From Candidatus Aminicenantota bacterium (lineage in GTDB: Bacteria > Acidobacteriota > Aminicenantia > Aminicenantales > UBA4085), in contig JAUYDS010000095.1 in the NCBI GenBank assembly GCA_030691735.1, positions 1-39,338 on the forward strand: a DNA stretch of 39,338 nucleotides. Direction: 5' to 3'. A program made the translations under genes and the position numbers. Shown here one piece after another: positions 1 through 39,338 of this stretch (the first letter of the stretch is position 1; the number at the start of each line of letters is the position of its first letter). The notes beneath the pieces were generated by a model. That model had not been told where the DNA came from. It saw nothing but the letters and a program-made list of their open reading frames with translations, and did no database searches.

Positions 1-285
1 GTTCCCCAGGCGATAATAGCCGCCGCCGAAGCCGACGGCCCAATGGGATCTCGTATGGACGATGATCTCGCCTGAAAGATTCAAACCGCTGGTCAGCTCT
101 TTGTAGGCGCCCGACATCGTCGTCGTCGTATCCCGGATATATTGGTTCTGGCCGGCGACGCCTTTGTTATAATCGTCCCCATTGATCCAGGTCAAACCCC
201 CCGTCAGTTTGAATGAGATGAGCTGGGGGTAGGCCGAGGCCGCGGCGATGAACAGGATCGACAGGAGAAGGACGGCTTTTCTCAT
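1..285 (-). CDS. Partial outer-membrane beta-barrel-like protein (N-terminus only; continues past the left edge)
   Basis: Reverse-complement reading from ATG at 285 is open to the edge: MRKAVLLLSILFIAAASAYPQLISFKLTGGLTWINGDDYNKGVAGQNQYIRDTTTTMSGAYKELTSGLNLSGEIIVHTRSHWAVGFGGGYYRLGN; signal peptide followed by alternating glycine/aromatic strands. Absent from the ORF track because it is truncated. Confidence 0.7.
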   Translation of the reverse strand, partial: MRKAVLLLSILFIAAASAYPQLISFKLTGGLTWINGDDYNKGVAGQNQYIRDTTTTMSGAYKELTSGLNLSGEIIVHTRSHWAVGFGGGYYRLGN

Positions 286-351
286 GATGCTCCTCGCTAT
301 TAAGGGTACATTCTTAAATACTCCCATGGGGAAAGTCAAGGAATCCCGGGG

Positions 352-655
352 ACGGACAAGACCGACGAGGTCATCCGGCTCGGCGCGATACTCCCGCTCC
401 AGACGAAACCGGAATACGACAGGTTCTCGGTCTATTTCAATATCGACAACGGGACAGGCGCCCTGCGCGGTGAATATCTCCAGGGCAACGAGGCCGCCGC
501 GCCGATCTTCCGTGAATGGATGGAGCCGTTCCGCCCATCTCTAAACGAATACATCACCGTCCGAGGACCGCTGTCAAACGTCTCGGGCGGCCCGGGAGGG
601 TCCGCATCCGGGAGGAATCGGTCGAGATAGAGCCCGGGCGGAGAGATTACCGCGC
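352..655 (+). pseudogene. Degraded C-terminal fragment of a peptidase M28 (aminopeptidase) gene
   Basis: Frame starting at 352 reads TDKTDEVIRLGAILPLQTKPEYDRFSVYFNIDNGTGALRGEYLQGNEAAAPIFREWMEPFR..., matching the conserved M28 segment (YFNxDNGtGxiRGxYlQGNeAvxPIFxxWmePFxdlG). There is no 5' part. After about 560 the similarity seems to shift frame (RLGRPGRVRIREESVEIEPG compared with GLPGFQFIQDPVEY). Confidence 0.7.
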
Positions 656-1846
656 CACGCGCTTCCATATCCGCAGGAAATTGCCGCCCATGATCTTTTT
701 TACGTCTTCGTCGGAATAGCCGCGCCGTTTCAACCCGCGGGTGATGTTTCCGTAATCATGGGCGCCGCGGATCCCTTCGGGCGAAGGGGTCCGCGGATAC
801 ATGTCCGCCCCGAGGCCGACATGGTCCACCCCGGCGATCTTGACGGCATGGTCGATGTGGTCGAGGAGATCCTCGACGGTCGGCTTGCCCTCGAGCGGCC
901 ATTCCCGGCCCTGGTTGAGATGTTCGACGGCGATCCGGAGGTCCATGTCCTCGATCACCGGGACCTTTTGAAAGATCGGGCGGCTGATGGCCCGGAGCTC
1001 CTGGGCGGCCTTGGCATACTCCTGCGAGAGGAAGGTCAGCTCGAAGACGATCCCGATGACCCCGCCGTTCTTGGCCAGCGCCCGGAGCATGTCGTCGCTG
1101 ACGTTCCGCCGGTGGGGATTGACCGCCCGGCATCCGGAATGGGAGAAGATGATCGGGTCCCGGCTCGTTTCGATCACGTCGAAGAACGTCTTGTCCGAGA
1201 CGTGGGACGCGTCGATGACCATCCCGAGGGCGTTCATCTCGGCGATGACCTTCCGGCCGAGATCGTTGAGGCCGTTCCAGCGGGGCTCACCCGCGCTCGC
1301 ATCCGCCCAGCCGTGGCTGATGTTGTGCGTGAGCGTCATCGAGGACACGCCCCGCTCGTGGAACGTCCGGAGGAGATCGAGACGGTCTTCGATGGCGTGA
1401 CCGCCCTCGATGGCGAGCGGCATGGCGATCTTTCCGGCGGCGACGATGCGCTCGATGTCGGCCCCGGTCCGAGCGAGTTCGACGGAGGCGGAGTTCTTCT
1501 CGATGTTTCGGGTCATGGCTTCGAGAAGCTGAAAAGCCTGCCGGGCGCCTTTGTCCGGATAGAGGTAGTTCTGAATGAACAGGGCCACGACCTGGACGTC
1601 CATGCCGCCCTCCCGCATCCGCGGGATATCGACCTGCCCCCCGGGGAGCCGGTTCCCGATATCCAATCCTTCATAGAGAACGCGGTAGGCGAGGTCGTTG
1701 TGACAGTCCCAGACGAGGGCTTCGCGGTGGAGATTCTCTGCGTCCTGGGCTGCGGTGCGGATAGGAGATGGCGGCGCGGTTCGCGTCCCCGCGATCGCGG
1801 CGAGAATGAACAGAATGCCGAGAGAGATGGAAATGGTCCGTTTCAT
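647..1846 (-). CDS. Membrane dipeptidase-like (peptidase M19), secreted
   Basis: 399 aa; signal peptide; WDCHNDLAYR, EGGHAI, SHSGCRAVNPHRRNVSDD and GLGADMYPR motifs typical of M19 renal dipeptidases; SD (aaggagg) upstream. Confidence 0.92.
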   Translation of the reverse strand: MKRTISISLGILFILAAIAGTRTAPPSPIRTAAQDAENLHREALVWDCHNDLAYRVLYEGLDIGNRLPGGQVDIPRMREGGMDVQVVALFIQNYLYPDKGARQAFQLLEAMTRNIEKNSASVELARTGADIERIVAAGKIAMPLAIEGGHAIEDRLDLLRTFHERGVSSMTLTHNISHGWADASAGEPRWNGLNDLGRKVIAEMNALGMVIDASHVSDKTFFDVIETSRDPIIFSHSGCRAVNPHRRNVSDDMLRALAKNGGVIGIVFELTFLSQEYAKAAQELRAISRPIFQKVPVIEDMDLRIAVEHLNQGREWPLEGKPTVEDLLDHIDHAVKIAGVDHVGLGADMYPRTPSPEGIRGAHDYGNITRGLKRRGYSDEDVKKIMGGNFLRIWKRVAR

Positions 1847-1895
1847 GGCTTCCTCCTTTCTCCTCCATCCCGGCCGATGCCGGGACAGTGGTGCT

Positions 1896-3422
1896 TCAAA
1901 TCTTCCGTCCGTTCTCGATATCGGCGGGAGTGAGAGAATCGTAGCATTCGAACGGAACCCCGATCTCTGCGGCGAACGCCTTGAGCTTTCCCAAGTGTTC
2001 GCCGAACGCCGTCATCGGGTGATTCGAATTGAGGTGCCATTCGATTCGGCCGCACAACCGGATGTACCAGTGGGGCCACTCACCGTTGCATCGGCGCGAC
2101 CGCTCGCGCCAGACGGCTTCGGTCGGGACGTCGGTGACGCCGCGACCGGCCGCGAGATAGAGCCGATGGTCGCGGTAAGAGAAACGAGCCCAGGTCACGA
2201 CGCCCGGGACGCGGACGACCACGGAACTCGTCCCGCCGCCGTGCCGGAAATACATCGGCGTCTGCCGCTCTGACCACGATCCCTCGAGGGTGTCGTGGCG
2301 CCCGTGGGCGAAGAAGGGGGCAAGGGCCCCAGAATTCACAAACCAGTATAGGCCCTCCTTCGCGTCCCAATAACGGAAATCGTTGAACCCGGCCGGTTCC
2401 CCGTCGTTGAGGAGCTTGAGGACCTGCATGGTCAGGGCCGCTCCGTCATCGGCTTCGGTGGCGGCGACGACGGTCTGCCCGTCGGACGCGAAACGGAGCC
2501 GGTTGTTGAGCAGGCCGAGGGAGAGGTCGGTCGACGGGTAATGTTCGATCCAGTCGAGCTGGTCCTGGACGCCCAGGAAATCGAGCCCGAACCGGCTTTT
2601 CAGCTCGAGGAGGGCGAAATAGACCTTCATCTGGAAGAGGACCATGTCCCGCGTCAGGTGCTTCGCCGGGTCCGTCCCGAACTCGATGCGCATTCCGCGT
2701 TCGAGGAGGAACTGGAGGGCCGCCTCGGCCTTGCGGTCGGGGACCTCCTCGGCCATTTTGAGGAGCCGGAGGCCGTCGAACCCTTCCCGGGCGATACCGA
2801 AGGTGCTGAGAAAATCCGCCTCGGAGATCTTGTTCCACATCTGCATCGACCGCGGCCCCACGGCGCCGTAGATCATTCCCTTCATCGCCGCCGCGGCCTC
2901 TTTCGCTGCGGCCGCGTCCGCGGCTGTGACGGGCACGTCGATCGACTTGGGGGAGGGGAAGGTGTAGACGCCCGTTCTCAGGAACGTCTCAAGGGTGTCG
3001 GCGTACGTTTCGGGCTTCTCGAACTCCTCGACGAAGAGGCGCGAGGTCTTGATCCCGACGTGGGCCGTCCCGGCCACGCTGGCCAGGAGCCCGACGTTCC
3101 CGGGGAAATCCGGGATCGAGCTGCCGAGCATGAGCTTGGGCACGTCGGGGGGAAGCTGCCACATCGGGCTGACCGAAAAGTCAGGATAGGACCAGCCGGC
3201 CATGAGGTCGATGAAACGCTCGCCCTTAGCCCGCTTGATGACCCGCATGCCTTCGGCCACGCTGGCCACGGGCTTGTCGGGATTGAGAACGTTCGGCTCC
3301 CAGCCGCATTTGCGGATGACCTTGAGCAGCGCTTCGAGCTGGCGGGTCGCGAAGGGCCAGATCTCGGCGTTCGGGGCGTCCCGGCTGTCCAGGGGCAGAT
3401 AAATATCGACGATGGAGCTCAT
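1896..3422 (-). CDS. L-fucose/L-arabinose (D-arabinose) isomerase-fold protein
   Basis: 508 aa; FucI/AraA-like C-terminal features (ATEADDGAALTMQVLKLL, LGVQDQLDWIEHYPSTDLSLGLLNN, FFAHGRHD). Confidence 0.75.
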   Translation of the reverse strand: MSSIVDIYLPLDSRDAPNAEIWPFATRQLEALLKVIRKCGWEPNVLNPDKPVASVAEGMRVIKRAKGERFIDLMAGWSYPDFSVSPMWQLPPDVPKLMLGSSIPDFPGNVGLLASVAGTAHVGIKTSRLFVEEFEKPETYADTLETFLRTGVYTFPSPKSIDVPVTAADAAAAKEAAAAMKGMIYGAVGPRSMQMWNKISEADFLSTFGIAREGFDGLRLLKMAEEVPDRKAEAALQFLLERGMRIEFGTDPAKHLTRDMVLFQMKVYFALLELKSRFGLDFLGVQDQLDWIEHYPSTDLSLGLLNNRLRFASDGQTVVAATEADDGAALTMQVLKLLNDGEPAGFNDFRYWDAKEGLYWFVNSGALAPFFAHGRHDTLEGSWSERQTPMYFRHGGGTSSVVVRVPGVVTWARFSYRDHRLYLAAGRGVTDVPTEAVWRERSRRCNGEWPHWYIRLCGRIEWHLNSNHPMTAFGEHLGKLKAFAAEIGVPFECYDSLTPADIENGRKI

Positions 3423-3480
3423 CAGCCTCTTCTCCTTGCTCTTCGATCGTTCAACATCTTAGCGGCCCTCCGTGTTCGAA

Positions 3481-4458
3481 TCAAGGCTTTTTCAGCCATT
3501 CGCCGCCGGCGGCGATATTCTCCTTCGTAAACACCCGCGAGGACAGGGTGATCTCTTTCGAAACAGTTTCGCCGGCCAGGATCTTCAGGGCCGTCTCGAT
3601 CGCTTCCCGGCCTCCGGTCGGATATTCGAAGCTGGCCGCTAGGATGCCCTGCTTCACGTAGACCTGGCCTTCGTGGGGGAGTCCGTCGATCCCGACGAAG
3701 AGGATCTCCTTGTCCCGCCCGGCCGCCTGCGCCGCCAGGTAGGCGCCGTGGGCGCCCGGGTCGTTGTGGGCGTAAACGAGATCGATTTTAGGGAATCGGG
3801 CCAGGGCCGACTCCATCTCTTGCCGGGCGTCGGGCTCGAGCCATTTCATGTCCGCTTCGAACACGATCTCGAGGCCGCTCCCCCGGATCCCCTCGCGGAA
3901 TCCCGAGTTCCGGTCCTGGCCGGGGGTCGACGTCATCAGGCCCTTGAGCTCGACGATCTTGCCCTTCCCGCCCAGGCGCTGGACGATCCAGGCCCCGGCG
4001 GCCCGGCCGATCCGCTTGTTGTCGGCCCCGATGAAACAGGTGAACGCGTCGCCCAGGACGCGCCGGTCGAGGACGATGACCGGGATGCCTTTGGCGAAGG
4101 CGGCAGCCACGGGAGCGGTCAGGGGAGCCGCTTCCTTCGGCGAGATGATGATGAGATCGACTCCCGCCCCGACGTACTCCTCGATCTGGGAGCGCTGACG
4201 GAGGGAATCGTTCTGGGCGTCCTTGAAAATGACCTTGAGCTCGGGATGCCCGGCCGCGGCGGCCTGGATGTCCTGGTTCATCTGGACGCGCCACGGCTCG
4301 CCCAAGTTGCACTGGCTCATCCCGATCGTATATTTCGCGGCTCCGGCGTCCTTAGCCTCGGGCGCGGTCCCTTCGGAGGTCGACTGTTTCGTCCCGCACG
4401 CGCCGAGGACGAGGACCGCCCCGGTCAGCGCGGCGATGAAAAAAGTTCTGGCGTTCAT
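3481..4458 (-). CDS. Sugar ABC transporter substrate-binding lipoprotein (RbsB/YtfQ-like)
   Basis: 325 aa; lipobox VLGAC; IGMSQCNLGEPWRVQM, VIVLDRRV and LVYAHNDPGAHGAYLAA typical of Peripla_BP_4 sugar-binding proteins. Confidence 0.9.
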   Translation of the reverse strand: MNARTFFIAALTGAVLVLGACGTKQSTSEGTAPEAKDAGAAKYTIGMSQCNLGEPWRVQMNQDIQAAAAGHPELKVIFKDAQNDSLRQRSQIEEYVGAGVDLIIISPKEAAPLTAPVAAAFAKGIPVIVLDRRVLGDAFTCFIGADNKRIGRAAGAWIVQRLGGKGKIVELKGLMTSTPGQDRNSGFREGIRGSGLEIVFEADMKWLEPDARQEMESALARFPKIDLVYAHNDPGAHGAYLAAQAAGRDKEILFVGIDGLPHEGQVYVKQGILAASFEYPTGGREAIETALKILAGETVSKEITLSSRVFTKENIAAGGEWLKKP

Positions 4459-4483
4459 GATGGCTCCTTTTCCCCGGGCCGTT

Positions 4484-5494
4484 TCATTTCCGGACCCTTT
4501 GGAACAGTACGGCGCCGACGATGATCAAGCCGGTCAGCATGAGCCGGGTGGCTTCGCCCACGGCGTTGATGCTCAGGATCTTCTCCAGGTACCCGATGGT
4601 CATGGCGCCGATCAGGGTCAGGCCGATGCCGCCCTTTCCGCCCATCAGGTTGGTGCCTCCGATGACGACGATGGCGATCGCGGTCAGCTCATAGGTCGAT
4701 CCCGCCTCCGGGTCCCCCTGCTGCTCCTGGGCGGCCTGGCAGATGCCCGCCACGGCGCAGAGGAGTCCGCTGAGACCATAGGCGAAGAGCTTCGTCCGGC
4801 CGACCGGGACCCCGGACAGCCGGGCGGCCTCTTCATTCCCGCCGACGGCGTAGATGTGGCGGCCCCAGCGGAGTTTGGAGAGGATGAGTCCGCCGAGGAC
4901 GACGCAGGCGAGGAAGATCAGGGTCACGACGGCGATGTTCTCGCCGAGGAGTTTCGAGTTGAGGAAGCGGAACACGCCCGGGACGTCCTTGTATTGATAG
5001 CTTCCGTCGGCGAGCTGGACGGCCGTCGAGATTTTCCGCCCGCCCGAGATCCATTTGGCCAGCCCGCGGGCGAAGACCATCATGGCCAGCGTGGCGATGA
5101 ACGGCTGGAGGCGGAACTTCGCGGTCAGGCTTCCCGAAACGAGGCCGCAGGCGGTCCCGGCGAGAAGGGAAACGGGGACGGCCAGCCAGGGCGACCAGCC
5201 CAGCTGGAGCGAGAGAAGGGAGAACAGGACGGCCGTGAATCCCAGGACGCTGCCGACGGAGAGGTCGATCCCGGCCGTGATGATGACCAGGGTCATCCCG
5301 CAGGCGAGGATGCCGAAGACCGAGATGTGACGGAACATGTCGCGGTGAGTGTTCCAATGGAAGAACGATCCATCGGCGTTGAACAGGACGCCGAGGAGCA
5401 GGACGAAGAGGAGCGCGGCCATGGCGCGAACGGCGGAGGACCGGAAGGCCCGCCGGAATCCACCGTCCAGCCGGGAGGATGCGATGTTCGTCAT
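4484..5494 (-). CDS. Sugar ABC transporter permease (RbsC/YtfT-like)
   Basis: 336 aa; GMTLVIITAGIDLSVGSVLGF and GGTNLMGGKGGI motifs of BPD_transp_2 permeases; overlaps the ATPase gene by 4 nt (ATGA). Confidence 0.93.
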   Translation of the reverse strand: MTNIASSRLDGGFRRAFRSSAVRAMAALLFVLLLGVLFNADGSFFHWNTHRDMFRHISVFGILACGMTLVIITAGIDLSVGSVLGFTAVLFSLLSLQLGWSPWLAVPVSLLAGTACGLVSGSLTAKFRLQPFIATLAMMVFARGLAKWISGGRKISTAVQLADGSYQYKDVPGVFRFLNSKLLGENIAVVTLIFLACVVLGGLILSKLRWGRHIYAVGGNEEAARLSGVPVGRTKLFAYGLSGLLCAVAGICQAAQEQQGDPEAGSTYELTAIAIVVIGGTNLMGGKGGIGLTLIGAMTIGYLEKILSINAVGEATRLMLTGLIIVGAVLFQRVRK

Positions 5495-7008
5495 GCGTTC
5501 GCCTCTTTCCCCAAGGCCGCCCGGACGACGCGCTCCTGCGTGGCGTCCGCGCGGTCGATGGCGGATAGGATCCGTCCCCGGTGCATGACCATGATCCGGT
5601 CGGACATGGCCAGCAATTCCGGGAGTTCCGAGGTGATGAGGAGGATGCCCTTGCCTTCGGATGTCCAGCGGTTCATCAGCCGGTAGATCTCGTGTTTGGC
5701 CCCGACGTCGACGCCGATCGTCGGTTCATCCAGGAGGAGGACCTTCGGCCGGGTCTCGAGCCATTTGGCGAAGACGACCTTCTGCTGGTTCCCTCCGGAC
5801 AGCGTCCCGACCTCCTGATCGATGGACCGGACTCGGATGTCGAAAGCCCGGACGTCGCGCTCGGCAGCCGCGTTCTCCATCGATTCCCGGATCCAGCCGC
5901 CGGGGGAAAAGGCCGGGAGGGAGGCGAGGGAAATATTGCGCGTCACGCTCAGCCCGGAGACGAGCCCCGACCCCTTGCGGTCGTTGGTCATCAGGGCGAG
6001 GCCGCGGCGGATCGATTCGGCCGGCGATCGCGGGACGAAGACCGTCCCGCCGAGCTCGACCCGGCCGCGCCCGACCGGTCCGAACGCGCCGAACAATCCG
6101 TGGAAGAGCTCGCTTTTCCCGGATCCCTGCAGACCGGCGAAGCCGACGATCTCGCCTTCGTGGAGGTCGAAACTGACCCCCTCTACGGCCCAGGTCTTCA
6201 GCCCGGCGGCATCGGGGAGGCTGAAATCCCGGACCTTGAAGAGCGGTTTCCCGCGCCCCGGCTGTCGGGTCGGGAACTGCTGGTCGATTTCCCGGCCGAC
6301 CATCCAGGCAACCAGCCGGTCCGGCGGAAGATCGACCGCGGCGGCCGTCCCGACGTTCCGGCCGTCCCGCAGGACGGTGATCCGGTCGGCGACCTGGTAG
6401 ATCTCGTCCAGCCGGTGCGAGATGAAGACGATGGCGCAGCCCCGGTCGCGAAGGGAGCGGATGATCTCGAAGAGCTTGGCGGTTTCGGTCTCGTTCAGGG
6501 CGCTCGTCGGCTCGTCCATGATGATGATCCGCGCCTCATAGACGAGGGCCTTGGCGATCTCGACCCTCTGCCGGACCGAGACGGGAAAATCGCCCAGCGG
6601 TTCGCTGAGGGCGATGTCGAGGCCGAGCCGGCCGAGAAGCTCGCGCGCTTTCCGGCGTTGGGCGCCGAAGTCCATCCCCGGAGCGCGGGAAAGGATCTCG
6701 CGGCCGAGGAAGATATTATCGACGACGTTCATGGAGAGGACGAGTGACGTATCCTGGTGGATGGCCGAGATCCCCTGCCGGGCCGCGTCATGGGGGGAGC
6801 GGAACTTCACCGTCCGGCCTTCGAGTCGGATCTCTCCCGCATATTGGGTGTGGACGCCGGCGAGGATCTTGATCAGCGTCGTTTTCCCCGCCCCGTTCTC
6901 CCCGGCCAGGATGTGGACCTCACCCGAACGAAGGTCCCAGGCCACGTTTTCGAGCACGGGACCGCCCCCGAACGATTTCCCGATCCCATCCATCCGCAGG
7001 ATTTCCAT
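5491..7008 (-). CDS. Sugar ABC transporter ATP-binding protein, duplicated NBD (RbsA/MglA-like)
   Basis: Likely start MEILRMDGIGKSFGGG at 7008 (the 7200 start in the track is over-extended); Walker A GENGAGKTTL, LSGGNQQKV, Walker B IIMDEP / LLLDEP. Confidence 0.93.
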   Translation of the reverse strand: MEILRMDGIGKSFGGGPVLENVAWDLRSGEVHILAGENGAGKTTLIKILAGVHTQYAGEIRLEGRTVKFRSPHDAARQGISAIHQDTSLVLSMNVVDNIFLGREILSRAPGMDFGAQRRKARELLGRLGLDIALSEPLGDFPVSVRQRVEIAKALVYEARIIIMDEPTSALNETETAKLFEIIRSLRDRGCAIVFISHRLDEIYQVADRITVLRDGRNVGTAAAVDLPPDRLVAWMVGREIDQQFPTRQPGRGKPLFKVRDFSLPDAAGLKTWAVEGVSFDLHEGEIVGFAGLQGSGKSELFHGLFGAFGPVGRGRVELGGTVFVPRSPAESIRRGLALMTNDRKGSGLVSGLSVTRNISLASLPAFSPGGWIRESMENAAAERDVRAFDIRVRSIDQEVGTLSGGNQQKVVFAKWLETRPKVLLLDEPTIGVDVGAKHEIYRLMNRWTSEGKGILLITSELPELLAMSDRIMVMHRGRILSAIDRADATQERVVRAALGKEANA

Positions 7009-7017
7009 GAATCCACC

Positions 7018-7047
7018 TTGACAAAAGGCGCCAAGGAAGTGTAATAA
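7018..7047 (+). promoter_or_regulatory. Candidate sigma70 promoter of the LacI-family regulator
   Basis: TTGACA (7018-7023), 18 bp, TAATAA (7042-7047), just upstream of the operator. Confidence 0.5.
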
Positions 7048-7073
7048 TAGCACAGAACAAATGATTGTGCCAA
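7044..7073 (-). promoter_or_regulatory. Candidate sigma70 promoter of the ABC transporter operon (divergent)
   Basis: Minus strand TTGGCA (7073-7068), 18 bp, TATTAT (7049-7044); the -35 lies inside the operator. Confidence 0.5.
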
Positions 7074-7080
7074 ACGTTTG
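7058..7080 (+). promoter_or_regulatory. LacI-family tandem operator, site 1
   Basis: CAAATGATTG TGC CAAACGTTTG; near-identical 23-mers at 18282-18304 and 36145-36167; contains the perfect palindrome CAAACGTTTG. Confidence 0.85.
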
Positions 7081-7102
7081 TTCTAAGAAAAGAAAAAAAT
7101 CC

Positions 7103-8098
7103 ATGAGTATCAAACGAATCCAGCAAATCACGGGGTTTTCGTATTCGACTATCTCGCGCGTCTTGAACGGGAAAGCCCAGGAGTTCCGCATCTCGGACAA
7201 GACCCGCCAGGCGATCTTTAAGGCCGCGGAATCGCTGAACTACCGGCCGAACATCCTGGCCCGGAGCTTGCGGCTGAAGCGAACGTACACGATCGGCCTC
7301 ATCGTTCCGGACATCAAAAACCCGTTCTTCGGCGAGCTGGCCTCGCGGATCGAAAAGCTTCTCCGGGAGCAAGGGTACAGCACGATCCTCTGCAATACGA
7401 ACGAGATCCCGGAGAACGAGGAATTTTATCTCAAGGTCCTCGTCGACCGTCAGGTCGACGGGATCATCATCGCTCCCATTCACACGAAGGAATGGGACGC
7501 CATGGAGCACATCCGGCGCGAACGGTCCATCGTCCTCATCGACCGCATCTTCTATGAGACCGACATCCCGTGGGTGACGAGCGCCAATGAACAGGCCGCG
7601 GACGAAGTGACCTCCGAGCTGATCGCGATCGGGTATCCCCGAATCGCCTATCTCGGCGGAACCGCGGAAACCTATATCAACACCATGCGGTTCTCGGGCT
7701 ACCGGAAAGCCCTGGAGCGGCACTCCCTGTCCGTGGACGAGCGGATCGTCTTCTTCGAGGGATACTCCCCGGAGGCGGGGGAGGAGATGATGGCGACTCT
7801 CCTCGAACGGGAGCCCGACACCCGGGCCGTCTTCTGCGTCAACAACCTGGTCTTCATCGGCGCGATGAAGGTCGTCCAGAAACACGAGATCGAAACAGGG
7901 CGGTCGATCATGATGGCGGCCTTCGACATCGACCGCTATTGCGAGATCTTCAAGCGGCCGCTTCTTTGCGCCCGGCAGGACCAGGAGAAGCTTGCCGCCA
8001 ACGCGGTCGCGCTGCTCATCGAAGGCATCCGGAACACCGTCGGGCCCGACCGTCACCTGATCGTGCCCGTGTGCGTCGGCAGGCACCGAATCCGCTAG
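7103..8098 (+). CDS. LacI-family transcriptional regulator
   Basis: MSIKRIQQITGFSYSTISRVLNGKAQEFRISDKTRQAIFKAAESLNYRPN... helix-turn-helix plus periplasmic-binding-like effector domain; start codon 7103 preferred over 7061, which lies in the operator. Confidence 0.95.
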   Translation: MSIKRIQQITGFSYSTISRVLNGKAQEFRISDKTRQAIFKAAESLNYRPNILARSLRLKRTYTIGLIVPDIKNPFFGELASRIEKLLREQGYSTILCNTNEIPENEEFYLKVLVDRQVDGIIIAPIHTKEWDAMEHIRRERSIVLIDRIFYETDIPWVTSANEQAADEVTSELIAIGYPRIAYLGGTAETYINTMRFSGYRKALERHSLSVDERIVFFEGYSPEAGEEMMATLLEREPDTRAVFCVNNLVFIGAMKVVQKHEIETGRSIMMAAFDIDRYCEIFKRPLLCARQDQEKLAANAVALLIEGIRNTVGPDRHLIVPVCVGRHRIR

Positions 8099-8167
8099 AC
8101 GGGCGCCGGGCGGGATTTCCCGGCCGACCGGGAAACGGCCCGGGCCCGGGGACAACGGAGGACGAGA

Positions 8168-9505
8168 ATGCGGCGAACACAACACGTCGTCATGGCCGCC
8201 GGGCTGGGGTTCTTGGTCTTGGGAATGGGGCTGTCCGGGACCGCCATCCGGAGCGAACAGGCCCCGACCATCCGTCATCTCTGGGAGAGATGCCAGGAAA
8301 CGCTCCTACCTTTTTCTTATAAGGTCCTCAAGGACGAGGTCGTCGTCTCGGATACCGATCCGACGAAGAAATTGCGGCGCATCGAGGTCCGCTTCACGAG
8401 CCAGACGATCGGGCAGTGGGAGCGGCGCATGACCCACACCGGCATCATCCACATGCCCGCCGACCCGGCCGTGCTGGCCGATCCGGCGCGCAAGGGAAAG
8501 GTCGTCGTCATCGCCAATGCCTTCGGGGACACTCTGATGATCGATAATTACGGGGAGCCGATCGCCGCCCGGACCGGCTATCCGACCATGATCCTCCCGA
8601 TCCCCGGGGAATACGACGGGCACGACGGCGAGAGCAGTTGGGTGTATTTCCTGCGCGCCCAGCTCGCCGACACCAAGGACCCCATCGAACACCAGTATTT
8701 CCGTTTCGCCATTCCCTATCTCACGGCCATCGATGTCTTCGCCGCGATCCTGAACGAGAAGAACGTCCGGGCCGTCATCGGCGGCCACAGCAAACGGGCC
8801 CCGGCGGCCTTCAACGCCGCGGCCATGGATCCGGAGAGGGTCGCCGGGGTCGTTTACATGGGGATGGAGTCGACGTTCGCCGGCTACGAGGGCCAGGCCG
8901 GACAGCCGATCTCGCCCGTCCACAGCCAGGCGTCCGTCAAGTGCCCCGTCCTCTATCTGGGCGCGACCAACGAGGACGGCTACGAGATGTTCAACATCAC
9001 CCGCCTCCAGCCGAAAATGACCCCGCCCTGGACGGTCGAGGTCATCCCGAACTACCGGCACGCCACGTCCTCCGAGGTCCAGATCCTCGACTGGCAGATG
9101 TGGATCTCCCATGTTTTCGAGGGACGGCCCGTAACCCGCATCAGCGATCTCCGCTTCGAGGAGAACGAGGAGGGGACGGTCTTCCGGGCCCGGATTGATT
9201 CGCCGAACAAGATCATCCAGACGAAGGTCTGGTACGTGTATAACGACGACCCGCCGTACTGGCGCGACCTGATGTGGTATCCCTCCTACCTCCAGAAAGC
9301 CGGGGACATCTATGAGGCCTTTCTCCCCGGAAAGATCCCCGATGCCTGGCTGGTCGAAGTGAAGGATCTGGCCCGGGGCACGGCCGGATACGTCAGCAGT
9401 ACGCCGCAGGACATCACCCACAAGGAAACGAAGGAGCGGGTGTCGAGAGGCTGGCGGTCTCGCAACTGGGAACCCAAGCTCAGGCCGAAGAAAAAGCAGG
9501 AGTGA
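8168..9505 (+). CDS. Secreted alpha/beta hydrolase of the PhoPQ-activated pathogenicity-related (PqaA-like) type, copy 1
   Basis: 445 aa; signal peptide; IGGHSKRAPAAFNAAAMDPERVAGVVYMG nucleophile region, TNEDGYEMFNI, PNYRHATSSE; SD ggagg. Confidence 0.7.
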   Translation: MRRTQHVVMAAGLGFLVLGMGLSGTAIRSEQAPTIRHLWERCQETLLPFSYKVLKDEVVVSDTDPTKKLRRIEVRFTSQTIGQWERRMTHTGIIHMPADPAVLADPARKGKVVVIANAFGDTLMIDNYGEPIAARTGYPTMILPIPGEYDGHDGESSWVYFLRAQLADTKDPIEHQYFRFAIPYLTAIDVFAAILNEKNVRAVIGGHSKRAPAAFNAAAMDPERVAGVVYMGMESTFAGYEGQAGQPISPVHSQASVKCPVLYLGATNEDGYEMFNITRLQPKMTPPWTVEVIPNYRHATSSEVQILDWQMWISHVFEGRPVTRISDLRFEENEEGTVFRARIDSPNKIIQTKVWYVYNDDPPYWRDLMWYPSYLQKAGDIYEAFLPGKIPDAWLVEVKDLARGTAGYVSSTPQDITHKETKERVSRGWRSRNWEPKLRPKKKQE

Positions 9506-9508
9506 CCG

Positions 9509-10921
9509 ATGACTTCCGCACAGAACCGCGTAGCCGTGGTGATCGGGTTGGGCTTGATGCTGCTCAGCCTGGGAACGACCATCCGGGTGCAGGAACGCGC
9601 ACAGGACGCGTCAGGGCCGGGGCCGACCCCGCGCCAGATCTGGGAGCGTTTCCGGGCGACGCTGCCTCCGCTCAATTACAGGATCGAAAAGGACGAGATC
9701 GTCCATTCGGATACCGACCCCCGCCTCAAGCTCCGCCGGATCGAGGTGAAATTCTATTCCCAGGAGATCAACGGGCGGGCCTGGGGCCATCCCTGCGTCG
9801 TCTTCCTGCCGGCCGACCGGAAGGTCTACAACGCGGCGCGGCGGCGCGGAAAGATCGTCATCGTCGGCCAGCGGAGCTGGGACGGTCTAGCCACGGGTCC
9901 CTGGAGGAACTCCTATCTCGGCAACTACGGCGAGCCGATCGCCTCCCGAACGGGTTATCCGACCATGGTCTGTCCCGTCCCGGGCGAATACGACGGAAGC
10001 GGCGGCCGCGAGATCTCGATCGGTTTCCTCGAAGAGATGCGGAAGCAGAGCCAGGACCCGGCCGACCATAATTACTTCCGCCTCGCCGTCCCGTATCTGC
10101 GGGCCCTCGACGTCATGGCCGGCCTTCTGAAGATCGAGCCCGGACAGGTCCGGGCGATCATCGGCGGCCACAGCAAGCGGGCGACCTCGGCCTATACGGC
10201 CGCGGCCATCGACCCCGAGCGGATCGTCGGCGTCGTTTACATGGGGAACGAATTGACGTGGGAGAGCCTCCGGGAACCGCCCTGGTGGCCGATCAGTCCC
10301 GCATTCTCCCGGGAATGGGTCAAAGCCCAGGTCCTGTACATCGGGGGAACGAACGAGGACGGCTATAAGATGTACAACATCAACCGGATCCAGGAGATGA
10401 TGGGCGGCGCCTGGACGATCGCATACGTCCCGAATTACCGGCATTCGTCCATGTCGGAACACCATTTCCTGGATTGGCAGATGTGGGTCGCGCACATTTT
10501 CGAGGGTCGTCCCCTGACCGGGATCTCCGACCTGTCTTTCTGCGAGGTCGAGGACGGCTTCGTTTGGGGAGGGCAGCCTGTCGATGCCGGGACCGTCTTC
10601 CGGGCCCGGATCGCGTCGCCGAACACGCTCATCCAGGCCAAGGTCTGGTACGTGTACAACGACGACCCGCCCTACTGGCGGGACCTGGTCTGGTATCCCG
10701 AATTCATGATCAACACGGGCGGCGATGTCTATGAAGGCTACGTGAAGGGAAAACTCCCCGATGCCTGGCTGATCGAAGTCAAGGACATCGCCCGCGGTTA
10801 CGCGAGTTATCTCTCCAGCCTTCCCCAGGACATCACGGGAATGCCCACGGCGACGCGCACGTCCCGCGGTTCCCGTTCCCGGCTCTGGGAGCCCAAGAAG
10901 AAGGATGAATCGTGCCCCTGA
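9509..10921 (+). CDS. Secreted alpha/beta hydrolase, PqaA-like, copy 2 (tandem paralog)
   Basis: 470 aa; collinear with the preceding protein (IIGGHSKRATSAYTAAAIDPERIVGVVYMG, TNEDGYKMYNI, PNYRHSSMSEHHFLDWQMWVAHIFEGRPLTGISDLSF). Confidence 0.7.
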   Translation: MTSAQNRVAVVIGLGLMLLSLGTTIRVQERAQDASGPGPTPRQIWERFRATLPPLNYRIEKDEIVHSDTDPRLKLRRIEVKFYSQEINGRAWGHPCVVFLPADRKVYNAARRRGKIVIVGQRSWDGLATGPWRNSYLGNYGEPIASRTGYPTMVCPVPGEYDGSGGREISIGFLEEMRKQSQDPADHNYFRLAVPYLRALDVMAGLLKIEPGQVRAIIGGHSKRATSAYTAAAIDPERIVGVVYMGNELTWESLREPPWWPISPAFSREWVKAQVLYIGGTNEDGYKMYNINRIQEMMGGAWTIAYVPNYRHSSMSEHHFLDWQMWVAHIFEGRPLTGISDLSFCEVEDGFVWGGQPVDAGTVFRARIASPNTLIQAKVWYVYNDDPPYWRDLVWYPEFMINTGGDVYEGYVKGKLPDAWLIEVKDIARGYASYLSSLPQDITGMPTATRTSRGSRSRLWEPKKKDESCP

Positions 10922-10977
10922 GCTTTCTCCACGACGACGCAATCGAGGCCCATCCGGTATCCGCCCGAGGCGCGAGA

Positions 10978-13080
10978 ATGATCCGCCGTCGCTGCTTGGC
11001 CGTGTTCGGAATGGCGGTCCTCCTCGCCGCGTCCGGCGTGTGGGCTCAGGAGCCCTCGCTTCCTTCGCGTCTCGCGGCTTTTGTCCGGCCGTTCTCCGTC
11101 GATACGCTCGGCTGGCGGACTCCCGATGTCCGCGTCGAGGAGACAGAAGCGGGGCTTTTTCATATCCGGTTGACCTTCGACCTGGACGCTCCCGTCAACC
11201 AGGACGACTGGAAGGTCGTCGTCCGTCCGGCCTTCGCTCCCGACTTCCATTGGGCGCCGCATCTGACGCCCACCGATCAGTTCATCATCGACCAGCATGC
11301 TTTTCGCTCCCCGGCCCTGGTCGTCGCGGCGAAGGACAGGGTCCTCGTTCTCGTCCCCGACCTCGACGTCCTCATCCGCGGCACGGCCGTCTGCTGGTAC
11401 ATGGACCTCGATGCCGCGAACAACGCTCTCGTCCTGGGCATGAGCGACAGCCGGGTCGAACCGGGACTTTTCTTCTCGCGAAAACCCGGGGCCGTTTATC
11501 CCGCCGGCCGCCACGAGGTCGGGTTCTATCTTTTCATCTCTTCGGACGCGGAGGATGTCCGCGATCCGTGGCGGAAGCCGCTCGCCTTCCTCTGGAAAAA
11601 ATGGGGCGGCCCGCTGTTCGAATCCGGGGCCCCGCTCGCGCCCGACCTCGAGCCTTATGTCCGCCACGCGTACAACTGGGCCTTCCGGTCCTGGAAGAAC
11701 GCCGTGTGGCAGGAATTCGACTGGCAGGGAAAGCATCTCGGGGCGCCGGTGTTCATCGTCAATCAGACCCAGAGTCCGAATTATCCCGGTCCGGTCAACG
11801 AGCGGGAATTCCGGTCCGTTTGGAACCAGGCTTGGTTCAGCTCGCTGCGTTCGGCCTCGGGCCTGTTCCGTTACGCTAAGCGGACGGGTGACGCCGACCT
11901 CCGGGCGAAAGCCCTCCTCACCAAAGAGCTTGCGCTCGCCGCGCCGATGACGGACGGATTGTTCCCCGCCGTCATCGCCACGGAGATGGAGCGCGTCGCC
12001 ATCAATGGAAAAGAATATAACCGGTCCAAAGGGTGGGCGACGGCTTTTTGGGGCAACTCCGACCGGAATCCCGTCAGCCGGCCGGCCGGAAAACCCCGCA
12101 ACCGCGACGTCCGGATCGCCCCCTACCATATCCTCGACATGAGCTGGACGGCCCTCTGGATGCTGCGCTGGTACGAGGAGCTCGAGAAGGACGTCCGTCT
12201 CCTCGATTACGCGCGGACTTATGCCGACAAACTCCTCAGCCTCCAGGACGCGGAAGGATATTTTCCCGCCTGGCTGGACAAGGACACCTTCAAGCCTCTC
12301 GGAATCCTGGACCGTTCGCCGGAGACTTCGATGTCCGTGACCTTCCTGCTGCGGCTGGCGAAGATCACGGGAGAGTCCCGCTATCGGAAGGCCGCGCTCC
12401 GGGCGATCGATTCCGTCAGCCGCGATATCGTCCCCGTGGGCCGATGGGAGGATTTTGAGACCTATTGGTCGAGTTCGAGCTACGGGAGCGGCGACCTCAT
12501 CGGCCGGAAGGTCGTCCGAAACAACATGTTCAAGCAGTGCAATCTTTCGATCTTCTGGACCGCCGAGGCCCTCCTCGACGCCTGGGAGGCCACGAACGAG
12601 AAGTCGTATCTCGACCTCGGACGGCGCGTCCTGGATGAGCTGCTGATGACCCAGGCTTCCTGGCAGCCGCCTTATATGTACGTCCCGGTCCTCGGCGGGT
12701 TCGGGGTCATGAACGCGGACGGGGAATGGCTGGACGCCCGGCAGAGCCTCTTCGCGGAGGTCGTTCTCCGCTACGGGACGACCCTCGATGTCGAGGAATA
12801 CATCCAGCGCGGGCTCGCCGCGCTCCGGGCGTCGTTCGCGATGATGTATTGCCCCGAAAACCCCGGCGTCAAGGCGCTCTGGGAAAAGACGCATCCCTTC
12901 TTCGGCCCCGCGGATTATGGCTTCACCATGGAGAACTATGCCCACGGCGGGGCCACGAGCCCGGAGGGCGAAGGGATGGGTGTTTTTACGATCTATGACT
13001 GGGGGAACGGGGCCGCGGCCGAAGCTTACAATCGTCTTCTCGATCGATACGGGAAGGCGTTCCTGATGCGAAAGAAATAG
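10978..13080 (+). CDS. Secreted protein with an (alpha/alpha)6-barrel glycosidase/epimerase-like architecture, function unknown
   Basis: Signal peptide MIRRRCLAVFGMAVLLAASGVWAQ; repeated helical hairpin segments (YARTYADKLLSLQDAEGYFPAWLD, YRKAALRAIDSVSRDIVPVGRWEDFETYWSS, LDLGRRVLDELLMTQASWQPPYMY). Confidence 0.6.
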   Translation: MIRRRCLAVFGMAVLLAASGVWAQEPSLPSRLAAFVRPFSVDTLGWRTPDVRVEETEAGLFHIRLTFDLDAPVNQDDWKVVVRPAFAPDFHWAPHLTPTDQFIIDQHAFRSPALVVAAKDRVLVLVPDLDVLIRGTAVCWYMDLDAANNALVLGMSDSRVEPGLFFSRKPGAVYPAGRHEVGFYLFISSDAEDVRDPWRKPLAFLWKKWGGPLFESGAPLAPDLEPYVRHAYNWAFRSWKNAVWQEFDWQGKHLGAPVFIVNQTQSPNYPGPVNEREFRSVWNQAWFSSLRSASGLFRYAKRTGDADLRAKALLTKELALAAPMTDGLFPAVIATEMERVAINGKEYNRSKGWATAFWGNSDRNPVSRPAGKPRNRDVRIAPYHILDMSWTALWMLRWYEELEKDVRLLDYARTYADKLLSLQDAEGYFPAWLDKDTFKPLGILDRSPETSMSVTFLLRLAKITGESRYRKAALRAIDSVSRDIVPVGRWEDFETYWSSSSYGSGDLIGRKVVRNNMFKQCNLSIFWTAEALLDAWEATNEKSYLDLGRRVLDELLMTQASWQPPYMYVPVLGGFGVMNADGEWLDARQSLFAEVVLRYGTTLDVEEYIQRGLAALRASFAMMYCPENPGVKALWEKTHPFFGPADYGFTMENYAHGGATSPEGEGMGVFTIYDWGNGAAAEAYNRLLDRYGKAFLMRKK

Positions 13081-13097
13081 GACGAAGGAGGAAACCG

Positions 13098-14450
13098 ATG
13101 AAAACCACGCAATGGACGGCACGGGCGCTCCTGGCCGGCCTTGTCCTTTTGACCGCGGCCGGTGTTGCCGGCGCCGCGGATTTCCCGCCCATCCTGAAAA
13201 TGCGGGAGAGAAAGGCGGCGGTGGACGAGGTGACGAAGCTGCGGCTGGACACGCTCCTGCCGCGCGTGATGCGCGAGACCGGCTTCGACATGTGGCTCCT
13301 CATCTGCAACGAGGACGCTTATGATCCCGTCTTTCTGACCATGATCCCCGAGGACGCCTGGTGCCCGATCACCCAGATCCTGGTCTATTATGACCCCGGC
13401 CCGGGAAAGGCGATCGAACGGCTGAACGTTTCCCGGACGAACATGGAAGGTTTCCATACGACCGCCTGGACTGCCGCTCCGACCGGCGAGGACGAGGGCA
13501 AGAGCCAGTGGGAGGCCCTGGCCCGGATCGTCCGGGAAAAAAATCCGAAGAAGATCGGCCTCAACCAGTCGGACACGATCTGGGCCGCCGACGGCTTGAG
13601 CGCGTCGCTGAAGGACCGGCTCGTCCGGACTCTCGGCCCGGACCTCGCCTCGCGCCTCCGCCCGGCCGAACCCATGTCCGTGCTTTGGCTCGAGACGCTT
13701 CTCGACGATGACATCAAGCTGATGGAGAAAGCCGCGGCCGTTTCCCACGCCATCATCGCCGAGACGTTCTCGGACAAGGTCATTATCCCCGATAAGACGA
13801 CGATCGACGACCTCGTTTTTCACTATCGCCAGAGAACGGCGGATTTCGGGCTGGACAAGGCTTTCCGGCCGTTCTTCAGGATCATCGGCCGCCATCCCGA
13901 GGTCCTCAAGATCCATCCGCTCGAAGATAACATCATCCGTCGCGGCGACGTCCTTCATTGCGACGTCGGGGTGAAGTATCTCCGCTACAATTCCGACCAC
14001 CAGGAAATGGCCTACGTCCTCCGCCCGGGGGAGACCGACGTGCCCGCGGGATTGAAGGCCGGAATGGCCGAGGGCAACAAGCTCCAGGACATTTATTGCG
14101 GAGAGTTCAAGGCCGTGTTGACGGGGAACGAGCTGCTGGGCCGCATTCTGGCCAAGGCAAAGGCGAGCGGGATCGCCAAGCCGCGGGTCTATTCCCATTC
14201 CCTGGGTTATTATCTCCATGAGCCCGGGCCTCTCATCGGCCTGCCCTGGGCCCAAGACACGACCGGGCTGCGGGGCGAGGTCAAGCTCGTTCCGAACAGT
14301 GCCTTCACCGTGGAGCTGAGCGTCGAGCGCCCCGTCCCGGAATGGGGAGGCCAGGAGTTTCGTTTCCGATTGGAACAGGACGTCGTCTTCACGGGCAAGG
14401 CCATGACCTTCCTCGACGGCCGTCAGACGCGCTACCATGTCATCCATTGA
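13098..14450 (+). CDS. Secreted peptidase M24-like (Xaa-Pro aminopeptidase family), copy 1
   Basis: 450 aa; signal peptide; HCDVGVKYLRYNSDHQEMAYVL, YSHSLGYYLHEPGPLIG, FTVELSVERPVPEWGGQEFRFRLEQDVVFT carry candidate D/D/H/E/E metal ligands. Confidence 0.85.
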   Translation: MKTTQWTARALLAGLVLLTAAGVAGAADFPPILKMRERKAAVDEVTKLRLDTLLPRVMRETGFDMWLLICNEDAYDPVFLTMIPEDAWCPITQILVYYDPGPGKAIERLNVSRTNMEGFHTTAWTAAPTGEDEGKSQWEALARIVREKNPKKIGLNQSDTIWAADGLSASLKDRLVRTLGPDLASRLRPAEPMSVLWLETLLDDDIKLMEKAAAVSHAIIAETFSDKVIIPDKTTIDDLVFHYRQRTADFGLDKAFRPFFRIIGRHPEVLKIHPLEDNIIRRGDVLHCDVGVKYLRYNSDHQEMAYVLRPGETDVPAGLKAGMAEGNKLQDIYCGEFKAVLTGNELLGRILAKAKASGIAKPRVYSHSLGYYLHEPGPLIGLPWAQDTTGLRGEVKLVPNSAFTVELSVERPVPEWGGQEFRFRLEQDVVFTGKAMTFLDGRQTRYHVIH

Positions 14451-14460
14451 GAAAAGAACA

Positions 14461-15810
14461 ATGAAACGCACGGCTTTTTGTGGCGTCATTGCCCCCCTCC
14501 TGGCCATTCTGGTCGCGACTCCGGCGGCCGGCCAAACGACAGTCATGCCCGGGATCCTCACCGTCCGGGAGCAGGTCCAGACCGTCAACAGGATCACGAC
14601 CCAACGGCTGGACAAGATCCTTCCCCAGGCCATGGAAAAGACCGGTTTCGACATGTGGATCATCGTCTCGAACGAGGACAACCTCGATCCGGTCTTTAGA
14701 ACGATGGTCCCCGTAGATACCTGGTGTCCGATCGTCCAGATCCTCGTCTTCTCCCGGAAGCCCGGCCGGCCGGTCGAGCGGCTGAACCTCTCCCGCACCG
14801 ACATGCGGGGCCTTCACAAAGACGCCTGGGACTGGCGAGCCTGGGACAGCGAGAAGAAGGAGAGCCAGTGGGACTGCCTGACCCGGATCGTCCGGGAGCG
14901 CGACCCGAAGAAAATCGCCATCAACGAATCCGACGAGATCTGGGCGGCGGGCGGTCTGACCGTGGCCCTGAAAAAGAGGCTCGTCCAGGCCATCGGCCCG
15001 ACCTACGCCGCGCGCTTGCAGTCGGGCGAACCATTGTCCGTCCTCTGGCTCGAGACTCTCCTGGACGAGGAGCTCGAGCTCTACGAGCGCGCCGCTTCCA
15101 TCGCCCATGCCCTCATCGCCGAGACCTTCTCCAGCCGGGCAATCACACCGGGTGTCACGACGCTCGACGACCTCCTTTATTATTACTGCCAGCGCGTTTC
15201 CGACCTCGGGCTCAAGCTCTTCGCCTGGCCCTGGTTCCGCATCCGCGGCCGCGACCCGAAGGTGATCGAACGCTGGGGCGCCAACGACACCGTCGTCCGG
15301 CCGGGCGACCTGCTCCAGGTGGACGCCGGCATCGAATACCTCCGTTATTATACCGACCACTGCGAATGGGCCTACGTCCTGCGCCCCGGGGAATTGGACC
15401 CGCCGGCGGGCGTGCGGGCCGTGCTCGCCGAAGGCAACCGCCTTCAGGACATCTTCCTCGGCGAGCTCAAGGAAGGCCGTTCGGGGAACGAGATCTTGGC
15501 CGCCATCCTCGGGACGGCCAAGGCGAAAGGGATCCCCGGTCCCAGGATCTATTCGCATTCGATCGGGCTGTTCCTCCACGAACCCGGACCGCTCATCGGC
15601 CTCCCTTGGGAACAGGTCGACACCGGCATCCGTGGCCAGGTCAGGCTCGTCCCGAACAGCACGTTCACGGCCGAGCTGAGCGTCGCGGCCCCCGTCCCCG
15701 AATGGGGCGGCCGGGAATTGAGGCTGGCCTTGGAACAGGTCCTGGCCTATACTTCGCGCGGCGCGTATTTTCTGGACGGCCGGCAGACGCGCTTTCACCT
15801 CGTGAAATAG
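14461..15810 (+). CDS. Secreted peptidase M24-like (Xaa-Pro aminopeptidase family), copy 2 (tandem paralog)
   Basis: Collinear with the preceding protein; VDAGIEYLRYYTDHCEWAYVL, YSHSIGLFLHEPGPLIGLPWEQ, FTAELSV...LALEQVLAYT. Confidence 0.85.
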   Translation: MKRTAFCGVIAPLLAILVATPAAGQTTVMPGILTVREQVQTVNRITTQRLDKILPQAMEKTGFDMWIIVSNEDNLDPVFRTMVPVDTWCPIVQILVFSRKPGRPVERLNLSRTDMRGLHKDAWDWRAWDSEKKESQWDCLTRIVRERDPKKIAINESDEIWAAGGLTVALKKRLVQAIGPTYAARLQSGEPLSVLWLETLLDEELELYERAASIAHALIAETFSSRAITPGVTTLDDLLYYYCQRVSDLGLKLFAWPWFRIRGRDPKVIERWGANDTVVRPGDLLQVDAGIEYLRYYTDHCEWAYVLRPGELDPPAGVRAVLAEGNRLQDIFLGELKEGRSGNEILAAILGTAKAKGIPGPRIYSHSIGLFLHEPGPLIGLPWEQVDTGIRGQVRLVPNSTFTAELSVAAPVPEWGGRELRLALEQVLAYTSRGAYFLDGRQTRFHLVK

Positions 15811-15848
15811 ACATCTGAAAGAGACATCTCATGATAGGGAGGAAATCC

Positions 15849-18230
15849 ATGGTCACAGCCAAGAGAACGAAAATCGTCCTTTGGATCCTGGTCCTCGTCG
15901 CGGCCGGAACGGCCTGGGCGGCGGCCAAGTCACCGCTCATGGGCGAGAGCGAGAAAGCCTACGCGCTCGCTTCGGAGAACACCGAAGTCCGGGGTCTGGC
16001 CTTCGACGATACGTCGCCGCTCGCTCCCCGGCTGTTCGTGCTCGACGCCGCCGGGAAGGTGTTCATCTACGGCGTCCCTGCGGAGTCCGCGGCCGCGACC
16101 GGCGAGCTGAAACTCCTCGGCACCGTCGCGCTTCCGGTCCGGGCGAACGGCGCGCCGCTTCAGAGCCCGCGCGGATTGGCCTATAGCCGGGAAAACGGCA
16201 AGGACGTCTTCTATGTCCTGAACTGGATCAAGCCCGGCGGCGAAGCCGAATCCGAGCTCTGGCGGTTCGGGCCGGCGGTCGAGAAACCGGTCCCGATCGA
16301 CCTGTCGCTCTATCCCTACAAGATCGGCGACCGCGAGGTCTTGGGCCTGGCCCATGACAACGGGAAGCTGCTCATCAGCTTCGACGCCTCGGCCTATAAG
16401 GACTGCGACCTCCGCGTCCAGCGCGGACTCATCCGGCTCGCCTGGAACCCCGCGGCCGACGGGGTTCTGGATTTCGTCAAGCATATCCCCGATTCGGGGA
16501 CCAAACCCTCCTACGGCTTGACCTTCATGACCCTGGACGGGGCCCGCTATGTCTGGGGAACGATCGGCCGGGATTATCTCTATTGCGCCGACGCGGAGAC
16601 GGGACGTGGACTGTTCCATTTCAACTGGCCGGATTCGAAGGGTGAGAATCTCCCGGTTTCGGGGCTGGCCTTCGGCGCCAATGCCCTCTGGGTCCCCGAA
16701 GGGACCCGGGGCGCGGACCTCGTCCATCGGGTGAACGTGACCAAGAACCTGGACGCCGCGGTCGAGGGGCCGCGCATCCTCCGGCATCTCCAGATGACCA
16801 TCTCGACCGAACCCGAGGGGCAGCCGCGGAACCCCGGCAAGGTCTATCATTACTATTCCCGTCCCTACGCCTACAATCAGCTCGGCAATCAGGGAACGTG
16901 GCTCGAAACCGAGAAGGTCGTCGATATATCGGCCGTCCCCAACGCCGTAATCAAGATGATCACCATGGACCCGGCCGGCGACGCGGCGAGCCGCCAGACC
17001 ATGGCCGTCGTCGAATACGGCGAGGCGCCGGCCCGCCCATATTCGTCCCGGTACGACATCGACATCTGGACGAATCCGTCCCGGTCGTACGTCTATCCCC
17101 ACCGCGTCGACAAGAACAAGAAGGCTCTTCAGGGGACGGACTATCTCGCCGACGACGCGGTCCTCTACAACCTCAAGGACAAGAAGACCTATGACGAGTT
17201 CCTGGCCCGCGTCCGCGAACACATCCTAAAAAAATACGGCGTCCCGGCCGACCTGGAGAATCCCTATTGGGCGGCTCGCAACATCGTTGAATACATCCAG
17301 GACAGCTATTACTATCCCAGCCGTCCGAAGCGCGTCCCGGCCGCGGTCGATTACGACCGCCAGCACTATGACGCCAATCCCGGCAACCTGAAGATCGAGC
17401 TGTCCAACCGTCTCTACGACCGGACGCAGATCATCGCTTGCTCCGGGACGAGCGTCATGGTTGCCGGAGCGTTACGGTATCTCGGGATCCAGGCCCGCTG
17501 GCTGGGCACGGGAACGGCCCAGGGCCCCGACGTCTGGGACAAGAACAAGAACGGATTCCTCGACGAGGACGAGACCGCGCCGTGTAGCAACGGCCACCGC
17601 TACGACCAGGTCTGGCTCGGGAGCCGCTACGGCTGGGTCTGTTTCGACGCCACGCCGACGCTTCCCGACGACCTCGATTTCGACCCGGTTCCGCCGCTCC
17701 AGTCGCAATGGCGATATATGAACCGCGCCGCGGCCGGACATCTCAAGGACCAGCGGATCGTGTTCAACGTCGGCTCGGGATTGATCCCGCAGCTCTACCG
17801 CGATTTCGAATACGACGAGGAGCTGAATGTCGATAACAACTGCGGCGGCGACCAGCGCTACAACCTCCAGGGCAAATTCGACAAGCCCGAGCTGTGGAAG
17901 CTGGCCCGGAATAACATCGCCGTCCGGAACCTCTGTTTTCTCAAGGACGTGGCGGCGACCGGAACGAAGCCGTCCATGACCGTGAGCTGGACGCTCCAGG
18001 GGGCCTGGGCCAAGGACCCGCAGGCCAAGCTTACCGTCATCCTCCAGCAGGTCGACCCGGCGACGAAAAAAGTCAAAGAGGTCACCGTCCTGCGGAAAGA
18101 TGTTCTGGCCTCGGCGGGTAAGACCGATGTCGACGTTGCCGTGTATAGCGGCAAGTCGTTCCGGATTGCCGTCCGCAAGGTCGGGGATCCGGAGACCGGA
18201 GGGCTTTCGCCGCTCTTCGACTTGCAATGA
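15849..18230 (+). CDS. Secreted transglutaminase-fold protein with an N-terminal propeller-like region
   Basis: C-terminal half has transglutaminase-core signatures IACSGTSVMVAGALRYLGIQARWLG ... NGHRYDQVWLGSRYGWVCFDATP (Cys/His/Asp); ATG at 15849 has a good SD (agggagg). Confidence 0.8.
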   Translation: MVTAKRTKIVLWILVLVAAGTAWAAAKSPLMGESEKAYALASENTEVRGLAFDDTSPLAPRLFVLDAAGKVFIYGVPAESAAATGELKLLGTVALPVRANGAPLQSPRGLAYSRENGKDVFYVLNWIKPGGEAESELWRFGPAVEKPVPIDLSLYPYKIGDREVLGLAHDNGKLLISFDASAYKDCDLRVQRGLIRLAWNPAADGVLDFVKHIPDSGTKPSYGLTFMTLDGARYVWGTIGRDYLYCADAETGRGLFHFNWPDSKGENLPVSGLAFGANALWVPEGTRGADLVHRVNVTKNLDAAVEGPRILRHLQMTISTEPEGQPRNPGKVYHYYSRPYAYNQLGNQGTWLETEKVVDISAVPNAVIKMITMDPAGDAASRQTMAVVEYGEAPARPYSSRYDIDIWTNPSRSYVYPHRVDKNKKALQGTDYLADDAVLYNLKDKKTYDEFLARVREHILKKYGVPADLENPYWAARNIVEYIQDSYYYPSRPKRVPAAVDYDRQHYDANPGNLKIELSNRLYDRTQIIACSGTSVMVAGALRYLGIQARWLGTGTAQGPDVWDKNKNGFLDEDETAPCSNGHRYDQVWLGSRYGWVCFDATPTLPDDLDFDPVPPLQSQWRYMNRAAAGHLKDQRIVFNVGSGLIPQLYRDFEYDEELNVDNNCGGDQRYNLQGKFDKPELWKLARNNIAVRNLCFLKDVAATGTKPSMTVSWTLQGAWAKDPQAKLTVILQQVDPATKKVKEVTVLRKDVLASAGKTDVDVAVYSGKSFRIAVRKVGDPETGGLSPLFDLQ

Positions 18231-18248
18231 AATGCGCGTAGAATAAAC

Positions 18249-18277
18249 TTGACAAAGGAAAAATAATTCAATATTCT
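18249..18277 (+). promoter_or_regulatory. Candidate sigma70 promoter of TonB receptor 1
   Basis: TTGACA (18249-18254), 17 bp, TATTCT (18272-18277), immediately upstream of operator site 2. Confidence 0.65.
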
Positions 18278-18281
18278 TAGA

Positions 18282-18304
18282 CAATCGATTGAGCCAAACG
18301 ATTG
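18282..18304 (+). promoter_or_regulatory. LacI-family tandem operator, site 2
   Basis: CAATCGATTG AGC CAAACGATTG; the left decamer is a perfect palindrome; positioned over the expected transcription start. Confidence 0.85.
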
Positions 18305-18501
18305 CACGAACAAAAAATGGCCCCGCGTTTGTGTAATGTCTTCCGACAATCAAGTCTATCATCACCATCATTTCTTTTTCTTCACGCAGGTGGGCGTGAG
18401 TTCTTACGGCCAAGACTCGCGTCCGAGGAGGTGACCATAGAGCTTACCGAACGCGAAATCTCCAGGGTTTTTCCAGCCAAGGCAATATCATGGGAGGTCC
18501 A

Positions 18502-21417
18502 ATGAGTCGTAACAAATGGTTTATTTTCGCGATGTTCTGTTCTGTCCTTCTCGTGACCGCGGCGGGTCTTCACGCCCAGGCCACGACAGGAACGTTGCGC
18601 GGCTTCGTCACCGATGACAAAGGGGAGATCCTCCCCGGCGTGACCCTCGAGATCTCGAGCTCGTCCTTGATGACGCCGCGTTCGACCGTCTCGGACGCCC
18701 GAGGCGGCTATCGCTTCATGTATCTTCCTCCGGGCACTTATACGATCTGCGCCAAGCTCCAGAACTTTGAAACCTGCTGGCTCCGGGGCGTCCCGGTCCA
18801 GGTCGGGAACACCTCGACGGCGGACGTCCGGCTGAAGCTCGGGACGCTCGAGAACGAGATCCGAGTTACGGCTGAAGCTCCGCTGATCGACCTCGAGAAG
18901 AGCCAGAAGAACTACAACCTCCAGGTCGAATTGCTCGAGACTATCCCCCTCGCCCCGCGGGCGACCTACGTCGACGCTTTCTTCGTTCTGCCCGGCGTCG
19001 CCGGGGCGTCCCTCAACTCGCCCCTCGTCAACGCCGGGAGCGTCACCCACAACCTCGTCAACTCGACCTACTTCTGGTCCCAGCACAACCAGGACGACGG
19101 CTACGAGAACAAGATCCTGGTCGACGGGATGGAGATCAACGACTCCATGAGCGGGACCTCGTACGCGAATTTCAACTACGAGGCCATCCAGGAGATCGAC
19201 GTCAAGACGGCCGGCGCCGGGGCCGAGTTCGGCAATGCCCGCTCTTCGTTCATGAGCATCGTCACGAAGTCGGGAGGGAACACCTTCCAGGCCTCGCTGT
19301 TCGCCCAGATCCAGCCCCGCTCCTTCAACTGGAGCAACGTCCCGGGCGGCGCGGCGGCCATGCGCAGCTACTATATTCCCAACCTCAACCTCAGCGGCCC
19401 GATCATCAAGGACAAGCTGTGGTTCATGGCCTCCTATAAGTACAACAACGAGATCTCGCAGTACGCCAACACGATCGTGACCAAGGAGCTGCTGCAGGAG
19501 ACCAAGGGCCACATGCCCTACTTCAAGCTGACCTGGCAGCCGGCGGCGAAGCACACCATCAGCGCCGTCTACCAGAACGACTATCAAACGGTCGACGGCG
19601 GCTCCTATGCCAGTGCGATCTACGGCACCGTGGCCACCGCCCAGCAATACCGCCAGGGCGGCCCGATGTACTCCCTGACGTGGCGCTGGCTGATGTCCGA
19701 CAGCCTCTATTTGAACTTCATCGCCGGATACGTAACTAAGCCCCGGGACAATTATTCGACGTCGACGGAACCCCGCACCTCCTACACGGAGCGCGCCCAG
19801 GGCGGTTCGACCCTTCTTGTCGACAAGGGCTACGGTGAGGACTATTACTCGACGCGGGACAACCTCCTCCTGAGCGGCAGTCTGACCTACTACGCCGAGA
19901 ACCTCTTCAACTCGGGCGCTCATGAGCTCAAGTTCGGCGCCGACATCCGTCCCTGGAACCACGTCACCCGAACGCGGAAATACTGGATGGACGAGTTCGG
20001 GTACTATCAGCTCCGCTACGGCCTGGACTACGCGACTTACGGCCTCAGCGCGCCGTACGTCTACCGCGGCTACAACGTCAAGGCCGCTCCCGGGACCCCC
20101 CAGGACCGCTACGACAACGAGGTCGTCGTCTCGAGCGAGAACTTCTTCCTCCAGGACACCTGGGTCGTGAGCAAGAACCTAGCCATTTCGGCCGGCCTGC
20201 GGTGGGAACACCAGAAAGAGAACATGTACTACCGCAACGAGATCCCGGCTTGGATGGACGCGATCTACTCGGACATGCGGAACAACATCGAGTTCGACGA
20301 CTCAGGCTTGGCCCCCCGCATCGGGGTCACCTACAACTGGGAGAAGGTCGGCGTCTTCAAGTTCCACTTCGGCCGCTACTTCGAGTTCGTCGGGACGGGT
20401 GACTACAACAACTACTCCCGGGTGATCGCCTTCGGCGAGTACCGGATGAGCACGGCGAACATCGGGAAGGGCAAGGAGTTCATGACCGTCTACAACGATC
20501 CTCCGCTCGCCTACGCCCCCGACTACAACAAGAACATGAAGGCCGAGTACAACGACGAGTTCACCGTCTCCTTCGAGCGGGAGATCCTGAAGAACCTGGC
20601 CTTCGACACGACGTTCATCTACCGGGCCATCAACACCTCCTACATGGAGGACGTGAACGCCGTTTTCACGAACGGGGCCTTCACCGGACGGGTCTTCCCC
20701 GACTTCGACACGATCTGGATGCGGACCTGGCACGAGGGAGATGCCCGGCGATGGAAGTTCGACTACAAGGGTCTCCAGTTCAACATCAAACGGAACTTCA
20801 CCGGCAATTGGGGCCTGATGGCCAACTACTCCCTGATGTGGAGGACGTACTACAAGCTGGCCTTCGACCCGACCGACGCGAAGCAGTTCGTCTACGCTTC
20901 GGCGCGCGATCTCGACATGGTCAACTACGGCATCGGCTGGGTCTTCCATATCTCGACCTTCTACCGGCTCCCCTGGGACATCCTCCTCTCCACCTACATC
21001 AGCGGACAAGCCGGGATCTATCAGGCCGACACGACCGGCGATTACGCCTGGGACGCCACGGCCCCGACGATCAAGCTGGCCCCGGGCCAGACGGGCACGG
21101 TCCGGACGGTCTCCGACATCGTCTTCCAGGCGAAGAACAACTATTTCGCCGGCAAGAAGTGGGGCGCTCAAGGCCGCTACACCGACAACATCTGGAGCGT
21201 CAACGTCCGTCTGGCCAAAGGCGTCAAGATCGGCAAGTACCGGTTCGAATTCGCCTGCGACTTCTACAACGTCTTCAACTGGGCGGGCTATTCGAGCTAC
21301 GAATCGTCCGATGTCCGCCGCAATTTCGCGGATTCCGCGGGCATCAACCGCTACCTGAACAAGATCGGACCGCAGTCGCCGCGCGCAGCGCAGTTGACGT
21401 TCAAGGTCGAGTTCTAA
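18502..21417 (+). CDS. Oar-like TonB-dependent receptor with N-terminal carboxypeptidase-regulatory-like domain, 1
   Basis: Signal peptide; TTGTLRGFVTDDKGEILPGVTLEISSSSLMTPRSTVSDARGGYRFMYLPPGTYTI; plug LVDGMEINDSMSGTSYANFNYEAIQEIDVKTAGAGAEFGNARSSFMSIVTKSGGN; terminal aromatic FKVEF. Confidence 0.93.
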   Translation: MSRNKWFIFAMFCSVLLVTAAGLHAQATTGTLRGFVTDDKGEILPGVTLEISSSSLMTPRSTVSDARGGYRFMYLPPGTYTICAKLQNFETCWLRGVPVQVGNTSTADVRLKLGTLENEIRVTAEAPLIDLEKSQKNYNLQVELLETIPLAPRATYVDAFFVLPGVAGASLNSPLVNAGSVTHNLVNSTYFWSQHNQDDGYENKILVDGMEINDSMSGTSYANFNYEAIQEIDVKTAGAGAEFGNARSSFMSIVTKSGGNTFQASLFAQIQPRSFNWSNVPGGAAAMRSYYIPNLNLSGPIIKDKLWFMASYKYNNEISQYANTIVTKELLQETKGHMPYFKLTWQPAAKHTISAVYQNDYQTVDGGSYASAIYGTVATAQQYRQGGPMYSLTWRWLMSDSLYLNFIAGYVTKPRDNYSTSTEPRTSYTERAQGGSTLLVDKGYGEDYYSTRDNLLLSGSLTYYAENLFNSGAHELKFGADIRPWNHVTRTRKYWMDEFGYYQLRYGLDYATYGLSAPYVYRGYNVKAAPGTPQDRYDNEVVVSSENFFLQDTWVVSKNLAISAGLRWEHQKENMYYRNEIPAWMDAIYSDMRNNIEFDDSGLAPRIGVTYNWEKVGVFKFHFGRYFEFVGTGDYNNYSRVIAFGEYRMSTANIGKGKEFMTVYNDPPLAYAPDYNKNMKAEYNDEFTVSFEREILKNLAFDTTFIYRAINTSYMEDVNAVFTNGAFTGRVFPDFDTIWMRTWHEGDARRWKFDYKGLQFNIKRNFTGNWGLMANYSLMWRTYYKLAFDPTDAKQFVYASARDLDMVNYGIGWVFHISTFYRLPWDILLSTYISGQAGIYQADTTGDYAWDATAPTIKLAPGQTGTVRTVSDIVFQAKNNYFAGKKWGAQGRYTDNIWSVNVRLAKGVKIGKYRFEFACDFYNVFNWAGYSSYESSDVRRNFADSAGINRYLNKIGPQSPRAAQLTFKVEF

Positions 21418-21448
21418 GCGACCGAACGGTCCGCGACAGAGATTCTTG

Positions 21449-21500
21449 GGCGGGTCATCGCCAGGCCAAAGATCTCGGCGATGACCCGCCGTTTTATTTT
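21449..21500 (+). terminator. Rho-independent terminator after TonB receptor 1
   Basis: Perfect 14-bp inverted repeat GGCGGGTCATCGCC (21449-21462) / GGCGATGACCCGCC (21477-21490) followed by GTTTTATTTT. Confidence 0.9.
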
Positions 21501-21511
21501 AAGGAGAGAGC

Positions 21512-23305
21512 ATGTCCATCCGCCTGAGATCATGGATCCTTCCTGGACTAGGGCTCGGCCTGGTCCTCGTTCTCGCCGCCTGCAGCACCGGTCCGGCCGC
21601 TGATCCCGCCTCGCCGGCGGGTGCTCCGCGGACCGTGTCTCTCGCCGAGGCCGAGGCTTGGGCCCAGAAAACCCTCGGGACGCTCTCTCTCGAGCGCAAG
21701 ATCGGCCAGATGATCTGCGCCGAAATGCGCGGTGAATTCATCGCTGAGGACGATCCCCGCTACCAAAGCTGGCTCAGCCTTGCCCGCGATCACGGGGTCG
21801 GAGCATTCGTCCTCTACGGCGGCACGCCCCAGGACACGGCCGCCCTCCTGAACCGCCTCCAGAAAGCGGCTGACTTGCCCCTCCTCATCTCCTCCGATTT
21901 CGAGGGCGGCCCGGGCCAGCAGATCGTCGGGGCGACGGAATTCCCGGCCAACATGGCCCTCTCCGCCATCGGCTCCGAGGACCTCGCCTACCAGGTCGGG
22001 AAGGCGGGGGCGGCCGAAGGCCGGGCCGTCGGCATCCACATCACATATTCCCCCGTGGTCGATATCCAGACCCGCCCCGACAATCCCGTCCTTGGCGTGC
22101 GTTCCTTCGGCGCCGACATGGACCTCCTTGGCCGGATGGCCGGAGCCTATATCCGCGGCTATCAGGAGAACGGGATGCTGGCCACGGCCAAGCACTACCC
22201 GGGCCGGGGCGAGGTCGAGTTGATCGCCGGGACGGAATACACCATTAATCGCAAGCCCGCCGACCGTGTCGAGGCCGAGGACTTTCTCGCCTTCAAGAAG
22301 GCTATCGACGCGGGCGTGGCCTATATCATGAGCGAACATATCGCCATTCCATCGGTCACCGAAGGCTCGGACCTGCCGGCCAGCGTCGAGAAGCGGCTGG
22401 CCACGGACTGGCTCCGCGGCCGCCTCGGCTTCCAGGGCATCCTGACGACCGACGACATGTGGTACGAGAAAGTCGTCCAGAGGTTCGGCGCGGTCGAAGC
22501 CTGCGTCCTGGCCGTCGAAGCCGGCCACGACGCCGTCCTCAAGCCCGCCGATCCCGTGGCGACAATCCGCGGATTGGTCGAGGCCGTGAAGTCGGGACGG
22601 ATCCCCGAGGCCCGGATCGACTCCTCGGTCAAGAAGATCCTGACCTGGAAGGCGCGGCTCGACCTGCCCCGCAACCGGTTCGTGGACGAGAGCCATGTCG
22701 CCTCCGTCGTCGGCCGGCAGTCCCACAAAGCCCTCCTCCAGAAGATCGCCGACGAATCCCTAACCCTGGTCAAGAACGACGGCTTCTTCCCCTCCACGGC
22801 GGACAAGCTCGGATCGATCGTCCATGTCACGATCCAGAGAAGAGAGGTCGATCCCGTCCCGGCCCTGGTCGATGCCAAGATTAAGGCCGCCTTCCCGAAG
22901 ACGAGGACTTTTTTCCTCGGCCCCACGACGGCCAAGGAGCGTTACGCCGAAGCTGTGAAAGCAGCGCAGGCGGCGGACACCGTCGTCATTTCTCTCTTCC
23001 ATCCCCGGACGGCCTATAAAGACAACGGGCCGTTGAAGCCCGCCGACCTGGAATTCCTGAACCGGATCATCGCGGCCAAGCCGAAGACCACAATCGCCGT
23101 CGCCTACGGGAATCCCTACCTGGCCGCGGGGCTGAAAAACGCCGCCGCGTTCGCCGTCGGGTACGGGGAGGGAGGCTTCTTCGGCAACCAGATCGTCTAT
23201 GCCGATTCCTTCATTCGCCTGCTCAAAGGCGAGATCAAGCCGGCCGGAAAGCTCCCCGTGAACGTCTCGGTCGATTTCCCCGTCGGAACCGGGGTTCGCT
23301 ACTGA
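21512..23305 (+). CDS. Two-domain GH3-family lipoprotein (beta-N-acetylhexosaminidase/glucosidase-like)
   Basis: Lipobox VLAAC; KIGQMICAEM, SSDFEGGPGQQIVGATEFPANMAL, KHYPGRGE, GFQGILTTDDM; C-terminal (alpha/beta) sandwich domain. Confidence 0.85.
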   Translation: MSIRLRSWILPGLGLGLVLVLAACSTGPAADPASPAGAPRTVSLAEAEAWAQKTLGTLSLERKIGQMICAEMRGEFIAEDDPRYQSWLSLARDHGVGAFVLYGGTPQDTAALLNRLQKAADLPLLISSDFEGGPGQQIVGATEFPANMALSAIGSEDLAYQVGKAGAAEGRAVGIHITYSPVVDIQTRPDNPVLGVRSFGADMDLLGRMAGAYIRGYQENGMLATAKHYPGRGEVELIAGTEYTINRKPADRVEAEDFLAFKKAIDAGVAYIMSEHIAIPSVTEGSDLPASVEKRLATDWLRGRLGFQGILTTDDMWYEKVVQRFGAVEACVLAVEAGHDAVLKPADPVATIRGLVEAVKSGRIPEARIDSSVKKILTWKARLDLPRNRFVDESHVASVVGRQSHKALLQKIADESLTLVKNDGFFPSTADKLGSIVHVTIQRREVDPVPALVDAKIKAAFPKTRTFFLGPTTAKERYAEAVKAAQAADTVVISLFHPRTAYKDNGPLKPADLEFLNRIIAAKPKTTIAVAYGNPYLAAGLKNAAAFAVGYGEGGFFGNQIVYADSFIRLLKGEIKPAGKLPVNVSVDFPVGTGVRY

Positions 23306-23360
23306 ACATCGACCGGTCCGGGCGTTACGGACGAACGCCCGCCGGACAGGAGGGACTCTC

Positions 23361-25310
23361 ATGATGCGTCGTATCATCCTCGCCCTGATCATCGCCGGAA
23401 GCCTGACCGCCTTCGCCCAGGACCAGCTGAGCGTCATCACCCGCAAGCAGCCCGGGCAACGGATGCGGAATTCGAGCGGCCTCTTCGACCCGGAGTCCAA
23501 TGCCGACGCCTTCCACATCGACCCGGGCGAGACCGTTGTCCTGGCCGACCTCGACGGACCCGGCGAGATCCAGCACATCTGGTTCACCATCGGCGCGTAC
23601 GAGCGCCGCTATCCGCGGACCATGGTCTTTCGTATCTATTGGGACGGCGCGGACGTGCCGTCCGTGGAGTCCCCGATCGGCGATTTCTTCGCCGCCGGGA
23701 ACGGCATGCGGGCCAACGTCAGCACCCTGCCGATCGAGGTGACCTCGTACGGCCGGGCCCTCAACTGCTACTGGAAGATGCCGTTCGCCCGGAAAGCCCG
23801 CCTGACCATGACGAACGAAGGCGCCGAGGCCATCACTTCGTGCTACTTTTATATCGACTGGGCCAAGCTCGATACCCTTCCGCCCGAGACTCTGTACTTC
23901 CATGCCCGGTATAACCAGGAATGGCCGGTCACGCCGTTCGCCCCGTACACGCTCCTCCAGGTCGACGGCGACGGCCAGTACGTCGGGAGCGTCATCAGCC
24001 TTCATTGTTCGGTCGGGAGCTGGTTCGGGGAATCCGACGATCATTTCTATATCGACGGCGAGGAGGAACCGAGCCTGATCGGGACGGGCTTCGAGGACTA
24101 TTTCTCGGACGCCTGGAATCTCCGCTTATTCAGCAACCTGAACGCCGGGATCACCATCCGCGAATGGAACGGCGAAGACGCCCGGATTACCGGATACAAG
24201 TGGCACATCCAGGACCCGGTGATGTTTAAGAAGTCGCTCAAGGTGGATGTGGAGCGCCGGAGCTATGTTGCCGTGACCGATCCGAAGACGGGTCAGGTCG
24301 CCCCCGGCGATTTCAAGTACCGGGCCGATTTCTGCTCCTCGGTCGCTTTCTGGTATCAGCGGACGATCGCCGCGCCGTGGAGGCCTTTCCCGAAGCTCCG
24401 CGAACGGCTCATGCCCGAGATCTGGGTCGAGCCGCGGGAGATGGCCGAGCTCCCGCTGGAGAAGGCCGTCCTGAGGACGTCCCCCGGTCTCAAGCCCCAG
24501 TCCGTATCCAACCGGACCGGTTGGCGGAAGCTGATGTTCTATATGTACAACGACAAGCCGGGCGCCTGGATCGAGATGCCCTTCCAGATCGACGAGGAGG
24601 GGCGGTATTCGACCTCGATCCTTCCCATTCTCTTCCGGGAGAACGGGATCTGGAAGGTCAGCCTCAAGGGCCCGGGATTCGATAAGGTCCTTGACCCGAA
24701 ATTCGACCTCTGGGATCCGTATCTCGCTTGGAAGGAAAACTATCCCGAGAACGAGGTGTTCGGGACGAACATCGAGAAAAAAATGGGCATCTTCGACCTG
24801 CGTCCGGGCGATTATGTCTTCCGTTTCGAATGCGTCGGCGCCCATCCCTTCTCCATCGACGCAAAAACGGGGAAAAACGGCTACAGCCTTCGCCTCGACG
24901 GCATCTCCGTCCGCCGCCTCCCCTGGGGCGATATGAGCGAATGGTACCGCGATTATCTGAAAAAGGAAGAAGCGCTTTTCGCCCGCAAGATCGCCCAGGC
25001 GAAAGCGACCGTGGCCGAGCTGGCCAAGTCCATCCAGGCCTTCCAGAAAGACTGGGGTCGGTATCCCGAGACCCTGGACCTCCTCGTCACCCGGCCCGCG
25101 GACCTGAACCGGAGCTGGGCCAGCCGGGCGGGACAGTGGCCGTATTACAAGGGCGACCGCATCCCCCTCGATCCCTGGGGGCAGAAATATCGATTTCTCG
25201 ATCCGGGCCGCTACAATCCCGGCTCCTTCGACGTCTGGTCCGTCCACGGCAATAGCCGCAATCCGTCGGGTTGGATCGGGAACTGGACACCCCTTCCCTC
25301 CAAAAAATAG
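23361..25310 (+). CDS. DUF2961 / GH172-family protein with C-terminal GspG-like (T2SSG) domain
   Basis: RIYWDGADVPSVESPIGDFFAAGNGMRANVSTLPIEV and WFGESDDHFYIDGEEEPSLIGTGFEDYFSDAW (DUF2961); C-terminus VAELAKSIQAFQKDWGRYPETLDLL...LDPWGQKYRFLDPGRYNPGSFDVWSVHGNSRN resembles the pseudopilin GspG. Confidence 0.88.
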   Translation: MMRRIILALIIAGSLTAFAQDQLSVITRKQPGQRMRNSSGLFDPESNADAFHIDPGETVVLADLDGPGEIQHIWFTIGAYERRYPRTMVFRIYWDGADVPSVESPIGDFFAAGNGMRANVSTLPIEVTSYGRALNCYWKMPFARKARLTMTNEGAEAITSCYFYIDWAKLDTLPPETLYFHARYNQEWPVTPFAPYTLLQVDGDGQYVGSVISLHCSVGSWFGESDDHFYIDGEEEPSLIGTGFEDYFSDAWNLRLFSNLNAGITIREWNGEDARITGYKWHIQDPVMFKKSLKVDVERRSYVAVTDPKTGQVAPGDFKYRADFCSSVAFWYQRTIAAPWRPFPKLRERLMPEIWVEPREMAELPLEKAVLRTSPGLKPQSVSNRTGWRKLMFYMYNDKPGAWIEMPFQIDEEGRYSTSILPILFRENGIWKVSLKGPGFDKVLDPKFDLWDPYLAWKENYPENEVFGTNIEKKMGIFDLRPGDYVFRFECVGAHPFSIDAKTGKNGYSLRLDGISVRRLPWGDMSEWYRDYLKKEEALFARKIAQAKATVAELAKSIQAFQKDWGRYPETLDLLVTRPADLNRSWASRAGQWPYYKGDRIPLDPWGQKYRFLDPGRYNPGSFDVWSVHGNSRNPSGWIGNWTPLPSKK

Positions 25311-25319
25311 GAGGTTCAC

Positions 25320-26408
25320 GTGTCCGCTTACGAAATGAAACGCCGCTCGTTCTTCGCCGGGCTCGTCGGCGCATGGATGGCGGGCCCGACCGTGGGAAAG
25401 CTCACCGCCCGGTCGGCTCGTCAGGGATCTCCCCGACGCCCGCTCATCGTCACCAGCAAGACGAACCCTTACGTGAAAGAAGCCGTCACCGCCGCCGCTT
25501 GGGACGTTCTCCAAAAGGGCGGCACCCCCCTCGACGCGGCCGAGAAAGCCGTCAATGTCGCCGAGCTCGATCCGCGGGACCCGTCGGTCGGCTATGGCGG
25601 GGATCCCAATGAAGAGGGTTTCCTCCAGCTTGACGCCGCGGTCATGGACGGAGCCAGGGGGAACATTGCCGGCGCCGTCGCCTCCCTGGAAAACATCAAG
25701 ACGCCCTGCTCGGTCGCCCGTCTGGTCATGGAGCGGACAGATCACCTCCTCCTTGTCGGTAAGGGCGCCCTGAAATTCGCCAAGATGCACGGTTTCAAGG
25801 AGGAGGATTTATTAACCGAGGAGGCCCGCCGACACTGGCGGGACTGGAAGGAAAACCTCAGCGACCGGGATTATTATCTGGCGCCCGACAAGCGCTTCAA
25901 GCCCGAGGGCGGGGGGACGATCAACGTCCTCGTCCTCGACGCCAAGGGAGACATGGCCGGCGTGACGAGCACGGTCGGGCACCGCTTCAAGATCGTCGGC
26001 CGGGTCGGCGACTCGCCGATCATCGGGGCGGGGCTTTACGTCGACAACGCCGTCGGCGCCGCCGGGGCGACCGGCCACGGGGAAGAATCGATCAAGGTCT
26101 GCGCGAGCTTCCTGGCCGTCGAGAAGATGCGCGAAGGCCGTTCTCCCCTGGAGGCCTGCCGATACGTCTGCCAACGGATCATCGACCGCCACAAAGGTCG
26201 GCCGCTGTTCGGTTTTAAGATCGTCGCTTTGAATAAAAACGGAGATCACGGCTGCTGTTCCATCCGCGGACAGATCGACGCCGCAACGAATAAAGTCGTC
26301 GGGCTCGGTTTCGCCGTCCACGATGAGAAGGGACACCGGATCGAGCCCGGACTGGCCCTCCTCCCTCCCATGAGCGCCGCGGAGCGGAGCTCCGTACCGT
26401 GGCGTTGA
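25320..26408 (+). CDS. Glycosylasparaginase (N4-(beta-N-acetylglucosaminyl)-L-asparaginase)-like Ntn hydrolase, Tat-like signal
   Basis: MKRRSFFAGLVGAW leader; VGYGGDPNEEGFLQLDAAVMDG; GTINVLVLDAKGDMAGVTSTVG...GRVGDSPIIGAGLYVDNAVGAAGATGHGEESIK; GTG start with SD ggagg. Confidence 0.9.
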   Translation: MSAYEMKRRSFFAGLVGAWMAGPTVGKLTARSARQGSPRRPLIVTSKTNPYVKEAVTAAAWDVLQKGGTPLDAAEKAVNVAELDPRDPSVGYGGDPNEEGFLQLDAAVMDGARGNIAGAVASLENIKTPCSVARLVMERTDHLLLVGKGALKFAKMHGFKEEDLLTEEARRHWRDWKENLSDRDYYLAPDKRFKPEGGGTINVLVLDAKGDMAGVTSTVGHRFKIVGRVGDSPIIGAGLYVDNAVGAAGATGHGEESIKVCASFLAVEKMREGRSPLEACRYVCQRIIDRHKGRPLFGFKIVALNKNGDHGCCSIRGQIDAATNKVVGLGFAVHDEKGHRIEPGLALLPPMSAAERSSVPWR

Positions 26409-26427
26409 ACTTCCCGAAGGAGATCCC

Positions 26428-28077
26428 ATGAAAGATCAGATGATTAAACGCAGATCGATCCTCTTCGTCGGCGTGCTGCTTGCCGCCGCCGCGCTGGTCC
26501 TTTCTTACGCCGCCGGCCGCCAGGCCGGGCTCGGCCAGGCCCCCCCGTTCCATACCGGCGGAACTCTCTTTCCGGAGCCTGGCCCGGCCGTAGCGCCTGC
26601 CGGTCCGGTTCAGGCCGATACGCCGATGATGCTCCTGGCCCGGCCGAAGAATTTCTCGGCCGCCCGGGTCAGCTCCTTCGCCCGGAACGGCCTCAACCTG
26701 GACACGCTCCCCGTCCCGGCCGATGGCCAGGAGGTGACGCTCGCCGACCTCAAGGGCCCCGGCGCCATCACCCACATCTGGATGACCTACCGCGGCGGGA
26801 GCGAGAATCTCATCCTCCGCATCTACTGGGACGGGAATCCCAATCCCAGCGTCGAAGCGCCCCTAGGGGATTTCTTCGGCGTGGGCATGGGCATCACGGT
26901 CCCCATCTCCAGCCAGCCCATCCAGTGCACCTCCGGCGGCCAGTCCAAGAACTGCTGGTGGTACATGCCCTACAACTCCTCTGCCCGAGTCACCTTGACG
27001 AACCTTCGTTCGCCGGACTTTTTCAAGAACACGAACGTCAACCTCCGTCACCAGAACCGTTTCTATTATCACGTGGAATACCAATCCTACAGCCAACCGG
27101 TGAAGGATCTCCGGTACTTCCATGCCCGCTTCCTCGAGACCGATCCCCCGGACCGCGGCAAGCCCGTGACGCTCCTCGACGTCGAAGGAGACGGCCATTT
27201 CGTCGGTGTCGTCCTGGGCAACCGCTCCCGGACGCCCGGCTGGTTCGGCGAGGGCGACGACATTTTCACCGTGGACGGCCGCCTGTCCATGGTCGGCACC
27301 GGGACCGAGGATTATTTTTGCGACGCTTGGGGCCTACGCGTGTTCAGCGAGCAATTCTTCGGCTGTCCGGTCTTCGAGGGCCGCGAGATCGGCCACCGCA
27401 CCAGCCTCTACCGCTTCCACATCAACGATCCCATCCCGTTCCGCAAATCGTTCAAGTTCGAGATCGAGCATTGGCCCTGGATCAGCGAGTTCCCCAACAC
27501 CGGGCGGGACTATTTCTCCAGCCTCGGGTTCTGGTATCAGAAGGGCTTCCATAAGCCCTGGCCGCGCCTGGGCAAGCTCATCCAGGCTGAGCCGTGGGAT
27601 CCGGCGAAAGGACGTTGGCACGTCGCCGACGCTCTCGAAGCGGAGGACCTGGCCATCCTGGGCTACAAGAGCGCCAAAGGCGAGGCCGGCCGGCCCGAGC
27701 GGCAGCTCCTCATGCCGAACCAGAGCGGCGACCACATGCTCCTCTTCGACTCCGGCGGCTCGGGCGAAGTCTCGCTCGCCGTGCCCGCGGAGCGGGAAGG
27801 CCTGTACACGGTCAAGATCCACTTCCTCCGGGCCCCGGACTACGGGATCGTCCGCCTGGCCGTCAACGGTGCGCCCACCGGAGAGCCGATCGACCTGCAC
27901 CGGGCCTTTGTCGAGATGTTCCCCCGCGAAGTCTGGCCGCCCCAGGAATATGTCTTTAAGGATGTTCCGCTCAAGGCGGGCCTGAACACGTTCATCTTCG
28001 CGGTCAACGAGAAGAATGCCGAAGCGACTGGATCCAAGCTCGGAATCGACTGCCTGGTCCTGGGCCCGGCCCGCTGA
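26428..28077 (+). CDS. DUF2961 / GH172-family protein
   Basis: 549 aa; RIYWDGNPNPSVEAPLGDFFGVGMG; WFGEGDDIFTVDGRLSMVGTGTEDYFCDAW; C-terminal beta-sandwich-like extension. Confidence 0.88.
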   Translation: MKDQMIKRRSILFVGVLLAAAALVLSYAAGRQAGLGQAPPFHTGGTLFPEPGPAVAPAGPVQADTPMMLLARPKNFSAARVSSFARNGLNLDTLPVPADGQEVTLADLKGPGAITHIWMTYRGGSENLILRIYWDGNPNPSVEAPLGDFFGVGMGITVPISSQPIQCTSGGQSKNCWWYMPYNSSARVTLTNLRSPDFFKNTNVNLRHQNRFYYHVEYQSYSQPVKDLRYFHARFLETDPPDRGKPVTLLDVEGDGHFVGVVLGNRSRTPGWFGEGDDIFTVDGRLSMVGTGTEDYFCDAWGLRVFSEQFFGCPVFEGREIGHRTSLYRFHINDPIPFRKSFKFEIEHWPWISEFPNTGRDYFSSLGFWYQKGFHKPWPRLGKLIQAEPWDPAKGRWHVADALEAEDLAILGYKSAKGEAGRPERQLLMPNQSGDHMLLFDSGGSGEVSLAVPAEREGLYTVKIHFLRAPDYGIVRLAVNGAPTGEPIDLHRAFVEMFPREVWPPQEYVFKDVPLKAGLNTFIFAVNEKNAEATGSKLGIDCLVLGPAR

Positions 28078-28129
28078 GAGCGGTTCCCGGTCCGGAGGAC
28101 GACCTTCATCGGATAAGGAGAGACGAACC

Positions 28130-29782
28130 ATGAAACGCAGCCTGATTGCGGCGGCCGCGCTGGCGGCCATCCACTGCCTGGCCATTCCCCTGGCCTCCCA
28201 GTCCCTGTCCGTCCTGACTCTGCCCCAGGAGGGCCGGTCCATGCGGGCCTCGAGCGGGAACACGGGCAACAACGACGACGCCATCGACCTGGCCAAGGGC
28301 GAGACGAAGACGATCGCCGTGCTCGAAGGGCCCGGGAAGATCACCCACTTCTGGCTCGTCCCCTGGTCCCAGGATATCCGGTTCACCTGCGCCCTGGTCC
28401 TGCGCATCTACTGGGATGGCGCCGCCGTCCCCTCGGTCGAGGTCCCTCTCGGCGATTTCTTCGCCGCCGGGAACGGGATGCGGGCCGAGGTCAATTCGCT
28501 TCCGGTCAAAGTCAGCTCGTTCGGACGCGGCTATAACTGCTACTGGGAGATGCCGTTCAGGAAGCGGGCTCGGATCACCATTACCAACGAATCGGACAAG
28601 GAGACGGCCGGGACCTACTACCAGATCGATTGGGTCAAGTACGACCAACCGCCGCCCGCGGTCATGTATTTCCATGCCCGCTACCACCAGGAATATCCGG
28701 CCGAGATGGGCAAGCCCTACACGGTCTTCATCGGCAAGGGCCGCGGCCATTACGTCGGCACGGTCCTCTCCTCGCAGAACGGCATCGGCCACTGGTTCGG
28801 GGAGGGGGACGACAACTTCACCATCGACGGCGAAACGACGCCCTCCATCCTCGGCACCGGGACCGAGGACTACATCAACGAGGCCTGGAACATGCGCGTC
28901 CATACCGGGCTCTATACCGGCTGCACGATCTTCGAGCCCCGGTCCCCGGACGCCCGGGTGACGGCCTACCGCTGGCACATCCAAGACGCCGTCTTGTTCC
29001 GCAAATCGCTCAAGTTCACCATCGAGCGGCGCGGCTACGTCATGAACGCCAAGGGCGAGGTCGTCGCCCAGTCGGGTTCGCGCCCGGACAACTGGTCGTC
29101 GGTCTCGTACTGGTACCAGGACGCCGTCGCCGAGCCCTGGTGCCCCTTCCCGCCATATAAAGAGCGGGTTAATCCGGAGATCGTGCTGCATCTCCCGGAA
29201 GTGATCAAGACCATGACCCACTCGGCCGGGGTCGAGCTCCGCATCCTGCCCTACAGCCGGGCGACCTGGACCAAGCCCTGGTTCCATGTCAAGAACGAGA
29301 CCGTCGGCTCCTGGGTCGAAATCCCCTTCACCATCCCCGAGAAGGGCCGCTACTCCATGTCCCTCTTCCAAACGCTCCGGACGGACGAAGGCATCTGGAA
29401 AGTCCTGGTCGATGGAAAGGAGATCTATGAGGTCGGCGAATCGCACATCCCCGGCGGCTACGACGTGGACATGGTCACCCAGCAGCCGCTCAACCGGATC
29501 AATACGACCCTCGACTTCTTCAACGTCTTCCGCAAGGACGAGCACGAGGACATCATCTACGGCCAGCGCCGGGAGGCCAAGATCGGCTTGTTCGAATTCG
29601 GCCCCGGAAAACACACCCTCCGCCTCGTCTGCGTCGGGGCGAACCCCTTGTCCGTCGATCCGTTGACCGGGAAGCCCGGCTATAACATGGCCGCCGACGT
29701 TCTGTCCCTCCGGAAGTTCCCCTTCGAGAACATGGACGCCTGGATCGACAAGATGCTCGAGATGGAGAAAAGGAAGAAGTGA
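28130..29782 (+). CDS. DUF2961 / GH172-family protein (tandem copy a)
   Basis: Start MKRSLIAAAALAAIHCLAIPLASQ with SD aaggag; RIYWDGAAVPSVEVPLGDFFAAGNGMRAEVNSLPV; WFGEGDDNFTIDGETTPSILGTGTEDYINEAW. Confidence 0.9.
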   Translation: MKRSLIAAAALAAIHCLAIPLASQSLSVLTLPQEGRSMRASSGNTGNNDDAIDLAKGETKTIAVLEGPGKITHFWLVPWSQDIRFTCALVLRIYWDGAAVPSVEVPLGDFFAAGNGMRAEVNSLPVKVSSFGRGYNCYWEMPFRKRARITITNESDKETAGTYYQIDWVKYDQPPPAVMYFHARYHQEYPAEMGKPYTVFIGKGRGHYVGTVLSSQNGIGHWFGEGDDNFTIDGETTPSILGTGTEDYINEAWNMRVHTGLYTGCTIFEPRSPDARVTAYRWHIQDAVLFRKSLKFTIERRGYVMNAKGEVVAQSGSRPDNWSSVSYWYQDAVAEPWCPFPPYKERVNPEIVLHLPEVIKTMTHSAGVELRILPYSRATWTKPWFHVKNETVGSWVEIPFTIPEKGRYSMSLFQTLRTDEGIWKVLVDGKEIYEVGESHIPGGYDVDMVTQQPLNRINTTLDFFNVFRKDEHEDIIYGQRREAKIGLFEFGPGKHTLRLVCVGANPLSVDPLTGKPGYNMAADVLSLRKFPFENMDAWIDKMLEMEKRKK

Positions 29783-29784
29783 CC

Positions 29785-31449
29785 ATGAACGCGAAGAGAC
29801 TTCGGATCGCTCGCTCTGGACTGGCTGCCCTCGCCGCCGCGGCATTCGCTCTCCCCGCCGCCGGCCAGGACCTCAACGACCTCATGCGGGCCCGGGAAGG
29901 GATCAGCGCGAGAGCATCGACGAGCAAGCTCACCGAGAACGGCGACTCCATCCGCCTGGAGAAGGGCGAGAGCCGCACGGTCGCCGTCCTCAAGGGCCCC
30001 GGAAAGATCGCCCACATCTGGCTCATCGCCAATTCGATGGACATCCGCTATCCCCGCGCGGTCGTCCTGCGCATCTACTGGGACGGCGCCGCCGTTCCGT
30101 CGGTCGAAACGCCCGTCGGCGACTTCTTCGCGGCCGGGAACGGGATGCGGGCCGACATCGACTCGCTCCCGGTCAAGTCCAGCTCCTACGGACGCGGCTA
30201 CAACTGCTACTGGCCGATGCCGTTCCGGAAGGAGGCCCGGATCGTCATCGCCAACGAGTCGGACAAGGAATCGGCCGGCATCTTCTACTATATCGACTGG
30301 GTCAAGCTCGACGCCGTCCCCGACGACATGATGTACTTCCACGCCCGCTATCACCAGGAATATCCTCCGGTGATGGGCGAGCCGTACACCGCCTTCGTCG
30401 GGAAAGGACGGGGCCACTACGTCGGGACCGTCCTGTCTTCTCAGAACGCCATCGGTCACTGGTTCGGGGAGGGGGACGACTTCTTTTACATCGACGGCGA
30501 GACGACGCCTTCCATCCTCGGGACCGGGACGGAGGACTATTTCAACGATGCCTGGAACATGCGCGTCCACACGACCCTGTTCACCGGCTGCACCATCTTC
30601 GAGCCGCGCGGGATCGACGCGCGGATCACCGCCTACCGCTGGCACATCGCCGACCCGGTCATTTTCAAAAAGTCCCTCAAGTTCGAGATCGAGCGCCGCG
30701 GCTTCGCCATGAATTCGAAAGGTGTGGTTATCGACAGCTTCAAGCCCCGTCCGGATTACTGGTCGTCGGTGTCCTACTGGTACCTCGACCGGATCGCCGA
30801 GCCGTGGTGCCCCTTCCCGCCCTACAAGGACCGGGTCAATCCCGAGATCGTCCTCCACCTGCCCCAGGTCGTCAAGACCATGCGCCATTCGGCCGGGGTC
30901 GAGATCCAGGTCCTGCCCTACAACCGGGCGACCTGGACCAAGCCCTGGTTCCGGGTCAAGAACGAGACGATCGGGTCCTGGATCGAGATCCCCTTCGAGG
31001 TCAAGGAGAAGGGCCGATACTCCATGTCGATCTTCCAGACGCTCCGCGAGGACCAGGGGATCTGGAAGGCCTATGTCGACGGCAAGGAACTCACCGACGC
31101 CGGGGAGTCCCAGATCGCCGGCGGATACACCATCGACGAGGTCACGCAGCTCCCGCCCGAGAAGGTCAACAAGGTCCTGGACTTCTACAACGTCTACAAG
31201 AAGAACGAGCACGAGGACTACATCTGGGGCCAGGGCCGGGAGCGGAAGATCGGCCTGTTCGAGTTCGGGCCGGGGACGCACACCCTGAAGCTCGTTTGCA
31301 TCGGAGCCAATCCGCAGGCGGTCGACCCGGAGACGGGCAAGCCCGGCTACAACCTGGCCGCGGACATTCTCTCCCTGCGCAAGCTCCCCTTCGAGAACAT
31401 GGACGCCTGGCTGGAGAAAATGCTCGAGATAGAGAAAAAGAAGAAGTGA
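29785..31449 (+). CDS. DUF2961 / GH172-family protein (tandem copy b)
   Basis: Collinear with the preceding protein along its length; WFGEGDDFFYIDGETTPSILGTGTEDYFNDAW; ATG at 29785 directly follows the upstream stop. Confidence 0.9.
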   Translation: MNAKRLRIARSGLAALAAAAFALPAAGQDLNDLMRAREGISARASTSKLTENGDSIRLEKGESRTVAVLKGPGKIAHIWLIANSMDIRYPRAVVLRIYWDGAAVPSVETPVGDFFAAGNGMRADIDSLPVKSSSYGRGYNCYWPMPFRKEARIVIANESDKESAGIFYYIDWVKLDAVPDDMMYFHARYHQEYPPVMGEPYTAFVGKGRGHYVGTVLSSQNAIGHWFGEGDDFFYIDGETTPSILGTGTEDYFNDAWNMRVHTTLFTGCTIFEPRGIDARITAYRWHIADPVIFKKSLKFEIERRGFAMNSKGVVIDSFKPRPDYWSSVSYWYLDRIAEPWCPFPPYKDRVNPEIVLHLPQVVKTMRHSAGVEIQVLPYNRATWTKPWFRVKNETIGSWIEIPFEVKEKGRYSMSIFQTLREDQGIWKAYVDGKELTDAGESQIAGGYTIDEVTQLPPEKVNKVLDFYNVYKKNEHEDYIWGQGRERKIGLFEFGPGTHTLKLVCIGANPQAVDPETGKPGYNLAADILSLRKLPFENMDAWLEKMLEIEKKKK

Positions 31450-31468
31450 GGCCGGCCCCTGCCGGATC

Positions 31469-33193
31469 CTATCGGTACAGCGTCGGGGTCTTTCTCCAGT
31501 CCTTGTCCTTGTCGTGGCCGAACTCGGCCACCCGCGGCCGCCGCTCGAGCAGGCGGACCGATTCCAAGGCGCAGGCGTAGCCCGCGCTCTGAGGGTTCTT
31601 GCCCGCGCCCTCGAGGCGGAGCGTGTAGGTCCCCGGCTCCGGCCAGAAATCGAGAAGCTGGAATTCCTGCCGGCCGGACCGGTCGGCGTAGAAATCGAGC
31701 GGCCGGGCGATCTTCACGCCATTCAGGAAGGCCTGGTATGTGCCTCCATCCACGGCGCGCGTTCCGCGGAGGACGAGGTGGAGCGGCTCTTTGGCCTTGA
31801 CCTCGAAGGGGATCTCGATCCAGGCGCCCGGAGACTGGCGCGGCTGATAGACGAGGTCCTCGGCGCCGAAGGGATCGCTCGTCCGCTTGGAGACCGGGCC
31901 TTCACCGTGGCGGGCCGTGGCCGCGAGAGCGCCGGCTTTGACCGTTACGCGTGAAAGGTCCTGAAGGCGCCGGTCGGCCATGCCGGGAGCGCGCTCGGCG
32001 AAGGTCGGAACGCCCGTCTGGTACCAGAAGGCCGTGCTGGCGTAATCATCCTCGCGATCGTTCCAGCTCGTGGATTTGTACTCGGGATTCTCGTCCTGCG
32101 ACATCCAGCCCATGTGCTCGAAGGTCACCTTGAGGCTTGTTTTGAAGGGCATCGGGTCCTCGATGTGCCAGCGGTAGGCGCTGGTGTGGCCGCCGATGCC
32201 GCGGAAGTCGAAGAACGGCACACCGAAGTAGGGCGTCCCGTTCGTCTTTAATCCCCAGGCGGAAAGAAAATAATCTTCCGTGCCCGTCCCCCAGATCGAC
32301 GGCTTCGTCTCGCCGTCGACGTAGACCTTCTCGTCGCCCTCGCCGAACCAGGCCGGGCTGCGCATGCGCACGGCCAGGACAGTCCCGACGTAATGGCCTT
32401 TTCCGGCCGTCTCGAGGACGACGTAGTCCTTTCCCTTCACGGCGGGGTATTCCTGCCGGTACTGGGCGTAGAAGTAGGGGGTGTCCTTGGGCAGATTGTC
32501 CAGCTTGATCCAGTCGATGTTGAAATAGAGCATGCTGAACGGCAAGCCGCCCTGGTTCTGGTTCTCGATCTCTATCCGGGCCGACTTGCGGAAGGGCATC
32601 CGCCAGAAGCAGTTGTAGGAATCGGCGTCCTCGACGACGACGGGCAGGCTGATGACCTCCCGGCGCTCGCCGAAGCAGTTGGCGAAGAAATCGCCGAGGG
32701 GCGCCTCCACCGCCGGCCGCGGATTGCCGTCCCAGTACATCCGGAGCATGAGCTCCTGATGGTTGGCCGAGCCCTTGGGGGCCCAGTTCTGGGGTTCCGG
32801 TCCGAGGAAGGTGATCCAGATATGGGTGACCACGCCCGGGCCGGACTCGTCCATGAGGACGTGGGTCGCTCCGGCCGGCACCGTGTAGTTGTCCCAGTTG
32901 CTCTGGACTTCGCCGTCGCCCTTGAAGTCGGCCTTGGGATCGTACTTCCGGGGGCCCAGCTCCCGCTCACCGTTGGGGCCGCGCCGCAGCTCGCCGACGC
33001 GCATGGCCGAGGTGGCCCGCATCGCCTTGCCGTCGATAGGACGGGATAGGTCACCCAGGAAGCCGCCGCCGGCCGGGGCGCCGGAACGGTCGCCTTGGCA
33101 GCCGGTCGTCCAGGCCAGCGTGAAGAGGGCCAATAGGACCAGGAAGGACGACAGAACGCCTTTCTGGGCATCGAAGGAACGGATGGATCTCAT
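31469..33193 (-). CDS. DUF2961 / GH172-family lipoprotein
   Basis: 574 aa; lipobox TTGC; MYWDGNPRPAVEAPLGDFFANCFG; WFGEGDEKVYVDGETKPSIWGTGTEDYFLSAW; SD agagga. Confidence 0.88.
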   Translation of the reverse strand: MRSIRSFDAQKGVLSSFLVLLALFTLAWTTGCQGDRSGAPAGGGFLGDLSRPIDGKAMRATSAMRVGELRRGPNGERELGPRKYDPKADFKGDGEVQSNWDNYTVPAGATHVLMDESGPGVVTHIWITFLGPEPQNWAPKGSANHQELMLRMYWDGNPRPAVEAPLGDFFANCFGERREVISLPVVVEDADSYNCFWRMPFRKSARIEIENQNQGGLPFSMLYFNIDWIKLDNLPKDTPYFYAQYRQEYPAVKGKDYVVLETAGKGHYVGTVLAVRMRSPAWFGEGDEKVYVDGETKPSIWGTGTEDYFLSAWGLKTNGTPYFGVPFFDFRGIGGHTSAYRWHIEDPMPFKTSLKVTFEHMGWMSQDENPEYKSTSWNDREDDYASTAFWYQTGVPTFAERAPGMADRRLQDLSRVTVKAGALAATARHGEGPVSKRTSDPFGAEDLVYQPRQSPGAWIEIPFEVKAKEPLHLVLRGTRAVDGGTYQAFLNGVKIARPLDFYADRSGRQEFQLLDFWPEPGTYTLRLEGAGKNPQSAGYACALESVRLLERRPRVAEFGHDKDKDWRKTPTLYR

Positions 33194-33235
33194 TGCTGTC
33201 TCCTCTTGAGGCGCTCTCGGAGCGCCGGGGATATT

Positions 33236-33273
33236 CGCGCCGCCCGGCTTGTCGAGGCCGGCCGGGCGGCGCG
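33236..33273 (-). other. Strong intergenic hairpin downstream of TonB receptor 2
   Basis: Perfect 13-bp inverted repeat CGCGCCGCCCGGC (33236-33248) / GCCGGGCGGCGCG (33261-33273); no U-tract, so terminator or mRNA-stability function is undecided. Confidence 0.6.
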
Positions 33274-33281
33274 AGATTCCG

Positions 33282-36062
33282 TCAGAATTCGTAACGGACG
33301 CCCAGACGGAGGATCCGCGGGGCCATGATGCCGGTCAAGATGCCGTACGTGAACAGGCCGGGATTGCTGGACCTCGTTTCGATGGCGGTCGCCGTGTTGG
33401 CGTTGAAGACGTTGAAAATGTCCAGCATGAACTCGACCTTTCCGTACCGTCCCGGCAGGCTGAAGGACTTGTCGATCCGCAGGTCGAGGTTCGTCAGGTT
33501 CGGACGGAGCGAAGCTCCTTTTCCCTCGGCATTGATGGTTACCGTTCCCTGGGCGAGATTCAGACCGAGGTCGCTGCTCCGGATCTGCCGGGTGCTGGGA
33601 TAACCGTTGTAATGGTAGAAGAATCCGCTGATGTTGAATCCCCATGGGAGCGTGTAGGTGCCTTGGATTTTGACCTGATGCATCGGGACGAGAGGATCGC
33701 GGCCGAAGGCGTTGGTCATCGAATTCGGGTTGTTGAAGAGGCCGGTGGAGCCCGTGCTACTCAGCCCAAGCAGGTTCTTGGCGTTGGCGTAGACATAGGA
33801 CGCGGTCATCTGCCAGCGATGGGAGTAGCGCTTGGTGAATGTCACTTCGACCGACTCATAGTCTCGTGTGTTATCGGGAGGGTTCGTGATGTACATCGAC
33901 GTGGGGATGGCGGTGTTGGTGACGCCCCAGAAAGTGATGCTCTGGCCGCTGTAAGGATCGACGACCGAGTACGGCGTGTAGTTCGTCCAGACGAGCTCTC
34001 CGTTGCCGAGGGCGTTCATGTCCAGGGCGTTCCGGTCCACGTCGTCGATCTGGTTGCGGTCCCATTTCCGGATGTAGCGCAAGCTGAGCCGGGCGTCCTT
34101 TAGGAGCTCCCGCTCGATCCCCACCGTGACCTCATCGACGTAGGGGACTTTGAGGTCCGAGTCGATCTGCGAGGCGGCCGTGGCGCTGAATGAATACGGG
34201 CCGCCTTTCAGCGTCCAATCCGGATTGAGGGCCTGCCGCCAGGAGATGGATCCATTGGGATTGATGCCGACGAACAAGGTGGAGATGGCCGAGGAGTAGT
34301 ATCGGCCGAAGCTCGCCTTGACGACCGTCTTGTTGTCGCGGGTCAGCGCGTAGGCGGCGCCCAGGCGGGGCGAGATTGTATCCCAGGTCAGCGCCGTGAA
34401 CTGGGACGCGACCCGCGGGTCATAAGTGACGCCTCCATAGACCACGGGTTCGCGGTCCTGGCCCTGTTCCGGAACGATGCCGACCTGATGGTCATAGCGG
34501 ACGCCGAGGTTGAGCGTCAGCCGCTCGGTCAGGCGCCAGGAATCCTGGATGAATCCACCGATCATGATGTTATTGTCTTTGCGCGTGTAGTCCATCCGGT
34601 GGAGAATGTACGACGGCACCGCGCTGCTGAGATAGATGAGGTTGCTGAGATTATAGCGGGGGTCGACGTTGTAATTGTTCTGGGCGACCTCCCAGCCGTA
34701 CCAGGCTTCGATGCCGGTTTTGAACTCGTGCCGTCCCATCCAATCGTCGACGAAGTATGTCCCGTCCAGGTTGAACTGCAGCTTCGGCCGCTTGGTGATG
34801 TTGGTATTGCCGTAGCTCTGGGAATAGAAGCCGGTGACCTGGTCATAGATGCCGATGAGGTCGTTCTTGGCCTCGAATTCCAGCTTGTGGGTGACGTAAG
34901 CGAGCTTGGCGTTCATGAAGAAGTTGCCGCTGAAGAACCGCGTCCCTTGGAGGTTGAACGTGTTCGTGGGATTGTTCTGGAGGTAGGTCGTGTCCTCGTT
35001 GCGGTAGCGGCTGGCGTCGCGGTTCGTCCGGCGGATGTTCTGATGGTTGTACGACAGGACGATCTTGCTCTTCTCATCGACCTGCCAGCTCAGCTTGGCG
35101 TATGGATAGTAGCGCCAGTTGTCGACGGGGATCGTCTGCGACTGGGCCCAAGGGAAGCCGTCCACGTACTGGTCGAGGCTGTAATAGGACATGTTGGCGA
35201 AAAACCAGAGCTTGTTCTTGACGATGGGACCGCCGATGTTGAGGTTCCAATCGAATTCTTTCTTCAGCCCGACGAACTGGCCGGCCAGGGGGGTGCCCGC
35301 GGTGTTGTCAGCCTGGAAGCTCTTATTGCGGAAGTAGTAGCTGGCCTGGGCGTGGAATTCGTTCCCGCCGGACTTGGTGATGGCGTTGATGACCGCGCCG
35401 CGGACGTTCCCGTATTCGGCCCCCAGGCCTCCCGTGTCCACGGCGAGCTCTTCTATGATGTCGAACCCGTAGCTGACCAGGAGACCGCCCGTCAGCGGGT
35501 CGGAGATGTTGACGCCGTCGATCATAAACGCGTTGTCGCTCGTCGCGGCCCCGTGGTACGTTTCGCTGACGACCCCTGGGACGACGGAGAAGAACGAGAC
35601 GAGGAGCTGCCGCTGAGTCGGCACCTTCATCAGGAATTCCTTAGGGTACGTGGCCGTGATCGTCGTTTTCTGGATATCGACCGTCGGGGATTGGCCGGTC
35701 ACGGTCACGCTTTCCTGGATCGCCGACAGCTCTAGGTCGACGTTTAAGGTCGTCGTCTCGCCGACGGAGATGCGGATGTCTTCCCGGACCAGCGTCCTGA
35801 ACCCCGTCAGCGTGAAGGTCATTTTGTAGAGGCCGGGAGCCAGGGCCGGAAATCGGTAAAAGCCTTTATCGCCGGTCACCAGCGTCATCTGGGGGACAAT
35901 AAGAGCCGGAGAAACAATGGTAATTGTCACCCTCGGAAGGGCGTTTCCGTCCTTTTCCTGAATGAAGCCGCTCAACGTGCCGGTCAGGATGATCTGCGCA
36001 TTGGCGTTAAAAGAAAACACGAGAAGAAAAAGGACGACGATTAAAAATCTCCTATGAAGCAT
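33282..36062 (-). CDS. Oar-like TonB-dependent receptor with N-terminal carboxypeptidase-regulatory-like domain, 2
   Basis: ATG at 36062 with SD aaggagg; LSGFIQEKDGNALPRVTITIVSPALIVPQMTLVTGDKGFYRFPALAPGLYKMTFTLTGF; plug FMIDGVNISDPLTGGLLVSYGFDIIEELAVDTGGLGAEYGNVRGAVINAITKSGGNEFH; C-terminal LGVRYEF. Confidence 0.93.
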   Translation of the reverse strand: MLHRRFLIVVLFLLVFSFNANAQIILTGTLSGFIQEKDGNALPRVTITIVSPALIVPQMTLVTGDKGFYRFPALAPGLYKMTFTLTGFRTLVREDIRISVGETTTLNVDLELSAIQESVTVTGQSPTVDIQKTTITATYPKEFLMKVPTQRQLLVSFFSVVPGVVSETYHGAATSDNAFMIDGVNISDPLTGGLLVSYGFDIIEELAVDTGGLGAEYGNVRGAVINAITKSGGNEFHAQASYYFRNKSFQADNTAGTPLAGQFVGLKKEFDWNLNIGGPIVKNKLWFFANMSYYSLDQYVDGFPWAQSQTIPVDNWRYYPYAKLSWQVDEKSKIVLSYNHQNIRRTNRDASRYRNEDTTYLQNNPTNTFNLQGTRFFSGNFFMNAKLAYVTHKLEFEAKNDLIGIYDQVTGFYSQSYGNTNITKRPKLQFNLDGTYFVDDWMGRHEFKTGIEAWYGWEVAQNNYNVDPRYNLSNLIYLSSAVPSYILHRMDYTRKDNNIMIGGFIQDSWRLTERLTLNLGVRYDHQVGIVPEQGQDREPVVYGGVTYDPRVASQFTALTWDTISPRLGAAYALTRDNKTVVKASFGRYYSSAISTLFVGINPNGSISWRQALNPDWTLKGGPYSFSATAASQIDSDLKVPYVDEVTVGIERELLKDARLSLRYIRKWDRNQIDDVDRNALDMNALGNGELVWTNYTPYSVVDPYSGQSITFWGVTNTAIPTSMYITNPPDNTRDYESVEVTFTKRYSHRWQMTASYVYANAKNLLGLSSTGSTGLFNNPNSMTNAFGRDPLVPMHQVKIQGTYTLPWGFNISGFFYHYNGYPSTRQIRSSDLGLNLAQGTVTINAEGKGASLRPNLTNLDLRIDKSFSLPGRYGKVEFMLDIFNVFNANTATAIETRSSNPGLFTYGILTGIMAPRILRLGVRYEF

Positions 36063-36144
36063 GAACAAACCTCCTTATAGAATTATGCGCGATTCCGATT
36101 ACCCTCTCTTTAGACCTGAATGTAGCAATTCCCTGAAGCTTGCT

Positions 36145-36167
36145 CAATCGTTTGGCACAATCGATTA
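36145..36167 (-). promoter_or_regulatory. LacI-family tandem operator, site 3
   Basis: Minus strand reads TAATCGATTG TGC CAAACGATTG; overlaps the -10 box of the receptor promoter. Confidence 0.85.
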
Positions 36168-36193
36168 TACATATATATAATTTTATTTGTCAA
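36164..36193 (-). promoter_or_regulatory. Candidate sigma70 promoter of TonB receptor 2
   Basis: Minus strand TTGACA (36193-36188), 18 bp, TATAAT (36169-36164): consensus hexamers. Confidence 0.75.
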
Positions 36194-36217
36194 GAGAAAA
36201 AGAGAAATTTTTGAGAA

Positions 36218-38311
36218 TTAGCGGGATTTGAGCGGCGGAGACGGGAGCCTTTTATCGAGCCCGGCGATCTTTTCCTTGACGGCGGTCTGACCGGGGTCGG
36301 CTTCGAGCGACTTCTTCCAGGCGGCGATGGCCTCGGCTTTCTGTCCGAGCCGGGCGAAGCACTCGCCGAGTTCATTGAGGACCTGGACCTGCTGCCCGAA
36401 TCCGGATAGGGCGTCTCGATAGATCCCGACCGCTTCCTCGTACCGGCCCAACGCCTGGTTCGTCCGGCCCAGGAGCAGGGCGAGATCAAGGTCTTCTTTG
36501 GCCCTCTCCTTCAAGGGCTGGAGGACGGCTCGGACTTCGGCCATCCGGTTCAGGGCGAACAGGGCCCGCCCAAGGTCGAAGGCATAATCGCGGCTTTGGA
36601 GATCGGCCGCATGGGCCCGTTCGAGCCAGGGGAGAGCGGCCTGTGGATCTCCGAGATTCAGGCGCTGCCGGCCTAGGATGCCGTCGATGCGGGCCGGTCC
36701 GCCTCCCTCGATGAGGGACTGAGCCTGCAGCCAGGGCCGGGGGACATAATCTACCGGACTGACCTGGAAGTCCCGGGCCTGCTGATCGAGGACGCGCATG
36801 CTTTCGTCGAGGAGGAGGACGACTGCCCGGTAATACCCCGGCGTGACTTTGGCCAGCGGGAAAACATCGAGAAAGTTCAGGGAATCCGGGTTCCCGGCCA
36901 AGGGGAGGACCTTGGAGGCGACCTCCGCCCCGTCCTTCTCGACGGCGAACTTGAGCGAGCCTTTGGCCTTGAGCGCCGGAAGGAGCCCGAGGACCTGGGC
37001 GAAGATGTGCAGAGTGTCCTTGGCGATGAACGTGGCCTCCGGGTCCCCGTAGATCTGGACGTCGCGGACGACGAACGGCTTCGGCCCGGAGGGCGGCGCC
37101 GGAAGACGCGTGGCGTTGAAGCCGAGGAGGAGGGGCGAGAGCCTCGGGGCCGGAAAGGCCGAGGGGAACCGGACCGACGCCTCGAGCGTCGTGAACTCCT
37201 TGGAGACCGAATTCTTCATGAGGACGGAGAGCTTGTACTCCCCGGGAAGGATGGGGAAAAGGTCGGCGAAACAGAACGGCCGCAGGCGGAGCTTGGCGTA
37301 CTGCTCCTGGCTGAAGCGGAGAGGCACTTTCTTCTCGAACTGATAGACCGTTCGGCCCTGGAGGTCGGTCAGGATGCCGTTGAAAACGAGGTCGGTCGCG
37401 ACTCCGCCCTCCTCTCCGGCAACGGAGATGGCCTTCGGCTGGATGGCGAAATGGACGAAGGGGACGCCCGAGGCGTCCTGGATGATCTGGAGGAGCGAGC
37501 CGCTCTCCATATAATTGGCCGAATACTCGACCTCGACCAGGCTCTTATAATCTTTGAGCTTCCGGGCCCAGTTGTCCTCGACCGTCCGATAGGCCGCGGA
37601 GTCGAGGTTCTGCAGGATGGCCGTGGATATGAGCGAAGGGAAGCTGCGGACGGATTCATTGGGGACGAGTGAGATCGAGGTCCGGGCCAGCTGGGGCTCG
37701 ATGACGCTCAGCATCTCGTACGCCCCGATATAGTCGTTCGGATCCCCGCGGTACGTCGGGAGGAGGCTCCACGGGCCGTCCCCGGCCGGATAATAGAGGA
37801 CGAAGTCTCCCATCCCGTTCTTCTGGAAGAAAAGCAAGTCGAACTCCTGGGGCAGGCTCGGGACGGCGATCCCCTGGTAGGACCAGATCTGGGCCGGATA
37901 GACGGACGACAAGCCTTCAAAAGAGCGCTGGGTGCGCGGTTCGCCCAGGATGATATAGACCTTTCCCCGGTCCGTTTTCCATCCCGGCTTTCCCGCTCCG
38001 ATGAAGCGCTTGTTGGCGTAGGCCAGGCGCCGGTAGTGCTCCTCGCGGAATTCGTTCTTGTCGGTCCCGGGCGACGGATCGCGGTGGCGCCAGAAGGCTT
38101 CGATGAAGAAACCCCGTTCCCGTTCAGACATCAAGTCGCTGAAAACCTGCCGCTCGGTCGGGGTGATGATGTAGACGACCTCCTCTTCGAGCCAGACCCG
38201 GTATTTTTCGGGAAGGCCGGCAGGAGGGGTTTGAGCGGGAAGGAGCAGGGATATCGCGGCGATGACCAGGCTCGCCGTCGGAAACGCGATATGCTTGTAT
38301 TTTAAGCACAT
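36218..38311 (-). CDS. GWxTD-domain protein with C-terminal TPR-like repeats
   Basis: RVWLEEEVVYIITPTERQVFSDLMSERERGFFIEAFWRHRDPSPGTDKNEFREEHYRRLAYANKRFIGAGKPGWKTDRGKVYIILGEPRTQRSFEG (GWxTD); C-terminal TPR-like helices. Start chosen at MCLKYKHIAF (38311). Confidence 0.88.
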   Translation of the reverse strand: MCLKYKHIAFPTASLVIAAISLLLPAQTPPAGLPEKYRVWLEEEVVYIITPTERQVFSDLMSERERGFFIEAFWRHRDPSPGTDKNEFREEHYRRLAYANKRFIGAGKPGWKTDRGKVYIILGEPRTQRSFEGLSSVYPAQIWSYQGIAVPSLPQEFDLLFFQKNGMGDFVLYYPAGDGPWSLLPTYRGDPNDYIGAYEMLSVIEPQLARTSISLVPNESVRSFPSLISTAILQNLDSAAYRTVEDNWARKLKDYKSLVEVEYSANYMESGSLLQIIQDASGVPFVHFAIQPKAISVAGEEGGVATDLVFNGILTDLQGRTVYQFEKKVPLRFSQEQYAKLRLRPFCFADLFPILPGEYKLSVLMKNSVSKEFTTLEASVRFPSAFPAPRLSPLLLGFNATRLPAPPSGPKPFVVRDVQIYGDPEATFIAKDTLHIFAQVLGLLPALKAKGSLKFAVEKDGAEVASKVLPLAGNPDSLNFLDVFPLAKVTPGYYRAVVLLLDESMRVLDQQARDFQVSPVDYVPRPWLQAQSLIEGGGPARIDGILGRQRLNLGDPQAALPWLERAHAADLQSRDYAFDLGRALFALNRMAEVRAVLQPLKERAKEDLDLALLLGRTNQALGRYEEAVGIYRDALSGFGQQVQVLNELGECFARLGQKAEAIAAWKKSLEADPGQTAVKEKIAGLDKRLPSPPLKSR

Positions 38312-38321
38312 TTTATCCCTT

Positions 38322-38350
38322 AATATATCCCGGGCCGGAAGCCTTGTAAA
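38322..38350 (-). promoter_or_regulatory. Candidate promoter of the GWxTD gene
   Basis: Minus strand TTTACA (38350-38345), 17 bp, TATATT (38327-38322); implies a very short 5' UTR. Confidence 0.4.
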
Positions 38351-38415
38351 GGCCGGCCGCACCGGCGGGGCACCTTTTTCGCAATCGAACAACTACAGCG
38401 AGGGCGTCCTGCCTC

Positions 38416-38688
38416 TTAAAAAGAGCGGCATGGGAACGCCGCCGCCGTTCCCGCTCCGCCACCGGGTGAGATCGAGACTGCCCCTATTGATTCCCCGATC
38501 TCTTCAAGGCCGGTCTGGCAGGCGGCGAAGGATGGGATGACGACGAGGGCGAACAGAAGAAAGATACGCGGAAATTTTATCAATGCGTCTCGGAAAAGAA
38601 ATTTACAGCCGGACGAGTCCCCTTTTACAAGTAAAGCTTCTTTAGGCCGGACGGCCGAGGGGCCGAGAACGATCAAGCGGCTAAACAT
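38416..38688 (-). CDS. Possible small lipoprotein ORF or remnant
   Basis: 90 aa with SD-like aaggaagg before ATG 38688; internal segment LIKFPRIFLLFALVVIPSFAACQ looks like a lipoprotein signal; the last codons lie in a terminator-like hairpin. Confidence 0.3.
   Translation of the reverse strand: MFSRLIVLGPSAVRPKEALLVKGDSSGCKFLFRDALIKFPRIFLLFALVVIPSFAACQTGLEEIGESIGAVSISPGGGAGTAAAFPCRSF
38418..38455 (-). terminator. Rho-independent-terminator-like hairpin
   Basis: Minus strand AGCGGGAACG-GCGGCGG-CGTTCCCATGCCGCT followed by CTTTTT; pairs AGCGG/CCGCT and GGGAACG/CGTTCCC with a small bulge. Confidence 0.45.
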
Positions 38689-38737
38689 GTCCTTCCTTCT
38701 CTAACGGAGCAAGTACTATGCCATCCTTCATTCGCGA

Positions 38738-38766
38738 TTGACAACCTTCGCCCCGGATTTTATAGT
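38738..38766 (+). promoter_or_regulatory. Candidate sigma70 promoter of the serine hydrolase gene
   Basis: TTGACA (38738-38743), 17 bp, TATAGT (38761-38766). Confidence 0.65.
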
Positions 38767-38816
38767 GAAGCCGTGGTTCAATCCCGGACATTAGAGGAAG
38801 GGAGGTCCATCCGACC

Positions 38817-39338
38817 ATGACACGAGGCTTATTCACTCCGCGTTTCCGCCGGCTCGCCCTGGCGGTTTCCCTTTGGTTGATCCTATCGGCCTCGCTCGTC
38901 CCGGCCGCGTCGCTGCCGACGGCCAAACCGGCCGAGGTCGGTTTCTCCGCCGAGCGGCTCGAGCGCCTGACCCGTGTCATGCAGGACTACATCGATCAAG
39001 GGAAGGTCTCCGGCCTGGTGGCGCTCGTCGCCCGCAAAGGGCGCGTCGCCTACCTCAAGCCCTTCGGCAAACTCGATCTCGAACGGGGCACGCTCATGCC
39101 GGCCAACGGCATTTTCCGGATCGCCTCGCAGACGAAGGCGGTGACGAGCGTCGCCGTCATGATCCTGCAGGAGGAAGGGCGGATCCTGCTTGACGATCCC
39201 GTCTCTAAATATATCCCGGAATTCGCCGGCTCACGCGTCGCCGTCCGGGCGGCGGACAAAGGAGGCCAAGGCTATTCGACGGTTCCCCTCAAACGGCCGA
39301 TCACGATCCGCGATCTACTGACGCACACCGCGGGGATC
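38817..39338 (+). CDS. Partial serine hydrolase, beta-lactamase (class C/PBP4*-like) family; runs off the right edge
   Basis: ATG 38817 with SD gggagg; signal peptide; FSAERLERLTRVMQDYIDQGKVSGLVALVARKGRVAYLKPFGKLD; SxxK motif in FRIASQTKAVTSVAVMILQEEG; ITIRDLLTHTAGI. Not in the ORF track as a full ORF because it is open at the edge. Confidence 0.88.
   Translation, partial: MTRGLFTPRFRRLALAVSLWLILSASLVPAASLPTAKPAEVGFSAERLERLTRVMQDYIDQGKVSGLVALVARKGRVAYLKPFGKLDLERGTLMPANGIFRIASQTKAVTSVAVMILQEEGRILLDDPVSKYIPEFAGSRVAVRAADKGGQGYSTVPLKRPITIRDLLTHTAGI

Follow-up and report, generated by a model that had tools for sequence, protein, structure and literature searches.

A domain derived from the soluble part of GspG, the major pseudopilin of type II secretion systems (T2SS), is fused to the C-terminus of a GH172 glycosidase in an uncultured Candidatus Aminicenantota bacterium. 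The fusion gene (positions 23361..25310, plus strand, of the 39,338-nucleotide stretch analyzed here, hereinafter the window) encodes a protein of 649 amino acids which, judging from the open reading frame (ORF), Pfam searches, alignment with paralogs and a structure model, consists of a signal sequence, a GH172 double jelly-roll, a beta-sandwich region, a long helix and a GspG-like (T2SSG) domain. The frame is open over its full length, with no internal stop, and the result is a new domain architecture built from known families; no description of a GH172-T2SSG fusion was found in the literature searched, which covers few subscription journals. Given that the GspG-derived tail has been stripped of the parts used to build the pseudopilus, a secretion component seems to have found new use as an enzyme module. 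The scenario we moderately favor is that the captured GspG fold is an accessory module that either binds the substrate or a target surface or packs close to the active site within the oligomer of GH172.

The sequence-only reading of this DNA placed a GspG-like domain at the C-terminus of a GH172 protein, and both families are indeed matched in one frame, DUF2961 (PF11175) with 239 bits (cut-off 27, E 5.1e-71) and, in the profile search that the reading had proposed, PF08334 with 51.8 bits (cut-off 21; residues 543-628, nt 24987-25244). The tail lies within the span then given, 24964-25310, but the start of that span is one base out of frame, and homology begins at about 24987, so that the domain covers approximately residues 543-642 (24987..25286, plus strand). 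Searched alone, the tail scored 56.2 bits with PF08334 and matched eight GspG-type chains from the PDB in a phmmer search (E 3.8e-7 to 2e-4), and hhalign aligned it with nine canonical GspG at 99.0% probability (E 2.5e-18) over 95 columns, which include the alpha1C helix and the GRYP, DPWG.KY and FD.WS motifs. The score for TIGR01710, the GspG equivalog model, is 34.6, below its cut-off of 88.85. The Pfam, PDB and hhalign matches rule out chance resemblance and establish homology of the tail with the soluble domain of GspG. In a phylogenetic tree, the five fused domains that we identified (see below) form one group (support 94/91) to which neither canonical GspG nor the pilins of the host genome belong; derivation of the tail from these pilins is thus unsupported, with the caveat that their placement is uncertain because of long branches.

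The tail differs from GspG in what it has lost and gained. As the sequence-only reading had noted, the prepilin N-terminus (GF[TS]LIE) is missing, and so is the hydrophobic stalk; the domain is preceded instead by the GH172 part and a polar helix. The prepilin motif is present in nearly all canonical relatives. The aspartates of the GspG calcium loop are calcium ligands; in the alignment, both are missing in all five fusions and kept in nearly all canonical relatives. T2SS pseudopilins are stabilized by calcium (PMC5131608). The loop that reads GxDG...AD[IV] in the canonical GspG of the phylum reads HG[NH]SR...WIGNW in the five tails, and in the window the segment VHGNSRNPSGWIGNW (25242..25286, plus strand) replaces GxDG...AD[IV]xxW. 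The five tails further share an NP insertion ahead of FD and, preceding the PY/PF motif, a longer loop, RPA..NR.......W. The fusion gene lies outside any gsp operon, among genes for a GH3 glycosidase, an Asparaginase_2 protein and further GH172 proteins. With neither leader nor stalk, and with the calcium-loop aspartates missing from all five copies, the tail cannot be a working pseudopilin, and the possibility that it functions as a pseudopilus subunit is ruled out. The captured domain has shed the features required for pseudopilus building, in that it has neither a prepilin leader nor a hydrophobic stalk helix and the aspartates of the calcium loop are gone, while two of its loops, both remodeled and conserved, have acquired a pattern of aromatic, His and Arg residues.

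The enzyme part is readily recognizable. The catalytic domain (residues 86-333; 23616..24359, plus strand) matches GH172 chains from the PDB with E-values down to 2.3e-49, and a Foldseek search with a weak structure model retrieved GH172 structures as the best matches (4kq7, 8ah3, 7v1v, 8ic8). The fusion shares the double jelly-roll and the aligned catalytic glutamates with alphaFFase1 of Bifidobacterium dentium (7v1v) and with exo-alpha-D-arabinofuranosidases (8ic8, 8ah3), from which it differs by the additional beta-sandwich region and the GspG-like tail. Specifically, E224 (24030..24032, plus strand) aligns with Glu270 of alphaFFase1 (WWGEG / WFGES) and E245 (24093..24095, plus strand) with Glu291 (GTGTEDYF / GTGFEDYF), the proposed acid/base and nucleophile, respectively (PMC8605356); the nucleophile motif reads GTGFED in the fusion versus GTGTED in its paralogs and alphaFFase1. 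A Sec-type signal sequence, MMRRIILALIIAGSLTAFAQ, can be read at the start of the protein (23361..23420, plus strand); inspection of this leader revealed no GFTLIE prepilin motif, and a hydrophobic leader is also found at the start of the fusion orthologs. The fusion protein is therefore predicted, from its sequence features, to be an exported and catalytically active GH172 furanosidase. Between the catalytic domain and the tail, residues 341-510 (24381..24890, plus strand) form a beta-sandwich (CBM-like) region in the structure model, for which no Pfam family and no sequence match was found. DUF2961 domains are found joined to other domains, which are commonly carbohydrate-binding or cell-attachment ones (PMC8812541), and the fusion resembles these proteins in combining a GH172 domain with an extra one; in contrast, no pseudopilin-type appendage was found in the main text of that study, from which the phrase 'type II secretion' is absent. 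In other GH172 proteins of the same order, the C-terminal extension is of another kind, with no match beyond a weak one to PA14.

The survey for such fusions suggested by the sequence-only reading was performed at three levels: the whole protein was searched against 31 related genomes, PF08334 and a profile built from the five tails against the order (95 genomes), and the five-tail profile against the phylum (396 genomes). The whole-protein search yielded a full-length relative in genome G022 (75% identity) and a split copy in G025. The five best PF08334 scores across the order belong to the fusion in the host genome (G000), G035, G022, G025 and G044, and the profile recovered exactly these five (5 of the 95 genomes), which represent three families of one order. 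Besides G000 and G022, the matches in the phylum are mainly canonical prepilins in frames of about 140-190 residues; no further fusion was seen there among the matches, the weak ones having been read in part. Among the next GH172 relatives, identity over a long match does not exceed about 50%, and no tail is present in those that were read; viral contigs gave no match. Between complete orthologs, identity is 81-91% in the GH172 part and 61-74% in the T2SSG part; the tail is thus conserved, yet it changes faster than the enzyme. Remnants of the operon exist as well: genome G007 (contig C76, locus L019) retains the end of the GH3 gene and residues 1-35 of the fusion, after which come about 1 kb of sequence that is unrelated and may be a mobile element, and then another GH172 gene; in G028, fragments are found within a gapped scaffold.

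T2SSG-like soluble domains also occur outside ordinary prepilins elsewhere in the phylum. Several genomes encode proteins that combine a zinc ribbon, a membrane helix and a T2SSG-like domain (L038, L043, L079, L085); in other proteins the domain is found with TPR (L036, L053) or in products of about 550 amino acids (L034, L040). These proteins differ from the fusion in their weaker T2SSG matches and, often, the presence of a membrane helix, and none of them includes a glycosidase.

In the window, the gene order is GH3, fusion, Asparaginase_2, GH172, GH172, GH172. The GH3 glycosidase (NagZ/YbbD-type; 21512..23305, plus strand; identified with Pfam) also adjoins the fusion in G035 and G044, and the Asparaginase_2 protein (25320..26408, plus strand; Pfam), which is closest to glycosylasparaginase, is kept in G035, G044 and G025. 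The three GH172 paralogs (26428..28077, 28130..29782 and 29779..31449, all plus strand; Pfam and alignment) lack T2SSG; the ORF of the second opens at 28016, with the signal sequence at 28130. In the other genomes, where genes were named by similarity to those of the window upon visual inspection of their ends and lengths, the arrangement is GH3, fusion, GH172, Asparaginase_2 in G035; GH3, fusion, GH172, Asparaginase_2, GH172, GH172, GH3 in G044; fusion, Asparaginase_2, GH172 in G025; and outer-membrane protein, fusion, GH172 in G022. Given the GH3 gene of the YbbD/NagZ type and the glycosylasparaginase-type gene, the gene content points to the degradation of a glycan that bears furanosides and is either Asn-linked or contains amino sugars as the putative role of the operon, and the exported GH172 furanosidase would act within this conserved glycan-degradation operon. 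In known glycosylasparaginases, the catalytic Thr is preceded by His-Asp; the protein encoded at 25320-26408 has GGGT at the corresponding site. In the GH3 protein (21512-23305), KHYPGRGEVELIAGTEY stands in place of the DSH dyad motif, which leaves the acid/base residue of this enzyme in doubt. A further GH172 gene and a TonB-type outer-membrane protein gene are located on the minus strand (31472-33193 and 33285-36068), and another TonB-type outer-membrane protein and a LacI regulator are encoded at 18490-21417 and 7061-8098, respectively, which suggests a larger glycan-use region.

The paralogs at 28130 and 29785 stop where the sequence-only reading had them stop, and the downstream paralogs end at the same helix, past which the 23361 protein runs on for about 110 residues. 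The structure model, as well as a model of the tail alone, predicts a continuous helix (residues 525-565; 24933..25055, plus strand) that links the end of the GH172 protein with the alpha1C segment of the GspG fold, with moderate confidence for the helix itself (pLDDT about 52-71); the value is 57 for the whole protein, very low for its T2SSG part (about 32-44) and 50 for the isolated tail. Thus, the C-terminal helix of GH172 would continue directly into the captured globular domain. In GH172 structures, the C-terminal helices contribute to oligomerization and the active site is located at the protomer interface (PMC8605356); in BACUNI_00161, the C-terminal helix joins two trimers. A purely structural role, whereby the tail extends this helix and stabilizes or alters the oligomer without binding any ligand, is consistent with these features and is a real if minority possibility. 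However, the short-helix paralogs do without the domain, and the two loops that gained conserved residues (SxHGxSR and WIGNW) lie outside the helix and go beyond what packing of a helix would demand.

Alternatively, the tail could be a secretion or docking tag, recognized by the machinery of a type IV pilus or of a T2SS-like system, which would bring the enzyme to the pseudopilus or the secretin for release. Like T2SS substrates, the fusion carries a signal sequence, and self-association has been observed for the recombinant soluble domain of a pseudopilin, a mitochondrial GspG (PMC8134430). The host genome encodes two secretins, two T2SSF proteins and seven N_methyl prepilin matches. A second secretin cluster, on contig C73, includes a secretin with TPR and cohesin domains, T2SSM_b, a PilM-like gene, T2SSE and T2SSF, and divergent pseudopilins, one of which reaches a sub-threshold 18.7 for T2SSG, are encoded on contig C20; taken together, these genes suggest that a T2SS-like system may be present. 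The secretin of the C73 cluster (L092, 1556-3718) has the TPR at its N-terminus and the cohesin domain at its C-terminus. Against such a role, no canonical GspG scores above the PF08334 cut-off in this genome, which is about 92.5% complete, so that the gene may be unassembled; because the fusion is the only match above the cut-off, there is no close GspG partner for the tail to mimic. Furthermore, this tail is lacking in the other GH172 proteins of the operon, the fusion is limited to five of the 95 genomes of the order, in which T2SSG and pilin genes are much more common, and the calcium loop and the stalk are lost. The suggestion of a secretion or assembly tag made in the sequence-only reading is therefore weakened, given that the parts needed for incorporation into the pseudopilus are gone and no other match rises above the cut-off; owing to the T2SS-like gene cluster, docking retains a small probability. 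The glycan-binding or protein-docking module that the same reading also put forward is likewise hypothetical. The specific version in which the tail couples the secreted glycosidase to a T2SS-like machine with a diverged GspG, the pseudopilin fold being the secretion address of the cargo, seems a shade less probable still.

The same narrow phylogenetic range could point to an accidental, functionless fusion. However, the frame is open, 46 of the 95 tail positions are invariant among the four complete copies, the tail is present in all five copies from three families and no unfused ortholog of the fused group was found, which makes neutral persistence highly improbable. An assembly or gene-calling artefact, one of the outcomes under which the sequence-only reading would have been withdrawn, is ruled out for practical purposes by the same junction in independent assemblies, the fusion being complete in G022, G035 and G044 and split over the ends of two contigs in G025.

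The fusion shows the globular domain of a pseudopilin put to use apart from filaments, as part of an enzyme, and the five natural fusions provide a defined set for probing the role of such a domain. How T2SS machines recognize their cargo is a long-standing question, on which the fusions would bear if the tail is a secretion address. If it is a binding module, the tail would represent a new kind of accessory domain for GH172 enzymes.
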